64,000 nucleotides of DNA, from positions 124,001 through 188,000 of the forward strand of contig NZ_LGEN01000001.1 of NCBI RefSeq assembly GCF_001507855.1. Reading direction: 5' to 3'. The DNA comes from Halomonas sp. 54_146. GTDB lineage: Bacteria; Pseudomonadota; Gammaproteobacteria; Pseudomonadales; Halomonadaceae. Position 1 is the stretch's first letter, and each line of letters opens with the position of its first letter. Position numbers and translations under genes: made by a program. A model generated the notes under the pieces. It saw nothing but the letters and a program-made list of their open reading frames with translations, had not been told where the DNA came from and searched no databases. Shown here one piece after another: positions 1-64,000 of this stretch.

Positions 1-44
1 GTTGCAAAGCCCTTGTCGAGAGTTTCCCTGAAACGGCTACAGAA

Positions 45-1475
45 CTAGCGCAACCGACGCCGTTCGCTGGAAGAGGGAATGCCCATCGCTTCACGATATT
101 TAGCCACTGTGCGGCGTGCCACTTGGATGCCGCCCTCTTCTAAAAGAGTGACCAAACGGCTGTCAGAAAGCGGTTTGCCGGGCGCTTCTTCGAGAATGAG
201 TTTTTTCAGCCGGGCGCGAATAGCCGTGCTGGAATGGCTGTCGCCATCCTGGCCGCTGACTTGGCTGGAGAAAAAGTATTTCAGTTCAAACACGCCACGT
301 GGGGTATGGATATATTTTTGCGTGGTCACCCGGGAGATGGTTGATTCATGCATCTCTACGGCCGCCGCAATATCGGCCAAGATCAGCGGTTTCATGGCTT
401 CTTCACCCTGTTCTAAAAAGCCGATTTGGCGGGTGATGATTTCGCGGCCTACGCGTAAAAGCGTATCGTTGCGGCTTGAAAGGCTTTTGATTAACCAGCG
501 CGCTTCCTGCAAGTGCTCTTTTAAGAATTGGTTGTCTTGGCTTTTATCCGCGCGCTTTATCAAGCTGGCGTAGTCGGGTTGAATGCGCAGCCGTGGTAGA
601 GCGTCTGGGTTAAGCTCTAAGTGCCAGCCTTCGTGGTCGTGGCGCACTATTAAGTCGGGGGTGATGTAGCTGTCGTTGGTCACGCCGTAAGCGCTGCCCG
701 GGCGTGGGTCGAGGCTACGAATCAGTTGAATGACATCGCTCAGCTGTTCGTCGTCCAGCCCTAAACGACGTTTGAGTAAGCGCATGTCATCTTTGCCCAG
801 CGCTTCAAGAAATTGGCGCACCAAACGGCGAGCGGGAACCAGCAGCGGCGTATCATCCGGTAGGGCAGCGAGCTGCAGCATTAAACATTCGCGCAGGTCG
901 CGGGCAAAGATACCGGTGGGTTCAAATTGCTGTAATTTGAGCAGGGTGTTTTCTATTTCCCGTTGGCTAAGCCCGTCAATGCCTTGAGCGCGTAGCCCTT
1001 CGCGAAGGTCATTAAGCGGTTGGGTCAGGTAGCCATTGGCGTCTAGCGCGTCGATTAAACTCTCCGCGATATGCTGTTCACGGGCGCTGAAATCGGTCAT
1101 GGCTAGCTGCCACAATAGGTGGCCGTGAAGGCTTTGTCCGGCGGCTTGGCGCTCGAAATCAGGCCCTTCGCTGCTACTGCCAGCTACGTTGCTAAAATCT
1201 TGGTTGCCAACATCTTGATAGGTATCCGACCATTCACTATCAACCGATAATTCAGTGGGAATGCTTTCTGACCACTCCTCCTCTTTAGGCTCGCTGACGG
1301 CCTGTTCGCTGAACTCATCTTCCTGTTCCAGCATGGGGTTGGCGTCTAAAGCCTGCTGAATTTCCTGGCGCAGATCCAGCGTTGATAGCTGCAGCAGGGC
1401 AATCGCCTGCTGCAGCTGGGGTGTCATGGCCAGCTGTGTGCCGATACGCAGTTGTAGAGAAGCCTTCATGACCAT
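45..1475 (-). CDS. rpoN: RNA polymerase sigma-54 factor
   Basis: Sigma-54 directs RNA polymerase to -24/-12 promoters that need an AAA+ enhancer-binding activator. The 476-residue protein has the family's full length (E. coli about 477). It begins with the Gln-rich region I (LAMTPQLQQAIALLQLSTLD) that contacts activators, has an acidic linker at about 50-100, and ends with the RpoN box ARRTVAKYRE at residues 453-462, which reads the -24 element. A GAGTGG seven bases upstream favours the first ATG over the one two codons later, though the shorter start matches E. coli better. It follows lptB at 141 bp in the lptB-rpoN order usual in gammaproteobacteria. hpf and ptsN would be expected just beyond the window edge. 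Confidence 0.97.
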   Translation of the reverse strand: MVMKASLQLRIGTQLAMTPQLQQAIALLQLSTLDLRQEIQQALDANPMLEQEDEFSEQAVSEPKEEEWSESIPTELSVDSEWSDTYQDVGNQDFSNVAGSSSEGPDFERQAAGQSLHGHLLWQLAMTDFSAREQHIAESLIDALDANGYLTQPLNDLREGLRAQGIDGLSQREIENTLLKLQQFEPTGIFARDLRECLMLQLAALPDDTPLLVPARRLVRQFLEALGKDDMRLLKRRLGLDDEQLSDVIQLIRSLDPRPGSAYGVTNDSYITPDLIVRHDHEGWHLELNPDALPRLRIQPDYASLIKRADKSQDNQFLKEHLQEARWLIKSLSSRNDTLLRVGREIITRQIGFLEQGEEAMKPLILADIAAAVEMHESTISRVTTQKYIHTPRGVFELKYFFSSQVSGQDGDSHSSTAIRARLKKLILEEAPGKPLSDSRLVTLLEEGGIQVARRTVAKYREAMGIPSSSERRRLR

Positions 1476-1616
1476 CTGAGAACCACTCGTTAATCCGAAT
1501 GCTCCACCCTAGTGCGGCTGGCGGCTGGGTGCAAGTGCAATAAGTATGCCATTGGTGGTAAAGTCGTTATAGGGCGCTATTTACGTGAAGGAATAAGCTT
1601 AGAAATGAAAAAATAC

Positions 1617-2366
1617 CTATAGGCGGAAGTCTGCGCCTAGATAAACATCTCTTACTTTTTGGTTAGTAAGAATCGATGCCGGGGAGCCGCTGGCAATGAT
1701 CTGCCCGTCGCCCACTATGTAGGCAATATCACAAATATCGAGGGTTTCACGCACGTTGTGGTCGGTAATTAGCACGCCGATATGACGCTGTTTTAATGCC
1801 CGAATAATGGTTTTAATCTCACCTACCGAAATGGGGTCAACGCCTGCAAAGGGCTCGTCGAGTAAAATGAAGGCGGGTTCAGTCGCCAGTGAACGGGCAA
1901 TTTCCACACGCCGGCGCTCGCCACCCGAAAGGCTCATGCCTAAGTTGTCGCGAATATGAGTGATATGGAAATCTTCAAGCAGGGCTTCAAGACGCTGTTC
2001 GCGCTCTGCATGGTTAAGCGCTTTGCGTGTCTCTAATATCGCCATAATGTTATCGGCAACCGATAGTTTGCGAAAAATAGACGCTTCTTGGGGAAGGTAA
2101 CCAATGCCCGCTGCTGCACGTTCATGCATCGGGGCGCGGGTTAAATCCAGGTCGTCGATACCGACCTTGCCAGCATCAGATTTCACCAGCCCCACAATCA
2201 TATAAAACGAGGTGGTTTTGCCCGCGCCGTTAGGACCTAGTAAGCCGACCACGCTGCCTTGAGAAATTTCCAGGTTAATATCTTTAACCACCCGGCGGCG
2301 CTTGTAACTTTTCGCCAAATGATGGGCATATAGGGTTTTTATCGGCGTATTTTCAGCAGTTTCCAT
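1617..2366 (-). CDS. lptB: LPS export ABC transporter ATPase LptB
   Basis: Cytoplasmic ATPase that, with LptF and LptG, extracts LPS from the inner membrane and pushes it along the LptC-LptA bridge. Walker [10 protein letters not shown] lies at residues 44-52, the signature [10 protein letters not shown] at about 146-155, Walker B is [11 protein letters not shown] and the switch histidine is in ITDHNVRE. At 249 residues it is family-sized. It lies 11 bp downstream of lptA in the kdsD-kdsC-lptC-lptA-lptB run, so it is probably cotranscribed. lptF and lptG are not in the window, as is usual. Confidence 0.97.
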
Positions 2367-2377
2367 CGGTTGGCTCT

Positions 2378-2875
2378 CTATTGTTCCGGCTGAAGAGTCA
2401 TGCGTATACGCTGCGGCTCGCGGCCGTCAACGTCAGAGCGCGCTTGAATCACTTCCCGGTCAATAAAATACTCAAGCCGCCCACCGCTAAATTTGTCTTC
2501 TTGCTGGGTCAATTCGGCTTGGTCAATCAGCTCTACCCGACGTTCAGCGACGTGGTAAATAATTCGGCGAGCCCAGCCTTCGGTGGGGCTATCTTGGCCG
2601 GCAGGTTGATGGCGTAAGTAGGCACGCTCACCGGTAGAGGTGGCGCGGGAAAGCTCGCCTGCGTCGTTGCGTTCGATCTCTACCCGATCACCGCGCAACT
2701 GCATTTCCCCTTGGCGAATATTCACATTCCCGCTATAAACGGCGGTACCCGCACGCTGGTCAAGGTCTAAGCGGTCGGCTTCAACTTCTACAGGCGCTTG
2801 GCTGTTTTGAGCAAGTGCCGAAAGCGGCAGCGCGAGAGCAAAAAGGGCAGTGTAGAAATAGATAAGTGCTTTCAT
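2378..2875 (-). CDS. lptA: periplasmic LPS-bridge protein LptA
   Basis: Periplasmic OstA-fold protein that forms the filament carrying LPS from LptC to LptD at the outer membrane. A signal peptide occupies about residues 1-22 (ending ALPLSALA). The mature part has the beta-jellyroll pattern beginning [14 protein letters not shown] and the [20 protein letters not shown] segment typical of the family. Length is 165 residues, slightly shorter than E. coli LptA. The start is supported by GGAG five bases upstream of the ATG. It is followed closely by lptB. Confidence 0.95.
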
Positions 2876-2886
2876 GGCAACTCCTA

Positions 2887-3456
2887 TTAGCGTTGCGTGG
2901 CAGGGGGGTGCGTGCCGCGCACATTATCAGTTAAGCGTACTTGGCTGTCGTTAAGCCATACGTCCATGTTTAAAGCGCTCATTTGCTGTGGGGGCTGCTG
3001 CAGTAAAACCGGTGTGTTGCTCCATGCGTGCTGAGTGAGGCCATCATAATGCAGAAGCTCAGTGTCTAATTGCCAGCCTTCATCCGGTGCGATCAGGCGA
3101 GCTGAGCCCGACAGCAGCAGGGTCTGAGTGGCGGTGTTTAGCGTGCCTACCTCAGCGCTGGCCAGCCACTGACGGTCTTCACTGTCAAACAGGGTCGCCT
3201 GGGGCCGTTCCGCCCAGGTTTCCCCGCGCTGCGGAGTATGGATAAGCCGCGGTGTGGTTAATGACTGTAAGACGCTGCCACTGTCGCCAAACAGAGTGAT
3301 TTCAGCGTTTTCTAACACGTGGCCTGGCTCTTGTGCCTGTGCTTCAGGGTCGATTCCTGCCTCTTGAGGTCCACGTGGGTCAATCCACACCAGCAGTGCG
3401 CCCAGTGCAACCACTAACCCGGTTAACCAGACGCGCATTTTTAGCCGTTTAAACAT
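2887..3456 (-). CDS. lptC: LPS export inner-membrane anchor LptC
   Basis: Bitopic inner-membrane protein that receives LPS from LptB2FG and hands it to LptA. One membrane segment lies at about residues 8-24 (WLTGLVVALGALLVW). The rest is a periplasmic LptC/YrbK beta-jellyroll. Sequence conservation is low in this family, so the call rests on size (189 residues), topology and position between kdsC and lptA. Its ATG directly abuts the kdsC stop codon, indicating translational coupling. Confidence 0.92.
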   Translation of the reverse strand: MFKRLKMRVWLTGLVVALGALLVWIDPRGPQEAGIDPEAQAQEPGHVLENAEITLFGDSGSVLQSLTTPRLIHTPQRGETWAERPQATLFDSEDRQWLASAEVGTLNTATQTLLLSGSARLIAPDEGWQLDTELLHYDGLTQHAWSNTPVLLQQPPQQMSALNMDVWLNDSQVRLTDNVRGTHPPATQR

Positions 3457-3999
3457 TTACGCACGGCCATGCAGGTAGGTGTCGAGCACAGCGCCCCAGT
3501 GCCCTTGTGACTCAAGCAGTATATCGCAAATTTCGCGCACCGCGCCGTGGCCGCCTAGCCGTTCCGTCGTCCAGTCGGCATGGGTGTGCATGTAATCAGG
3601 TGCATTGGGAACGGTAATCCCGACCCCGCAGCGTTTGATGGCGGCAAGATCAGGCAGGTCGTCGCCGCAATAGGCTACTTGATCCAGCTCGATATCAAGC
3701 CGCTGGCAAAGCCCGCGCAGAGTGGCAAGTTTGTCTTCACAGCCTTGATGCACATGGTCGATGCCAAGCGCGGCGGCTCGCTGGCTCACCATCGGGGAAT
3801 CGCGACCCGTAATCAGCGCGACATGAACGCCCACGCGCTTGAGCAGTTTCAGCCCATGGCCATCCTGGGTGTTGAATGCTTTGATTTCGATGCCGTCAGC
3901 CTGGAAATAGAGCCGGCCGTCGGTGAGTACACCGTCTACATCCAGCGCTAAGAGGCGCACGCGGCGGAGCCGATCAAGTAGGGCAGCAGAAAGGGGCAT
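3457..3999 (-). CDS. kdsC: 3-deoxy-manno-octulosonate-8-phosphate phosphatase
   Basis: HAD-superfamily phosphatase that releases Kdo from Kdo-8-phosphate in the cytoplasm, the step before CMP activation by KdsB (60935-61723). The catalytic DxD motif is in LDVDGVLTDG with D20 and D22. The thiol motif is ITGRDSP and the acidic motif CGDDLPDL. The reading frame is open further upstream to 4107, but the ATG at 3999 has GGAGG just before it and gives a normal 180-residue protein, so I use it. It lies 43 bp downstream of kdsD. Confidence 0.95.
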   Translation of the reverse strand: MPLSAALLDRLRRVRLLALDVDGVLTDGRLYFQADGIEIKAFNTQDGHGLKLLKRVGVHVALITGRDSPMVSQRAAALGIDHVHQGCEDKLATLRGLCQRLDIELDQVAYCGDDLPDLAAIKRCGVGITVPNAPDYMHTHADWTTERLGGHGAVREICDILLESQGHWGAVLDTYLHGRA

Positions 4000-4042
4000 A
4001 AGGCCTCCATTATTAAAGTGGGTTAACGTTACTGTTAATGAG

Positions 4043-5029
4043 TTAAATAACGCCGCTGGCGAGTAAATCGTGCATGTGCAGCGCACCAATGGGGCGCTGT
4101 TGATCATCCACCACGGCTAGCGCCGTGATCCGGCTTTCTTCCATGATGCGTACCGCTTCTGCTGCGAGTATGTCGGGACCAATGCGCTTACCTGGTTTGG
4201 TCATGACATCGTCAACCAGTACGTCGCGAAAATTGTCGAACTGATCAAGCGTGCGGCGTAAGTCGCCATCCGTGTAGACCCCCGCCAAGCGGCCTTCGTT
4301 GTCCACCACGCAGGTGAAGCCTAGGCCTTGCCGGGTAATTTCTAACAGCGCATCGCGCAGCGGGCTTCCCAGCGCCACTTTGGGCAGGCGCTCACCGTCG
4401 TGCATCAGGTCCCTCACGCGCAGCAGTAGGCGTTTGCCTAAGTTGCCGCCGGGATGGGAAAGGGCAAAATCTTCAGCGGTAAAACCGCGCGCTTCCAGTA
4501 GCGCGACCGCTAACGCATCGCCAAGTGCGAGGGCCGCCGTGGTGGAGCTAGTGGGGGCGAGATCCAGCGGGCATGCTTCCCGCTCAACGCCACTGTCCAG
4601 ATGAGCATCGGCGTGTTTGGCAAGCGTGGAGTGGGGGCGACCCGTCATGCTAACCAGCGGTGTGCCTAGGCGTTTTAGTAACGGCAGAAGAGCGGTCACT
4701 TCGCTGGTTTCACCCGAATTAGATAGCGCCAGTACGACATCGGCGCGGGTAATCATGCCTAAATCCCCATGACTGGCTTCACCAGGGTGTACAAAAAAAG
4801 CCGGTGTGCCCGTGCTGGCGAGCGTTGCGGCTATTTTACCTGCTATATGGCCAGATTTGCCCATGCCGGTTACCACCACCCGCCCCTGGCAAGCGAGGAT
4901 TAGCTCGCAAGCGCGGTCGAAGCTTTCGTCTAGCTTGGCCTGGAGGCCGCCAATGGCTGCCTGCTCAGTTTGCAGCGTACGCAATGCGCTTTCGCGTAGT
5001 AGGCTGGGTGGAGCGAGAGGCTGGCGCAT
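4043..5029 (-). CDS. kdsD: arabinose-5-phosphate isomerase
   Basis: Isomerises ribulose-5-phosphate to arabinose-5-phosphate, the first committed step to Kdo. An N-terminal SIS sugar-isomerase domain (about 40-180; GMGKSGHIAGKIAATLASTG and SNSGETSE) is followed by two CBS domains (about 205-328). An in-frame TTG six codons upstream is possible, but the ATG at 5029 has AAGAGA at good spacing and gives 328 residues, the E. coli length. It is the promoter-proximal gene of the LPS operon and is divergent from mlaF. Confidence 0.96.
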   Translation of the reverse strand: MRQPLAPPSLLRESALRTLQTEQAAIGGLQAKLDESFDRACELILACQGRVVVTGMGKSGHIAGKIAATLASTGTPAFFVHPGEASHGDLGMITRADVVLALSNSGETSEVTALLPLLKRLGTPLVSMTGRPHSTLAKHADAHLDSGVEREACPLDLAPTSSTTAALALGDALAVALLEARGFTAEDFALSHPGGNLGKRLLLRVRDLMHDGERLPKVALGSPLRDALLEITRQGLGFTCVVDNEGRLAGVYTDGDLRRTLDQFDNFRDVLVDDVMTKPGKRIGPDILAAEAVRIMEESRITALAVVDDQQRPIGALHMHDLLASGVI

Positions 5030-5319
5030 AACGTTTTCTCTTAACAATTAAAAATGTAAACAGGCAATGTAAACAGTCAGTGTAAACAGTCAGTGTAAAC
5101 AGTGTAAGCAGCCAAGAATAACATCTCGACAACCCTTAGAGGCAGTCGTTGATCAAGAGAAGTGTTTAACTGCTAAGTGTTGTTTGTCTCGTAGTAATTT
5201 TGTCGCGTAATAGTACAATGTTCGATAATGTTTTAGAAACGCTGTTTTATAACTGCGGTAGCAGCAAGTAGGGTATGATAACCAGCCCTCGCCGCGCCTC
5301 GCTAAGAGTCAACTGATCT
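5030..5319. promoter_or_regulatory. divergent kdsD/mlaF control region
   Basis: This 290-bp gap separates the outward-facing kdsD-lpt and mla operons, so it should hold both promoters. It is AT-richer than the flanking genes. The kdsD-proximal side carries a four-copy 13-bp tandem repeat (listed separately). A TATGAT at 5274-5279 could be a -10 element for mlaF, but I find no convincing -35 partner, so no promoter is assigned precisely. Confidence 0.45.
5053..5104. repeat. 13-bp tandem repeat, four copies
   Basis: Units of the form AATGTAAACAGTC occur at 5053-5065, 5066-5078, 5079-5091 and 5092-5104, differing at one to three positions. They lie immediately upstream of the kdsD start codon, inside its leader or promoter. 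There are no spacers, so this is not a CRISPR array. Confidence 0.9.
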
Positions 5320-6141
5320 ATGACAGATACACCCTTTATAGAAATTGAAGACCTTTATTTCTCACGCGGCGAGCTCGAGATTTTCCGTGGCGTGAACATG
5401 ACCATACCGCGGGGTAAAGTGACCGCGATTATGGGGCCAAGCGGCACTGGTAAAACAACGCTGCTGAAGCTGATCGGTGGGCAGTTAACGCCAGAAAGTG
5501 GGCGGGTGCTCATTGATGGGCAGGATGTTCATCGACTATCGCGGAAGGCGCTATTTACCCTGCGTAAACGGATGGGAATGCTGTTTCAAAGCGGCGCGCT
5601 GTTTTCCGATTTGGATGTGTTTGAGAATGTTGCCTTCCCGCTGCGGGTACATACTGATTTGCCCGACACCATGGTGCGTGATTTAGTACTGCTAAAACTT
5701 CAGGCCGTGGGTTTACGCGGTGCACGTGAACTAACCCCCGCCGAGCTGTCGGGGGGTATGGCTCGCCGCGTGGCCTTGGCACGTGCGATGGCCCTTGACC
5801 CTGAACTGATTTTATATGATGAGCCGTTTGTCGGTCAGGACCCGATCTCGATGGGGGTGCTGGTTCAACTGATTAAACGCCTTAATCAAGCGCTGCAGCT
5901 TACGTCGGTGGTGGTATCGCACGATATTAAGGAAACATTGAGCATTGCAGACTACCTCTATCTCATCGCTGATGGTCAGGTAGTGGCTCACGGTACGCCG
6001 CAGACGCTGGATATCAACCAGGATCCACGGGTAAGTCAGTTTATTCATGGTGAGCCCGACGGTCCGGTGCCATTTCACTACCCCGCAGAGGCGTTTTATC
6101 GCGACATTTTAGGTGAGGCCAGAGTGCCAGCGTCAGGCTAA
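5320..6141 (+). CDS. mlaF: phospholipid ABC transporter ATPase MlaF
   Basis: Cytoplasmic ATPase of the MlaFEDB complex, which moves phospholipids between the inner membrane and the periplasmic carrier MlaC to maintain outer-membrane asymmetry. Walker A GPSGTGKTT lies at residues 39-47. The signature is LSGGMARRVALARA and Walker B LILYDEPFVGQDP. The 273-residue length fits the family. First gene of mlaFEDCB, 35 bp before mlaE. Confidence 0.97.
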   Translation: MTDTPFIEIEDLYFSRGELEIFRGVNMTIPRGKVTAIMGPSGTGKTTLLKLIGGQLTPESGRVLIDGQDVHRLSRKALFTLRKRMGMLFQSGALFSDLDVFENVAFPLRVHTDLPDTMVRDLVLLKLQAVGLRGARELTPAELSGGMARRVALARAMALDPELILYDEPFVGQDPISMGVLVQLIKRLNQALQLTSVVVSHDIKETLSIADYLYLIADGQVVAHGTPQTLDINQDPRVSQFIHGEPDGPVPFHYPAEAFYRDILGEARVPASG

Positions 6142-6151
6142 ATGGACCAAT

Positions 6152-6182
6152 GCAGGGTAAATATAGGGCAGGGTAAATGCAG
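6152..6182. repeat. 16-bp imperfect tandem repeat before mlaE
   Basis: GCAGGGTAAATATAGG (6152-6167) is followed directly by GCAGGGTAAATGCAG (6168-6182). The second copy contains the mlaE start codon, so the duplication reproduces part of the translation start region. Confidence 0.75.
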
Positions 6183-6977
6183 TCAAAATTTTCAAGCGGC
6201 ACCGCACGTATTACCCGATTGGGGCGTCGCGGATGCGATTTAATGGAAGCGTTAGGGCGCGCCGGTGTGTTTCTGGCCCAATCCGCGATTGGTATTCCGT
6301 CCCGAGAGGGTTGGCGACTTTGGCTACAGCAGATGCATTTTGTCGGCGTGTTGTCGTTGGCCATTGTGCTCGTTTCAGGGTTGTTTATTGGCATGGTGCT
6401 GGCGCTTCAGGGCTATACCATACTGGTGGATTTTGGCGCCGAGCAGGCGCTTGGCCAAATGGTGGCACTTTCGCTCTTGCGCGAACTTGCGCCAGTGGTG
6501 GCGGCGTTACTGTTTGCCGGGCGAGCGGGTTCTGCACTGACCGCTGAGATTGGCTTAATGAAGGCCACCGAGCAGCTAACCAGTATGGAAATGATTGGTG
6601 TTGATCCGTTACGTCGCGTCGTGGCTCCCAGGCTTTGGGCGGGGTTTGTAGCGCTGCCTATTTTGACCGTGGGGTTTAGCGTGGTCGGTATCTGGGGTGG
6701 TTATTTAGTTGGCGTTGAGTGGCTAGGCGTATTTGAAGGCTCTTACTGGAGCAACATGCAGGCAAACGTTGCTTTCATTAACGATGTGGGCAACGGCATG
6801 ATCAAAAGCTTGGTATTTGCTGTGGTAGTGACCTGGATTGCCGTATTTCAAGGTTACGACCTTGTGCCAACCTCGGAAGGTATTTCCCGTGCTACCACGC
6901 GCACGGTGGTGTATTCGTCGCTTGCGGTTTTGGGGCTTGATTTTGTGTTGACTGCCGTTATGTTCGGCGGCCTTTGA
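6177..6977 (+). CDS. mlaE: phospholipid ABC transporter permease MlaE
   Basis: Inner-membrane permease of the Mla lipid transporter (MlaE/DUF140 family). The 266-residue protein has a cytoplasmic amphipathic N-terminus and about five hydrophobic segments, with the conserved coupling-loop region [18 protein letters not shown] near residues 120-137. It sits between mlaF and mlaD as in E. coli. The ATG at 6177 has only a weak upstream purine tract inside a small tandem duplication. Confidence 0.96.
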
Positions 6978-6993
6978 TGGGTGGAGCAGTTTC

Positions 6994-7458
6994 ATGAAAC
7001 GCAGTAAAACCATGGAGTTTGGTGTTGGCCTGTTTATGATCGCTGGTATTTTGGGGGTTATATTTCTTGGCTTGCGCGTGAGTGGGTTGACGCTTTCAGC
7101 GCCCACGCAGTCGTTTCAGCTGGAAGCCAATTTTGCCAATATTGGCGGGTTAAAACCGCGCGCGCGCGTCACCATGGCTGGCGTGACAGTGGGGCGAGTC
7201 GAAGCGATCGAGCTAGACACCCAGTGGTACGATGCCAAGGTGGTGTTGAGCCTTGATAGCGAGTTGGAAGGCCAGCTTTCGCGTGACTCAATTGCCTCTA
7301 TTCTAACGGCTGGTTTGTTGGGTGAGCAGTATATTGGCCTTAGCGTAGGCGGCGACCCTGAGATGCTGCAAAATGGCGATACCATTCGCGATACGCAGTC
7401 GGCACTGGTCTTGGAAGAACTTATTCAGCAATTTGTGTCCAATATGGCAAGTAACTAA
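6994..7458 (+). CDS. mlaD: MCE-domain lipid carrier subunit MlaD
   Basis: Membrane-anchored MCE protein that forms the hexameric ring through which lipids pass between MlaE and MlaC. One N-terminal membrane helix (residues 10-28) is followed by one MCE domain (about 38-118) with the characteristic LKPRARVTMAGVTVGRVEAI and TAGLLGEQYIGL segments. At 154 residues it lacks the longer C-terminal tail of E. coli MlaD (183), resembling the Pseudomonas form. Confidence 0.96.
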   Translation: MKRSKTMEFGVGLFMIAGILGVIFLGLRVSGLTLSAPTQSFQLEANFANIGGLKPRARVTMAGVTVGRVEAIELDTQWYDAKVVLSLDSELEGQLSRDSIASILTAGLLGEQYIGLSVGGDPEMLQNGDTIRDTQSALVLEELIQQFVSNMASN

Positions 7459-7488
7459 TTTTCATGGTGATCAAGCACTGTTGCCATG

Positions 7489-7548
7489 GTAATGAAATAC
7501 ATCGTAATGAAACACATAGTCATAAAAAACATAGCAATAAAAGGTAGG
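7489..7548. repeat. 15-bp degenerate tandem repeat upstream of mlaC
   Basis: Four consecutive units (7489-7503, 7504-7518, 7519-7533, 7534-7548) share the pattern GTAATGAAAYACATM, with the last two increasingly diverged. They occupy the mlaD-mlaC gap and end at the mlaC ribosome-binding site. They stay open in the mlaC frame, which artificially extends that reading frame upstream. Confidence 0.8.
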
Positions 7549-7554
7549 GAGTTA

Positions 7555-8220
7555 ATGGTGATGAAGGGAGTAAACAATAGGTTCAGTCGCTGGGTAGGGG
7601 CTGCTGCGATGATGGTAGCGCTGCTAGTGCCGCTGCAATTACAGGCGCAGTCTCAGACGCCGGAAGCGATGATTCGCGATAACGTTGAGTCACTGATGGC
7701 TGATCTTGAAGGCCGCAAAGATTATTATGCCAATAACCTTGAAGAGCTTGAAGCGTTAGTGGATAGCAACCTCGACCAAGTGGCGGATTTTCGCTATATC
7801 GGTGCCAGCGTAATGGGCAGTTACTTCCGCAACGCAACACCGCAGCAGCGCAGCCGCTTTGTTAATGTGTTTCGTCAAACGTTGATTGATACCTACACCC
7901 GTGGGCTAGTGACGTTTGATTATGATGAGCTGCGCGTGCTTGACCATCAGCAAACTCAGCGCTATGACGATCAAGCAAGTGTCGCTATGGAAGTGGTCGC
8001 CAATAATGGGCAAGTGTACCCCGTTAGCTATAGCCTGCGGCTTTCCGATGGCGAGTGGCGAGTGGTCAACGTCATCGTTAATGGCATCAACTTGGGATTA
8101 ACGTTCCGCAATCAGTTCGATCAAGCCATGCGCGATAATAATCGTGATTATGACGCTGTCATCAACGGGTGGTCGCCTGAAGTAGGCGTGGATGAGCTTG
8201 AACAGGGAGGCGATGCGTGA
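7555..8220 (+). CDS. mlaC: periplasmic phospholipid carrier MlaC
   Basis: Soluble periplasmic shuttle that carries phospholipid between the outer-membrane MlaA complex and MlaD. A signal peptide spans about residues 1-31 (WVGAAAMMVALLVPLQLQAQ). The mature protein contains the Tol-Tol-Ttg2 family features, including VADFRYIGASVMGSYFRNAT and WRVVNVIVNGINLGLTFRNQ. The frame is open to 7486, but the ATG at 7555 has GGGAG upstream and begins directly before the signal peptide. The upstream part is a nucleotide repeat and I exclude it. The stop overlaps the mlaB start. Confidence 0.95.
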   Translation: MVMKGVNNRFSRWVGAAAMMVALLVPLQLQAQSQTPEAMIRDNVESLMADLEGRKDYYANNLEELEALVDSNLDQVADFRYIGASVMGSYFRNATPQQRSRFVNVFRQTLIDTYTRGLVTFDYDELRVLDHQQTQRYDDQASVAMEVVANNGQVYPVSYSLRLSDGEWRVVNVIVNGINLGLTFRNQFDQAMRDNNRDYDAVINGWSPEVGVDELEQGGDA

Positions 8221-8555
8221 CAGCGTTGTTTTCAAGCCCCAGCGTTAACGTCAGTGTAAAAGACACCACTGTAAGCGTAGTGGGCGATGTAGATGTAACC
8301 CTGGCGGCCGAGTTGGCCGCCAGTGGCGTTAAGTGGCTTCAAACGACCGAGCTTACCACGGTTACTTTCGATTTCAGTGCCGTAGATAAGGCCAGCAGCG
8401 TCGCGATTAGCGTGCTGTTCGAGTGGCTGCGTATTTGCCAGCAACGCGCTATTAATGTTCACGCTATTCGCTTTTCAGCGCCGCTCCAAAGGCTGGCATC
8501 GTTGGCTGAGCTGGATGATTTGATTGCGCACCCCGCCGCTATGCTGGCAGTTTAA
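8217..8555 (+). CDS. mlaB: STAS-domain protein MlaB
   Basis: Small cytoplasmic STAS-fold subunit that binds MlaF and stabilises or activates the transporter. It is 112 residues with one STAS domain; the segment TTVTFDFSAVDKASSVAISV contains the position equivalent to the anti-sigma-antagonist serine or threonine. A GTG start at 8217 overlaps the mlaC stop codon (GTGA), indicating translational coupling. Slightly longer than E. coli MlaB (97). Confidence 0.93.
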   Translation: MTALFSSPSVNVSVKDTTVSVVGDVDVTLAAELAASGVKWLQTTELTTVTFDFSAVDKASSVAISVLFEWLRICQQRAINVHAIRFSAPLQRLASLAELDDLIAHPAAMLAV

Positions 8556-8638
8556 TCGCCAAGCGCGCCGCTTTTCTTTATTATGTTGACCCGTTTACGT
8601 TCATTGATAATGATGACACCAAAGGAGTTTTCTGCGCC

Positions 8639-10163
<1,525 letters not shown>

Positions 10164-10209
10164 GCCATGCTATTAAGTCCCTGCATGCTAATAACTACGG
10201 GCCGACACG

Positions 10210-10863
10210 ATGAGTAAGCAACTGATTTTAGCCCTCTCTAAGGGCCGTATTTTGGAAGAAACGCTGCCACTACTAGCGGATGCAGGCATTACGCCTGCTG
10301 AAGATCTGAGCAAAAGTCGCAAGCTGCTGTTTGACACCAATTTGCCCGATGTAAAGTTAGTTGTCATCCGGGCAACCGATGTGCCCACCTACGTTCAGCT
10401 GGGTGCCGCTGATTTGGGCATCGCAGGTAAAGATGTGTTGCTTGAGCATGGTGCTGAAGGTCTTTATGAACCGTTGGACCTGGATATTGCTCACTGCAAA
10501 TTGATGACCGCAGGCGTTACCGGGGAGTTGCCAGCGCGTGCCCGACGTCGGGTGGCGACGAAGTTTGTCAATGTGGCGCGGCGCTACTATGCCGAGCAGG
10601 GCATTCAGGCTGAGGTCATTAAGCTTTACGGTGCCATGGAACTGGCGCCGCTGATGAATTTAGCCGATGAAATTGTCGATATTGTCGATACTGGCAATAC
10701 ATTGCGCGCTAATGGCATGGAGCCGCGTGAGCTAATTGCCCATATCAGCACCCGCCTAGTCGTAAATAAAGCGGCCATGACCATGAAGCATGATCGTATT
10801 AAGCCGTTATTGGCCCGCCTAGAGAGTGCGGTTAAAAAGCGTCAAACACAGCTAGCCGAATAG
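10210..10863 (+). CDS. hisG: ATP phosphoribosyltransferase, short form
   Basis: First enzyme of histidine synthesis, joining ATP and PRPP. At 217 residues it is the short form (HisGS), which lacks the C-terminal regulatory domain and in other bacteria needs the HisRS-like partner HisZ. hisZ is not in this window. Family motifs [15 protein letters not shown] and [15 protein letters not shown] are present; the latter is the PRPP-binding loop. It is 13 bp from hisD. Confidence 0.96.
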
Positions 10864-10876
10864 TGTGAGGTGACCC

Positions 10877-12205
10877 ATGAGTGAGCCCATGAGCAAACAG
10901 ACGACTGCTACGATTTCGCGCCTATCGACAAGCGATGCTGCTTTTCATCATCAGCTAGATGCGCTGTTAGATTGGGAAGGGGTGTCTGATAAAGCGGTTC
11001 AGGCGCGCGTAGACGAGATTCTTGCCAGCGTTAAGCAGCGTGGTGATGCGGCCGTCATTGAAGCGACCAACCGCTTTGACCGGCTCTCTGCTGCCTCAAT
11101 GGGCGAGCTACAGCTAACGCCCGAGCAGCTGAAAAAGGCGTTTGATAACTTGCCGGTTGAACAGCGTGAGGCGCTGGCGAGCGCCGCCGAGCGTATCAAA
11201 CGCTACCACGAGCGCCAGAAACCTAATTCTTGGCAATATGAAGAGGCTGATGGCACGGTGCTGGGGCAAAAAGTCACCCCGCTTGACCGTGCTGGGATCT
11301 ACGTTCCGGGTGGTAAGGCGTCTTACCCCTCTTCAGTGCTGATGAATGCGATTCCTGCCCATGTTGCCGGGGTGCGTGAAATCGTCATGGTGGTGCCCAC
11401 GCCAGACGGTGTTTTAAACGAGCTGGTGCTGGCGGCGGCGCACTTGGCCGGGGTTGATTATGTGTTTACTATCGGTGGCGCTCAGGCAATAGCAGCGCTC
11501 GCTTACGGCACTGAAAGCGTGCCCCGAGTCGATAAAATTGTTGGCCCTGGCAACATTTATGTGGCTACGGCTAAGCGAGCAGTGTTTGGTCAAGTGGGTA
11601 TCGATATGATTGCCGGACCCTCAGAAATACTGGTGGTTTCTGATGGTCAAACCCACCCTGATTGGCTGGCGATGGATCTATTTTCTCAGGCCGAGCACGA
11701 CGAAGATGCCCAAGCAATCTTGGTTAGCTGGGATGCTGAGCACTTAGAGGCCGTTGAAGCAGCGATTGAGCGGCTGCTGCCGACGTTAGAGCGTGAGGAA
11801 ATTGTCCGTGAGTCGCTGCGCAGGCGGGGGGCGCTGGTGCTCTGCCAGGATGCCCAAGAGGCGATGACGCTGATTAACCGGATTGCTCCAGAACACCTGG
11901 AGCTTTCGGTCGCTGACCCAGAGGCATGGCTGGATGATATTCGTCATGCTGGCGCGATCTTTATGGGGCGCTACACCGCTGAGGCGCTGGGTGATTACTG
12001 CGCTGGGCCAAACCACGTGCTGCCTACGTCAGGGACGGCGCGCTTCTCTTCACCGCTGGGTGTTTATGATTTCCAGAAGCGCTCTTCTATTATTCACTGC
12101 TCGGCAGGCGGTGCTTCTGAGCTGGGCAAGATCGCTTCCGTATTGGCGCGGGGTGAATCATTAACCGCTCACGCGCGATCCGCTGAATATCGGATCCGCG
12201 ATTAA
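10877..12205 (+). CDS. hisD: histidinol dehydrogenase
   Basis: Zinc enzyme that oxidises histidinol to histidine in two NAD-dependent steps. The 442-residue sequence carries the family signature region around [16 protein letters not shown], the Zn/catalytic region [15 protein letters not shown] and the catalytic RIAPEHLEL with its Glu and His. The ATG at 10877 has GAGG upstream. In Pseudomonas hisC usually follows, but here a terminator and the convergent protease gene follow instead. Confidence 0.97.
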
Positions 12206-12218
12206 AGCCTTTACCGCT

Positions 12219-12256
12219 ACCCTGGTGATACGAGCGCTTACGCCAGGGTGCTTTTC
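12219..12256 (+). terminator. terminator after hisD
   Basis: A 9-bp stem (ACCCTGGTG at 12219-12227 with CGCCAGGGT at 12241-12249, one G-U pair) is followed by GCTTTTCT. It lies between the converging hisD and protease genes and has a short U tract only in the plus orientation. Confidence 0.65.
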
Positions 12257-12281
12257 TCTGTGGTGATGCGCTTCTGTAAGG

Positions 12282-13553
12282 CTAAGAATCATGTTGGCTG
12301 GGCATCGCTTGGTTAATGGGGATAGCGGGTAGCGGCCGCTCTCCCACCTCCAGTGTCATTTCCATGCGCTCACCGCTACGCACGATGGTCAGTGGAAGAG
12401 AAGTGCCGGGCGCAATGGAGGCAATATCGCTCATTGTGGTGCGGGCATCTAAAATAGGTTGTCCATCCATCGCCAATAATACATCCCCAGGTTCCAGGCC
12501 CGCTCTTGCGGCAGGCCCATCTTTTACGACGCCAGCGACGATCACGCCTTGAGGTGTTCTTAATCCAAATGATGCGGCCAGCTCGCGGGAAAGTGCCTGC
12601 GCCTCAATGCCTAGCCAGCCACGAATTACCCGCCCTTGGGTGACAAGTTCATCAAGTATGCTGTGGGCAAGGTTGGCGGGAATTGCAAAGCCAATGCCCT
12701 GAGAGCCGCCGGAGCGCGAGAATATCGCCGTATTAATGCCGACCAGCGCGCCTTCTGGGTTAACCAGCGCGCCACCGGAGTTGCCAGGATTAATGGCGGC
12801 GTCTGTTTGAATAAAGTCTTCGTAGGCGTTGAGGCCTAAATGATTACGCCCCGTGGCGCTAATAATCCCCATGGTGACCGTCTGGCCCACTCCGAAAGGG
12901 TTGCCAATGGCCAGCGCTACATCGCCGACAGCTACGTCGGCTGAGTCTGTCAGCTCAATGACCGGCAAGTCTTCAAGATTAATCCTTAGCACGGCCAGGT
13001 CACTTTCTGGGTCAGTGCCAATGACGTCGGCAAGCGTCTCGCGGCCATCGCGTAGCGCCACTTGGATTTCGTCAGCGCCGTTAATGACATGGTGATTGGT
13101 TAAAACATAGCCGTCATCACTAACGATAACCCCAGAGCCTAAGCTGGAAAGCATTCGTTGGTGGGTGGTGGCGTCGTCGCCCTGGTTATCAAAAAACTGC
13201 TGGAAAAAGGGGTCAGACATCAGCGGGTGCTGGTCGCGCTCAACAATCCGCGAGGAGTAAATATTCACCACCGCAGGCGCTGCTTGCTCTACCGCATAGG
13301 CGTAACTTGCCGGCCCCTGGTTGCGGGTTAGCGGGGCTGCCTGATGAACCTCAGGGGCAGGGCGGTTAGGGCGTGGTTCCACAATGGCCGGGGCGGTAAG
13401 CGTTGGCGCCGTGGAAATAGCAGAGGTAGAGGTTTCTGTTCGGGAATCACGAAACGGGTTGTTCAGTTGCTCGGGGAGACCAAGCAAAATCAACATAGCG
13501 AGCAACACACCAGTGATGACAGGCCATAGATAAGGCAGCACATAGCGTCGCAT
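12282..13553 (-). CDS. algW: DegS/AlgW-type site-1 periplasmic protease
   Basis: Inner-membrane-anchored trypsin-like protease of the HtrA family. In relatives (E. coli DegS, Pseudomonas AlgW) it senses misfolded outer-membrane proteins through its PDZ domain and starts cleavage of the anti-sigma factor for sigma-E/AlgU. It has an N-terminal membrane helix (about 7-25), a Pro-rich linker to about 80, and a protease domain with His in LTNHHVING, Asp in SDLAVLRI and Ser in NPGNSGGAL. One PDZ domain starts near GVIVAGVVKDGPAARAGLEPGD. I use the ATG at 13553, which has AAGGA upstream; an in-frame start at 13607 lacks one. With 423 residues it is longer than E. coli DegS (355), mainly in the linker. 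The symbol could equally be degS. Confidence 0.92.
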   Translation of the reverse strand: MRRYVLPYLWPVITGVLLAMLILLGLPEQLNNPFRDSRTETSTSAISTAPTLTAPAIVEPRPNRPAPEVHQAAPLTRNQGPASYAYAVEQAAPAVVNIYSSRIVERDQHPLMSDPFFQQFFDNQGDDATTHQRMLSSLGSGVIVSDDGYVLTNHHVINGADEIQVALRDGRETLADVIGTDPESDLAVLRINLEDLPVIELTDSADVAVGDVALAIGNPFGVGQTVTMGIISATGRNHLGLNAYEDFIQTDAAINPGNSGGALVNPEGALVGINTAIFSRSGGSQGIGFAIPANLAHSILDELVTQGRVIRGWLGIEAQALSRELAASFGLRTPQGVIVAGVVKDGPAARAGLEPGDVLLAMDGQPILDARTTMSDIASIAPGTSLPLTIVRSGERMEMTLEVGERPLPAIPINQAMPSQHDS

Positions 13554-13701
13554 GCAAAAATTCCTTAACGGGAGATGGTCTCGCGATTCGCGGTTAAAAC
13601 GACCCACAGTTAAAACAAGCGAGTTTTACAATGGCATTATGGTAACACTTTCTGAGCAAGTTCCTCACGGGGGCAATGAATCATTAATGCAAGGAGTCAG
13701 C

Positions 13702-14463
13702 ATGATACATCGCGACCAAGTAGTGGCAGCCTGTGATCATCAACTGCGTGCTGCAGAGTTTAAAGATTATACGATTAATGGTTTGCAGGTAGCGGGTAGC
13801 GATCAAGTTCAGCGCGTTATGACGGGTGTGACTGCCTGTCAGGCGCTGTTGGATGAAGCGGTCGCTTGGCAGGCAGATATGCTGCTGGTGCACCATGGCT
13901 ATTTTTGGAAAAACGAGCCAGTCGCCATTACCGGTATGAAACATAAGCGAATAAAAACGCTGCTTGATCATGATATTAGTTTACTCGCTTATCACTTGCC
14001 TCTGGATGCTCACGCTGAGATGGGTAATAACGCCGAATTAGCCAAGCGTCTTGGCTGGAAGGTTGAGGGTTGTATTGATGGCGAGTTGGGCGAAGGGTTG
14101 TTGTGGTCTGGGCGCTTAACACAACCGCAATCGGTGCACGCCCTGGCAGCGCAAATAGCGCAGACCTTGCAGCGTGAACCGTTGGTGATTGAAGCTCCTC
14201 AAGTGGGCGACATCGAGCGAATAGCGTGGTGTACCGGTGGGGCACAGGACATGATTACCGCCGCCTTTGAAGCAGGCGCGCAGGCCTTCGTTTCGGGTGA
14301 GATATCAGAGCGAACCACGCACTTGGCGCGGGAAATGGGTATCCACTATATCGCCGCCGGGCATCATGCCACCGAACGCTATGGGGTTCAGGCGCTGGGC
14401 GAGTGGTTAAGCGATGAGTATGACGTTGAACACCGCTTTGTGGATATTGATAATCCTGCCTAG
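13702..14463 (+). CDS. Nif3-like dinuclear metal-centre protein
   Basis: Member of the Nif3/YbgI family (253 residues), hexameric proteins with a two-metal site; some act as GTP cyclohydrolase-like hydrolases, but the role in this bacterium is unknown. Metal-ligand motifs seen are LLVHHGYFW, AYHLPLDAH and the C-terminal AAGHHATERYG. An AAGGAG lies five bases before the ATG at 13702; the longer open frame upstream overlaps the protease start and is not used. Same position as in Pseudomonas, next to algW. Confidence 0.92.
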   Translation: MIHRDQVVAACDHQLRAAEFKDYTINGLQVAGSDQVQRVMTGVTACQALLDEAVAWQADMLLVHHGYFWKNEPVAITGMKHKRIKTLLDHDISLLAYHLPLDAHAEMGNNAELAKRLGWKVEGCIDGELGEGLLWSGRLTQPQSVHALAAQIAQTLQREPLVIEAPQVGDIERIAWCTGGAQDMITAAFEAGAQAFVSGEISERTTHLAREMGIHYIAAGHHATERYGVQALGEWLSDEYDVEHRFVDIDNPA

Positions 14464-14550
14464 TGCGTATTACTGATCCGTACATATTACTGCTTAGCAC
14501 GTGAAGCGCCCCGAAAGCTCGTTGACGAACATTGAGGCGCTTGATGTCGC

Positions 14551-15009
14551 TCAGTAGCGCGGTGGCTGGGGCGTCGCTGCCTCATTGCCCTTTAAACCAA
14601 AGTCTTCAGACAGCGTGCCGCCCTTACCGTCCGCGTAGTCGCGGGGTGTCGCTGGGGGGCGGGTTTCTGCTGTCGTTTGCTGCTCTTGCGTTGAGTTGAT
14701 GCCCGATAGATCAAGGCCAGGCTGAATGGCCGTATCGCGAATATTCCATTCCTCTGCGTCCTCTTTGAGCTGCAGCTCTAGCTGGTTGGCTTCATCGCGA
14801 ATATTGCTTAGGCGTTGATAGATGCCCGTTAAATGGCTGCCCACATTGCTCTTCATCTCGGCAATTTGGTGTTCGCGTTCGAGTAGCGTTTGGCGCATGG
14901 AAGCTGTCTCGCGCTGACTTTTGCTGAATAGGCGATAACAGACCATTCCAGCGATAAAGCCAACGATAAGACCGATTACAGCAAAGGTTAATGGTGAGCT
15001 TGCGTCCAC
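14551..15009 (-). CDS. zapG: ZapG/YhcB family envelope protein (DUF1043)
   Basis: Small membrane-anchored protein with one N-terminal transmembrane helix (about 8-26, FAVIGLIVGFIAGMVCYRLF), a coiled-coil segment (about 30-90) and a disordered tail. YhcB/ZapG in E. coli links cell division, envelope growth and LPS synthesis. The conserved GSHLTGIYQRLSNIRDEANQ segment supports the family. It is divergent from zapE, as yhcB is next to zapE in E. coli. Confidence 0.9.
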   Translation of the reverse strand: MDASSPLTFAVIGLIVGFIAGMVCYRLFSKSQRETASMRQTLLEREHQIAEMKSNVGSHLTGIYQRLSNIRDEANQLELQLKEDAEEWNIRDTAIQPGLDLSGINSTQEQQTTAETRPPATPRDYADGKGGTLSEDFGLKGNEAATPQPPRY

Positions 15010-15143
15010 AGTGTTCTCCCTGGCGCCTTATATATAACAACAGGCTGCATTGGTCAGCAGCTTATGAATCAAACAAGCTGCCATTATAGGCGTCAGTCGG
15101 CGGGTTGGGTCAATCCACTCATGCGTTATGACCTCTCAGTGGG

Positions 15144-15149
15144 TATAAT
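15144..15149 (+). promoter_or_regulatory. candidate -10 element for zapE
   Basis: A perfect TATAAT stands 67 bp upstream of the zapE ATG. No good -35 match sits 16-18 bp further upstream, so it is a candidate only. Confidence 0.3.
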
Positions 15150-15215
15150 CGCAGCCTTCTTAGGCTCCCAGTGCTCATACTGGTTGCTGCATTACAGGCT
15201 GTAGGAGGCGATTGC

Positions 15216-16400
15216 ATGTCATCAACATCAGCGGGAAGGTCAGTGTCAAAAGCGCGCCCTGCAACGCCTATAGAGCGCTATCACGCAGACTTAGAGCGCG
15301 ATGATTTCCAATATGATGCAGCGCAGGAGTCAGCGGTAAAGCATCTTCAGCGCTTGTATGATGAGCTTGTTGCCGCGCCAACGACCGTACCCAAAACGCT
15401 GGTCGCCAATAAAGGGCTAAAAGCTAAAATGGCCGGTTTAATGGGTAAAAAGTCTTCATCCTCCCGTCAAGCCGAGCTGCCGCGGGTGAGGGGGCTTTAT
15501 TTTTGGGGGGGCGTGGGGCGCGGGAAAACCTATCTGGTCGATACGTTTTATGAGGCGCTGCCCTTTCCCGACAAGATGCGTACGCATTTTCACCGTTTTA
15601 TGCAGCGTGTTCATAACGAGCTTGCTCACTATAAAGGGGAGAAAAATCCGTTAACGCTGATTGCTGGTAAATTTGCCACTGAGGCAAGGGTTATCTGCTT
15701 TGATGAATTTTTTGTTAAAGATATTACCGATGCGATGATTCTTGCCAACCTGCTGGAGGCGTTATTTGAGCGGGGCGTGGTGTTGGTGGCGACGTCAAAC
15801 ATCGTGCCGGATGATTTATATAAAGATGGTTTGCAGCGTGCGCGCTTTTTGCCAGCCATTGAACTCGTGAACCGCCACTGTGAAGTGGTGAATGTTGATT
15901 CCGGCGTGGATTACCGATTGCGGGCGCTAGAGCGTGCCGCTATTTTCCACGCACCGCTGGATGAGGCGGCTGAGCGTGAATTGCTGCGGAGCTTTCGGGA
16001 AATCGCCGGGCACGAAGGTGAAACAGGTGCGTCGCTTGAGGTGAATCATCGGGTGCTGAAAACGCGCCGCCTGCATGATGACATTGCTTGGTTTGAGTTT
16101 CTCGAACTTTGCGATGGGCCGCGTAGCCAAAATGACTACATCGAGTTGGCCCGTGAGTTTCATACGGTGCTGGTCTCTAATGTGACGCATATGGATGGCA
16201 AGAAAGATGATCAGGCGCGCCGATTCATCAATATGGTGGATGAATTTTATGATCGTGGCGTGAAGCTGTTGATGTCGGCAGAAGTGCCCATTGAAGAGCT
16301 GTACCGCGGTGGGAAACTGACCTTTGAGTTCCAGCGCACGCTTTCACGTTTGCAAGAGATGCAGTCTAAAGAGTATCTCGCCTTGGCGCATAAGCCTTAA
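15216..16400 (+). CDS. zapE: cell-division ATPase ZapE (AFG1 family)
   Basis: AAA-like ATPase that in E. coli associates with the Z ring during constriction and under oxygen limitation. The 394-residue protein has Walker A GGVGRGKT at residues 98-105, Walker B ARVICFDEFFVKDITDAM and the sensor region VLVATSNIVPDDLYKDGLQR. The ATG at 15216 has GGAGG seven bases upstream; an in-frame start at 15171 lacks one. It precedes rplM, as in Pseudomonas. Confidence 0.95.
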   Translation: MSSTSAGRSVSKARPATPIERYHADLERDDFQYDAAQESAVKHLQRLYDELVAAPTTVPKTLVANKGLKAKMAGLMGKKSSSSRQAELPRVRGLYFWGGVGRGKTYLVDTFYEALPFPDKMRTHFHRFMQRVHNELAHYKGEKNPLTLIAGKFATEARVICFDEFFVKDITDAMILANLLEALFERGVVLVATSNIVPDDLYKDGLQRARFLPAIELVNRHCEVVNVDSGVDYRLRALERAAIFHAPLDEAAERELLRSFREIAGHEGETGASLEVNHRVLKTRRLHDDIAWFEFLELCDGPRSQNDYIELAREFHTVLVSNVTHMDGKKDDQARRFINMVDEFYDRGVKLLMSAEVPIEELYRGGKLTFEFQRTLSRLQEMQSKEYLALAHKP

Positions 16401-16445
16401 TTGTCTTTGGTAAGCATAAGGCAAGCAAAAAAGTCACGATACGGC

Positions 16446-16474
16446 TTAACTTGTTCGTAGCCTTACTGTAGAAT
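16446..16474 (+). promoter_or_regulatory. candidate rplM-rpsI promoter
   Basis: A -35 TTAACT (16446-16451) and -10 TAGAAT (16469-16474) are separated by exactly 17 bp, about 125 bp before rplM. The leader between them and the gene can form a stem (GTTGCTTGC with GCAGGCAAC, 16489-16521), which could be the site of L13 autoregulation known in E. coli. That last point is inference. Confidence 0.5.
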
Positions 16475-16597
16475 GCCGCCTCGCTGCATGTTGCTTGCTA
16501 TGTATTGCTTAATGCAGGCAACCAAAAAGAATAGGGATGGTGCTTCGCCGTGCAACGGTGCAAGTTACCCCACACATTTTATCTGGTGATTTCATCC

Positions 16598-17026
16598 ATG
16601 AAGACGTTCAGTGCTAAGCCGCAGTCCGTCCAGCGCGACTGGTATGTAGTCGACGCTACGGACAAAACGCTCGGTCGTCTGGCAACCGAGATTGCTCGCC
16701 GCCTACGTGGCAAGCATAAGCCCGAATTTACCCCTCACGTTGATACTGGCGACTATATCGTCGTGATCAACGCAGAGAAAGTCCACGTGACCGGTAATAA
16801 GGCGAAGGCTAAAACCTACTACCGCCACACCGGTTATCCGGGCGGTCTGCGCTCTATGACATTCGACAAAATGCTTGATCATGCGCCCGAGCGTATCATT
16901 GAATCTGCCGTCAAAGGCATGTTGCCGAAAGGTCCTTTGGGTCGCGCCATGTACACCAAGCTGAAAGTGTACGCTGGTGCCGAGCATCCGCATGCTGCCC
17001 AACAGCCGCTTGAACTGAACCTCTGA
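16598..17026 (+). CDS. rplM: 50S ribosomal protein L13
   Basis: Early-assembly protein of the large ribosomal subunit. Starting at the ATG at 16598 (MKTFSAKP) gives 142 residues, the E. coli length; the frame is open to 16550 but that start would add 16 unrelated residues. Conserved signatures [20 protein letters not shown] and [21 protein letters not shown] are present. It is followed by rpsI at 13 bp, the universal L13-S9 operon. Confidence 0.98.
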
Positions 17027-17039
17027 GGAAATCTTCGCC

Positions 17040-17429
17040 ATGACACAGCAGTATTACGGTACCGGGCGCCGCAAGACTTCCACCGCTCGCGTGTTTATGA
17101 AGCCGGGCTCTGGCAAAATCACCGTCAATAACCAAGACCTTGATCTCTACTTTGGTCGTGTTACTGGTCGTATGGTTGTTCGTCAGCCGCTTGAGTTGAC
17201 TGAAACGCTAAACCAGTTTGACATTTTTGTAACTGTCGCTGGTGGTGGTGGTTCTTCTCAAGCAGGTGCCATTCGTCACGGCATTACTCGCGCCCTGATG
17301 AATTACAACGAGGATCTGCGTCCTTCGCTACGTGCCGCTGGCTACGTAACGCGTGATGCGCGTCAAGTTGAGCGTAAGAAAGTTGGCCTGCGCAAAGCAC
17401 GTCGTCGTCCGCAGTTCTCTAAGCGTTAA
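17040..17429 (+). CDS. rpsI: 30S ribosomal protein S9
   Basis: Small-subunit protein whose C-terminal tail reaches the P-site tRNA. The 129-residue sequence has [19 protein letters not shown], the [19 protein letters not shown] loop and the basic tail RRRPQFSKR ending in the invariant Lys-Arg. It ends the L13-S9 operon just before a strong terminator. Confidence 0.98.
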
Positions 17430-17450
17430 TTTTCACGCTATGCGGCAAAA

Positions 17451-17479
17451 CGCCCAGGTCACAGACCTGGGCGTTTTTT
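17451..17479 (+). terminator. terminator after rpsI
   Basis: Nine-bp perfect stem CGCCCAGGT / ACCTGGGCG with a five-base loop (CACAG) followed by six T residues. A textbook intrinsic terminator closing the rplM-rpsI transcript. Confidence 0.93.
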
Positions 17480-17549
17480 ATTGAAATATCAAAAAATTAT
17501 ATCGCTAATACCACTATGGTCACGGGCGGTTGTTCTTGTGCATAGCGCT

Positions 17550-17578
17550 TTGTTTTTTTACCATAGAGCGTATTTAAT
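17550..17578 (+). promoter_or_regulatory. candidate petABC promoter
   Basis: TTGTTT (17550-17555) and TTTAAT (17573-17578) with a 17-bp spacer lie between the rpsI terminator and petA. The -10 matches the consensus at five of six positions, the -35 at three. Confidence 0.4.
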
Positions 17579-17637
17579 ATTCGTCGTCGCAAGACGCCTT
17601 TGCGGCGGAACGGGTAAGCTGATGGGAGAAACTTGAA

Positions 17638-18237
17638 ATGGCAGATAACGGCGTAAACAAAGGCCGACGCCGTTTCCTCGTAGGTGCCACCTCCGTTGTG
17701 GGTGCGGTGGGCGCTGTCGGGGTTGCGGTTCCCTTTGTGGCTTCTTGGCAGCCTAGTGCCAGGGCGAAAGCGGCGGGTGCTCCCGTTCAAGCAGACATAT
17801 CAAGGCTTGAGCCTGGGCAGCGGATGACCGTCGAATGGCGTGGTCGTCCTGTATGGATTATCAATCGAACGCCAGAGATGATTGAGCGCACCGAAGCGCT
17901 TGATACGGGCATTTTGGCGGACCCTGATTCTAATGTCCCGCAGCAGCCTGCGTACATTACCGGTGAACTGCGCTCGATTAGACCAGAGATTGGTGTCCTG
18001 ATTGGCATCTGTACACACCTGGGCTGTTCGCCGCTTTTCCGGCCAGAGCCAGACGCAGAAGGCGTAGGTGTTGATAACTGGCCAGGCGGTTTCTTCTGCC
18101 CTTGCCACGGTTCGCGTTTCGATTTAGCCGGTCGTGTATTCAGTAATGTACCCGCCCCGACTAACCTTGAGGTGCCACCCTACCGCTTTGAGAATGATGA
18201 CATCATTGTCGTCGGCGAAGATGAGGAGACTGCCTAA
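17638..18237 (+). CDS. petA: ubiquinol-cytochrome c reductase Rieske Fe-S subunit
   Basis: Rieske subunit of complex III; takes one electron from ubiquinol and passes it to cytochrome c1 on the periplasmic side. The N-terminus has a twin-arginine signal-anchor (GRRRFLVGA, residues 9-17, then a hydrophobic stretch to about 35). The 2Fe-2S ligands are in CTHLGC (C125, H127, C130) and CPCHG (C154, C156, H157). The stop overlaps the petB start codon. Confidence 0.97.
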   Translation: MADNGVNKGRRRFLVGATSVVGAVGAVGVAVPFVASWQPSARAKAAGAPVQADISRLEPGQRMTVEWRGRPVWIINRTPEMIERTEALDTGILADPDSNVPQQPAYITGELRSIRPEIGVLIGICTHLGCSPLFRPEPDAEGVGVDNWPGGFFCPCHGSRFDLAGRVFSNVPAPTNLEVPPYRFENDDIIVVGEDEETA

Positions 18238-19496
18238 TGGGTAATCCGAATAAAGCCAAGGCGGAAAAAGGCATCATGCGTTGGGTGGATGACCGTTTTC
18301 CCGCCACGCAAATGTGGCAAGAGCATCTCTCTAAATACTACGCACCTAAGAACTTTAATTTTTGGTACTTTTTTGGCTCATTAGCGCTGCTGGCGCTGGT
18401 TAACCAAATCCTGACCGGGGTTTGGTTAACGATGAGCTTTAACCCCTCTGCTGAAGGTGCATTCGCTTCTGTCGAATACATCATGCGTGATGTGGAGTGG
18501 GGGTGGCTGATTCGCTATATGCACACCACCGGTGCCTCGGCGTTCTTTCTTGTTGTTTATCTGCATATGTTCCGTGGGCTTTTGTATGGTTCTTACAAAG
18601 CGCCCCGCGAGCTAGTGTGGGTCTTTGGTATGACTATTTATCTGGTGCTCATGGCAGAAGCCTTTATGGGTTACCTGCTGCCGTGGGGTCAGATGTCCTA
18701 CTGGGGCGCTCAGGTTATTATCTCGCTGTTCTCGGCTATTCCAGGGATCGGCCCTGATTTGGCGCAGTGGGTGCGCGGCGACTTCCTGATCTCTGGCATT
18801 ACGCTTAACCGTTTCTTTGCGCTGCATGTCGTGGCACTGCCAATTGTTATCCTGGCACTCGTAGTGCTGCACATCATTGCCCTTCATGAAGTGGGTTCTA
18901 ATAACCCAGACGGTATTGATATCAAGCAGAAGAAAGATGAAGCCGGTGTACCGTTAGACGGGATTCCTTTCCATCCCTACTACACGGTTAAAGATATTGT
19001 CGGTGTCGCGGTCTTCTTGTTTGTGTTCTGTGTGGTGGTGTTCTACTTCCCTGAAGGTGGTGGCTACTTCATTGAGCGGCCTAACTTTGAGCCGGCGAAC
19101 CCCTTGCAAACGCCAGATCACATTGCGCCCGTTTGGTACATGACGCCGTTCTACGCCATTCTTCGCGCCATCACCTTCTCGGTGTTTGGCTTAGACGCTA
19201 AGTTCCTGGGCGTTATCTTTATGGGTGCGGCCATTGCAATACTGTTTGTTCTGCCTTGGCTTGACCGCAGCCCAGTACGCTCTATGCGCTATAAAGGCTG
19301 GATGTCAAAAGTGATGCTGACGTTGTTTGCCATCAGCTTTATTATTCTCGGTGTTTTAGGTGTGTTGCCATCAACCGCAGGACGAACCATTCTGGCGCAA
19401 GTATGCACCGTCATTTATTTCGCCTTCTTCGTCTTGATGCCGATCTATACCAAGCTGGAGAAGACTAAACCCGTTCCGGAAAGGGTGACTGGCTAA
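18237..19496 (+). CDS. petB: cytochrome b of the bc1 complex
   Basis: Membrane core of complex III with both b-type hemes and the two quinone sites. The 419-residue protein has eight or more hydrophobic segments. Heme-ligating histidine pairs lie in MHTTGASAFFLVVYLHM and in FFALHVVALP with VLHIIALHEVG. The quinol-oxidation motif PDH-type segment is NPLQTPDHIAPVWY. It overlaps petA and petC by one base each. Confidence 0.97.
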   Translation: MGNPNKAKAEKGIMRWVDDRFPATQMWQEHLSKYYAPKNFNFWYFFGSLALLALVNQILTGVWLTMSFNPSAEGAFASVEYIMRDVEWGWLIRYMHTTGASAFFLVVYLHMFRGLLYGSYKAPRELVWVFGMTIYLVLMAEAFMGYLLPWGQMSYWGAQVIISLFSAIPGIGPDLAQWVRGDFLISGITLNRFFALHVVALPIVILALVVLHIIALHEVGSNNPDGIDIKQKKDEAGVPLDGIPFHPYYTVKDIVGVAVFLFVFCVVVFYFPEGGGYFIERPNFEPANPLQTPDHIAPVWYMTPFYAILRAITFSVFGLDAKFLGVIFMGAAIAILFVLPWLDRSPVRSMRYKGWMSKVMLTLFAISFIILGVLGVLPSTAGRTILAQVCTVIYFAFFVLMPIYTKLEKTKPVPERVTG

Positions 19497-20263
19497 TGAA
19501 AAAGCATCTATTAGGACTACTTTTCGCGTTAGTGCCAGTAACGGCGATGGCCGCACCAGCTGCAAGCCTGCCACATTCGATGGATCCTGATCTGCAAGAT
19601 CAAGCATCGCTGCAAAATGGCATGAAGCTCTATGTGAACTACTGCATGGGCTGTCACTCGCTTGAGTATCAGCGCTTTGCTCGTGCGGCTGACGACCTGG
19701 GAATACCCCAGGATTTGATGGAGGAGAATCTTATTTTCTCCTCGGATCTGGCCTATAACGATCAGATGCATATCGCCATGGATAGTGGCGATGCAGAAAG
19801 CTGGTTCGGTGCTCCGCCGCCTGACTTAACGCTGCATTCACGCCTACGCGGCACAGATTGGATCTATTCTTATCTGCTTGGTTTCTACAAAGATCCTAGC
19901 CGTCCAACAGGCGTTAACAACACGGTGTTTGACTTGGTAGCGATGCCAAACGTGCTTGAGCCGTTGCAAGGCGTTCAAGAGCTTGTGTGCTCTGAAACGG
20001 ATCAGCCAGTGGCCGGTCAGTCGCCTGACCCGCTGTCGGGTAAATACCAATCTTGTGACGTTCTGCAGGTGACTCAGCCAGGTTCTATGGAGCCTGACGA
20101 GTTTGAAGAGGCGGTCTACGATTTGACCAACTTCTTGGCCTATGTGGGCGAGCCTTCCAAGCTGCAGGCTCAGGCGCTGGCGCCTAAAGTACTGATCTTT
20201 ATTTTCATTTTTGGTGTGATTGCCTATCTGCTCAAACGTGAGTATTGGCGAGATATCCACTAA
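19496..20263 (+). CDS. petC: cytochrome c1 of the bc1 complex
   Basis: Periplasmic c-type cytochrome subunit that passes electrons from the Rieske protein to soluble cytochrome c. Signal peptide 1-19 (ending TAMA), one heme-binding motif CMGCH (C50, C53, H54), the axial-ligand region FDLVAMPNVL, and a C-terminal membrane anchor (about 228-247, LIFIFIFGVIAYLL). The 255-residue length is normal. Last gene of petABC, followed by a terminator. Confidence 0.97.
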   Translation: MKKHLLGLLFALVPVTAMAAPAASLPHSMDPDLQDQASLQNGMKLYVNYCMGCHSLEYQRFARAADDLGIPQDLMEENLIFSSDLAYNDQMHIAMDSGDAESWFGAPPPDLTLHSRLRGTDWIYSYLLGFYKDPSRPTGVNNTVFDLVAMPNVLEPLQGVQELVCSETDQPVAGQSPDPLSGKYQSCDVLQVTQPGSMEPDEFEEAVYDLTNFLAYVGEPSKLQAQALAPKVLIFIFIFGVIAYLLKREYWRDIH

Positions 20264-20284
20264 TTAAGTGATGCTGATGATCAG

Positions 20285-20316
20285 AAGGGCGCACGGCGTA
20301 AGCCGTGCGCCTTTTG
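20285..20316 (+). terminator. terminator after petC
   Basis: Ten-bp perfect stem GGCGCACGGC / GCCGTGCGCC with a GTAA tetraloop, flanked by AAG and followed by TTTT. It separates petABC from sspA. Confidence 0.88.
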
Positions 20317-20413
20317 CTTGTTAGTATGGTAATAAAAGCAAAGCAAGCTGGCTTCCCCCAAGGGTGGGCTGGCGTGTTATTATCCAAGATTGTTTTAATG
20401 CGAGGATGCTTTC

Positions 20414-21040
20414 ATGGGTGTTGTGGCCAAGCGGTCGTCGATGATCTTTTACTCGGGTAGTGATGATCATTTCAGTCATCGTGTGCGCATTGTGCTGGCC
20501 GAGAAGGGGGTCGCTGTCGATATCGTCGATGTTCTCGACGAAAAACCACCGGAAGAGTTAGCAGACCTCAACCCGTACAACAGCGTACCTACGCTGTTAG
20601 ATCGTGACTTGGTGCTTTATGAGTCCAAGGTCATGATGGAGTACTTGGATGAGCGTTTCCCACATCCTCCGCTATTGCCTGTTTATCCAGTCGCGCGTGC
20701 GCAAAGCCGCTTATGGATGCATCGCATTGAGCGTGAGTGGTGCCCAATGGTTGATCAAATTCGCAGCGGTGGAAAAAAAGAAGCCGACAAAGCACGTAAA
20801 GAGTTAAGAGAGAGTCTGATTGGCATATCGCCAATTTTTGAAGACATGCCTTACTTCATGAGTGAAGAGTTTACGCTGGTGGATTGCTGTTTAGCGCCTC
20901 TGCTGTGGCGTTTGCCTGATCTCAATATTGAATTGCCAGAAAAGCAGGTCAAACCGTTATTGAGCTATATGTCGCGAGTATTTGAGCGTGAAGCGTTTAA
21001 GGCCTCTTTAAGTGAGCGTGAAAAAGAGATGCGCGCTTGA
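20414..21040 (+). CDS. sspA: stringent starvation protein A
   Basis: GST-fold protein that binds RNA polymerase and modulates promoters during starvation and acid stress; it has no glutathione transferase activity in E. coli. The 208-residue sequence has the N-terminal thioredoxin-like domain ([20 protein letters not shown], residues 12-31) and the surface-pocket segment [20 protein letters not shown] (about 83-102). GAGG lies upstream of the ATG. It is paired with sspB 66 bp downstream. Confidence 0.96.
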
Positions 21041-21106
21041 ATTCATTCGGCTCCGTTGCCTGTGTTAGAGGCAGGGGGTCTTACTTGTCAGGAGGAGGGA
21101 GTCTAG

Positions 21107-21625
21107 ATGAAATCGAGTCGCCCCTATCTCGCCCGAGCACTTTATGAGTGGTTGTTAGATAACGAACTAACCCCTTATCTAGTGGTTGATGCCACTCTGC
21201 CTGGCGTAGAGGTGCCTCGCCAGTTTGTTCAAAATGGCCAGATTGTACTGAACGTGGCGCCTACTGCCGTGCGTGACTTTTTCATGGAGAACCAAGCGAT
21301 CGGCTTTAATGCGCGCTTTGGTGGGCAGCCGATGCAGGTAATGATCCCTACGCCGGCACTCATTGCTATTTATGCCCGAGAAAATGGGGCGGGAATGGTA
21401 TTTGGCCATGAGCCTGAGCTTGGTTCAGCAGAGCTTGATGAGGCTGGGCTTGATGATATCGAGCTTGATGAGGCTGAGCTTGATGGAGAGAAGCCAGGGG
21501 AAGCTGCTAAAACATGTAAACCTGAGCTTACTGTCACCGAACCCTTTTCTGAGGAAGAGGGCGCTAAGGCTGATTCACAGAAAGGTAAGCCTAAGAAAAA
21601 GCCTACGCTACGGGTAGTAAAGTAA
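21107..21625 (+). CDS. sspB: ClpXP adaptor SspB
   Basis: Adaptor that delivers ssrA-tagged proteins to ClpXP. The substrate-binding domain (1-107) contains RPYLARALYEWLLDNELTPY and the peptide-groove segment IVLNVAPTAVRDF. A flexible acidic linker (about 108-128) is built from four 15-bp in-frame repeats, followed by a variable stretch. The last residues LRVVK form the ClpX-binding motif, so the protein is complete despite the expanded linker. Confidence 0.96.
   Translation: MKSSRPYLARALYEWLLDNELTPYLVVDATLPGVEVPRQFVQNGQIVLNVAPTAVRDFFMENQAIGFNARFGGQPMQVMIPTPALIAIYARENGAGMVFGHEPELGSAELDEAGLDDIELDEAELDGEKPGEAAKTCKPELTVTEPFSEEEGAKADSQKGKPKKKPTLRVVK
21431..21490. repeat. 15-bp in-frame repeat in the SspB linker
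   Basis: Four units (21431-21445, 21446-21460, 21461-21475, 21476-21490) of the form GAGCTTGATGAGGCT encode ELDEA, GLDDI, ELDEA, ELDGE. They lengthen the acidic tether between the substrate domain and the ClpX-binding tail. Confidence 0.85.
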
Positions 21626-21660
21626 CCCCACTGAAGGCGGCTGCTTTAAGAAACGGGCAC

Positions 21661-21702
21661 TTGCTAATAATGGCTAGTTGCTAATAAGGGATAGTTGCTA
21701 AC
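21661..21702. repeat. 17-bp tandem repeat after sspB
   Basis: TTGCTAATAATGGCTAG (21661-21677) and TTGCTAATAAGGGATAG (21678-21694) are followed by a partial third copy TTGCTAAC. They sit just before the terminator. Confidence 0.8.
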
Positions 21703-21739
21703 AAAAAACCTCACATGGATAGCCATGTGAGGTTTTTTT
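21703..21739. terminator. bidirectional terminator between sspB and the BON gene
   Basis: Ten-bp stem CCTCACATGG / CCATGTGAGG with a four-base loop, bounded by six A residues on the left and seven T residues on the right. It can end transcripts from both convergent genes. Confidence 0.93.
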
Positions 21740-21760
21740 GCGCTACGGCTAGCCCCTGAA

Positions 21761-22333
21761 TCAGTCGATATAATCGAATACTTTTACGATCCGCTGCACG
21801 CCCCCGACGGCAGAAGCTGCATTGACAATGCGGTCGGCCTCTCCTCGCGTAACGATACCCATCAGGTAAACACTGGCGTTTTCAGTGGTGACTTTAATTT
21901 TCGAAGAATCGATATGATCATTGGTTGCCAAATGGCTGATCACATTAGTGGTTAACCACGTATCGGCCAGCCGCTGGGTGGCCGGGAGGCGGGCGGCAAC
22001 CGTTAGCTCATTATGGACTTTTTTAACGCCGCGTAAGTTGCTGGTAACCTCGCTCGCCATTTCACGTAATTCTTCGCTAGGTACCTGTCCAACAAGAAGG
22101 ACAACCCCATCGAAGCTGTGCGCGCGAATGCGGGCGTCGCCCAGCCGCCCATCGGCACGCGCAAGGGCGCGTTCGACTTCACGTTCAACCGTCGCATCAA
22201 CGGCTTCAACATCGTCGCTACGCTGGGCATAGTTAGACTGATTTGACGCAGAATTGTTGGCGCAGCCGCCTAATAGCATTACTGCGCAAAGAGTGGCAGC
22301 CATTATTCCACGAGAAGAGAGGCGCTGGGTCAT
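21761..22333 (-). CDS. dolP: BON-domain outer-membrane lipoprotein (DolP/YraP-like)
   Basis: Lipoprotein with two BON domains that in E. coli supports outer-membrane integrity and localises to the division site. Lipobox LLGGC with the lipidated Cys at residue 24, first BON domain about 46-114 (LARADGRLGDARIRAHSFDG onward) and second about 120-190 (WLTTNVISHLATNDHIDSSK). Length 190 matches E. coli DolP (191). It is last in the lpoA-yraN-diaA-dolP order shared with E. coli and Pseudomonas. Confidence 0.92.
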   Translation of the reverse strand: MTQRLSSRGIMAATLCAVMLLGGCANNSASNQSNYAQRSDDVEAVDATVEREVERALARADGRLGDARIRAHSFDGVVLLVGQVPSEELREMASEVTSNLRGVKKVHNELTVAARLPATQRLADTWLTTNVISHLATNDHIDSSKIKVTTENASVYLMGIVTRGEADRIVNAASAVGGVQRIVKVFDYID

Positions 22334-22358
22334 TGGTATGACTCCTTAATGCTAGTGG

Positions 22359-22411
22359 TTAAAAACAGTTATTTAAAAACAGTTATTTAAAAACAGTCAG
22401 TTAAAAACATC
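22359..22411. repeat. 14-bp tandem repeat upstream of dolP
   Basis: TTAAAAACAGTTAT occurs exactly at 22359-22372 and 22373-22386, then TTAAAAACAGTCAG at 22387-22400 and a partial copy TTAAAAACATC. The array fills the diaA-dolP gap, just ahead of the dolP start (minus strand). Confidence 0.88.
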
Positions 22412-22460
22412 GCTCTCGACGTCGTTCTTGAGCAGGGTAGCGCTAAAAACCAATAGGCCC

Positions 22461-23148
<688 letters not shown>

Positions 23149-23150
23149 TG

Positions 23151-23522
23151 TCAAAAGGCATCAAAAGCGGCTTTGACCCAGTGAAATTCAAGAGTGGGTG
23201 ACTTGCCCGTTATGGCTAGAATATCAAACCGGCAGGGCGATGAAGACCCATCTCGAGCGATATAAAGCCGTGCCGCACGCACTAACCGCTGCTGCTTCTG
23301 ATAGGTGACGGTTTCTAGTGGGTGCCCATAGCGCGTAGACGTGCGATGTTTGACCTCAACAAAGACAAGAATATCGCCATCTCGCATCACCAGGTCAAGT
23401 TCACCCCCTTTCACCGAGTGGTTCTGCGTAATAAGGGTCAGCCCCTGCTGGCGCAGCCACTGGGCAGCAATTTGCTCGATGGCTGCGCCGCGCGCACGTG
23501 CGGTTTGGGCATTATTCGCCAC
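23151..23522 (-). CDS. yraN: UPF0102 nuclease-fold protein YraN
   Basis: Small protein (123 residues) with a Holliday-junction-resolvase-like PD-(D/E)xK fold; its cellular function is not established. The core motif GGELDLVMRDGDILVFVEVK contains the acidic residues and lysine expected of that fold. It uses a GTG start at 23522 that overlaps the 3' end of lpoA by 11 bp, so translation is probably coupled. Confidence 0.93.
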   Translation of the reverse strand: MANNAQTARARGAAIEQIAAQWLRQQGLTLITQNHSVKGGELDLVMRDGDILVFVEVKHRTSTRYGHPLETVTYQKQQRLVRAARLYIARDGSSSPCRFDILAITGKSPTLEFHWVKAAFDAF

Positions 23523-25017
23523 TGCTGACTCGGTTGGGGATTAAAATCGGTGTCGGGACGCCGTTCTGGAATTTCGCCCAGGGCAGTTCGCGATAAATAC
23601 GCCCATCGCTTCTTAAATATAGCGTGCCAGTGCTGCCGCTAAAGCCTTCTAATTCTGCAAGATTGGAAAGTCGGATGGCTAGCTCGTAAGCATCCACCCC
23701 CATGGCCATCAGGCGAAACATGGAAGCGTCAGACTCATCGCGTAAACGGCGGTAAGTGGAGGCAAACGGCACGGCTTCTTCGCCACCTACGGCGGCATCA
23801 GGAATTTGCCATGGAATATCTAAAAACATCACATCATTAAGGTCCTGATTAAGGCGCGCTTGCAGCCTTCCATCGTGCAGATGTGAGGTGGCGTAAATCG
23901 GCAGGTTGGGGGCGTAGTAGTAATCCATGGTTGGCGGCACTTGGCGCGCATACTCTGGCAAGGCGAGCAGGAAGAGGGCGTCAATATTGTTTAACCGAGC
24001 CCGCTCACCGCTGACGTTAAGCGCCGTTTTAACCGCGTTGGAGACTGAGCTTTCCGGGTTGTAGCGCACGGCGTTGGTAATGTCGCCGCCCAGGCTTTGC
24101 CACTCGTTCCAGAAGGCTTCACCTACCCGGCGACCCCAGCTGTTATCCGGCACCATCATGGACATTTGGCGGTGGCCGTCTTGCCAGGCGCGTCGTGCCG
24201 CTTGCTGCGCTTCATCTTCGGCCGAGAGGCCATACTGGAAAAGCCGCTGCGCTTGGTTGCTGTCGCCGCTGCCATAGTTAAGTGCAAGGGTGGGAAGTGG
24301 CACGCTATCGCGTTGCTCTAATTGAGTGACTTGATCTTTATCTAACGGGCCAATAATTAATTGAGCATTCATCTGTCGAGCGCGATCATACAGCTCATCA
24401 AGTGAATAGCGTGACGCGTCGAGAAAGCTCAACTCGGCGTTGCCGCCTTTAACCTCATTATGCTGACGCATAGCCGTGGCAATGGTGTTGGCAACGCTAC
24501 TGAGTGGGCCTGACTCAGGCAGTGCAACAACAATGCGGCGAATGTTCTGCCCTTCAAGCTCGGGTAAGGCAACGCGCATGGGTTCTGCTTGGTCGAGTGC
24601 TTCACGCGCCCAGCGCTGGCGTTCTGCTAGCGTTTCTTGCTGATTGGCTTGCATGGGCAATTCGTCATCCAGCACCTGCGTTGCACGCAGTACGGCACGT
24701 GGCTCGTTTAAAGCGCGGGCGAGCTCGGAAAACAATAAAGCCCAGCTGACACGGTCCGCTTCAGACAACAGGCTTTCATCGATGGCGCTGGCGGTCTCAA
24801 AGGCATTATCGCGCTCACCCTGGCGTGCCATTATATTGGCCGCTTCTAAGCGTGTTTTAGCAGCTTGCGCTGGTGCTTGCTGTTCCGCCTGGCTGAGTAA
24901 TTGACCTGGATCCTTAGCAGGTACGCGGTCCACCACGCTAGGTGGCTGCATCGCACAGCCAGCCACAAGAAGTGCCACGAGGGCCGCGGCGAGTAAGCCA
25001 CGTAATGACTGTTTCAT
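23512..25017 (-). CDS. lpoA: outer-membrane lipoprotein activator of PBP1A (LpoA)
   Basis: Lipoprotein that crosses the periplasm and stimulates peptidoglycan synthase PBP1A. The ATG at 25017 gives a signal peptide with lipobox LVAGC (Cys21). An N-terminal TPR-like helical part (to about 210) is followed by a periplasmic-binding-protein-like domain (about 225-490; IVVALPESGPLSSVANTIAT). The protein has 501 residues, shorter than E. coli LpoA (678) but close to other gammaproteobacterial forms. The frame stays open to 25362 through rsmI, but that extension is antisense noise. Confidence 0.93.
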   Translation of the reverse strand: MKQSLRGLLAAALVALLVAGCAMQPPSVVDRVPAKDPGQLLSQAEQQAPAQAAKTRLEAANIMARQGERDNAFETASAIDESLLSEADRVSWALLFSELARALNEPRAVLRATQVLDDELPMQANQQETLAERQRWAREALDQAEPMRVALPELEGQNIRRIVVALPESGPLSSVANTIATAMRQHNEVKGGNAELSFLDASRYSLDELYDRARQMNAQLIIGPLDKDQVTQLEQRDSVPLPTLALNYGSGDSNQAQRLFQYGLSAEDEAQQAARRAWQDGHRQMSMMVPDNSWGRRVGEAFWNEWQSLGGDITNAVRYNPESSVSNAVKTALNVSGERARLNNIDALFLLALPEYARQVPPTMDYYYAPNLPIYATSHLHDGRLQARLNQDLNDVMFLDIPWQIPDAAVGGEEAVPFASTYRRLRDESDASMFRLMAMGVDAYELAIRLSNLAELEGFSGSTGTLYLRSDGRIYRELPWAKFQNGVPTPILIPNRVSSGE

Positions 25018-25109
25018 GTATCCTTCCTTTAAGTTTCCATTTGCACTATCGCTGCTGGCCAGCAATGGAAGTGGCCTCTGCTCAAGCATAGCGCACCAGC
25101 AGAGCATGC

Positions 25110-25145
25110 CATCAACGAATCGAGAGTCATCAACGAATCGAGAGT
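25110..25145. repeat. 18-bp perfect tandem duplication in the rsmI leader
   Basis: CATCAACGAATCGAGAGT occurs exactly twice in tandem, 25110-25127 and 25128-25145. The GAGAG in the second copy is the likely rsmI ribosome-binding site, so the site exists in two copies. Confidence 0.93.
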
Positions 25146-25150
25146 CAACA

Positions 25151-26008
25151 ATGACAGACCATAATCCGGGCACATTGTACGTGGTTGCCACACCAATTGG
25201 GAATTTGGACGATTTATCCTCGCGTGCTGCTCGGGTATTAGGGCAGGTGACGCGAGTGGCCGCTGAAGACACACGCCACAGCGGGCGGCTGTTGGCGCAT
25301 TTGGGGCTGAATAAGCCCATGCTATCTTTACACGAGCACAATGAGGCGCGCCGGGTAGACACCTTAGATAGCTACCTTGCCGCTGGTGAGGATATTGCCT
25401 TAATCAGCGATGCGGGAACACCGCTAATTAGCGACCCAGGCTTTGTGCTGGTGCGCGAGCTGCGGGCGCGCAACCGGCACATTGTGCCTATTCCTGGCCC
25501 CTGTGCGCTGATTACGGCGCTGTCTGGGGCAGGCTTGCCCACCGACCGGTTTGTGTTTGGTGGCTTTTTGCCCGCCAAGCCAGGCGCTCGCCGCCAGGCG
25601 CTAGAGGGTTGGAAAACCCGCGAAGAAACGCTGGTATTTTATGAATCGCCCCACCGAATCGTACACACCCTAGAGGCGCTGCAAGAGCAAATGGCCGAGC
25701 GGGATGTCGTCTTAGCCCGCGAGCTGACCAAAACGTTTGAAACATTTCTGCACGGCACGCCTACCTCGTTACTTGAGCAATTAACCGCCGACCCCAACCA
25801 AGCCCGGGGCGAGTTTGTGGTCATTATTGCTGGTGCCCCGCCCGTTGAGCAGAGTGAACATCAGGATATTTCAGCGGATGCCTTGCTTAAAGCGCTGCTG
25901 GCAGAAGGAGTTGGCGTGAAACAGGGCGCTGCGATTGCGGCCAGAATGCTCGGTGGGCGCAAGCAAGCTTGGTATGCTCGTTTGCAAGCAATGAAAGGCG
26001 AGCATTGA
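25151..26008 (+). CDS. rsmI: 16S rRNA 2'-O-ribose C1402 methyltransferase
   Basis: SAM-dependent methyltransferase that modifies C1402 of 16S rRNA; RsmH, encoded at 26525, methylates the same nucleotide at N4. The 285-residue protein has LYVVATPIGNLDDLSSRA, the cofactor region VAAEDTRHSGRLL, ALISDAGTPLISDPG and IPGPCALITALSGAGLPTD. The ATG at 25151 follows GAGAG. It is divergent from lpoA, as in E. coli and Pseudomonas. Confidence 0.96.
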   Translation: MTDHNPGTLYVVATPIGNLDDLSSRAARVLGQVTRVAAEDTRHSGRLLAHLGLNKPMLSLHEHNEARRVDTLDSYLAAGEDIALISDAGTPLISDPGFVLVRELRARNRHIVPIPGPCALITALSGAGLPTDRFVFGGFLPAKPGARRQALEGWKTREETLVFYESPHRIVHTLEALQEQMAERDVVLARELTKTFETFLHGTPTSLLEQLTADPNQARGEFVVIIAGAPPVEQSEHQDISADALLKALLAEGVGVKQGAAIAARMLGGRKQAWYARLQAMKGEH

Positions 26009-26033
26009 GGCAAATCGAGGGCGCTGGTATGCT
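26005..26033 (+). promoter_or_regulatory. rnpB promoter overlapping the rsmI stop codon
   Basis: TTGAGG (26005-26010) and TATGCT (26028-26033) are separated by exactly 17 bp. Transcription would start about seven bases later, at about 26041, which is the predicted 5' end of the RNase P RNA. The -35 element contains the rsmI TGA. Confidence 0.65.
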
Positions 26034-26040
26034 TGCCGCC

Positions 26041-26396
<356 letters not shown>

Positions 26397-26410
26397 CCAT
26401 ATTCACATCA

Positions 26411-26431
26411 GGGCGTGCATGCACGCCCTTT
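26411..26431 (+). terminator. terminator after rnpB
   Basis: GGGCGTGCATGCACGCCC (26411-26428) is a perfect 18-bp palindrome followed by TTTG. The U tract is short. It could equally be a processing or regulatory site ahead of rsmH. Confidence 0.65.
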
Positions 26432-26439
26432 GTTACGTC

Positions 26440-26494
26440 GTTTCTAACGTTACGCAGTTTCTAACGTTACATAGTACATAGTTTCTAACATTAC
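26440..26494. repeat. 14-bp repeat, three copies, upstream of rsmH
   Basis: GTTTCTAACGTTAC occurs at 26440-26453 and 26457-26470 and, with one change, at 26481-26494. The copies are separated by 3 and 10 bp. They lie in the place where mraZ is found in relatives, but their GTTTCT core is not the TGGGN box bound by MraZ. Confidence 0.85.
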
Positions 26495-26524
26495 ATTGCC
26501 TCCAACATCTTGTGCGAGAAAAAC

Positions 26525-27481
26525 ATGCCGTCTCCTGACGCTGAAAAGGTTGCTTCCCGCTTTCGCCATACCAGCGTATTACTGGAGGGTGCTGTCGATG
26601 CCTTGGTGCACGATACGCAAGGCGTCTATCTAGATGGTACGTTCGGCAGAGGCGGGCACTCTCGCGTGATCCTGGATCGTCTTGATGAGCAAGGCCGGCT
26701 GCTTGCCATGGATCGCGATCCTCAGGCGATTGCTGCCGCTGCTGACATTGATGACCCACGCTTTCACATTACCCAGCGCGAATTTGCCAAGCTTGCCGAG
26801 TTTGCCCGTGAGCAGGGCGTGTGCGGCAAGCTTTCAGGGGTGCTGTTGGATGTCGGCGTGTCATCGCCCCAGCTGGATGACCCTGAGCGTGGGTTTAGTT
26901 TTATGCGCGATGGCCCGCTGGATATGCGTATGGACCCTACCCAAGGGCAAAGCGCCGCTGAGTTTTTGGCACGCGCCAGCGAAGCGGATATCGCCCACGT
27001 ATTTAAAACCTATGGCGAAGAGCGTTATGCCAAGCGCTTAGCGCGTGCCGTGGTCACTCGCCGGACTGAAAAGCCTTTTACCCATACGGTAGATTTAGCG
27101 GAAGTGCTGAAAGTGGCTCACCCTGCCTGGGAAAAGGGCCGCCACCCCGCCACAAAAGCGTTTCAAGGGCTGCGTATTTTTGTTAACGGCGAGCTTGAAC
27201 AGCTGGACAGCGCGCTTGATGCCGCCCTAGAAGCGTTGGCCCCTGGCGGACATCTAGTCGTTATCAGTTTTCACTCGCTGGAAGATCGTCGCGTGAAACG
27301 TTTTATTCGTCATCACGTGCGTGGCGATACCGATCTGCCACGCGGGGTGCCCATCCGTGATGATCAGTTGAATAGGCGCCTTGAAGCGCTGGGTAAAGGA
27401 GTGCGGCCGAGCGAGGAAGAGGTGGATGCTAACCCTCGAGCACGTAGTGCCGTCATGCGTGCTGCGCGCAAACGGATGTAA
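26525..27481 (+). CDS. rsmH: 16S rRNA m4C1402 methyltransferase
   Basis: SAM-dependent N4-methyltransferase for C1402 of 16S rRNA, traditionally the second gene (mraW) of the dcw cluster. The 318-residue protein has [14 protein letters not shown], the SAM loop [36 protein letters not shown] and [19 protein letters not shown] prefer the ATG at 26525; an in-frame TTG at 26510 is also possible. The stop overlaps the ftsL ATG by one base. Confidence 0.96.
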
Positions 27482-27819
27482 TGATGAGCATGGATCGGAT
27501 TGAGCAGTGGGCAACCACGCTACGCACTGAATGGCCTTTTAAGCTGCGCCTGCGCGTTTGGCCGGTCATTATCAGTCTGCTGTTTCTACTCTGTATGGCC
27601 TCAGGGTTAGGCGTGGTGATCACTACCCATATGACGCGCGTTCAATTTGCTCAGCTGCAACAGCTAGAGCAAGAAGATAATCAGCTGCAAACGGAATGGG
27701 GGCAGCTACTGCTTGAAGAGGGAGCCTGGTCAACGCCTGCCCGTATTGAGCAAATTGCCACTGAGCGCCTGGGTATGCGAATCCCCGATGTCAATGATGT
27801 TGAGGTGATTCGACCATGA
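27481..27819 (+). CDS. ftsL: cell division protein FtsL
   Basis: Bitopic divisome protein that forms the FtsQLB complex. The 112-residue sequence has a short basic cytoplasmic part, one membrane helix (about 28-47, VIISLLFLLCMASGLGVVIT) and a periplasmic leucine-zipper coiled coil (about 50-90). A second ATG one codon later is an alternative start. It overlaps rsmH by one base and ftsI by four. Confidence 0.94.
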   Translation: MMSMDRIEQWATTLRTEWPFKLRLRVWPVIISLLFLLCMASGLGVVITTHMTRVQFAQLQQLEQEDNQLQTEWGQLLLEEGAWSTPARIEQIATERLGMRIPDVNDVEVIRP

Positions 27820-29525
27820 GGCGCGAGCGTCGAGGAGGTACTTCTCGTCAACTACCACCGATTGCGCCAGCGCTAGCAGGCGGTCGGTTTTTCTTTATTT
27901 TGCTCTTCATTGGTTTAGCGTCGGCTATTTTAATTGGCCGCATCACCCTTCTGCAGGTGATTGACCGCCCCTTTCTGCAAAGCCAAGGTGACGCACGCAC
28001 CTTGCGTCATGAAGCAATTCCTGCCCATCGAGGCATGATCACCGACCGTAATGGCGAACCGCTGGCGATTTCCACGCCGGTGGTTACCCTGTGGGCTAAT
28101 CCGCAAGAGTTACCCGATGATGGCATTCAGCGCATGATGCTCGCGCAGGCGCTCGGCATGACGCTGGATGATTTTGAGTCGCGTGTGGCGCGCTTTAGCG
28201 AGCGTGAGTTTATGTACTTACGCCGCCAAATGACCCCAGCGGCTGCTCAGCAGGTACTTAATTTGCGTACCCCCGGCGTTTACCAGCAGCGTGAGTATAA
28301 GCGTTACTACCCCGCCGGAGAGGTTGCCGCCCAGCTGCTGGGGGTGACCAATGTGGATGACATTGGCCAAGAGGGGCTAGAACTCTCCTATCAACCGTAT
28401 TTAGCGGGCCACCCGGGGCAGCGGCGCGTTATCAAAGACCGCCGCGGTCGCTTGGTCCGCGAACTGGGTGTCATTAGCGATGCACAGCCTGGGGGCGAGC
28501 TAACCCTCGCTATTGATCAGCGCATACAGTACATGGCGTATCGCGAGCTGCGGGCGGCGGTGACCGAGAACGATGCAGATGGTGGCGTGCTGGTGATGAT
28601 GGATGCGCGCACAGGTGAGGTATTGGCAATGGCTAACTTACCTTCCTATAACCCTAATAACCGGGCCGGGCTTGATCCACGTGGGTTGCGCAATCAGGCA
28701 TTGGTGGATGTGTTTGAGCCGGGTTCTGTAATGAAACCGCTGGCCATGGCTGCCATTTTGGAAAGTGGTGTCGTTGATCGCAATGTCGTGGTCAATACAT
28801 CGCCCGGTTGGATGCGGCTTGATCAGTTCACGATTCGCGATTTCCGTGACTATGGCGAGTTGGACTTGGCGGGTATTTTGGAAAAATCCTCGAATATCGG
28901 CATGTCGCGTCTAGCGCTGCAACTAAGCGATACCGCGATTTGGGAAAAGTATCATCAGTTGGGGCTAGGGCAGGCTGCTGGAACCGGTTTTCCTGGGGAG
29001 TCAACGGGTAGCCTTCCGGCACCGGTACGCTGGTCGCGCAGTGAGCGAGCGGCACTCTCTTACGGTTACGGTTTATCTGTCACGGCGGTTCAACTCGCCA
29101 GCGCCTACACTGCGCTCGCGAATGGCGGTGAGCGCTTGCCCGCGTCGCTATTAAGGCTGTCAGAACCTCCCCAAGGGATTCCGGCCATTTCACCGAACGT
29201 TGCCAATGACTTGTTAGACGTTTTAGAGACATCGGTGGGCGCCTACTCCGGCGGACGCCGTGCCCGCGTTGAAGGATATCGCGTAGGGGGTAAAACAGGC
29301 ACGGTACGTAAAACAGGCCTGCAGGGTTACACCACCGATGCCTACCGCAGTGTTTTTGCAGGTATTGCGCCTATTTCTGATCCACGTATTGTTACCGTTG
29401 TTATGATTGATCACCCTAAAGCGGGTGAGTTTTACGGCGGCGCTGTCGCCGCACCGGTGTTTTCCAGTGTGACGGGCAACGCTTTACGCTTATTGGATGT
29501 GCCGCCGGATCACGAGGCGGAGTAG
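27816..29525 (+). CDS. ftsI: septal peptidoglycan transpeptidase FtsI (PBP3)
   Basis: Class B penicillin-binding protein that crosslinks septal peptidoglycan with FtsW. N-terminal membrane helix (about 26-46), dimerisation/pedestal domain, and transpeptidase domain with the nucleophile Ser304 in SVMK, the SSN motif in EKSSNIGMS and KTGT in VGGKTGTVRK. With 569 residues it is slightly shorter than E. coli FtsI (588). It is the target of aztreonam and cephalexin-type beta-lactams in relatives. Confidence 0.97.
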   Translation: MRRERRGGTSRQLPPIAPALAGGRFFFILLFIGLASAILIGRITLLQVIDRPFLQSQGDARTLRHEAIPAHRGMITDRNGEPLAISTPVVTLWANPQELPDDGIQRMMLAQALGMTLDDFESRVARFSEREFMYLRRQMTPAAAQQVLNLRTPGVYQQREYKRYYPAGEVAAQLLGVTNVDDIGQEGLELSYQPYLAGHPGQRRVIKDRRGRLVRELGVISDAQPGGELTLAIDQRIQYMAYRELRAAVTENDADGGVLVMMDARTGEVLAMANLPSYNPNNRAGLDPRGLRNQALVDVFEPGSVMKPLAMAAILESGVVDRNVVVNTSPGWMRLDQFTIRDFRDYGELDLAGILEKSSNIGMSRLALQLSDTAIWEKYHQLGLGQAAGTGFPGESTGSLPAPVRWSRSERAALSYGYGLSVTAVQLASAYTALANGGERLPASLLRLSEPPQGIPAISPNVANDLLDVLETSVGAYSGGRRARVEGYRVGGKTGTVRKTGLQGYTTDAYRSVFAGIAPISDPRIVTVVMIDHPKAGEFYGGAVAAPVFSSVTGNALRLLDVPPDHEAE

Positions 29526-29542
29526 CTGTATAAGGAGATTGC

Positions 29543-31036
29543 ATGAGGCTGAATCCAAGCGATGTGTTGACGGCGCTCGCGCAAGTGTGGCCTACGTCAC
29601 CATTGCCCGATGAGCTACCTACGTTCCCCGATCAAGTGCGTATTAAAATGGATTCGCGCAAGCTTCAGCAGGGTGACATTTTTGTAGCGATACCAGGCAG
29701 CCAGCGCGATGGCCGCGAGTTTATCGCACAAGCGCTTGACGCAGGCGCAGCGCTTATTTTGGCGCAGGGCCACGGCGGCGATGTGCAGTTAGAGGGGCGA
29801 GTGTTGACGTTGCCTCATTTGTCTATGCGGTTAGGTGAGCTAGGACGCGCCTTATTCAACGTGCCGCGCGATCTTGAGGTGATTGGGGTGACCGGTACCA
29901 ACGGCAAAAGCTCGGTCACTCACTATATTGCTGCGCTTAGCGAAGCGCTGGGAACCCCGACCGGCCTCATTGGCACGTTGGGCGTGGGTCGCCCCGGCAA
30001 GCTGAGCGATACTGGCTTAACCACGCCTGGTTCCCTGGAGCTGCAGGCGACACTCGGTGAGCTTGCGAGCCAGGGAGTACGACGTGTTGCGCTTGAAACC
30101 TCTTCCCATGCACTGGATCAGCACCGGCTTGAAGCGGTTAATGTCACCGTAGGCGTGTTTACCAACCTGAGCCGCGACCATCTGGACTACCACGGTAGTA
30201 TGGCGGCTTACGCTGCCGCGAAGGCGAAGCTGTTCCGGCGCACCGAGATTAATTTGGCGGTGGTTAACGGTGATGACCCATTGGCACGCTTAATGCTGGC
30301 AGGCTGTGCTGAAAACGTGCGTGTCTTGGCGACCGGCCAAGACGAAGCCGTTACGCTGCGGGTGCTCGATTGGCAGGCGTTTGAGCAGGGCCAGCAGGCC
30401 ATGATCGCAACGCCTGAAGGCGAGAAAATACTCACCTTGAAGCTAATGGGGCGCTTTAATTTAGATAACGTGCTGCAGGCGATAGCCGCACTGTATGGAA
30501 TAGGCGAACCGCTTGAGGCGCTGTTTGAAGCAGCGTCGGCGCTTACCTCGATACAGGGCCGTATGGAGCTCTACCGCGATACGGATGCGCCGAGTGTGGT
30601 GCTGGATTATGCCCACACGCCAGGCGCTTTGCGCAGTGCGTTACAGGCACTGCGGGCGCACCTAGGCGATGCAGGCAAACTGTGGTGTGTATTTGGCTGC
30701 GGCGGAGAGCGTGACACGGGAAAACGCGCTGAAATGGCGAAGGCCGCCGAGCAGTTTGCTGATCATGTGGTGGTCACCGACGACAATCCACGGCATGAAT
30801 CGGCTGAGCAGATTCGTCAACAAATACTCGCCGGCTTCTCAGCGGCTGCGCAGCCGGTTGAAATAGGCGACCGCCGAGAGGCGGTGGCATCGGTTATTCA
30901 GCAGGCAGCCGCTTCGGATGTGGTGTTAATCGCCGGCAAAGGGCATGAGGCGTATCAGGATATTCAGGGCGTTCGCCATGCCTATGCCGACAGCGAAGAA
31001 ATTCAAAAGGCGTTTGCTGCGAGGAGCGGCAGCTAA
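29543..31036 (+). CDS. murE: UDP-MurNAc-tripeptide synthetase MurE
   Basis: Adds meso-diaminopimelate to UDP-MurNAc-L-Ala-D-Glu. The ATP loop is GVTGTNGKSSVTHYIA, and the DNPR motif (TDDNPRHESAEQIRQQI) indicates meso-DAP rather than lysine specificity. The length of 497 residues is near E. coli's 495. AAGGAG precedes the ATG. The stop overlaps the murF ATG by one base. Confidence 0.97.
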   Translation: MRLNPSDVLTALAQVWPTSPLPDELPTFPDQVRIKMDSRKLQQGDIFVAIPGSQRDGREFIAQALDAGAALILAQGHGGDVQLEGRVLTLPHLSMRLGELGRALFNVPRDLEVIGVTGTNGKSSVTHYIAALSEALGTPTGLIGTLGVGRPGKLSDTGLTTPGSLELQATLGELASQGVRRVALETSSHALDQHRLEAVNVTVGVFTNLSRDHLDYHGSMAAYAAAKAKLFRRTEINLAVVNGDDPLARLMLAGCAENVRVLATGQDEAVTLRVLDWQAFEQGQQAMIATPEGEKILTLKLMGRFNLDNVLQAIAALYGIGEPLEALFEAASALTSIQGRMELYRDTDAPSVVLDYAHTPGALRSALQALRAHLGDAGKLWCVFGCGGERDTGKRAEMAKAAEQFADHVVVTDDNPRHESAEQIRQQILAGFSAAAQPVEIGDRREAVASVIQQAAASDVVLIAGKGHEAYQDIQGVRHAYADSEEIQKAFAARSGS

Positions 31037-32409
31037 TGCCGTGGACCATTGGCCAGGTTGCAGCAGCGCTAGGCATCGAGGCACCGCCTGAAAGCGCCCA
31101 TTTGCCGGTAAGTGCGGTGGTGACCGATACCCGCAATATTGAGCCGGGGTGTTTGTTTGTCGCCTTGAAAGGCCCCCGTTTTGATGGCCACGATTTTGTA
31201 GAGAATGCCCGCGCCCAGGGCGCTGTTGCCGCGTTAGTCGAAAAGCCTGTTGAAAGCCCTGTTGAAAGCTCTGTTGAAAGCCACTTGCCGCAGCTGATAT
31301 GCCCCGATACGCGCCTTGCCCTGGGGCTTATTGCCGGGGCGCACCGCAATAAATGGCAGGGTCCTTTGGTGGCGGTAACCGGCAATAGCGGCAAAACCAG
31401 CGTTAAAGAAATGTGCGCAGCCTTGCTGGCCCCATTGGGCGATGTGCTAGCGACTCAAGGCAACCTTAATAATGACATCGGTGCGCCGCTTACGTTATTG
31501 AGGTTGCGAGCGCAGCATAGCGCCGCCGTGATTGAACTAGGTGCAAACCACTTAGGTGAAATTGCCTGGATAGCCCACTTGGCAAAACCTGACGTTGCGC
31601 TCATTACCAATGTGACCGGCGCCCATGTCGGCGAGTTTGGTGGTATGGGGCAGATCGCCCAGGCGAAAGGCGAGCTGCTGGATGCACTGGGTGAGCACGG
31701 CACGGCGATCATAAATCGTGATGATCGCTACTTCTCATTTTGGGCTGCTCGCGCGGCACCGCGGCGGGTGATGAGTTTTGGCTTTCACAACCAAGCAGAT
31801 GTTAGTGCTTCAGCGCTTTCCTGTGATTCTCAAGGGCGTTATGCTTTCACGCTGTTGCAGCATGGCCAAGCACTAGGTCACGTTCAGCTACCGTTGTTGG
31901 GTAAGCATAATGTCAGCAATGCACTGGCTGCCGCAGCGGCGGCGCTAACGCTTGGTATTTCGTCTGAGCAGGTAATCGCGCGTCTACAATCGCTACACGT
32001 GCTAACGGGCAGGCTAGCCGTGGTGCTCGGTTTGCGGGGTGCCAAACTGCTGGACGACACTTACAATGCCAACCCTGGTGCGGTTAAAGCGGCCTTGGAT
32101 ACCCTGACAAGCTTTCCAGCGCCGCGCTGGTGTGCGTTAGGCGCGATGGGTGAGTTGGGCGATGAGTCGGCCGCTCTGCACGCTGAGATCGGCCGCTATG
32201 CTGCATCGCTGGGTATTGACGCGCTGTTGACGCTGGGCGAGCCGGCGCGGGCTGCCAGCGAAGCTTTTGGTCGTGGGCTGCATTTTAACGATCACGAGGC
32301 GCTAACGCGCTATGTCACTAATACTTTGCCGCCTGACACCACGCTGTTGGTGAAAGGGTCGCGCAGTGCGGGCATGGAACATGTCGTTAATGCACTGCGT
32401 ACGGATTAA
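31036..32409 (+). CDS. murF: UDP-MurNAc-tripeptide-D-alanyl-D-alanine ligase MurF
   Basis: Adds D-Ala-D-Ala to the UDP-MurNAc tripeptide. The P-loop is VTGNSGKTSVKEMCAALL, and LDDTYNANPGAVKAALDTL is the conserved C-terminal domain motif. At residues 71-82, in the N-terminal domain, an in-frame 12-bp tandem repeat encodes PVESPVESSVES, which is unusual. Length 457 (E. coli 452), so the insertion is tolerated. Confidence 0.96.
   Translation: MPWTIGQVAAALGIEAPPESAHLPVSAVVTDTRNIEPGCLFVALKGPRFDGHDFVENARAQGAVAALVEKPVESPVESSVESHLPQLICPDTRLALGLIAGAHRNKWQGPLVAVTGNSGKTSVKEMCAALLAPLGDVLATQGNLNNDIGAPLTLLRLRAQHSAAVIELGANHLGEIAWIAHLAKPDVALITNVTGAHVGEFGGMGQIAQAKGELLDALGEHGTAIINRDDRYFSFWAARAAPRRVMSFGFHNQADVSASALSCDSQGRYAFTLLQHGQALGHVQLPLLGKHNVSNALAAAAAALTLGISSEQVIARLQSLHVLTGRLAVVLGLRGAKLLDDTYNANPGAVKAALDTLTSFPAPRWCALGAMGELGDESAALHAEIGRYAASLGIDALLTLGEPARAASEAFGRGLHFNDHEALTRYVTNTLPPDTTLLVKGSRSAGMEHVVNALRTD
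31246..31281. repeat. 12-bp in-frame tandem repeat in murF
   Basis: CCTGTTGAAAGC at 31246-31257 and 31258-31269, then TCTGTTGAAAGC at 31270-31281. The product is three Pro/Ser-Val-Glu-Ser units in the MurF N-terminal domain. Confidence 0.9.
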
Positions 32410-32427
32410 ATAAGGTAAACGCCGTTC

Positions 32428-33510
32428 ATGTTACTTCACTTGGCGAATTTTCTGTCACAGTACCAATCTGCTTTTCAGGTAGTTAACTACTTAACCTTGC
32501 GAGTGATTTTAGGTGCTCTCACGTCCTTAATGCTCTGCCTGTGGTTAGGCCCATGGATGATTCGGCGTTTGGTCGAAGGCCAAATTGGTCAAGCCGTGCG
32601 CGATGATGGCCCCCAGTCTCACCTCTCTAAAGCAGGCACCCCTACCATGGGTGGTGCCATGATCTTGCTGGCTATCGCCTTGAGTACCGTGCTATGGGGG
32701 GATTTAACCAACCTCTATATTTGGGTGGTATTGGGCGTCACTTTGGGGTTTGGCGCTATCGGCTGGGTAGATGATTACCGCAAAGTGGTCGAGAAAAATC
32801 CGCGTGGTTTACCCGCGCGCTGGAAATATTTTTGGCAGTCAGTGGTGGGGCTGGGCGCTGCGGTGCTGCTTTATTTGACCGCCTCAACGCCGGTCGAAAC
32901 CAGTTTGTTGGTGCCGCTGTTTAAAGATGTCGCACTGCCGCTGGGCGTTTTCTATATTGTCCTGACCTATTTTGTGATTGTCGGCAGCTCCAACGCGGTG
33001 AATTTGACCGACGGCCTTGACGGCTTGGCGATTATGCCCACGGTACTGGTCGCCATGGGGCTGTCGGTGTTTGCGTATGCCAGCGGCAATACCGTGTTTG
33101 CTGAGTATCTGCACATTCCCTTTATTGCCGGGACCGGCGAGCTAGCGGTTTTCTGCGCCACCATTGCAGGCGCTGGGCTGGGCTTTTTGTGGTTTAACAC
33201 TTACCCCGCGCAAGTCTTTATGGGCGATGTAGGTGCGCTGGCCTTGGGCGCTGCATTGGGGGTGGTGGCGGTCATCGTGCGCCAGGAAATCGTGCTGTTT
33301 ATCATGGGCGGCATTTTTGTCTTGGAAACGGTATCGGTGATTCTTCAGGTAGGGTCATACAAACTGACGGGGCGGCGAATTTTTCGTATGGCACCTTTGC
33401 ATCACCACTATGAATTGAAAGGCTGGCCCGAACCACGCGTTATCGTGCGCTTTTGGATCATTACCGTAGTGCTGGTGCTGCTTGGCCTGGCGACGCTCAA
33501 AATTCGTTAA
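32428..33510 (+). CDS. mraY: phospho-MurNAc-pentapeptide transferase MraY
   Basis: Polytopic membrane enzyme that transfers phospho-MurNAc-pentapeptide to undecaprenyl phosphate, making lipid I. It has exactly 360 residues, like E. coli. Active-site motifs seen: [43 protein letters not shown] and [14 protein letters not shown]. Roughly ten hydrophobic segments. Confidence 0.97.
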
Positions 33511-33567
33511 TACTCGTGGCCATGGTGGCGCCGGTTGGCGGTTGCATGATGCGATAAGGAGCCCGTG

Positions 33568-34959
33568 ATGGTTCGAGTAGCTAAAGATTTGACGCTGGTG
33601 GTGGGGTTGGGCGTGTCTGGCCGCGCGATCTGCCGCCATTTAACCCGTCTGAATGTGCCCTTTATGGTGGCAGATACCCGTGCGGTTCCCCCGGGGCTTG
33701 ATGATTTCCGGGCGGCGCATCCTGGCGTTGCGATTCACTGTGGCTCGCTAACAACACTGGATTTAACCGACGTTAAAGAAGTGGTGGTGAGCCCCGGTAT
33801 TGACCCGCGTATGGCAGGGTTAGCAGGGTTGGCTGATCAGCTCAATCCTCACACAGGCGAGCCCATGGTGGTCGGTGAAATTGCCCTTTTTGTACGGGCG
33901 GTGACCGCGCCGATTGCTGCGATTACCGGCTCTAATGCTAAGTCTACCGTCACCACTTTGCTGGGCGAAATGGCCATTGCTGCAGGCGTTAGGGCTGCAA
34001 TAGGTGGCAACTTAGGCACGCCCGCGCTGGATTTATTGGCCGATCACCCTGACGCTGAGCTTTATATTCTTGAGCTATCGAGCTTTCAGCTTGAAACAAC
34101 GCCGCACTTGGGGGCGGCCTGCGCCGCTTTTCTGAATTTAAGCGAAGACCACCTTGACCGTCATGGTGATATGCAGGGCTATCGCGCCGCCAAACAGCGT
34201 ATTTTTATAGGTGCCCAGCAGGCCGTGGTGAACGCTGATGATGCCTTCACATGGCCTGAGCCGCCTGTTGCACAGCTGACTCACTTCTCTTATAACTCAC
34301 CGACAACAGAGAGCGAGTGGGGGTTGGCACCTCATCACGACAAGCTTATGTTAATGCGGGGCACTCAGCCCTGGCTGGCTGTGGATGAGCTAACAATGGC
34401 GGGTCAGCACCATTACGTAAATGCACTGGCAGCGCTGGCGATGGGGCAGGCGTTGGGCTTTGCCGCAGCCGCTATGTGTAGCGTGCTGCGCGAGTTTAAG
34501 GGCTTGCCACACCGCAGCGAAATGATTGCGTGTATTAACGGCGTTACCTGGGTCAATGACTCCAAAGGCACCAACGTGGGCGCTACCTTGGCGGCGATTA
34601 CGGGTATTGGTGCCACGCTGCAAGGGCGCTTGATTCTATTAGCCGGTGGGGTAGGAAAAGGTGCCGATTTTTCGCCGTTGGCTGAGCCTCTTTCCAAATG
34701 TGCGCGGCACGTGCTGCTATTTGGTGCCGATGCCCCGCGGCTAGCCGATGCATTAATAGGGCACGTTAGCCTTCAACAGGTAGACGATTTAACCCAGGCC
34801 ATGCAAACCGCTTTTGAACTCGCCCAGCCGGGCGACTGCGTGTTGCTATCGCCCGCCTGTGCGAGTCTTGATCAGTTTGCTAACTACCAGGTGCGCGGCG
34901 ACGCATTTCGCCGCTGGGTGCTGAAAGCGGCACAACAGGCAGAAGGGGCAGCGTTATGA
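33568..34959 (+). CDS. murD: UDP-MurNAc-L-alanine:D-glutamate ligase MurD
   Basis: Cytoplasmic ligase adding D-Glu to UDP-MurNAc-L-Ala. Rossmann-like N-terminus VVGLGVSGRAICRHL, P-loop ITGSNAKSTVTTLLGEMA and LNLSEDHLDRHGDMQGY are present. Of adjacent GTG (33565) and ATG (33568) starts, the ATG has the better spacing to AAGGAG. Length 463 versus 438 in E. coli. The end overlaps ftsW by four bases. Confidence 0.96.
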   Translation: MVRVAKDLTLVVGLGVSGRAICRHLTRLNVPFMVADTRAVPPGLDDFRAAHPGVAIHCGSLTTLDLTDVKEVVVSPGIDPRMAGLAGLADQLNPHTGEPMVVGEIALFVRAVTAPIAAITGSNAKSTVTTLLGEMAIAAGVRAAIGGNLGTPALDLLADHPDAELYILELSSFQLETTPHLGAACAAFLNLSEDHLDRHGDMQGYRAAKQRIFIGAQQAVVNADDAFTWPEPPVAQLTHFSYNSPTTESEWGLAPHHDKLMLMRGTQPWLAVDELTMAGQHHYVNALAALAMGQALGFAAAAMCSVLREFKGLPHRSEMIACINGVTWVNDSKGTNVGATLAAITGIGATLQGRLILLAGGVGKGADFSPLAEPLSKCARHVLLFGADAPRLADALIGHVSLQQVDDLTQAMQTAFELAQPGDCVLLSPACASLDQFANYQVRGDAFRRWVLKAAQQAEGAAL

Positions 34960-36137
34960 GCCGTATTGAGCGCCTTCGCAAAGTGTTTACCACCCGCCAT
35001 TTGCCTTGCGATATTTGGCTGGTGATGACGGCTATTGCGTTAGCAGGGCTGGGGTGGGTGATGGTCAGTTCCGCATCCATTGGTTTGCTGGAAGATACTT
35101 ACCACTATTCGCGCCAGCACGGTGTTTTCTTGGTGCTCGCCATTATGGCGTGCGTCTTTATGCTCTGTGTGCCGCTGGAAGTTTGGCGGCAAAACGCGGC
35201 GCTGATTCTTCTCTTCGCTATTTTCTTGTTGATGTTAGTGCTGATTATTGGCACCGAGGTCAACGGCAGTAAGCGCTGGATAGCGCTACCAGGGCCGCTG
35301 CCGAGTTTGCAAGTCTCTGAATTTGCAAAAATTGGCTTAATTTTTTATATGGCCGCGTTTATGTCGCGTTTCACCTATGACCTGCGCCGCCGAGCCTTTA
35401 GCATGTGGCGGCCTTTAGCTGTGTTGGCTGTGCCGGCTGGGCTGCTTTTTTTAGCGCCTGATTTCGGTGGCATGGTGGTATTCACGGTCTGTGTTATCGG
35501 TATGTTGATGATGAGTGGTGCGTCGTTGACGCTACTGATAGGCAGTGGTGTTGTACTCGGTAGCGGCGCGGTGATGATGGTCGTGATTGAGCCTTACCGG
35601 CTAGCGCGTTGGACCAGTTTTCTCGACCCTTGGGCAGATCAATTTGCCACGGGGTATCAGTTAACCCAGGCGTTAATTGCCTTTGGGCGGGGGCATGTGA
35701 CGGGTACCGGGCTGGGTAACAGCGTGCAGAAACTGCACTACTTACCCGAAGCGCATACCGACTTTATTTTTGCGGTCATTGCCGAAGAGCTAGGCATGAT
35801 CGGCGCTATTATTGTGGTGCTGCTGTTTACGATTTTTATTGCTCGCGCCATGTGGGTAGGGCGGCGTGCTGAGCTTGCAGGGCATCTTTTCGGTGCCTAC
35901 GTAAGCTACGGCATTGGCTTTATTGTTGCGGCGCAGGCCTTTATCAATATGGCGGTAAGCGCAGGGCTGCTGCCTACCAAAGGATTAACGCTGCCGCTAA
36001 TCAGCTATGGCGGCTCTAGTTTATTGGTGACCGGCATTATGGTGGGGCTGCTGCTACGCACCGATGCCGAGACACGCCACCGCCCTCGGCGCGCATCCAC
36101 CCCTTATAAATCGCGTCATGAACCGCGCTTATCTTAG
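34956..36137 (+). CDS. ftsW: SEDS peptidoglycan glycosyltransferase FtsW
   Basis: Polytopic septal glycan polymerase that works with FtsI. The 393-residue protein has about ten membrane helices. SEDS motifs include VNGSKRWIALPG, QVSEFAKIGLIFYMA, the long loop ending YLPEAHTDFIFAVIAEELG with the catalytic Asp, and PLISYGGSS near the C-terminus. The ATG overlaps the murD stop (ATGA). Confidence 0.97.
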   Translation: MSRIERLRKVFTTRHLPCDIWLVMTAIALAGLGWVMVSSASIGLLEDTYHYSRQHGVFLVLAIMACVFMLCVPLEVWRQNAALILLFAIFLLMLVLIIGTEVNGSKRWIALPGPLPSLQVSEFAKIGLIFYMAAFMSRFTYDLRRRAFSMWRPLAVLAVPAGLLFLAPDFGGMVVFTVCVIGMLMMSGASLTLLIGSGVVLGSGAVMMVVIEPYRLARWTSFLDPWADQFATGYQLTQALIAFGRGHVTGTGLGNSVQKLHYLPEAHTDFIFAVIAEELGMIGAIIVVLLFTIFIARAMWVGRRAELAGHLFGAYVSYGIGFIVAAQAFINMAVSAGLLPTKGLTLPLISYGGSSLLVTGIMVGLLLRTDAETRHRPRRASTPYKSRHEPRLS

Positions 36138-36172
36138 CGCACGGCCATGCAGCGTTACTCCAGGAGTTTAAT

Positions 36173-37270
36173 GTGACGACCAACGCACGCCGACGAGTAC
36201 TGATTATGGCGGGTGGCACAGGCGGCCATGTTTTCCCAGCGCTTTCGCTCGCACGGGCTTTGCAAGCGCAGCAGGTAGACGTTGAATGGTTGGGTAGCCC
36301 TAGAGGAATTGAAAACCGTCTGGTACCTGAGGCTGGCATTAAGCTGCACACTATTGCCATTAGCGGGCTGCGCGGCAACGGTTTAACGGGCTGGCTAAAA
36401 GCGCCCTTGAACCTTTCCCGTGCCATTTTGCAGGCGCGTGGCGTGATTCAAAAGTTCAAGCCGCATGTGGTGGTAGGGTTAGGCGGTTTTGCCAGTGGCC
36501 CTGGTGGGCTGGCCGCCTGGCTATCGCGTATTCCTTTAGTGATCCATGAGCAAAATGCCGTCGCAGGGCTTACCAATCGCGTATTGTCGCGCTTGGCAAC
36601 GCGCACGTATGCCGCGTTTCCCGAGGCGTTTGGTTCACGTGCTGAAGTGATTGGCAACCCCGTGCGTGATGATATCGCCGCTTTGGGCAGCACACCCCGT
36701 GATGTTAATACGCTTCTCGCGCGCCCTTTGCGCCTCTTGGTGGTGGGTGGCTCGCTCGGAGCCGTGGCGCTTAATGAGCGCCTGGCACCAGCGCTTGCCG
36801 CACTGCCCGTTGAGCAGCGCCCCCAGGTGCGCCACCAGGCCGGCAAAGATCGTGAGGCAGACACTGCCGCGCTTTATCAACAGCACGGTGTCGCGGCTGA
36901 GGTCAGCCCGTTTATTGATGACATGGCCGGTGCCTATGAGTGGGCCGATTTAGTAGTGTGCCGCTCTGGCGCGTTAACCGTCGCAGAGCTGGCGGCCGCG
37001 GCTAAACCTGCTTTGCTGGTGCCTTTTCCGTTTGCGGTTGACGACCATCAACGCAGCAATGCACAAGTGCTCGTTAAAGCGGGTGCCGCAACGTGTGTTG
37101 TTCAGTCTGAGCTGACCGTTGAACGTTTAACCGAATGTTTAAATGAATTGCTTGTCCCCAATACCCTGGCAGAAATGGCGTCAAAAGCGCGCCAGGCTGC
37201 GTATTTAGACGCCACGACGCGTTTAGCAACAGGGTGTTTGGCGATGGTGCCGTTAGGAGATTCTGCGTGA
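36173..37270 (+). CDS. murG: lipid II synthase MurG
   Basis: Peripheral membrane glycosyltransferase adding GlcNAc to lipid I. The N-terminal motif is [16 protein letters not shown], then [16 protein letters not shown] and the UDP-GlcNAc site [20 protein letters not shown]. It uses a GTG start at 36173 with AGGAG at good spacing. 365 residues (E. coli 355). The end overlaps the murC GTG by four bases. Confidence 0.97.
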
Positions 37271-38754
37271 CCGATTCTGTCAGTTCTGTCAACTCTGTCA
37301 GCTCTGTAACACCGCCACGTGGCAGCGCCACTGGCCCGGGTATGCGCCGCATTCGGCGGCTTCATTTTGTCGGCATCGGTGGTGCCGGCATGTGTGGTAT
37401 TGCGGAAGTGCTGGCCAACCAGGGTTACACCGTAAGCGGTAGTGATATGAAAACATCCTCGGTGGTGGAGCGTCTTCGCCAGTGTGGGGTGTGTGTAGCG
37501 ATTGGCCATGCTGAGGCCAACGTTGAAGGGGCTGATGTTGTCGTGGTGTCCAGCGCCATTGATGAAACCAATCCAGAAATTCGCTGGGCTCACGAGCACC
37601 GTGTGCCGGTAGTGCGGCGGGCAGAAATGCTCGCTGAGTTGATGCGTTTTCGTCATGGCATTGCCGTGGCGGGCACGCACGGTAAAACCACCACCACCAG
37701 CTTAACGGCGACCCTGCTGGCTGAAGGCGGGCTTGACCCCACCTTTGTGATCGGTGGGAAATTGACCAGTGCCGGTGCCAATGCCCGGTTAGGCGAGGGC
37801 GATTATTTAGTTGCCGAAGCCGATGAATCGGATGCCTCGTTTTTGCATCTACAGCCGATGGTGTCGATTGTCACCAATATCGACGCTGACCATATGGCGA
37901 CCTATGGCAATGACTTTGAACGCCTGAAAAGCACCTTTATCGAATTCCTGCACAACTTGCCGTTTTATGGATTGGCGGTGCTGTGTATCGATGACCCCCA
38001 CGTTCGCGTGCTGTGTGAACAGGTGAAGCGCCAATTCGTGACTTATGGGTTTGACAGCGATGCCGATTATCGCATTGTGGATTTCACTCAGCACGGCGGT
38101 GAAGTGTCTTTCACTGCGCTGCGCCCGGGTGGTGCCGCGCCGTTAAATGTCCGCTTGGCGATGCCTGGTCGCCATAATGCCTTGAACGCCATGGCGGCGA
38201 TTGTTGTTGCGACCGATGCTGGGGTTAGCGATTCCGCTATTTTAACTGGCTTATCTGGTTTTGCAGGCGTTGGCCGTCGCTTTCAGGTGCATGGCCACTT
38301 CCCCGCGCCTAAAGGCGGCGGCGAGATCATGCTGGTGGACGACTATGGCCACCATCCCCGTGAAGTTGACATGGTTATTCAGGCCGTTCGTGCCGGCTGG
38401 CCTGAACGCCGCCTAGTGATGCTTTATCAGCCGCATCGCTTTAGCCGCACGCGTGATTTGTACGAGGACTTTGTGCGGGTGCTTTCTCAAGTCGATACGC
38501 TGGTGCTACTTGATGTTTATAGTGCGGGCGAAGCGGTTATTCCCGGTGCCGAGGGGAGAACATTGGCGGGGTCTATCCGTCAACGGGGGGAAGTAGACCC
38601 GCTATTTGTCGAGCATAAACATGAGCTGCCTGCTCTGTTAGCCAATGTGTTACGCCCAGGCGATATTTTGATTACCCAGGGTGCCGGTGATGTGGGGGGC
38701 ATTTCCCTTCGCCTTGCACAAGCGCAGCTAGTGATGAACGAGGTAGAACTGTGA
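37267..38754 (+). CDS. murC: UDP-N-acetylmuramate-L-alanine ligase MurC
   Basis: Adds L-Ala to UDP-MurNAc. Motifs [34 protein letters not shown] and the ADESDASFL metal/substrate region are present. The GTG at 37267 overlaps the murG stop (GTGA) and has AGGAG upstream; this gives 495 residues (E. coli 491). The first 15 codons include four 9-bp repeats encoding a Ser/Val-rich stretch ahead of the conserved MRRIRRLHF start of the fold. Confidence 0.96.
37276..37311. repeat. 9-bp in-frame tandem repeat at the murC N-terminus
   Basis: TCTGTCAGT, TCTGTCAAC, TCTGTCAGC, TCTGTAACA follow each other directly and encode [12 protein letters not shown] immediately after the start codon region. Confidence 0.88.
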
Positions 38755-39692
38755 GCGTTGACGTAACAAAAAAACAGCCGTCAGGAAAGGTCGTGGTTGT
38801 CTACGGCGGTACTTCTGCTGAGCGTGAGGTGTCGCTGAAAAGCGGTGCCGCTGTATTAGAGGCGCTCAAGCGTAAAGGCGTCGATGCCTGTGGTTACGAT
38901 CCTCGCGATAAAGGCTTGGTAGGTTTAGAGCAGTTGGCTCCTGCGGTGGTTTTTGTTGCGCTTCACGGGCGTGGCGGTGAAGACGGTACGCTGCAGGGGG
39001 CGTTGGAGCTGCTCAATATCCCTTATACGGGTAGTGGAGTGTTGGCATCAGCGCTGGGGATGGATAAGCAGCGCACCAAGCAGGTATGGAGCGCGGTTGG
39101 GCTGCCAACGCCAGAAAGCATAATGCTGGATGCTGATTCGGATTGGTCAGCGGTGGTGGCGGAACTTGGTTTGCCACTGATTGTTAAGCCCGTGCATGAA
39201 GGTTCAACGCTGGGTATCAGCATCGTTAAAAGCCAGGCGGCGCTTGAGTCAGCGTATCAGGAAGCGGCGCAGTTCGATGCGCGGGTAATGGCAGAGCGTT
39301 TTGTGGTCGGTGATGAGTATACCGTCGCGCTGTTGGGCGACCAGGTGCTACCCGCTATTCGCGTTGAAGTGCCCGGTGGGTTCTACGATTACGAAGCGAA
39401 GTATCTTACTAATACCACCCAGTACCATTTGCCCTGTGGCTTGTCGGCTCAACAAGAAGCTGAACTTGCCCTGCTTTGTCAGCAGGCGTTTGCGGCAATC
39501 GGTGGCGAAGGCTGGGGGCGTGTTGATGTGATGCGCGATAGTGCAGGGTGCTTTTGGCTGTTAGAAGTCAATACGGTGCCAGGCATGACGGATCATAGCC
39601 TAGTGCCTCAAGCGGCGGCTTATGCAGGCATTGGCTTTGATGAGCTAGTGTTGCAAATACTTAACACTGCAGGCGAGCAGTTCACAGCATGA
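38751..39692 (+). CDS. ddlB: D-alanine-D-alanine ligase
   Basis: ATP-grasp enzyme making the D-Ala-D-Ala dipeptide used by MurF. Motifs [44 protein letters not shown] and [20 protein letters not shown] are present. The GTG start overlaps the murC stop by four bases. Length 313 residues (E. coli DdlB 306). Confidence 0.97.
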
Positions 39693-39761
39693 TGAATGTC
39701 GTATTAAAGGCTGTCCTGTTAAGAAATAGCCAGTTAAACAACACGTTATTAAAAGTGCTTT

Positions 39762-40475
39762 ATGAAAAAGCGTAATGCTTGGCTGGGAATTATTCTCCTG
39801 CTGTTACTTATGGGGGCAGGAGGGCGTGCGCTTTGGCTATGGCTAGACCGCCCCATTGAGCGCGTGTCGATAAGCGGCGAGTGGGACTATGTGAGCGCTG
39901 ACTACTTACGCACCCAGCTTGCCCCATTAGTGATCGATGCCACTTGGCTATCGGCAGATCTTGGTGAGCTGCGTGACCGTGCGCTGCAAATTGGCTGGTT
40001 GAAAGAAGTGCGTATCTCCCGTGAATGGCCAAATGCACTAGTGTTTGAGTTAATCGAGCAACAGCCTGTCGCTCGCTGGAATGATGATTTCTTGCTGAAC
40101 CCTGAGGGCGAGCCTTTCGCCTTTGCACCGCTGTCGCCGCCGTCAGGTCTCCCAGACCTAGCAGGCCCCGGTGGTAGCAGCGAAGAAGTGTTGCATTACT
40201 ATCACTGGCTGTTGCCACACTTTGCTCAGTTGTCGCTTGAACTTACCCAGCTGCGCCTGGAGCCGCGCGGCGCTTGGCGGCTGCAGCTAAATGATGGCGC
40301 ATGGGTTATGTTGGGGCGTCGCCAACATGAAGTGCGCTTGGCGCGTTTATCGGCTTCATGGCAAAGAGAGTTGTATCTTCTTGGCGAACAGATTCGCTAT
40401 ATTGATCTGCGTTACCCTAATGGCGTTGCCGTGGCGTGGCATGGAGAAAGTGAATTTGAAGTGCAAGATGAGTAA
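39762..40475 (+). CDS. ftsQ: cell division protein FtsQ
   Basis: Bitopic divisome protein with one N-terminal membrane helix (about 8-26), a POTRA domain (about 31-102, IERVSISGEWDYVSADYLRT) and a beta domain (DLAGPGGSSEEVLHYYHWL, RYIDLRYPNGVAVAW). Length 237, shorter than E. coli (276). It is followed by an unusually long gap before ftsA. Confidence 0.94.
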   Translation: MKKRNAWLGIILLLLLMGAGGRALWLWLDRPIERVSISGEWDYVSADYLRTQLAPLVIDATWLSADLGELRDRALQIGWLKEVRISREWPNALVFELIEQQPVARWNDDFLLNPEGEPFAFAPLSPPSGLPDLAGPGGSSEEVLHYYHWLLPHFAQLSLELTQLRLEPRGAWRLQLNDGAWVMLGRRQHEVRLARLSASWQRELYLLGEQIRYIDLRYPNGVAVAWHGESEFEVQDE

Positions 40476-40826
40476 CACGGCTATTACTTGATGCAAATAA
40501 GGTGTAAAAGTGAGTGGTTACCATCGCTGCAAAAGCCAATAACAGGGCTTCGTTTGCATTTAAAGCCTATTATTGTCGGCACGGGCTGGTCGTATTGCGA
40601 CTATTGTTTCTATACTATGGGCCACGTGCCGTTTAAATGGTTTTATTAATTCGACAATTTGTACCTAGTTAATGGCGAGTTATACGTTAATGGCGAATTG
40701 CACTTAGCTAATGGCGAGAAATATCACTGATTAGTTAGGGGTGTAGGCCTTCAATGTTTAGCATTGGCTTAATGTCACCCAATTTATATTTACTTTTAAT
40801 AATGACGCAAGGAGATTTCTCGACTC
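40476..40826. other. 351-bp ftsQ-ftsA gap
   Basis: In many gammaproteobacteria ftsQ and ftsA are adjacent or overlap; here 351 AT-rich base pairs separate them. The gap holds a 52-codon ORF without a ribosome-binding site (40491-40649), three copies of a 12-bp repeat (40668-40718), a weak promoter candidate (TTGTAC at 40659-40664, TATACG at 40681-40686, 16-bp spacer), and the ftsA ribosome-binding site AAGGAG at 40809-40814. Confidence 0.6.
40668..40718. repeat. 12-bp repeat, three copies, upstream of ftsA
   Basis: GTTAATGGCGAG (40668-40679), GTTAATGGCGAA (40686-40697) and GCTAATGGCGAG (40707-40718). Start-to-start spacing is 18 and 21 bp, so the array is loosely phased with two helical turns. 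Confidence 0.82.
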
Positions 40827-42116
40827 ATGGCAGGCTCACCCAACGCATCCAATATGGTGGTCGGGCTGGACATCGGAACGTCCAAGGTCGTCGCGATAGT
40901 CGGTCAACCTACCGACGATGGCGGAATTGAAATTGCAGGTATTGGTTCGCATCCTTCGCGTGGTATGAAACGTGGCGTCGTGATCAATATTGAATCGACG
41001 GTGCTGTCTATCCAGCGAGCCGTTGAAGAAGCTGAATTGATGGCGGGCTGTGACATTCACTCCGTATACGTGGGCGTTGCCGGTAGCCATATTAGCTCAA
41101 TGAACTCCGATGGCGTTGTGGCTATTAAAGAGCGTGAAGTGACGCCTTCTGATATCGAACGCGTTATTGATTCAGCGCGTGCCCGCGCTATTTCAGAGGG
41201 GCAGCGTGTCCTTCATGTATTGCCCCAAGAGTTTTCGATTGACGCACAAGGCGGCATTCGTGAGCCGTTAGGCATGTCAGGTGTGCGGCTAGAAGCGCAA
41301 GTGCATCTGGTGACCGCTGCACTAAACGCCGTTCAAAATATCGAAAAGTGCGTGCGGCGCTGTGGCCTAGAGGTCGATGCGATTATTTTGGAGCAGCTTG
41401 CTTCAAGCATGGCCGTGCTGACCGAAGATGAGCGTGAACTGGGCGTATGCATGGTAGATATTGGTGGCGGTACCACGGATATCGCTATTTTCACCGAAGG
41501 GGCCATTCGCCATACGGCCGTTATCCCGATCGCGGGTGATCAGGTGACCAACGATATTGCGATGGCCTTGCGCACGCCAACCCAGCACGCTGAAGAAATC
41601 AAAGTTAAATATGCTTGTGCATTAACCCACTTAGCCGCAAGCGATGAAATGATTAAAGTGCCTAGCGTAGGTGATCGACCTGCCCGCGACCTATCACGTC
41701 AGTCATTGGCTGAAGTGGTAGAGCCACGTTACGAAGAGTTATTTACGCTAGTAAGAGACGAATTACGCCGTAGTGGCTATGAAGATATGGTGGCAGCTGG
41801 GATAGTGCTTACCGGTGGCACTTCGCGCATGGAAGGTGTTGGCGAATTAGCGGAAGAAATTTTCCACATGCCTGTTCGCATTGCGTGTCCGCAGAATGTA
41901 AGGGGCTTGGCGGATGTTGTTCGTAACCCTATTTATGCGACGGGTGTTGGTTTGCTGCATTATGCCTTGCAGGAAACGCGTCATGGGCAAGGTTTAAAAA
42001 GCCACGGGGGAGTTGTTCCTGCTCACAAGGGACGCAATGAACTCGCCCGGCGTGATATCAAGGAAGACCATTCGGCGCTGGCAAGAATGAAAGGCTGGTT
42101 CAAAGGAAATTTCTGA
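40827..42116 (+). CDS. ftsA: cell division protein FtsA
   Basis: Actin-like ATPase that tethers FtsZ to the membrane and recruits the divisome. Phosphate-1 motif [16 protein letters not shown] (residues 11-26), phosphate-2 [14 protein letters not shown], adenosine motif [12 protein letters not shown], and the C-terminal amphipathic membrane-targeting helix [13 protein letters not shown]. 429 residues (E. coli 420). ftsZ starts 34 bp downstream. Confidence 0.97.
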
Positions 42117-42150
42117 CAGGGCCGCAAGCGCGGTTCAGGAGACGGGGCTT

Positions 42151-43329
42151 ATGTTCGAATTGGTAGATAACGCACCCTCGAGCAGTGCGGTCATCAAAGT
42201 GGTTGGTGTTGGCGGCGGTGGCGGCAACGCTGTTAACCACATGGTCGAAAGTAATATCGAAGGCGTAGAGTTTATTTGCGCTAACACCGATGCGCAGGCT
42301 TTAAAACGCGTCTCGGCTAAAACGGTGCTGCAGCTGGGCAGTGAAATCACCAAAGGGTTAGGCGCAGGTGCCAACCCTGAAGTGGGCCGGCAGGCGGCTA
42401 TGGAAGACCGCGAGCGCATTGCTGAGCTGTTAACAGGCGCTGATATGGTGTTTATCACCGCCGGCATGGGCGGTGGCACCGGTACGGGGGGTGCACCGGT
42501 GGTTGCCCAGGTCGCTAAAGAGCTAGGGATTCTCACCGTTGCCGTAGTGACGCGCCCCTTCCCCTTTGAAGGGCCGAAGCGGATGCGCGCCGCTGAAGAG
42601 GGCATGAAAGAGCTCTCAGAGCACGTTGATTCGTTGATCACTATTCCCAACGAAAAACTGCTTTCCGTGCTGGGCAAAAATGCCACGCTGCTGACAGCGT
42701 TCAGCGCTGCTAACGATGTGCTGCTAGGTGCGGTTCAGGGTATTGCCGAACTGATTACCAGCCCAGGTATCATCAACGTCGACTTTGCCGATGTGCGCAC
42801 CGTGATGTCTGAAATGGGCATGGCCATGATGGGCACCGGTGGAGCAACGGGCGAGAACCGGGCGCGTGAAGCCGCCGAAAAAGCCATCCGCAGCCCGCTG
42901 CTGGAAGATATTGACCTTCATGGCGCGCGCGGCATTCTGGTTAACATCACCGCTGGCCCCGATTTATCCATCGGCGAATTCAACGATGTTGGTGCCACCG
43001 TGCAAGAATTTGCCTCCCCGGATGCCACTATCGTGGTGGGTACCTCCATTGACATGGAAATGTCTGATGAGCTGCGTGTCACCGTTGTGGCAGCTGGCTT
43101 GGATGGCAACAAGGCCAAAACAGCCGCGCGTGAACCCGTGCGTCGCTCGGTTGCCGAGGCGTCATCGGATTACCGCAAGCTACAGCAGCCGACGGTCATG
43201 CGTCAGCAGCCCACTGCGCGCGCCGAAGCACCAGAAGCAGCCGCCAAACCACGTCCTGAAAAGCGTCGCGCTTCTGAAGCCGATGACTATCTGGATATCC
43301 CCGCGTTTCTTCGCCGCCAGGCGGATTGA
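42151..43329 (+). CDS. ftsZ: cell division GTPase FtsZ
   Basis: Tubulin-like GTPase forming the Z ring. GTP-binding motifs [14 protein letters not shown] and the tubulin signature [16 protein letters not shown]. The C-terminal tail, after a short variable linker, ends in [14 protein letters not shown], the conserved peptide that binds FtsA and ZipA. 392 residues (E. coli 383). Confidence 0.98.
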
Positions 43330-43355
43330 TTCTTTTTATCAGGCTCATTTAAGCC

Positions 43356-43392
43356 GCTAGCGAGCGTTTTATTGGCTAAAACGCTCGCTAGC
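43356..43392. terminator. perfect 16-bp hairpin after ftsZ
   Basis: GCTAGCGAGCGTTTTA (43356-43371) and TAAAACGCTCGCTAGC (43377-43392) pair completely around a five-base loop. No T run follows (TGTTAAAG), so it may be a terminator of limited strength, an RNA-stability element or an attenuator ahead of lpxC. Confidence 0.6.
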
Positions 43393-43465
43393 TGTTAAAG
43401 TGAACACTGTTTGATAACTTTTTTCCCCCGCGGTAACCACCGCCAGCAGAGTTCGACTACTATCC

Positions 43466-44377
43466 ATGATCAGACAACGCACCCTTCAAAATGTCATCCG
43501 CGCTACCGGAGTGGGCCTACATTCAGGCAAAAAAGTCCACTTAGCTCTGCGTCCGGCACCGGTCAACACTGGAATTGTGTTTGTTAGAACCGATCTGGAT
43601 CCCGTCGTTCACGTGCCGGCACGTGCTGAGCTGGTAGAAGATACGATGCTCTGTACGGCACTTTCGTCTAACGGCGTAAAAGTAGCCACCGTTGAGCATC
43701 TGATGTCGGCGTTCGCAGGGCTTGGTATTGATAACGCCTACGTGGATGTTAGCGAGCCTGAAGTGCCCATTATGGATGGCAGCGCTAGCCCATTTGTGTT
43801 CTTGATTCAGTCGGCGGGTATTTTGGAACAAGATGCCGCGAAGAAATTTATTCGCATCAAGCATCGTGTCGCGGTCACCGATGGCGATAAAGAGGCGGTG
43901 TTTTTGCCTCACCAGGGTTTCAAGGTCTCTTTTGCAATCGATTTTGACCACCCTGTTTTTGAGCAGCAGAAGCAGACCGCGCTGATTGATTTTTCGACCA
44001 CGTCATTTGTGAAAGAAGTATCCCGTGCGCGTACCTTCGGCTTCATGCGTGACTTAGAGTTTTTGCGCTCTAACAACTTGGCGCTGGGCGGCAGTTTAGA
44101 CAATGCGATTGTGATCGATGATTACCGCATCGTTAATGAAGGTGGCTTACGCTACGAAGATGAGTTTGTTAAGCATAAAGTACTGGACGCCATTGGTGAC
44201 TTGTACCAGCTAGGTTATAGCCTGATTGGGGAATTCCGCGGGGTTAAATCAGGCCATGCGCTTAATAACCAGCTGTGCCGTGAGCTGATGGCTCAGCCCG
44301 ATGCTTACGAGATCATTACTTTTGAAGAAGAGAAAGCAGTGGCACCGATCTCCTACGCCGCGCCCGCTATGGCCTGA
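43466..44377 (+). CDS. lpxC: UDP-3-O-acyl-N-acetylglucosamine deacetylase
   Basis: Zinc enzyme for the committed step of lipid A synthesis. Zn ligands are His in [17 protein letters not shown] and in the [10 protein letters not shown] motif with its Asp. The catalytic Glu is within TVEH, and the late [12 protein letters not shown] holds the catalytic His. 303 residues (E. coli 305). The C-terminus is not an Ala-Ala degron in the E. coli style but ends YAAPAMA, so FtsH-dependent turnover is uncertain. Confidence 0.97.
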
Positions 44378-44416
44378 TCCTGATCTAGCCTATTCGTTTC
44401 GATTTTTTTGATTGAT

Positions 44417-44440
44417 AAAGCATCGCTTAGGCGGTGCTTT
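44417..44440. terminator. possible terminator between lpxC and dciA
   Basis: AAAGCATCGC and GCGGTGCTTT form a 10-bp stem with one G-U pair and a TTAG loop between the convergent genes. The flanking A/T runs are only three bases, so the evidence is moderate. Confidence 0.5.
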
Positions 44441-44535
44441 ATGCGTATTAAAAGCCCGAAAACTGAAAGTGATAGTTAACTGGGGGCAGGGCAGGGCAGT
44501 ACTGCTCTTGGGCAGTAGGTGATTTGGAGAGTGGG

Positions 44536-44997
44536 CTATTTGGGTGGCCGCGCATGAGATGCCAGCCGTTCAAGCGCCCGTTTCAGCGCAGGGTTGGTGG
44601 TATCTTCAGCACACTCGGCCAACGTTTTGCCAGCATCAGCTGAAAGGCTACGTGTATTGCGCTTAGGTGCCACAATAGGCCGCACGGGGCGCACTTTAAA
44701 GGTGAATCCACTCACGCCTTCAAAACCAGGTAACTGGTGAAGCAGTTCTAATAGTCGCCGCTGTTCAAATCTTAGCCATGTTAACCAGCTTGCCTGGCCA
44801 CTAATCAGCGTTAGACGCCCCTCGCGAAAGCCGCCGACAAAAATATGCTCACGCATCTCTTCAGGTAAATGAGCGCGCAGATGCCGCTGCGCCTGATCGA
44901 TTAAACGAGACAGGCGCATTAACTGATTAATATCGCCGGAGTTTGACAGCAGACGGGCGATGGGCTGTGCGCGAGAACGCTTAACCTTTATACTCAT
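44536..44997 (-). CDS. dciA: DciA-type helicase-loading protein (DUF721)
   Basis: Member of the DUF721 family, which in Pseudomonas and others (DciA) loads the replicative helicase DnaB in bacteria that lack DnaC or DnaI. 153 residues from the ATG at 44997, which has AGGA at suitable spacing; the frame is open to 45087. The KH-like core is FVGGFREGRLTLISGQASWL with LRFEQRRLLELLHQLPGF. It has the Pseudomonas position between lpxC and secA. It is divergent from the small ORF ahead of secA. Confidence 0.85.
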   Translation of the reverse strand: MSIKVKRSRAQPIARLLSNSGDINQLMRLSRLIDQAQRHLRAHLPEEMREHIFVGGFREGRLTLISGQASWLTWLRFEQRRLLELLHQLPGFEGVSGFTFKVRPVRPIVAPKRNTRSLSADAGKTLAECAEDTTNPALKRALERLASHARPPK

Positions 44998-45049
44998 ACG
45001 CTTCATTCCTAGGGTACCGCTATCATAGAGTACTGCTAATAGTGACACC

Positions 45050-45068
45050 GGCCATTGTGTTAATGGCC
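45050..45068. promoter_or_regulatory. inverted repeat in the dciA / secA-leader divergent region
   Basis: GGCCATT and AATGGCC form a perfect 7-bp inverted repeat around GTGTT, in the 111-bp gap between the divergent dciA and the secA-leader ORF. It could be an operator or an RNA hairpin upstream of the ribosome-binding site at 45092-45096. Function unknown. Confidence 0.4.
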
Positions 45069-45108
45069 AATCAACAGACTTTACCACGCTCAGGAGTCGG
45101 TCTACAGC

Positions 45109-45471
45109 ATGTCACCCACGCTTGAAGTTCAATCTGCTTTGCCGCGGCGTCAACGCCGTTATGGTATAGCGCGTTGGTGGCTGGCCGGCTTATTAGTAAG
45201 CTGCCTTTTGCCCGCAAGTTTAAGCCCTGCCGATGCCATTCGTAGCGGTGAGTACCGCGTCACTATCTGCTTTTGGGTGCCCGCCATTTTACGCGCTCAA
45301 TCGCACTGGGTCGCCAAAAGGCACCGTGCTTTGCGTCGTTGGTTCCAGCATCCTAAACGCTTTACGCCTGCTCGACACGTGTTTAATTGGCTGCCCCCAA
45401 CGGCCATGCTGGTTGCGGCTCACGATGTTTTGACCCAACGCGGTCCACCTTCCCATCGAGTCAGTTATTAA
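45109..45471 (+). CDS. putative SecM-like secretory arrest peptide upstream of secA
   Basis: 120-residue ORF directly before secA. Basic residues at 13-17 (RRQRR) and a hydrophobic stretch at about 20-39 ending SPADA (residues 39-43) look like a cleavable Sec signal peptide. The middle is basic and Trp/His-rich (for example HRALRRWFQHPKRF). Residues 110-114 are QRGPP, six residues from the C-terminus. E. coli SecM, also encoded just ahead of secA, has a signal peptide and stalls at a C-terminal RAGP; other export-monitoring arrest peptides use RAPP-type motifs. I see no other similarity to SecM. AGGAG (45092-45096) lies 12 bases from the ATG. The stop is 63 bp from the secA ATG. Function is inferred from position and architecture; it could be an unrelated small exported protein. 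Confidence 0.6.
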   Translation: MSPTLEVQSALPRRQRRYGIARWWLAGLLVSCLLPASLSPADAIRSGEYRVTICFWVPAILRAQSHWVAKRHRALRRWFQHPKRFTPARHVFNWLPPTAMLVAAHDVLTQRGPPSHRVSY

Positions 45472-45511
45472 TACACTCACTTTCTCGAAATAGGGCGTGT
45501 CCCGATGGGTC
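45432..45511 (+). promoter_or_regulatory. possible alternative RNA helices linking the leader ORF to the secA leader
   Basis: CGATGGG at 45503-45509 is a perfect complement of CCCATCG at 45452-45458, just after the Arg-Gly-Pro-Pro codons (45439-45450). The overlapping TGGGTC (45506-45511) complements GACCCA at 45432-45437, just before them. The two helices are mutually exclusive, and a ribosome held at the Pro codons would cover both upstream strands. The likely secA ribosome-binding site (GGAT, 45526-45529) is not itself inside either helix. Confidence 0.35.
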
Positions 45512-45534
45512 GCTCGTGAACACTTGGATATTCC

Positions 45535-48267
45535 ATGCTTAATAATTTATTACGTAAAGTCGTTGGGTCTAAAAATGACCGTGAAGTAAAGCGCATGCAC
45601 AAAAGTGTGCCGCATATCAATTCGCTGGAAGCAGAGTTTGAAGCACTTAGCGACGCCGAACTGCAGGGCAAAACGGCGGAGCTTCGCCAGCGTTTAGACG
45701 CTGGCGAGTCCTTAGACAGCCTATTAACCCCTGCCTTTGCCATCGTTCGTGAAGCCAGTAAACGCGTGATGAACATGCGCCACTTTGATGTGCAGATGGT
45801 CGGCGGTATGACCCTGCACCGTGGCCGTATTGCTGAAATGAAAACCGGTGAAGGTAAAACCCTGGTGGCCACGCTGGCGGTTTACCTTAATGCGTTGACC
45901 AGTAAAGGCGTGCATGTTGTCACGGTGAATGACTACCTGGCACGCCGTGATGCTGAGTGGATGCGTCCCCTTTATGAATTTTTGGGCCTGACCATTGGCG
46001 TTATCTTCTCGGGTCAAACCGGTGAAGAGAAACGCCATGCTTATCAGTGTGATATCACCTACGGCACCAATAACGAATTCGGCTTTGATTATCTGCGCGA
46101 TAACATGGCGTTCTCGTTAGAAGATAAAGTTCAGCGTGGCCTGCATTTTGCGATTGTCGATGAAGTTGACTCGATTCTAATTGATGAAGCGCGCACCCCG
46201 CTGATAATTTCCGGTGCGGTAGACGAAAACACCGACCTCTATAAAATCGTTAATCAACTTGCCCAGCAGCTTGAGAAAGGCGAAGAGAGTGAAGACGAAG
46301 ACGCCCCGGTTGACGGTGACTTTTTAGTCGACGAAAAGCAGAAGCAGGTCGAGCTGACCGAGCAAGGGCACAATAAAGTTGAAGAGTTGATGCGCGCTGA
46401 AGGCTTGTTGGGCAATGAGGAGTCGCTCTACGCCGCGCAAAACCTCAATTTGCTCCAGCATGTGCATTCGGCACTGCGTGCCCGTTATCTATATAACCGC
46501 GATGTCGACTACATCGTCTCTGAAGGCCAGGTGGTCATCGTTGACGAGCATACCGGCCGTTCCATGCCAGGGCGGCGCTGGTCGGAAGGTTTGCACCAAG
46601 CCGTTGAAGCCAAAGAGGGCGTCACGGTGCAGCGTGAAAGCCAAACCCTCGCCTCGACCACCTTCCAGAACTATTTCCGCCTGTATGAAAAATTAGCCGG
46701 CATGACCGGTACGGCAGATACTGAAGCGTTTGAATTTCGTCAAATTTACGGCCTCGACGTGGTGGTAATTCCCACCAACCGCCCGCTGGCGCGCAAAGAC
46801 CTTAACGACTTGGTCTACTTAAGCGCTGAAGAGAAATACGAGGCGATCATTAAGGATGTCAAAACCGAGACCGAAGCCGGGCGTCCTGTGCTTGTTGGTA
46901 CCGCCTCGATTGAAACATCGGAGTATCTTGCCAACCTGATGCGGGAGGCGGGCCTTGCCTTTAACGTACTGAACGCTAAACAGCACCAGAGTGAAGCTGA
47001 GATTATTGCCCAGGCGGGGCGTCCAGGGGCGATTACCATTGCCACCAATATGGCCGGTCGCGGTACTGATATTATGCTGGGCGGCAACTGGGAAGCCGAA
47101 GCTGCCAAGCTACAAGACCCAAGCCAGAGGCAGATAGAAGCGCTGAAAGCTGAGTGGCAGGCGCGTCATGACGCCGTGTTGGCCGCTGGCGGCCTGCATG
47201 TGGTGGGGTCTGAGCGCCACGAATCACGGCGTATCGACAACCAGCTGCGTGGTCGTGCAGGGCGTCAAGGCGACCCAGGCTCAACGCGTTTCTTCTTATC
47301 GCTAGAAGATAGCCTGATGCGCCTATTCGGTTCAGATCGCGTCAAACGTTTGATGCAGGCGTTAGGTCTTGAGCGTGGCGAGGCTATTGAGCATAAGATG
47401 GTCTCCAACGCCGTTGAGCGTGCTCAGAAAAAAGTTGAGGGGCGCAACTTCGACATTCGTAAGCAGTTGCTTGAGTACGATGATGTCGCTAATGATCAGC
47501 GGCGGGTAATTTACGAGCAGCGTAACGAAATTCTTGCTGCTGATGATGTCGCTGATGCCGTTATCGGTATTCGTGAAGAGGTGATGGAAGCGGCGATTAG
47601 CGACTACGTGCCCCCCCAGAGCCTGCCCGAACAGTGGGACTTGCCAGGCCTGGAAGCGCACCTGAAAACGGAGTTCAACCTTGATGTGCCGGTGGTTAAA
47701 TGGGCCGCTGAGGATGACCGTTTCAGCGAAGAGCAGCTACGCGAACGGCTGCAAACCATGCATCGTGAGGCCTATGCGGCCAAAATTGAGGCCGCGGGTG
47801 AAAAGCTGATTCGCCGCTTTGAAAAGCAGGTCATGCTGCAAGTGCTAGATACGCGCTGGAAAGAGCACCTTCAGTCGATGGATCACCTGCGCCGCGGCAT
47901 TCACCTGCGTGGTTATGCTCAGAAAAACCCCAAGCAAGAGTACAAGCGTGAATCGTTTGAGCTTTTCCAGCACCTGCTTGACCATATCAAAGCGGATGTC
48001 ACGCGCATACTCAGCCACGTGCAGGTACGCCAGCCCGAGGAAGTAGACGCCCTTGAGCAGCAGCGCCGCGACGCGCTCGCGCGGGAAACCGCCACGGCCA
48101 GCAGTCGACACGATGCCCCGGCTCAGGAGCAAGCCAATACCGACCAAGCAACCCCTGGTGTTGACGGGCGCCCGGTACGTCGCGAAGGCCCGAAGGTTGG
48201 CCGCAACGACCCCTGTTTTTGTGGTTCGGGTAAAAAATATAAGCAATGCTGCGGAAAATTAAGCTAA
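45535..48267 (+). CDS. secA: preprotein translocase ATPase SecA
   Basis: Motor of the Sec pathway that drives unfolded proteins through SecYEG. NBD1 Walker [22 protein letters not shown]-like [20 protein letters not shown]2 [14 protein letters not shown], and the C-terminal zinc motif [13 protein letters not shown] for SecB and phospholipid binding. 910 residues (E. coli 901), complete. The ribosome-binding site is weak, consistent with control by the upstream ORF. AGGAGA and argJ follow. Confidence 0.98.
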
Positions 48268-48310
48268 CGGTAGCACTCTCGTAGAAAGTGTTTGCCTAAA
48301 GGAGATAATC

Positions 48311-49540
48311 ATGGCGGTAGGTAACATTCCTTTTCCAGACATGCCGCCCCTTGCAGGGGTGCGCCTGGGCGCTGCGATGGCGGGTATTAAAAAGCCGAAT
48401 CGTCGTGATCTTGTGGTGATTGAGCTACCTGAAACAGCAACCGTTTCAGGCGTATTTACCCGTAACGCCTTTTGTGCAGCGCCTGTTGTGGTGGCTAAAC
48501 AGCACCTGGAACAGTGTCGTGCAGAAAACCGTTCGCCCCGCTACTGGTTGATTAATACCGGTAATGCCAATGCGGGCACTGGCGATGCTGGCCTGCGTGA
48601 TGCCCGCGCCAGCTGTGCTGAGCTTGCCAAGCAGGCCGGCGTTGCTGAGCAGGACGTGTTGCCGTTTTCAACCGGTGTGATTGGTGAGCCGTTGCCCATG
48701 GAGCGCCTGCTGGCAGGCTTAGCCCCCGCGCTTGGTGCGCTGGCCAGCGACAGCGATGCATGGCAGCACGCAGGCCAAGGTATTTTGACCACCGATACTC
48801 GCGCCAAAGGTGCCAGCGTTACGGTGGAAATAGCCGGCCAGCAGGTGACCATTAATGGCATCACCAAAGGGTCGGGCATGATCAAACCCAACATGGCGAC
48901 CATGTTGGGGTTTGTCGTGACGGACGCGGCGATCGAAGCGCCGTTATTAGATCAACTGCTGCGCGAAACGGTAGACCGCTCGTTTAACAGCATCACCGTC
49001 GACAGCGATACCTCGACCAATGACGCCTGCATGTTAGCGGCAACGGGCACCGGGCCGCGTATTGCTGATGAGGCGCATGTGCTCATTTTCCGCAATGCGT
49101 TGCAGCGTGTGATGACCGAGCTTGCCCAAGCGATTATTCGTGATGCTGAAGGGGCGACCAAGTTTGTCACCTTGCAGGTGAACGAGGCTAAAAACCGTGA
49201 AGAGGCGCTGGATGTCGCGTTCACCGTTGCCCATTCGCCGCTTGTCAAAACAGCGCTTTACGCTTCAGATGCTAACTGGGGGCGTATTTTGGCGGCCGTT
49301 GGGCGTGCCCCCGTCACTGATTTTGACGTTAATCGCGTGGTGATTGATTTGGGCGATGTGCGTCTAGTCGAAAAGGGTGGTCGCGCAGCAGGCTACACCG
49401 AAGCCGCGGGAAGCGCCGTGATGGCGCAGCCAGAAATTACCATTCGCATTAACCTGGGGCGGGGTGAAGAAAGTGCCACCGTGTGGACGTCTGATCTTTC
49501 CCACGACTATGTGTCTATCAACGCGGATTACCGTAGCTAA
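48311..49540 (+). CDS. argJ: ornithine acetyltransferase / N-acetylglutamate synthase
   Basis: Arginine biosynthesis enzyme that recycles the acetyl group from N-acetylornithine to glutamate. It is made as a precursor that cleaves itself before Thr in PNMATMLGFVVTDA; KGSGMIKP is the adjacent conserved segment. NTGNANAGTGDAGLRDA and TSTNDACMLAATG are further family motifs. 409 residues. AAGGAG lies upstream. Whether it also has acetyl-CoA-dependent synthase activity cannot be read from the sequence. Confidence 0.96.
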   Translation: MAVGNIPFPDMPPLAGVRLGAAMAGIKKPNRRDLVVIELPETATVSGVFTRNAFCAAPVVVAKQHLEQCRAENRSPRYWLINTGNANAGTGDAGLRDARASCAELAKQAGVAEQDVLPFSTGVIGEPLPMERLLAGLAPALGALASDSDAWQHAGQGILTTDTRAKGASVTVEIAGQQVTINGITKGSGMIKPNMATMLGFVVTDAAIEAPLLDQLLRETVDRSFNSITVDSDTSTNDACMLAATGTGPRIADEAHVLIFRNALQRVMTELAQAIIRDAEGATKFVTLQVNEAKNREEALDVAFTVAHSPLVKTALYASDANWGRILAAVGRAPVTDFDVNRVVIDLGDVRLVEKGGRAAGYTEAAGSAVMAQPEITIRINLGRGEESATVWTSDLSHDYVSINADYRS

Positions 49541-49659
49541 TACGCTGGCTCTAAACAGGGCTATTAATTGGCAGTGGTAATGGGCAAACGCAGCGAGATA
49601 GCACCGATGTTCAGCGTTGGTGCACGCAGTGAATCAAGACGTAACGAGTATATAAGTAT

Positions 49660-50616
49660 ATGAGCATAAACGTAAAACGACGGGTTCACGTCGCGGCGGC
49701 GGCGATTATCAGCGCCGATAAAAAGCAAGTTCTTATCGCTCGTCGGCCATCAAACGTTGATCATGGCGGGCTGTGGGAGTTTCCAGGTGGCAAACTGGCC
49801 CCGTATGAAACCGGGCTTGAGGGCTTAAAGCGCGAACTGCACGAAGAGCTGGGCATTGAAATTGTCTGTGCCCAACCGCTGATTCGCGTGCACCATGAAT
49901 ACCCAGATAAGCATATTTTGCTTGATGTATGGCAAGTGCATGAGTTTGCCGGCGAGCCGTTTGGTCGTGAAGGGCAGGCGGTGCGTTGGGTGCCAATGGG
50001 CGAGCTTTCTAACTACCCCTTCCCGGCGGCTAATTTACCTATTTTGCGGGCGGTAAGGCTGCCTACCGAGTACCTGATAACCGGTGAAGAGGAAGATGAA
50101 GCGCGCTTTGATGCGTTTCTGGAACGTGCGTTGCGTGAAGACAACATTCGCCTGGTACAGCTGCGTGCCAAGCAGTTGGATGAAGCTGCCTATCTTGCCC
50201 GTGCCGAGCGAGCGTTGAGCCTTTGCCGCGAGTACGGCGCAAGGCTTTTGCTCAACGGTGAGCCGTCGCTGCTTGAGCATATTGATGCCGATGGTATTCA
50301 TTTAACCAGCGAACGTTTGATGCAGCTTGAGCGGCGTCCGATTGCTGAAGAAAAATGGCTGTCGGCGTCGACGCATAACCAAAAGCAGCTTACCCAGGCG
50401 GTGGTGTTAGGCTGTGACTTTGTTAGCCTTTCGCCGTTACGCACGACGCCTTCGCACCCTGATGTGTTCCCGCTCGGCTGGCATGATTTCCAGCAATTAG
50501 TTGAGCGGGCAGGCATGCCGGTGTTCGCACTCGGTGGCATGACCCGCTTTGATGCCAATCACGCCCGTGCGGTAGGCGCTCAAGGCATCGCCTCCATTCG
50601 CGATTTCTGGAAGTAA
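49660..50616 (+). CDS. mutT: MutT Nudix hydrolase fused to a ThiE-like domain
   Basis: Residues 1-133 form a Nudix hydrolase like MutT, which removes 8-oxo-dGTP; the Nudix box runs from GGKLAPYETGLEGLKREL to HEELGIE. Residues about 145-318 form a TIM-barrel domain related to thiamine-phosphate synthase (LVQLRAKQLDEAAYLARAER, DGIHLTSERLM, FVSLSPLRTTPSHPD). The same fusion is known next to secA-argJ in Pseudomonas. The ThiE-like part lacks an obvious full set of thiamine-phosphate synthase residues, so its activity is uncertain. Confidence 0.92.
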   Translation: MSINVKRRVHVAAAAIISADKKQVLIARRPSNVDHGGLWEFPGGKLAPYETGLEGLKRELHEELGIEIVCAQPLIRVHHEYPDKHILLDVWQVHEFAGEPFGREGQAVRWVPMGELSNYPFPAANLPILRAVRLPTEYLITGEEEDEARFDAFLERALREDNIRLVQLRAKQLDEAAYLARAERALSLCREYGARLLLNGEPSLLEHIDADGIHLTSERLMQLERRPIAEEKWLSASTHNQKQLTQAVVLGCDFVSLSPLRTTPSHPDVFPLGWHDFQQLVERAGMPVFALGGMTRFDANHARAVGAQGIASIRDFWK

Positions 50617-50633
50617 CACGCCAGGCTGAACGC

Positions 50634-50665
50634 GTAAAAAGAGCCGTATGTAAAAAGAGCTAGCA
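50634..50665. repeat. 16-bp tandem duplication after the MutT-ThiE gene
   Basis: GTAAAAAGAGCCGTAT (50634-50649) is followed by GTAAAAAGAGCTAGCA (50650-50665), sharing the first 11 bases. Confidence 0.7.
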
Positions 50666-50670
50666 GTGAA

Positions 50671-50711
50671 AACGCCTGCCTCGGCATCTATCCAAGGCAG
50701 GCGTTTTTTTG
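50671..50711. terminator. terminator between the convergent mutT fusion and aguB
   Basis: AACGCCTGCCT (50671-50681) and AGGCAGGCGTT (50695-50705) form an 11-bp stem with a 13-base loop, followed by seven T residues. A-rich sequence on the left makes weak function in the minus direction possible. Confidence 0.88.
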
Positions 50712-50791
50712 CTTAACATACGGGGTAAATGAGCATTTTGAGGCTAATTTCAACACCGTATAGGCAAGCGCAATAGTTAATCAAAGGTTTC

Positions 50792-51694
50792 TTAGTCGCG
50801 GTAGCGGCGAATTAGATCCCCATAAGCGTCAATGCGACGATCGCGCAGGTACGGCCAGATGCGGCGGGTGTTTTCGCTGCGCGCCATATCAAGTTGCACA
50901 ACAAGCTGCTCAGGCTCTTCCCCTGCATGGGCCAATAGCTCCCCTTGCGGCCCGCAGATAAAGCTCCCCCCCCAGAACTGAATGCCGTCGCCGACCTCAG
51001 AGTGATCCGCCTCAAAGCCAACGCGGTTGGCGACCAATACGGGCAAGCCGTTGGCCACGCCGTGGGCGCGCTGAATCAGCGTCCAGGCATCTTTCTGGCG
51101 CGTTTTTTCAGCGTGGTCGTCGTTGGGGTCCCAACCAATGGCAGTGGGGTAGAGCAGTAAATCAGCGCCGGCTAGCGCCATCAAACGGGCAGCTTCTGGG
51201 TACCACTGGTCCCAGCAAACCAGTACACCCAGGCGGCCTACCGAGGTATCAATGGGCGTAAAGCCCTCCCCGCGGGCGCTGTCATAATCCCCCGGGGTGA
51301 AGTAAAACTTCTCATAAAATCCAGGGTCATCGGGTATGTGCATTTTACGATAGTGCCCGACGCGGCCTTTGGCGCGGTCGTAAACGACCGCGGTATTGTG
51401 ATAGAGCCCCGGCGCGCGGCGCTCAAACAATGATCCGACCAGTACAATGTCCAGCTCTTTGGCGAGCGCTGCTAGGCGCTGGCCGGTAGGGCCGTCGAGA
51501 GGCTCGGCTAAATCAAACAGCGCGGGGTCCTCAAACTGGCAAAAATAGTGGGTGGCATGCAGTTCTTGCAGCATTACCAGCTGCGCGCCTTGCTTAACGG
51601 CGCTGCGGATACCTGCTTCGCTTGCGGCAAGGCTTTGGGCTTTATCAGGCCAGGCGGGCTGCTGAACAACCCCTACGGTTAGCATTTTCGACAT
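50792..51694 (-). CDS. aguB: N-carbamoylputrescine amidohydrolase
   Basis: Nitrilase-superfamily enzyme converting N-carbamoylputrescine to putrescine. The catalytic triad is Glu in MLQELHATHYFCQ, Lys in YRKMHIPDDPGFYEKFYF and Cys in LVCWDQWYPEAARLM. 300 residues from the ATG at 51694, which has AAGGGAG upstream; the longer frame to 51727 overlaps aguA. It is 10 bp downstream of aguA, forming the two-step agmatine-to-putrescine pathway. Confidence 0.96.
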   Translation of the reverse strand: MSKMLTVGVVQQPAWPDKAQSLAASEAGIRSAVKQGAQLVMLQELHATHYFCQFEDPALFDLAEPLDGPTGQRLAALAKELDIVLVGSLFERRAPGLYHNTAVVYDRAKGRVGHYRKMHIPDDPGFYEKFYFTPGDYDSARGEGFTPIDTSVGRLGVLVCWDQWYPEAARLMALAGADLLLYPTAIGWDPNDDHAEKTRQKDAWTLIQRAHGVANGLPVLVANRVGFEADHSEVGDGIQFWGGSFICGPQGELLAHAGEEPEQLVVQLDMARSENTRRIWPYLRDRRIDAYGDLIRRYRD

Positions 51695-51704
51695 GGTGAC
51701 TCCC

Positions 51705-52760
51705 TTAGCAAATAGCGGTCGCGGCAAGCGTGCCTTGTGGCAGTTGCATGGTTAAACAGTGCAGGCTGCCGTGCTGGCGAATCACACTGGTGCACTCAAT
51801 CGGAATCAGCGTGTGCTTGGGAAACGCACTGGCCAGTGCTTGCAGCGCGGTGAAATCCGCTGGGTCGCCGTAGGTAGGCACCAGCACGGCCTGATTAATG
51901 ATCAGGAAATTAGCGTAGGTAGCGGGCAGGCGGTGGCCGTCTTCCGGGTCAAAGCAAGCCTGTGGCCAGGGCAGGGCGATAAGCCGATAAGGTTCGCCAT
52001 TGCGCTGACGAAAAGCCTGCAGCTCTTGCTCCATGGCGGCTAGCGCCGGGTAGTGCGGGTCATCAGGGTCATCGCAGCGCACGTAGGCGATGGTGGATGG
52101 GTCGCAGAAACGGGCCAGGGTATCAATATGGCTGTCGGTATCGTCGCCTTCTAAATGGCCGTTGGCCAACCACAGCACGCGGTCGACGCCAAAATCTTGC
52201 GCGAGCTGGGCTTCTATGTCTTCACGAGAGAGCGTCGGGTTGCGGTTAGGGTTTAGCAAACAGGCCTCGGTGGTTAGCAGCGTGCCTTCACCGTCTGTTT
52301 CGATGCCGCCACCTTCAAGCACCATGTCACGTGAGGCCACTGGGCAGGCCCATGCACCGGCGTCGGCCAGCCACTGGGTTAGCCGGTTGTCGCGCTCAGC
52401 GGGAAATTTACCGCCCCAGCCGGTGAAGGTGTAATCGAGCATCACCACCCGTTGGCCGTCTGCGTCGGCCACCGTGATGGGGCCGTGGTCACGCGCCCAG
52501 GTGTCGTCGGTGGGTGCAACAACAAGCTGCAGGCGCTCAGCGGGCACGCCGTAGGCGTTGAAAGTATCGGCCAAGCGCTGTTTAGTAAGCTCGTCGGGTA
52601 CGCCAATCAGCACGCGCTGATAGCGAGTGGTAGCCATCACAATACGCTCAAGCGTGGCTTCAATGCGGTCAAGCAGCGGTGCCCAGTCGCCGTCATGGCG
52701 AGGCCAGGTCAGTTGTATCCCATCTTGGGGATACCATTCGGGTAGCAAACGGTACGTCAT
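51705..52760 (-). CDS. aguA: agmatine deiminase
   Basis: Guanidino-group-modifying enzyme converting agmatine to N-carbamoylputrescine and ammonia. WARDHGPITVADADG, VLEGGGIETDGEGTLL, LEGDDTDSHIDTLARF (catalytic His) and the C-terminal GSLHCLTMQLPQG (catalytic Cys) are all present. 351 residues. With aguB it makes putrescine from arginine-derived agmatine. Confidence 0.96.
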   Translation of the reverse strand: MTYRLLPEWYPQDGIQLTWPRHDGDWAPLLDRIEATLERIVMATTRYQRVLIGVPDELTKQRLADTFNAYGVPAERLQLVVAPTDDTWARDHGPITVADADGQRVVMLDYTFTGWGGKFPAERDNRLTQWLADAGAWACPVASRDMVLEGGGIETDGEGTLLTTEACLLNPNRNPTLSREDIEAQLAQDFGVDRVLWLANGHLEGDDTDSHIDTLARFCDPSTIAYVRCDDPDDPHYPALAAMEQELQAFRQRNGEPYRLIALPWPQACFDPEDGHRLPATYANFLIINQAVLVPTYGDPADFTALQALASAFPKHTLIPIECTSVIRQHGSLHCLTMQLPQGTLAATAIC

Positions 52761-52940
52761 AAAAGCGCAGCCCCACGGTCAGCAGACAATCGGCGCAATG
52801 TAGGGCGTGGCGAGGTAAGTTGCAAGCGTAACATTTTGAATCTGAACGCTCGCCGCATTGGCTGCTCTAATGGTCGTTTGGAACATGCAGAGTCACTAAA
52901 AACACCGTACCATGAGCGCTTATTAATAAGGAATGACGCC

Positions 52941-54182
52941 ATGCTTGATCGTTTGCCTTTTCTGGTGGGGCTGCGCTACGTGCGCGCTAAACGCCGGAAC
53001 CACTTTATTTCGTTTATTTCGCTTACCTCGATGCTGGGGTTAATGTTGGGGGTGGCAGTACTGATTTTAGTGCTCTCCGTCATGAATGGCTTCGACCATG
53101 AGCTACGCACGCGCATTTTAGGTATGGTGCCCCACGCTAAAATTGAGTCCCGAGAAGGGATGGTTGAATGGCAGTCTTTGGCCGAAGAGTTGATGCAGCG
53201 CGAGCGGGTCATCGGTGCTGCCCCCTTTGTTGAACAGCAAGGCATGTTCTCAGTGGGTGGGCGTAATCAAGGGGCTATGGTTAACGGCATTAATCCTGAC
53301 TGGGAAGACCGTGTATCCATCATTGGCGAGCACATGCGCGAAGGCTCGTTGGCCGATTTAGTGCCCGGTGAATGGAACGTGGTGCTGGGTTCTATGCTGG
53401 CGCGCAGTTTAGGCGTGGGCGTGGGCGATCGTGTAACGCTACTGGTGCCTGAAGCATCGATTACCCCCGCCGGCGTTTTTCCGCGCCTGAAACGCTTTAC
53501 CGTCAGCGGTATTTTTAGCGTTGGTGCGGATTTAGACGCCAATCTCGCCTACGCCAATATCGAAGATATGCAGACCCTTGCGCGCTTGGGCGATGCGATT
53601 GGTGGGTTGCGCCTAGAATTGGATGATCTATTTGCGGCAAGCCGAGAAACCCAGGCAATTCTTAATGAGCTCGGCCCTCAGTATCGCGGCAGCGACTGGA
53701 CGTTCTCACACGGCAACTTATTCCAGGCAATCCAAATGGAAAAGCGCATGATTGCGCTGCTGTTAACCGTCATTATCGCTGTGGCAGCGTTTAATATTGT
53801 CTCCACACTGGTGATGGTGGTCACCGACAAGCGCGCGGATATCGCTATTTTGCGCACCATCGGTGCCACACCCCGTTCCATTATGGGCATTTTTATTGTG
53901 CAAGGGATGGCCATCGGGCTGATCGGCATCGCTATCGGTGTGGCGGTAGGTGTGCTGTTGGCACTGAGCATTGCTGATTTGATCGGTTGGGTCGAAGGGA
54001 CGCTGGGCATTCAGTTCCTAGATGCCGGGGTGTACTTCATTAGCGACCTACCTTCTCGGCTGCAGTGGGACGATGTTAATCGTATCGTTTTAGCCGCCTT
54101 TGGGCTGACGTTCCTGTCGACGCTCTACCCTGCATGGCGTGCGGCGCGGGTTCAGCCAGCGGATGTACTGCGCTATGAATAA
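52941..54182 (+). CDS. lolC: lipoprotein-releasing permease LolC/LolE type
   Basis: Inner-membrane permease of the Lol ABC transporter, which releases outer-membrane lipoproteins to LolA. Four membrane helices: one near 24-47, three between about 270 and 395, with a large periplasmic domain between. NHFISFISLTSMLGLMLGVA and the C-terminal LYPAWRAARVQPADVLRYE are typical. 413 residues from the ATG at 52941 with AAGGA upstream. Only one such gene flanks lolD, so the complex may be a homodimer (LolF type). Confidence 0.94.
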   Translation: MLDRLPFLVGLRYVRAKRRNHFISFISLTSMLGLMLGVAVLILVLSVMNGFDHELRTRILGMVPHAKIESREGMVEWQSLAEELMQRERVIGAAPFVEQQGMFSVGGRNQGAMVNGINPDWEDRVSIIGEHMREGSLADLVPGEWNVVLGSMLARSLGVGVGDRVTLLVPEASITPAGVFPRLKRFTVSGIFSVGADLDANLAYANIEDMQTLARLGDAIGGLRLELDDLFAASRETQAILNELGPQYRGSDWTFSHGNLFQAIQMEKRMIALLLTVIIAVAAFNIVSTLVMVVTDKRADIAILRTIGATPRSIMGIFIVQGMAIGLIGIAIGVAVGVLLALSIADLIGWVEGTLGIQFLDAGVYFISDLPSRLQWDDVNRIVLAAFGLTFLSTLYPAWRAARVQPADVLRYE

Positions 54183-54194
54183 CGGATCGCGAAG

Positions 54195-54222
54195 TGAGAG
54201 TTCAGCAATGAGAGTTCAGCAA
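54195..54222. repeat. 14-bp tandem duplication of the lolD start region
   Basis: TGAGAGTTCAGCAA occurs exactly at 54195-54208 and 54209-54222. Each copy carries GAGAG and ends at an ATG, giving two start codons 14 bp apart. The first opens a five-codon ORF whose TGA overlaps the lolD ATG. Confidence 0.93.
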
Positions 54223-54941
54223 TGAGTATGCCAATGGAAAAACCGCAACAAGCCGCCATTATGCTCGACTGCCAGGCGCTGACACGCACCTATAGCGAAG
54301 GCCCGCAAAACCTGACCGTACTGGATAAGCTGAATTTACAGGTGCGCGCGGGTGAGCGAGTGGCCATTGTGGGCAGCTCAGGTTCCGGTAAAACAACGCT
54401 GCTGAACCTGTTGGGCGGTCTTGATCGGCCTAGCGAAGGGCGTGTGGTGATCGCAGGCTCGCCGCTGTCAGGGTTAAATGAAGCGGCGCTTGGCAGCTTT
54501 CGTAATCGCTATATTGGGTTTGTGTATCAATTCCATCATCTTTTGGCGGAGTTTACCGCCCTTGAAAACGCCGCTTTACCGCTGATTATTCGCGGGCAAT
54601 CTAAGAAAGCGGCCGAGCAGCGGGCGATGCAGATATTAACGCGGGTCGGTATGCAGCCGCGCGCACACCATAAGCCGGGCGAGCTTTCTGGGGGCGAGCG
54701 CCAGCGCGTGGCGATAGCCCGTGCTCTTGTAACGGACCCGAGCCTGGTATTGATGGATGAGCCTACCGGTAATCTGGATCAGACCACTGCGGCGACCATT
54801 TTGGCACTGATGGATGAATTAGCTAAAGAGAGTGCCTGTGCGTTTGTGATTGTGACCCACGACGTTGGCTTGGCGGCTCACCAAGACCGGGTGCTTAAGC
54901 TAGATGCAGGTAAATTGGTGGAGCAGTCGTCAGAGCTTTAG
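54222..54941 (+). CDS. lolD: lipoprotein-releasing ABC transporter ATPase LolD
   Basis: ATPase of the Lol transporter. Walker [17 protein letters not shown], the LolD-family [17 protein letters not shown] segment, signature [15 protein letters not shown] and Walker [13 protein letters not shown]. 239 residues from 54222; further ATGs at codons 3 and 5 are alternatives. It lies 39 bp after the permease gene. Confidence 0.96.
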
Positions 54942-54963
54942 TGGTTTAGCCTGACTGTCAAGC

Positions 54964-55515
54964 TTAGTCATCAAATTCTGCTTCAACCTGCGCGCGCCGC
55001 TGCCTTCTCTTTAGGCGGCGGCGTTTCCAGTTATGGGAGACGTGCCAGCGCCAGATAAGACGAATGCCGATATTGGCAACGATGGCTAAGATAACGGCCG
55101 TGAACAGTGAACCGACGATAAGCGGCGGCATAATGTCGTGCATCTGCTCGGCAATCCAGCGCGTCGAAATTCGTGAGGGAGCTTCCCGCACGGGGGCACC
55201 AAGTATAAAGGTGCCAATCCAATAGTTGCCGTAAAAGATCAGCGGCATCGTTAATGGGTTGGTAATCCACACCAGACCAATGGAGAGCGCTAAGTTGCAG
55301 CGCGTTAGGCGAGCGCCCAGCGCCGCGACCACCATTTGAAAAGGGATGGGGAGCATGGCACAAAACATACCCACGCTAAACGCATTGGCAACGCTTCGGC
55401 GAGTTAAAAGCCACAACCCCGGATCTGCAATCAACGGCGCCATAAACCGTAGCGAGCGCTGTTTCCTGATAGTGTCCGGTTTGGGCATGTAGCGCTGCAG
55501 GAACCGGCGCGGCAT
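54964..55515 (-). CDS. DUF2062 membrane protein
   Basis: Uncharacterised inner-membrane protein of the DUF2062 family (183 residues). It has a basic N-terminus, a hydrophobic hairpin (VANAFSVGMFCAMLPIPFQM and nearby), the family segment WITNPLTMPLIFYGNYWIGT, a C-terminal membrane helix (about 133-155) and a strongly basic tail. Function unknown. It converges on lolD and is divergent from comEC. Confidence 0.85.
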   Translation of the reverse strand: MPRRFLQRYMPKPDTIRKQRSLRFMAPLIADPGLWLLTRRSVANAFSVGMFCAMLPIPFQMVVAALGARLTRCNLALSIGLVWITNPLTMPLIFYGNYWIGTFILGAPVREAPSRISTRWIAEQMHDIMPPLIVGSLFTAVILAIVANIGIRLIWRWHVSHNWKRRRLKRRQRRAQVEAEFDD

Positions 55516-55611
55516 AACGGATACTCTTGCCTATCGATTTTTTCTATTATCCATATAGAGCTGCCCTTCGGCTATGCTAGGCAGCGAATGAACAATCGCC
55601 AAGGAGGGTGT

Positions 55612-57879
55612 ATGCGGTTAGGGGTAGCCATGCCAGCCGCTATGGCGGCGCTAGCCGGGGGGATGGTTGCGTGGTACAGCATCACCGCAGGTATGACACC
55701 AAACGTCCTTGGGTGGTGGTTGATTGCCGCTTTGTTAGCCATGGGGTGGCGTTTACGGCTAGGCGTGTGGCTGCTGATCGGGGGGTGGGTATTTATAGGT
55801 GTGCAAGGGGAGTGGTCGAGCCGCCTACCGGACGGCTTAAGCGGTGAAGATGTAACCATTGAGGCGACCGTGTTAACCGCTCAACCGGTGGGTGACGCAA
55901 CGCGCTTACTGCTGGCTGTTGATAAATGTCAGGCGCCGGCACAGCGGCCACGGTGTTCCGCACTCGCCAAGGTACGCATAACCGCTTATAGCGATGCGCT
56001 ATTTAATCCCGGTGAGCAGTGGCGGATGACACTGCGTTTGCGACCGCCCAGTGGCTTTGCTAACCCCGATACTTTCGACTTTGAGCAGTGGCTGTGGCGC
56101 GAGGGTATTCACGCCACGGGATATCTAAGGCAGGACCCTCCGCCTGAGCGGCTTTCTGCAGCAGGCCCTAGTTTGCGCCCGCTAGCACTCGGTTTCTTAG
56201 CCCAACAGCCGCTGAATGAACGCACTAAACGCTGGCTGGCAGCGCTGACGCTGGGGGACAGCGAACAGCTGACCCAAGATGACTGGTCATTGCTGAATGC
56301 GACCGGCACGACACATCTTGTGGTTATTTCAGGGTTGCATGTGGGGCTGGTGGCATCGTTTGTATTGATGCTGGCCAAGCTAGCTGCCCGTGTGACGACG
56401 CCCACCAACTGGCGAATGCGCACCTGGCCGTGGTGGTGTGCAGCGGCGGCCTGCGTGGGGTATGCCGCGCTTGCCGGCATGGCACCGCCTGCCATGCGGG
56501 CGATGGTAATGACGCTGATTGGCCTCTGGGTGCTCAGTGGGCGCCATGCGCCAAGCCCGTGGCAGGGGTGGTGGCTGGCGCTCGCGCTAGTGCTGATTGT
56601 GGACCCGTTAGCGTTATGGCGGCCGGGTATGTGGCTGTCGTTTGTAGCCGTAGCATGGTTAATCATCATTTGGCAGGGGCGGCAGCGCCCACAAGGCATT
56701 AAAGGCTGGTGTTGGGCATTGGTGAGAACCCAGCTGCTGTTAGCCCCGCTAATGGCCGCCGCCGTGCTGGTCGCTTTTGGCCGAGTGGCACCCGCTGCAC
56801 CACTGATCAACTTGCTTGCCGTGCCGTGGGTAAGCTCTGTCATGGTGCCGACAGCGCTATTGGGTTGGTTGCTATCGCCGCTGCCTTTAGTGGGCCATGC
56901 GCTGTGGTGGCTGTTTGAGCAGGCGCTTGGCGTTTTCCACCTGCTGCTAACGCTGGCGGTGCAGCACTGGCCGCTGTGGGAGCCTGATCGGCCGTTGACG
57001 TATCCGCTCGCCTTTGCCTTGCTGCTGTTGTCACTCTGCTGGGGGTTGCCTGCCGTGCTGCCCGGCTTGCGGCTGGCCGCTACTGCGTTAGTAGTGGCGC
57101 TGCCTTGGTGGTCGCTTTCGCCATCGATTCCCCACGGTGCGCTCAGGGTTAGTGTGCATGACGTGGGGCAGGGGCAGTTGATAGAGCTACGTAGCAAAAA
57201 CTATCGACTGCTTTACGACACCGGACCGCGCTTTCGCGGCGGTTTTATGCCCCTGGAGACGCTCTGGTCGCCGGGGCAGCACTTTGACCAAGTGATAGTC
57301 AGCCACGCTGATAACGACCATGCGGGGGGTATCGAAGCGTTATTGGCTGATCATCAGGTTAAGCAGTGGGTAGCGCCCGCGGGTGAGCCGCTGCCGGTAA
57401 CCAGCCGCGCCTGTCAACGCGGCCAAGCATGGCAGCGGGATGGCGTGAACTACCGCTTTCTCTGGCCGCCTGCGGGCAATAACGCATTTTCGGCCAATGA
57501 CCGTTCCTGTGTATTGGAAGTAAGCGTTGGCGAGCAGCGGTTATTGATCACCGGCGATGTCAGCACTGAGATAGAACGGCGCTTTTTACTTGAGGTTGAA
57601 CCGCCGGTCAGCGTGCTTGTGGCGGGGCATCACGGTAGCGCTACCAGTTCCGGCATTCAGTTCGTGCGCCATACGTCACCTGAGCAGGTGATTTTCAGTG
57701 CCGGACGCCATAATCCTTTTCAGCACCCGGTGGACCCCGTTGTGCGCCGTTTTCGCCAGCAGGGAAGCTGCCTATGGAGCACCGCCCATGACGGAGCGCT
57801 GCGTTTTTGGCTGCAAGCGGCTCATCCCATTGACGTTAAAACGATGCGTAAGCAGCACGGTCATCGCAAGCGGTGTTGA
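55612..57879 (+). CDS. comEC: DNA uptake channel protein ComEC/Rec2
   Basis: Polytopic protein thought to form the inner-membrane DNA channel in natural transformation. DUF4131-like N-terminus with membrane helices, the competence domain (about 200-480, LNATGTTHLVVISGLHVGLV) and a C-terminal metallo-beta-lactamase domain with HDVGQGQLIEL, VSHADNDHAGGIEALL and GHHGSATSSGIQF. The ATG at 55612 has AAGGAG, preferred over 55588. 755 residues, complete. Whether the organism is transformable cannot be judged from this alone. Confidence 0.94.
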   Translation: MRLGVAMPAAMAALAGGMVAWYSITAGMTPNVLGWWLIAALLAMGWRLRLGVWLLIGGWVFIGVQGEWSSRLPDGLSGEDVTIEATVLTAQPVGDATRLLLAVDKCQAPAQRPRCSALAKVRITAYSDALFNPGEQWRMTLRLRPPSGFANPDTFDFEQWLWREGIHATGYLRQDPPPERLSAAGPSLRPLALGFLAQQPLNERTKRWLAALTLGDSEQLTQDDWSLLNATGTTHLVVISGLHVGLVASFVLMLAKLAARVTTPTNWRMRTWPWWCAAAACVGYAALAGMAPPAMRAMVMTLIGLWVLSGRHAPSPWQGWWLALALVLIVDPLALWRPGMWLSFVAVAWLIIIWQGRQRPQGIKGWCWALVRTQLLLAPLMAAAVLVAFGRVAPAAPLINLLAVPWVSSVMVPTALLGWLLSPLPLVGHALWWLFEQALGVFHLLLTLAVQHWPLWEPDRPLTYPLAFALLLLSLCWGLPAVLPGLRLAATALVVALPWWSLSPSIPHGALRVSVHDVGQGQLIELRSKNYRLLYDTGPRFRGGFMPLETLWSPGQHFDQVIVSHADNDHAGGIEALLADHQVKQWVAPAGEPLPVTSRACQRGQAWQRDGVNYRFLWPPAGNNAFSANDRSCVLEVSVGEQRLLITGDVSTEIERRFLLEVEPPVSVLVAGHHGSATSSGIQFVRHTSPEQVIFSAGRHNPFQHPVDPVVRRFRQQGSCLWSTAHDGALRFWLQAAHPIDVKTMRKQHGHRKRC

Positions 57880-57935
57880 AGCACGTCGCCATAAGGTAGA
57901 ATCCTGCGCACTGCACACTATTGCCAGGAGCGCGT

Positions 57936-59672
57936 GTGACTGATTCAAGTTGGAGTATCTACAAGCGGTTGTTGAGCTATGTTAAACCGCATTGGCGGGC
58001 GTTTGCGCTGGCGCTGGTAGGGTTTGTTATTTATGCCGCTTCAAGTACCGCGCTGGCGGAAATGATGAAGCGTTTGATTGATGGTATTCAAAACCCTGAT
58101 GCGGCCTTCCGGCTTTTATTGCCGCTGTTTGTCATCATCATGTTTTCGGCGCGGGGGCTGGGCACCTTCTTAAGCACCTACTTTATGGCTTATGTGGGGC
58201 GTTACGTGATCCACACCCTGCGCTGCAAGGTGTTTGCCCACTTGCTTCATCTGCCGGGCTGGTTTTTTGACCACCACTCCAGTGGCCAGCTGGTATCTCG
58301 GGTGACCTATCACGTTGAGCAAGTGGCGGGGGCAGCCACCAAAGCCGTCACAATCATTCTGCGGGAAGGCTTATTTGTCATTGGCCTGGTGCTTTACCTG
58401 CTGTGGACCAACTGGATGTTAACGCTGCTGTTTTTGGGCGTGACGCCGATTATCGCCGTGGTGGTGAACTATGTCAGTAAGCGGTTTCGGCGGATTTCAA
58501 AGCGCATTCAGCACTCCATGGGCGATGTGACGCATATTGCTTCAGAAGCGCTGTCGGGTTACCGCGTTGTGCGTACCCACGGCGCAGAGGATTATGAAAA
58601 GCAGCGCTTTGAACGGGTAAGTGAAGAGAATCGCCGCCAGAGCATGAAAGAAGCCATGACAAGAGCGGTTAGCTCGCCGGTGATTCTAATGCTCGTGGCG
58701 ATCTCCATGGCACTGCTGGTATGGCTGGCCATGGCACCCTCGCTAATGGAAAACATGACGCCCGGGGAGTTTGTTGCTTTTATCACCGCGGCTGCGCTAA
58801 TGATTAAGCCCGTGCGCCAATTGACCGAGATTAACGGTGAAATTCAGAAAGGGCTGGCGGCCGCGGCAGAGCTTTTTGGGCTATTGGATATGACACCGGA
58901 GCACGATGACGGCAAGCATATTGCCAGCCGTTTAAGCGGTGAGGTGGTGATTGAAAATGTCAGTTTTCGCTATGCAGAAGACCAGCCCAACGTGCTGCAC
59001 AATATTAACCTTCGCGTGGCACCAGGCGAGCTAGTGGCTATTGTTGGCCGCTCGGGGAGCGGTAAGTCAACGTTGGTGAGCCTGCTGCCACGCTTTTATC
59101 GCGCAAGCGAAGGCAGTATTACCATTGATGGTATTAATATCGATGAGTACGCGCTTGGGCCGCTGCGCCAGCAAATTGCCCTGGTATCGCAGCAGGTCAC
59201 GCTGTTTAACGCCTCCATTGCCGCTAATATTGCCTACGGTGTGGAAAACCCCGACCCCCAGGCCGTTAAAGCAGCCGCTGAGGCAGCCTACGCCCATGAG
59301 TTTATTGATAAGCTTCCCAAGGGTTATGAGACTATCGTGGGGGAAAACGGCGTGATGCTCTCGGGCGGTCAACGCCAGCGGCTGGCGATCGCCCGAGCAA
59401 TTTTTAAAGATGCGCCGCTGCTGGTGCTGGATGAAGCCACCTCGGCGCTGGATACAGAATCTGAGCGCTATATCCAAAAAGCCCTTGAGCGCGTCTGTGA
59501 AGGGCGAACAACGTTGGTTATCGCCCACCGCTTATCGACTATCGAGCGTGCCGACCGGATTGTGGTGATGGATCAAGGGCGCATTATCGAAGAAGGCTCC
59601 CATCAAGCGCTGCTGGATGCCAACGGGGCGTATGCGGCGCTGCACCAGCTACAGTTTCAAGAGGCGCTATGA
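57936..59672 (+). CDS. msbA: lipid A / phospholipid flippase MsbA
   Basis: Homodimeric ABC exporter that flips lipid A-core across the inner membrane. Six-helix transmembrane domain (about 1-310) and an ATPase domain with Walker A GRSGSGKSTLVSLL, signature LSGGQRQRLAIARAIF and Walker B LLVLDEATSALD. 578 residues from a GTG with AGGAG five bases upstream; E. coli MsbA has 582. The stop overlaps the lpxK ATG by four bases. Confidence 0.96.
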   Translation: MTDSSWSIYKRLLSYVKPHWRAFALALVGFVIYAASSTALAEMMKRLIDGIQNPDAAFRLLLPLFVIIMFSARGLGTFLSTYFMAYVGRYVIHTLRCKVFAHLLHLPGWFFDHHSSGQLVSRVTYHVEQVAGAATKAVTIILREGLFVIGLVLYLLWTNWMLTLLFLGVTPIIAVVVNYVSKRFRRISKRIQHSMGDVTHIASEALSGYRVVRTHGAEDYEKQRFERVSEENRRQSMKEAMTRAVSSPVILMLVAISMALLVWLAMAPSLMENMTPGEFVAFITAAALMIKPVRQLTEINGEIQKGLAAAAELFGLLDMTPEHDDGKHIASRLSGEVVIENVSFRYAEDQPNVLHNINLRVAPGELVAIVGRSGSGKSTLVSLLPRFYRASEGSITIDGINIDEYALGPLRQQIALVSQQVTLFNASIAANIAYGVENPDPQAVKAAAEAAYAHEFIDKLPKGYETIVGENGVMLSGGQRQRLAIARAIFKDAPLLVLDEATSALDTESERYIQKALERVCEGRTTLVIAHRLSTIERADRIVVMDQGRIIEEGSHQALLDANGAYAALHQLQFQEAL

Positions 59673-60676
59673 CCCTTGCACAGTGCTGGTTAAAAGGTGC
59701 CTACCAGGGCAGTCGCTGGCTCTGGCCACTGAAGCCTTTGGGCGCGCTTTATCAGTGGGGCATGGCGCGCCGAGAGCAGGCCTATCGAAACGGTAAAAAA
59801 CAGGTCTGGCAGGCACCCGTGCCGGTTATCGTGGTCGGCAATATCACCTTGGGGGGAACCGGTAAATCGCCGCTGGTGGCGTGGCTAGCCAGCTGGCTAG
59901 TGGCTCAAGGCTGGTCGCCGGGAATCGTCAGCCGTGGTTATGGCGGTAAAGCAGCACATTATCCTTTATTGGTCACCCCTGACACTGAGGTGGCAGAAAG
60001 CGGCGATGAACCGCTGATGCTCGCCCAGCAAACGGGGCTGCCGGTGGTGGCGGACCCAAAGCGTGTGCGAGGCGTCCAAGCGCTGATCAAAGCAGGATGC
60101 GATATTATTTTGAGCGACGACGGCTTGCAGCATTTAGCGCTGGGTCGAGATATCGAACTGTTAGTGATTGATGGTGCCCGTGGCCTAGGCAATGGCCGTT
60201 GCCTGCCTGCCGGGCCACTGCGTGAATCAAAGCGCCGTCTGCAGCGTGTCGATGCCGTCATCGTCAATGGCCAAGTAGAGCGCCCTTTGCCTGCTTCTGT
60301 GCCTGCGGCTGTTACCACCATGCAGTTAGCACCGCGCTGCTGGCGCCGGCTTGAAGATGGCGCTCGCTTTCCGCTAGCCCCACTGCCGTTTACGCTGCCG
60401 GTACACGCGGTGGCGGGTATTGGCCACCCTGAGCGTTTTTTTCGCACCCTTGCAGGGCTTGGGGTTAACGGCGATTGGCACCCATTGGCCGATCACCAAC
60501 AATTTAGCGCTGAGGCACTCAACTTTACGGATAGCCGCCCTGTCATTATGACCGCCAAAGACGCCGTTAAATGCTACGCCTTGGCACCGCCCAATAGCTG
60601 GGTATTAGACGTGGAGGCAACGCTTCCACCTGAATTTGAGCACTGGCTGGCAGCACGGCTGTCGGCACTTTCCTAA
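59669..60676 (+). CDS. lpxK: tetraacyldisaccharide 4'-kinase LpxK
   Basis: Membrane-associated kinase that phosphorylates the 4' position of the lipid A disaccharide. P-loop [19 protein letters not shown], the conserved GYGG (SRGYGGKA) and [19 protein letters not shown]. 335 residues (E. coli 328). Coupled to msbA, as in E. coli. Confidence 0.96.
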
Positions 60677-60689
60677 AGAGGACACGCAC

Positions 60690-60935
60690 ATGGATAAGGA
60701 ACTGCTGGCAATGCTGGTCTGCCCGTTGTGTAACGGCAAGCTGAAATATGATCGCGACGCTCAAGAGCTGCGCTGTCACTACGATGGATTGGCTTATCCT
60801 ATCCAAGAGGGCATTCCGGTGATGTTGCCAGAAGAGGCTCGCGTTATGGATGTGGATGAGAAGCTGCATAGCTCTTCAGAACGCTCTTCAGGACGTTCTT
60901 CGGGTCGCTCACCAGGACGTTCAGGAGACGCTTAA
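60690..60935 (+). CDS. Trm112/YcaR-family small protein with a repeat tail
   Basis: 81-residue protein. Residues 1-58 match the YcaR/Trm112 zinc-ribbon-like family ([43 protein letters not shown]), whose bacterial role is unclear. Residues 62-81 are an unusual Ser/Arg/Gly tail made of 12-bp repeats. The ATG at 60690 follows AGAGGA. It lies 13 bp after lpxK and its TAA overlaps the kdsB ATG. Same lpxK-ycaR-kdsB order as in E. coli. Confidence 0.92.
60873..60932. repeat. 12-bp in-frame tandem repeat at the 3' end of the YcaR-like gene
   Basis: Five diverged units (60873, 60885, 60897, 60909, 60921) of the form TCTTCAGGACGT encode [20 protein letters not shown]. Confidence 0.85.
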
Positions 60936-61723
60936 TGGCCGTCTTTGATGATATGGCCGATGTCACCGTCCCTGAATTTACGGTGGTGGTGCCCGCACGC
61001 TATGGCTCTACTCGGTTACCCGGCAAGCCGCTGCTTGAGATCGCCGGGGAACCGATGGTCGCTCACGTGTGGCACCGTGCTTGCCAAAGCCAGGCCAGCC
61101 GAGTCGTGGTGGCGACAGACGATAGCCGTATTCGCGACGCCATGTTGCCCTACGGCGCCGAGGTGATTATGACTCGCGACGATCACCCTTCAGGCACTGA
61201 CCGTTTAGCCGAGGTGGCAGACAAGCTAGCGCTGGCAGAGGATGCGCTGGTGGTCAATGTCCAGGGCGATGAGCCACTGATTCCCCCCGCGTTGATTAAC
61301 CAGGTGGCGCGGCGCTTAGCCGACGACCCCGAAGCCTCGATTGCCACGCTGGCTGAGCCTATTAGCGATGTGGACACGCTGTTTAACCCGAATGTGGTCA
61401 AGGTGGTGCGTACGCTGCAGGGGCGTGCGCTATATTTTTCCCGCGCGCCCATTCCCTGGGATCGTGAGCAGTTCACAGCACCGCCCACCCTGCTGGCAAC
61501 CGATGCCTGGCTGCGCCATATCGGGCTGTATGCCTACCGTGCCGGTTTTCTAGCCGCCTACCGTGACTGGCCAGCCTCAAGCCTCGAACAGCTTGAACAG
61601 CTTGAGCAGCTACGGGCGCTGCAGCACGGCCATGTTATCCAGGTAGCGTTAGCCTGCGAGATAAACCCCGCCGGTGTTGATACCGCCGAGGATCTAGCGC
61701 GGGTGCGGGCGCTGTTGAGTTAG
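60935..61723 (+). CDS. kdsB: CMP-Kdo synthetase
   Basis: Cytidylyltransferase that activates Kdo for LPS assembly. [45 protein letters not shown] and [12 protein letters not shown] are present. 262 residues (E. coli 248), with a slightly longer N-terminus; the ATG at 60935 overlaps the preceding stop. The last nine codons lie in the first copy of a 26-bp tandem repeat. Confidence 0.96.
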
Positions 61724-61782
61724 CGCGGGTGCGGGCGCTGTTGAGTTAGCGCGGGTGCGGGCGCTGTTGAGTTAGCGCGGGT
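61695..61782. repeat. 26-bp tandem repeat spanning the kdsB stop codon
   Basis: Three perfect copies (61695-61720, 61721-61746, 61747-61772) and a 10-bp partial copy (61773-61782), beginning TAGCGCGGGTGCGGGCGCTG. The first copy encodes the KdsB C-terminus; kdsB stops at the TAG opening the second. The rest lies in the leader of the phosphatase gene. Confidence 0.96.
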
Positions 61783-61812
61783 TCAAGAGCCGAGAATGTA
61801 AGGAGCGCTTTT

Positions 61813-62277
61813 GTGAAAGTGTTATTTGTGTGTTTAGGAAATATTTGTCGTTCACCCACCGCAGAAGGTGTTTTTCGCCGCATGCTTGAGCAAGCGGGGA
61901 TGGCCGAGGCGGTTCAGATCGACTCCTGTGGCGTTAGCGAGTGGCACATAGGCAAAGCGCCAGACGCGCGAGCACAGCAGGCAGCGCTGCGGCGCGGTAT
62001 TGATTTAAGCGGACTGCGTGCCCGCCAGCTAAGCGAGCAAGATTTTCATGACTTCGACTACGTGCTGGGCATGGATCAGGACAATTTACGCGCCATGCGC
62101 GACCTGAAGCCCGCCAATAGCCAGGCGCATGTTGGGCTGTTGTTGGATTTTGCCGGCACCCCCGGTGCCGAAGTGCCCGACCCTTACTATGGCGGTGATG
62201 AGGGGTTTGAGAACGTTCTGAATATGATTGAAGCGGCATCAGCAGGGCTGATTCGGCACCTCAAACGTGAGCGGTAA
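61813..62277 (+). CDS. low-molecular-weight protein-tyrosine phosphatase
   Basis: Cytoplasmic phosphatase of the LMW-PTP family (154 residues). The active-site loop CLGNICRS (CX5R) is near residues 7-14 and the general-acid Asp is in EVPDPYYGGDEGFE. Family members dephosphorylate tyrosine kinases of capsule synthesis (Wzb) or arginine residues; the partner here is unknown because no Wzc-like kinase is nearby. GTG start with AAGGAG seven bases upstream. Same place as PtpA in Pseudomonas, between kdsB and murB. Confidence 0.93.
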   Translation: MKVLFVCLGNICRSPTAEGVFRRMLEQAGMAEAVQIDSCGVSEWHIGKAPDARAQQAALRRGIDLSGLRARQLSEQDFHDFDYVLGMDQDNLRAMRDLKPANSQAHVGLLLDFAGTPGAEVPDPYYGGDEGFENVLNMIEAASAGLIRHLKRER

Positions 62278-62293
62278 TGGGGTTGATGGTGTG

Positions 62294-63322
62294 ATGAATA
62301 TTCTCAACAACGTCGATTTGTCTGCCGCCAATACGCTTAGGTTGCCCTGCCAAGCACAACGCTTTACCGCGCCGCGCACCCTATCAGCGCTGCGTGATGT
62401 GCTAGGCCAGGCACGCCGCGAGGGCTGGGCTGTCACGCTGCTGGGCGGCGGCAGCAATGTGCTACTTCCCGAAAAATTACCCGGTTTGGTGGTACGTCCT
62501 GCGCTTCATCAGTGGTGGCTATCCGGTCATCAAGATGATCAAAACGCTCAGGAAGACGATGTATTTGCTCATGTTGGTGCCGGTGTAAACTGGCACGCCT
62601 TGGTAATGGCGACTGCCGCTCGTGGCCTGTGGGGCATCGAAAATCTGGCACTGATTCCGGGCAGCTGCGGCGCGGCACCCGTGCAAAACATTGGCGCTTA
62701 TGGCGTTGAGCTTGCCGATGTACTCCACGCGGTGCAGGTAATGGAGCTTGCCACTGGGCGTGTTGATTGGTTAAGTGCCGAAGAGTGCGCCTTTGGTTAC
62801 CGTGACAGCCTATTTAAAGGCGAGCTGGCAGGTGGCGTTGTGATCACGCAGTTAGTGTTGCGTTTATCGCGCACGCCAGCGCCGAAGCTTGGCTATGGTG
62901 ATATTGCCGCACGATTGCCGAGCTTTCCCACCCCGCTCGCGGTAGCTGAGGCAGTGTGTGCCATTCGGCGCGAAAAGTTGCCCGACCCTCACGTGCTCGC
63001 CAACGCAGGAAGCTTTTTCAAAAACCCGCTGGTAAATGATGAGCAGGTAACGCAGCTGCTGCGTCAATATCCCGCCATGCCGCATTTCCCGCAAGGGGGA
63101 GGCAAAACCAAGTTGGCAGCAGGCTGGTTAATTGACCAGTGTGGCCTGAAAGGGATGCGTGATGGTGCGTTCGGCGTACACCAGCATCAAGCGTTGGTAC
63201 TCGTGCACTTCGGCGGCGGCGATCGCCATGGGTTGATGAAAACAGCGAATTACATCGCTGCCCAGGTAGAGGCACGCTTTGGTGTGTTGTTAGAGCCAGA
63301 GCCACGGTTGATCAACCCTTAA
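62294..63322 (+). CDS. murB: UDP-N-acetylenolpyruvoylglucosamine reductase
   Basis: FAD enzyme that reduces the MurA product to UDP-MurNAc. FAD-binding VTLLGGGSNVLLPE, ALIPGSCGAAPVQNIGAYG, the substrate loop CAFGYRDSLFK and the catalytic Ser in ANAGSFFKNPLV are present. This is the type I form. The ATG at 62294 gives 342 residues, the E. coli length; a GTG at 62267 overlapping the phosphatase stop is an alternative. Confidence 0.96.
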   Translation: MNILNNVDLSAANTLRLPCQAQRFTAPRTLSALRDVLGQARREGWAVTLLGGGSNVLLPEKLPGLVVRPALHQWWLSGHQDDQNAQEDDVFAHVGAGVNWHALVMATAARGLWGIENLALIPGSCGAAPVQNIGAYGVELADVLHAVQVMELATGRVDWLSAEECAFGYRDSLFKGELAGGVVITQLVLRLSRTPAPKLGYGDIAARLPSFPTPLAVAEAVCAIRREKLPDPHVLANAGSFFKNPLVNDEQVTQLLRQYPAMPHFPQGGGKTKLAAGWLIDQCGLKGMRDGAFGVHQHQALVLVHFGGGDRHGLMKTANYIAAQVEARFGVLLEPEPRLINP

Positions 63323-63370
63323 CCCCCGGTTCCAGAATGTTGGCGCTGCTTTTTTTAAAATGCTGCTACT

Positions 63371-63410
63371 AAACGACAAAATCCCCGCCTGGGCGGGGAT
63401 TTTGTCGTTT
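63371..63410. terminator. bidirectional terminator between murB and rne
   Basis: An 18-bp perfect stem, AAACGACAAAATCCCCGC with its complement around CTGG. The A/T-rich outer arms supply a T-rich 3' side in both directions, fitting the convergent genes. Confidence 0.9.
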
Positions 63411-63437
63411 TAACATCTATGTCGTTTTAACATCCTA
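63404..63437. repeat. 17-bp tandem duplication at the terminator edge
   Basis: GTCGTTTTAACATCTAT (63404-63420) is followed by GTCGTTTTAACATCCTA (63421-63437). The first 14 bases are identical. It duplicates the T-rich foot of the murB terminator. Confidence 0.85.
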
Positions 63438-63442
63438 CCGAT

Positions 63443-64000
63443 TTACTCAGAGTGGGTGTCTTGCTGCGCTTGTTTGCGCTTTTCACGCGGGTCGTTATGT
63501 GCCCGGCTGCGGCGCCGACGCGGTTTAGGCGTCTCTTCAGCAGGCACCTCTTTTGCAGGCGTTGCGCTGGCCGCTGGCTGCTCCGGCTGCGCTTTTTCAG
63601 GCTCAGCCGTTTGTGCTGTAGATGCCTGCTGTTCGTCTACCTGCGCTGACTTGTCAGCAGCGGGCTCTTTAACGACGGGCTCTGCAGCGGCTGCGGGCTC
63701 TGCAGAGGCAGGCTGTTCAGCTGCAGGCTCTTCAACGGCTGTGGGTTCTTCAGCGACAGGTTTTTCTACTTTGGGCTCTTCAGCGGCTGGTGCTGGTTGA
63801 GCATTTGCCACCTCAGGTGCACTGGCTTGTGCCGTGGCATCTTGCGACGCTACGGGCTGGTTGTCGCTGCTTTCAGTGCTTTCAGTGCTTTCAGCGTGAG
63901 CATTGAGAGAAGCTGCCGGTTCTGCGGCATCTTTTTCCCTTTCAGGCAGCTCAACGCTTTCAGGCACCGCTGTGGCGTTGCTAGTGCTGGGCAGCGGCTG
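63443..64000 (-). CDS. rne: RNase E C-terminal scaffold region (partial)
   Basis: Only the 3' part is present; the frame remains open through position 64000, so the catalytic domain lies beyond the window. The visible residues are a disordered, low-complexity Ala/Glu/Pro-rich tail (repeated EEPA and STES units) ending with the basic segment PRRRRSRAHNDPREKRKQ. This is typical of the degradosome scaffold of RNase E/G proteins. The assignment depends mainly on position: in Pseudomonas rne converges on murB. Confidence 0.75.
   Translation of the reverse strand, partial: QPLPSTSNATAVPESVELPEREKDAAEPAASLNAHAESTESTESSDNQPVASQDATAQASAPEVANAQPAPAAEEPKVEKPVAEEPTAVEEPAAEQPASAEPAAAAEPVVKEPAADKSAQVDEQQASTAQTAEPEKAQPEQPAASATPAKEVPAEETPKPRRRRSRAHNDPREKRKQAQQDTHSE

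Follow-up and report, generated by a model that had tools for sequence, protein, structure and literature searches.

A probable RGPP arrest peptide encoded directly upstream of secA in Halomonas and its relatives

We report that a 120-codon open reading frame directly upstream of secA in Halomonas sp. 54_146, here called the uORF, very likely encodes a RAPP/RGPP-class monitoring substrate that depends on Sec and would control secA. It was studied within a window of 64,000 nucleotides, to which all positions refer. The existence of the gene, its conservation and pattern of selection, and its position ahead of secA were observed directly. Very probably it is a real, conserved RGPP arrest peptide, of a kind already in print and in a group that the literature very probably covers; the more interesting points are an invariant signal peptide core with a cysteine, and a swap with a peptidase gene.

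The uORF runs on the forward strand from an ATG at 45109 to a TAA ending at 45471, with a Shine-Dalgarno-like AGGAG (45092-45096) 12 nt 5′ of the ATG; the start site agrees with the orthologue alignment. Its signal peptide, basic and then hydrophobic by inspection and hydropathy, occupies residues 13-43 (RRQRRYGIARWWLAGLLVSCLLPASLSPADA; 45145-45237) and is followed by a conserved stretch (residues 44-78; 45238-45342), a variable linker (residues 79-100; 45343-45408), a segment taken to be the arrest segment (residues 101-114, LVAAHDVLTQRGPP; 45409-45450) and a variable tail (residues 115-120; 45451-45468). The arrest segment ends in QRGPP (residues 110-114), its RGPP codons lying at 45439-45450, and six residues separate it from the stop codon. 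The initial annotation had placed the ORF at 45109-45471 just 5′ of secA, the signal at about residues 13-43, QRGPP at residues 110-114 and the Pro113 and Pro114 codons at 45445-45450, and all of these coordinates were confirmed. A 63-nt spacer (45472-45534, with a weak Shine-Dalgarno-like TTGGA at 45524-45528) leads to secA, the presumed target, on the same strand (45535-48267; PF07517, SecA_DEAD, E = 4.4e-133). On the 5′ side the neighbour is a divergent dciA (Pfam DciA, E = 3e-7), beyond which lie lpxC and ftsZ, both named by inspection; the E. coli order is ftsZ-lpxC-secM-secA. Among the window's stop-to-stop frames of at least 100 codons, the uORF copy is the sole R[AG]PP. No Pfam or NCBIfam family claims the protein. 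Searches with the uORF family gave a best value of 0.074 in NCBIfam and 0.33 in the PDB and none in PHROGs; faint Pfam hits, to DUF4328 in 8 of 30 members (best 8e-4), to Utp12 in 2 of 30 and to further families, seem to reflect nothing more than the composition of a basic protein.

Orthologues came from a search of 58 relatives, and 30 were aligned, with the window ORF as row 1. They are 49-86% identical to the window's, and R111, G112, P113 and P114 are invariant. A profile of those 30 matches 256 of the 275 genomes of the family, in 19 of its 24 genera. The 19 misses include two incomplete genomes (80% and 66%) without a secA match and one genome, G646, which has a uORF ending SRRGPPKSLLA before secA; the remaining 16 have a different gene in the slot. 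Records with a name number 80, and every one bears the label Halomonas, Vreelandella or Halovibrio. Halomonads belong to GTDB Pseudomonadales. Searched across the order, the profile matched 25 of 390 genomes, 18 of them from the family; the other seven were weak partial matches (E 0.0015-0.008, 24-44 residues) at loci without secA, and were discarded. Outside the family, an RGPP or RAPP uORF precedes secA in none of 69 loci of the order.

The secA-adjacent loci, 152 in number and many of them repeat entries for a gene already in the set, reduce to 104 distinct uORFs. All but one of the 104 have R[AG]PP near the end. The exception, L064 (AP019416.1, labelled Halomonas olivaria TYRC17), looks frameshifted, with the RGPP lost through a sequencing error or in a broken copy. 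Leaving L064 outside the count, the 103 together with the G646 copy (L163) and 24 further divergent loci form the set of 128 distinct unbroken copies that were read, covering part of the 256 profile matches, and the motif counts rest on this set. The motif is kept in every one of the 128, as RGPP in 120 and RAPP in eight, and is therefore not a chance occurrence; conservation of the C-terminal RGPP in relatives, which had been proposed as a test of the arrest reading, thus holds as RGPP or RAPP. Tails after the motif are 1-13 residues long. The RAPP carriers are L262, L264, L265, L272, L276 and L277 (all six genomes read from genus g146), L260 and L091. In the 152 + 24 + 1 loci read, the uORF always lies before secA, with a spacer of 15 to 210 nt.

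Selection was compared along the protein in 60 distinct sequences of the group closest to the window, taken by locus number and filtered for RGPP and a Met start; within that range the RGPP requirement removed just one sequence, the frameshifted L064. The values are uncorrected proportions near saturation, so that their contrasts alone are meaningful: pN/pS is 0.17 for residues 13-43, 0.29 for 44-78, 0.81 for 79-100, 0.20 for 101-114 and 0.91 for 115-120, and a repeat made alongside the LptA control described below gave 0.27, 0.77, 0.16 and 0.96 for the last four. At the RGPP codons pN is 0, partly by construction given the row filter, and pS is 0.56. Over the uORF pS reaches 0.67, as against 0.69 in the first 120 codons of secA, so the constraint acts mainly at the amino-acid level. 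A conserved signal and RGPP around a varying middle had been expected. The signal, residues 101-114 and the freely drifting residues 79-100 fit that expectation and residues 44-78, which are also conserved, do not; the middle of the protein is not uniformly variable. On these sequence features, the uORF is built like a monitoring substrate of the SecM type.

Fujiwara et al. 2024 (PMC10987492) described uORFs of the RQH family. In the text of that paper, uA_RQH_Pseudomonadales lies upstream of secA, carries R109GPP and stalls both E. coli and B. subtilis ribosomes (fAP > 0.9); for RQH members the toeprints map to the third residue of the motif, and most members also arrest in E. coli cells. The features that mark RQH members recur here: a secA uORF encoding a small protein without annotated function, an N-terminal secretion signal or transmembrane segment (by inspection and hydropathy), a conserved C-terminal RAPP-like motif (128 of 128) and a signal-to-arrest spacer of more than 30 residues (about 70, counted from residue 43). 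With uA_RQH_Pseudomonadales in particular the window's uORF shares its place before secA, an N-terminal localization signal, a C-terminal RGPP, the order (GTDB Pseudomonadales) and a similar motif position, the arginine being residue 111 here and 109 there. The published group was, as the paper puts it, assembled by motif and order, overall similarity lacking, whereas the halomonad uORFs are one homology family. Because this is the sole family of the order that we found with an RGPP uORF before secA, it very probably belongs to the published uA_RQH_Pseudomonadales. A search of the open-access literature found no paper on Halomonas as the bearer of an RGPP secA monitor.

By analogy with the toeprints of RQH members (PMC10987492), the ribosome is predicted to stall when the P site holds Pro113 (45445-45447) and the A site Pro114 (45448-45450). 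The structural mechanism is known for ApdA and ApdP, where cryo-EM, as reported in PMC10951233, shows a hydrogen bond tying the A-site proline to the second motif residue's carbonyl, which explains the stall. These two and ApcA resemble the uORF in their RAPP-class arrest core, but they lie upstream of secDF or yidC, occur in other phyla or classes, and use RAPP or RAPG more than RGPP. VemP of Vibrio is likewise a Sec-monitoring substrate in which regions after the signal matter too (PpiD contact, Arg-85; per PMC7793623), with a different arrest sequence and a different target (secD2/F2).

A possible objection is that the uORF encodes an ordinary small exported protein whose RGPP serves some function outside the ribosome. 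Most RAPP-like sequences in E. coli and B. subtilis proteins are described as non-stalling (PMC10987492), and the motif by itself is therefore no proof; moreover, the conservation of much of the signal and of residues 44-78 exceeds what an arrest peptide needs. We nevertheless regard this explanation as most improbable. In all 128 copies just 1-13 residues follow the motif, and this tail drifts freely; secA is downstream in all the loci read; RGPP is described as arresting more strongly than the related motifs across contexts and as being avoided more than any other tetrapeptide in many phyla (EMBO J 2025, PMC12992588); and a member of the published group stalls (PMC10987492).

The preferred reading, a monitoring substrate, raises the question of its relation to SecM. 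The initial annotation called the uORF a SecM analogue with an RGPP stall site, a description favoured by the SecM-like anatomy, the selection pattern and the stalling of the R109GPP group member. Both peptides precede secA and have an atypical signal peptide and an arginine-containing arrest motif near the C-terminus (RAGP in SecM, RGPP in the uORF), with a presumed stall at its third residue; the uORF lacks the motif FxxxxWIxxxxGIRAGP given for SecM in PMC10987492. Could the uORF and E. coli SecM then be true orthologues, far diverged, with gene position and signal retained in the uORF while RAGP became RGPP? It lies between lpxC and secA as secM does (here with dciA intervening), and a pairwise BLASTP of the window ORF with E. 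coli SecM gives E = 9e-4. Against a background of 719 ORFs, read in six frames from six E. coli stretches of 50 kb each, SecM was the best match for six of the 128 queries, the window's included (E 0.61), and in the top ten for 22. Against orthology, SecM ranked only 41st of 618 and 87th of 599 scored ORFs with two profiles; the SecM family PF06558, which does match in E. coli, matches in none of 274 genomes of the class, the window's included, and in none of the 30 members of the uORF family; and the 30-sequence profile gives SecM a probability of 0.4%. Sister genera with a peptidase in the slot speak for separate gain. We therefore consider orthology very unlikely and read the resemblance as one between similar signal peptides. 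The uORF would work like SecM, while homology is unsupported by these sequence tests, in keeping with the initial annotation's 'probably not homologous to E. coli SecM'.

The peptidase belongs to a gene exchange at the slot before secA. On inspection, the gene in that slot in the 69 loci of the order outside the family is of peptidase type in 47 (43 of which pass an end-pattern filter), a cut-down peptidase in two and lpxC in nine, the remaining 11 being not assignable or out of reach. The 16 family genomes lacking the arrest peptide (L160-L162, L164-L176) have a peptidase of the same type in the slot; the single slot gene scanned, that of G602, is a Pfam Peptidase_M23 (E = 3.7e-35). With the N-terminal 130 residues of a slot peptidase as the query, a search of 22 genomes found the peptidase in all four that lack the arrest peptide and gave no match in 17 of the 18 that have it; the eighteenth, G137, gave a marginal match on another contig (E = 6e-4) with one internal stop, which we took as noise. 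On that reading the two genes exclude each other in 22 of 22 genomes. The arrest peptide appears to have taken over the slot as the peptidase was lost, and because the arrest peptides are homologous we infer that this happened once. In its main text, PMC10987492 does not mention peptidase, M23, lipobox or lipoprotein.

A further question, raised by the shared slot, is whether the arrest peptide is itself a decayed M23 peptidase. The uORF of L163 (G646, genus g157) holds LARLDALSVRLTQVA, identical at 11 of 15 positions to the coiled coil of the M23 peptidase found in the slot elsewhere (E = 0.034 in a 57-protein set). In profile-profile comparison P was 0.18 for the complete sets and 0.028 when 18 divergent members were used; one of 128 sequences exceeded 3 bits, against 0.04 expected by shuffles, and it was the one noticed beforehand. 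Descent from the peptidase is thus unsupported by sequence and not accepted here, and it stays a lead.

The signal peptide has a near-invariant core, WLAGLLV[S/G]CLLP, with Cys32 invariant, and across the 128 copies the consensus is W-L-A-G-L-L-[VIFL]-[SGT]-C-L-L-P, with the Cys and the Pro three residues on present in all. Over residues 20-38 pN/pS is 0.07, compared with 0.38 in the signal h-region of LptA, an exported protein encoded in the window and the one control protein used, for the same 19 genomes common to both sets; the uORF signal core is about five times tighter. The lipobox consensus is [LVI][ASTVI][GAS]C, and the corresponding positions in the 128 copies are Cys in 128, Leu at -3 in 128, V/I at -2 in 118 and S/G at -1 in 126; Arg stands at -10 in 116, and the stricter PROSITE lipoprotein rule excludes Arg there. 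A signal peptidase I site is as plausible as a lipoprotein signal. From the Cys to the presumed P-site residue there are 77-84 residues (median 81, 128 copies), and from the signal end (residue 43) to the P site about 70, compared with a median of 71 in the short SecM class. The ribosome tunnel spans 30-40 residues; during arrest the Cys and residues 44-73 would be outside it, so that their constraint would not come from tunnel contacts. The arrest-peptide model does not account for the constraint on either the signal core or residues 44-78. We tentatively suggest, as an idea more likely wrong than right, that the uORF replaced the secA-adjacent M23 peptidase gene and that it reads more than generic Sec pulling: a sequence-specific input would be made up of the signal core with its invariant Cys, the conserved residues just after the core and the constant spacing of 77-84 residues from Cys to stall. 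The input could be, for example, processing as a lipoprotein, or a partner in the membrane or periplasm devoted to the task; a defined maturation step, rather than force alone, would then set the duration of the secA up-switch.

As for the regulation itself, we infer the stalling of the window copy, its release by export and its effect on secA as follows. The signal peptide would bring the nascent chain to the Sec translocon. Once Pro113 and Pro114 occupied the P and A sites, respectively, the peptide bond would fail to form and the ribosome would stall six codons before the stop. A functional SecA/SecYEG would pull the chain and so free the ribosome; a shortage of export capacity would prolong the arrest, and the stalled ribosome would raise expression of secA, 63 nt 3′ of the uORF stop. 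By analogy with the known systems, control of secA by the uORF stall is likely, and the stall would tune secA translation to export capacity.

How the stall would reach secA is less clear from the RNA. Folding of the window's uORF-secA region is no better than shuffles (z +0.34), so that a stem-loop at the secA Shine-Dalgarno sequence like that of SecM is unsupported there, and the signs of one in relatives are weak; Rfam has no match in the region, and a promoter scan gave one site, about the number given by shuffles. Comparing folds with and without a parked ribosome in 103 loci, mean accessibility at the secA Shine-Dalgarno sequence and start moves from 0.50 to 0.53, and that of the stretch before it from 0.31 to 0.40, an effect that masking any stretch has. 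Arm swaps between the arrest codons and the secA leader gave z = -4.3, against -3.5, -3.3 and -2.4 in controls, and within two groups -3.7 against -1.8 to -2.5; a locus's own arms beat the shuffled-arm mean in 60 of 100 loci and the 5th percentile in seven of 100, close to chance. A SecM-type hairpin switch is thus unsupported by shuffles, both in the window's fold and in arm pairing over 100 loci.

Alternatively, the link between the stalled arrest peptide and secA would be transcription polarity, or the stability of an mRNA shielded by the ribosome, with no hairpin at the secA Shine-Dalgarno sequence involved. The window has no hairpin better than shuffles, and the spacer varies from 15 to 210 nt. 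For 21 close relatives, the window included, RNAalifold gives a hairpin, CGTGAA/TTCATG, in which the secA start codon is closed and the loop contains TTGGA; a ribosome stalled at RGPP would not reach it. In the window itself (45514-45537, alignment columns 155-177) TTCCATG breaks that hairpin. We think this route unlikely, if worth keeping in view: SecM, MifM and VemP are described as regulating the next gene through mRNA structure (PMC10987492), and in most of 24 Halomonas-clade loci a stem joins the codons that follow RGPP to the sequence just ahead of the secA Shine-Dalgarno site (86% paired; 87% of cells in the helix). A ribosome stalled at RGPP would cover part of those codons. Both-side changes occur in four pairs of this stem against 2.5 by shuffle, and in eight cells against 4.2; the covariation term of the RNAalifold consensus for the 24 loci is near zero, and the covariation is unconvincing. 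The stem is 11 bp long (CTGCGTGGGCA/TGCCACACGCAG, one bulge) and is missing in the L090/L094/L101 subclade.

Taken as a monitoring substrate that controls secA, the uORF offers a family-wide case of an RGPP secA monitor in Halomonas, Vreelandella and their relatives. It is a homology family whose presence is paired with the absence of the M23 peptidase, which makes the monitor's origin and the need for its specific signal core testable. Halomonads are grown for bioproduction, and there a natural SecA sensor could serve as a reporter of export load.
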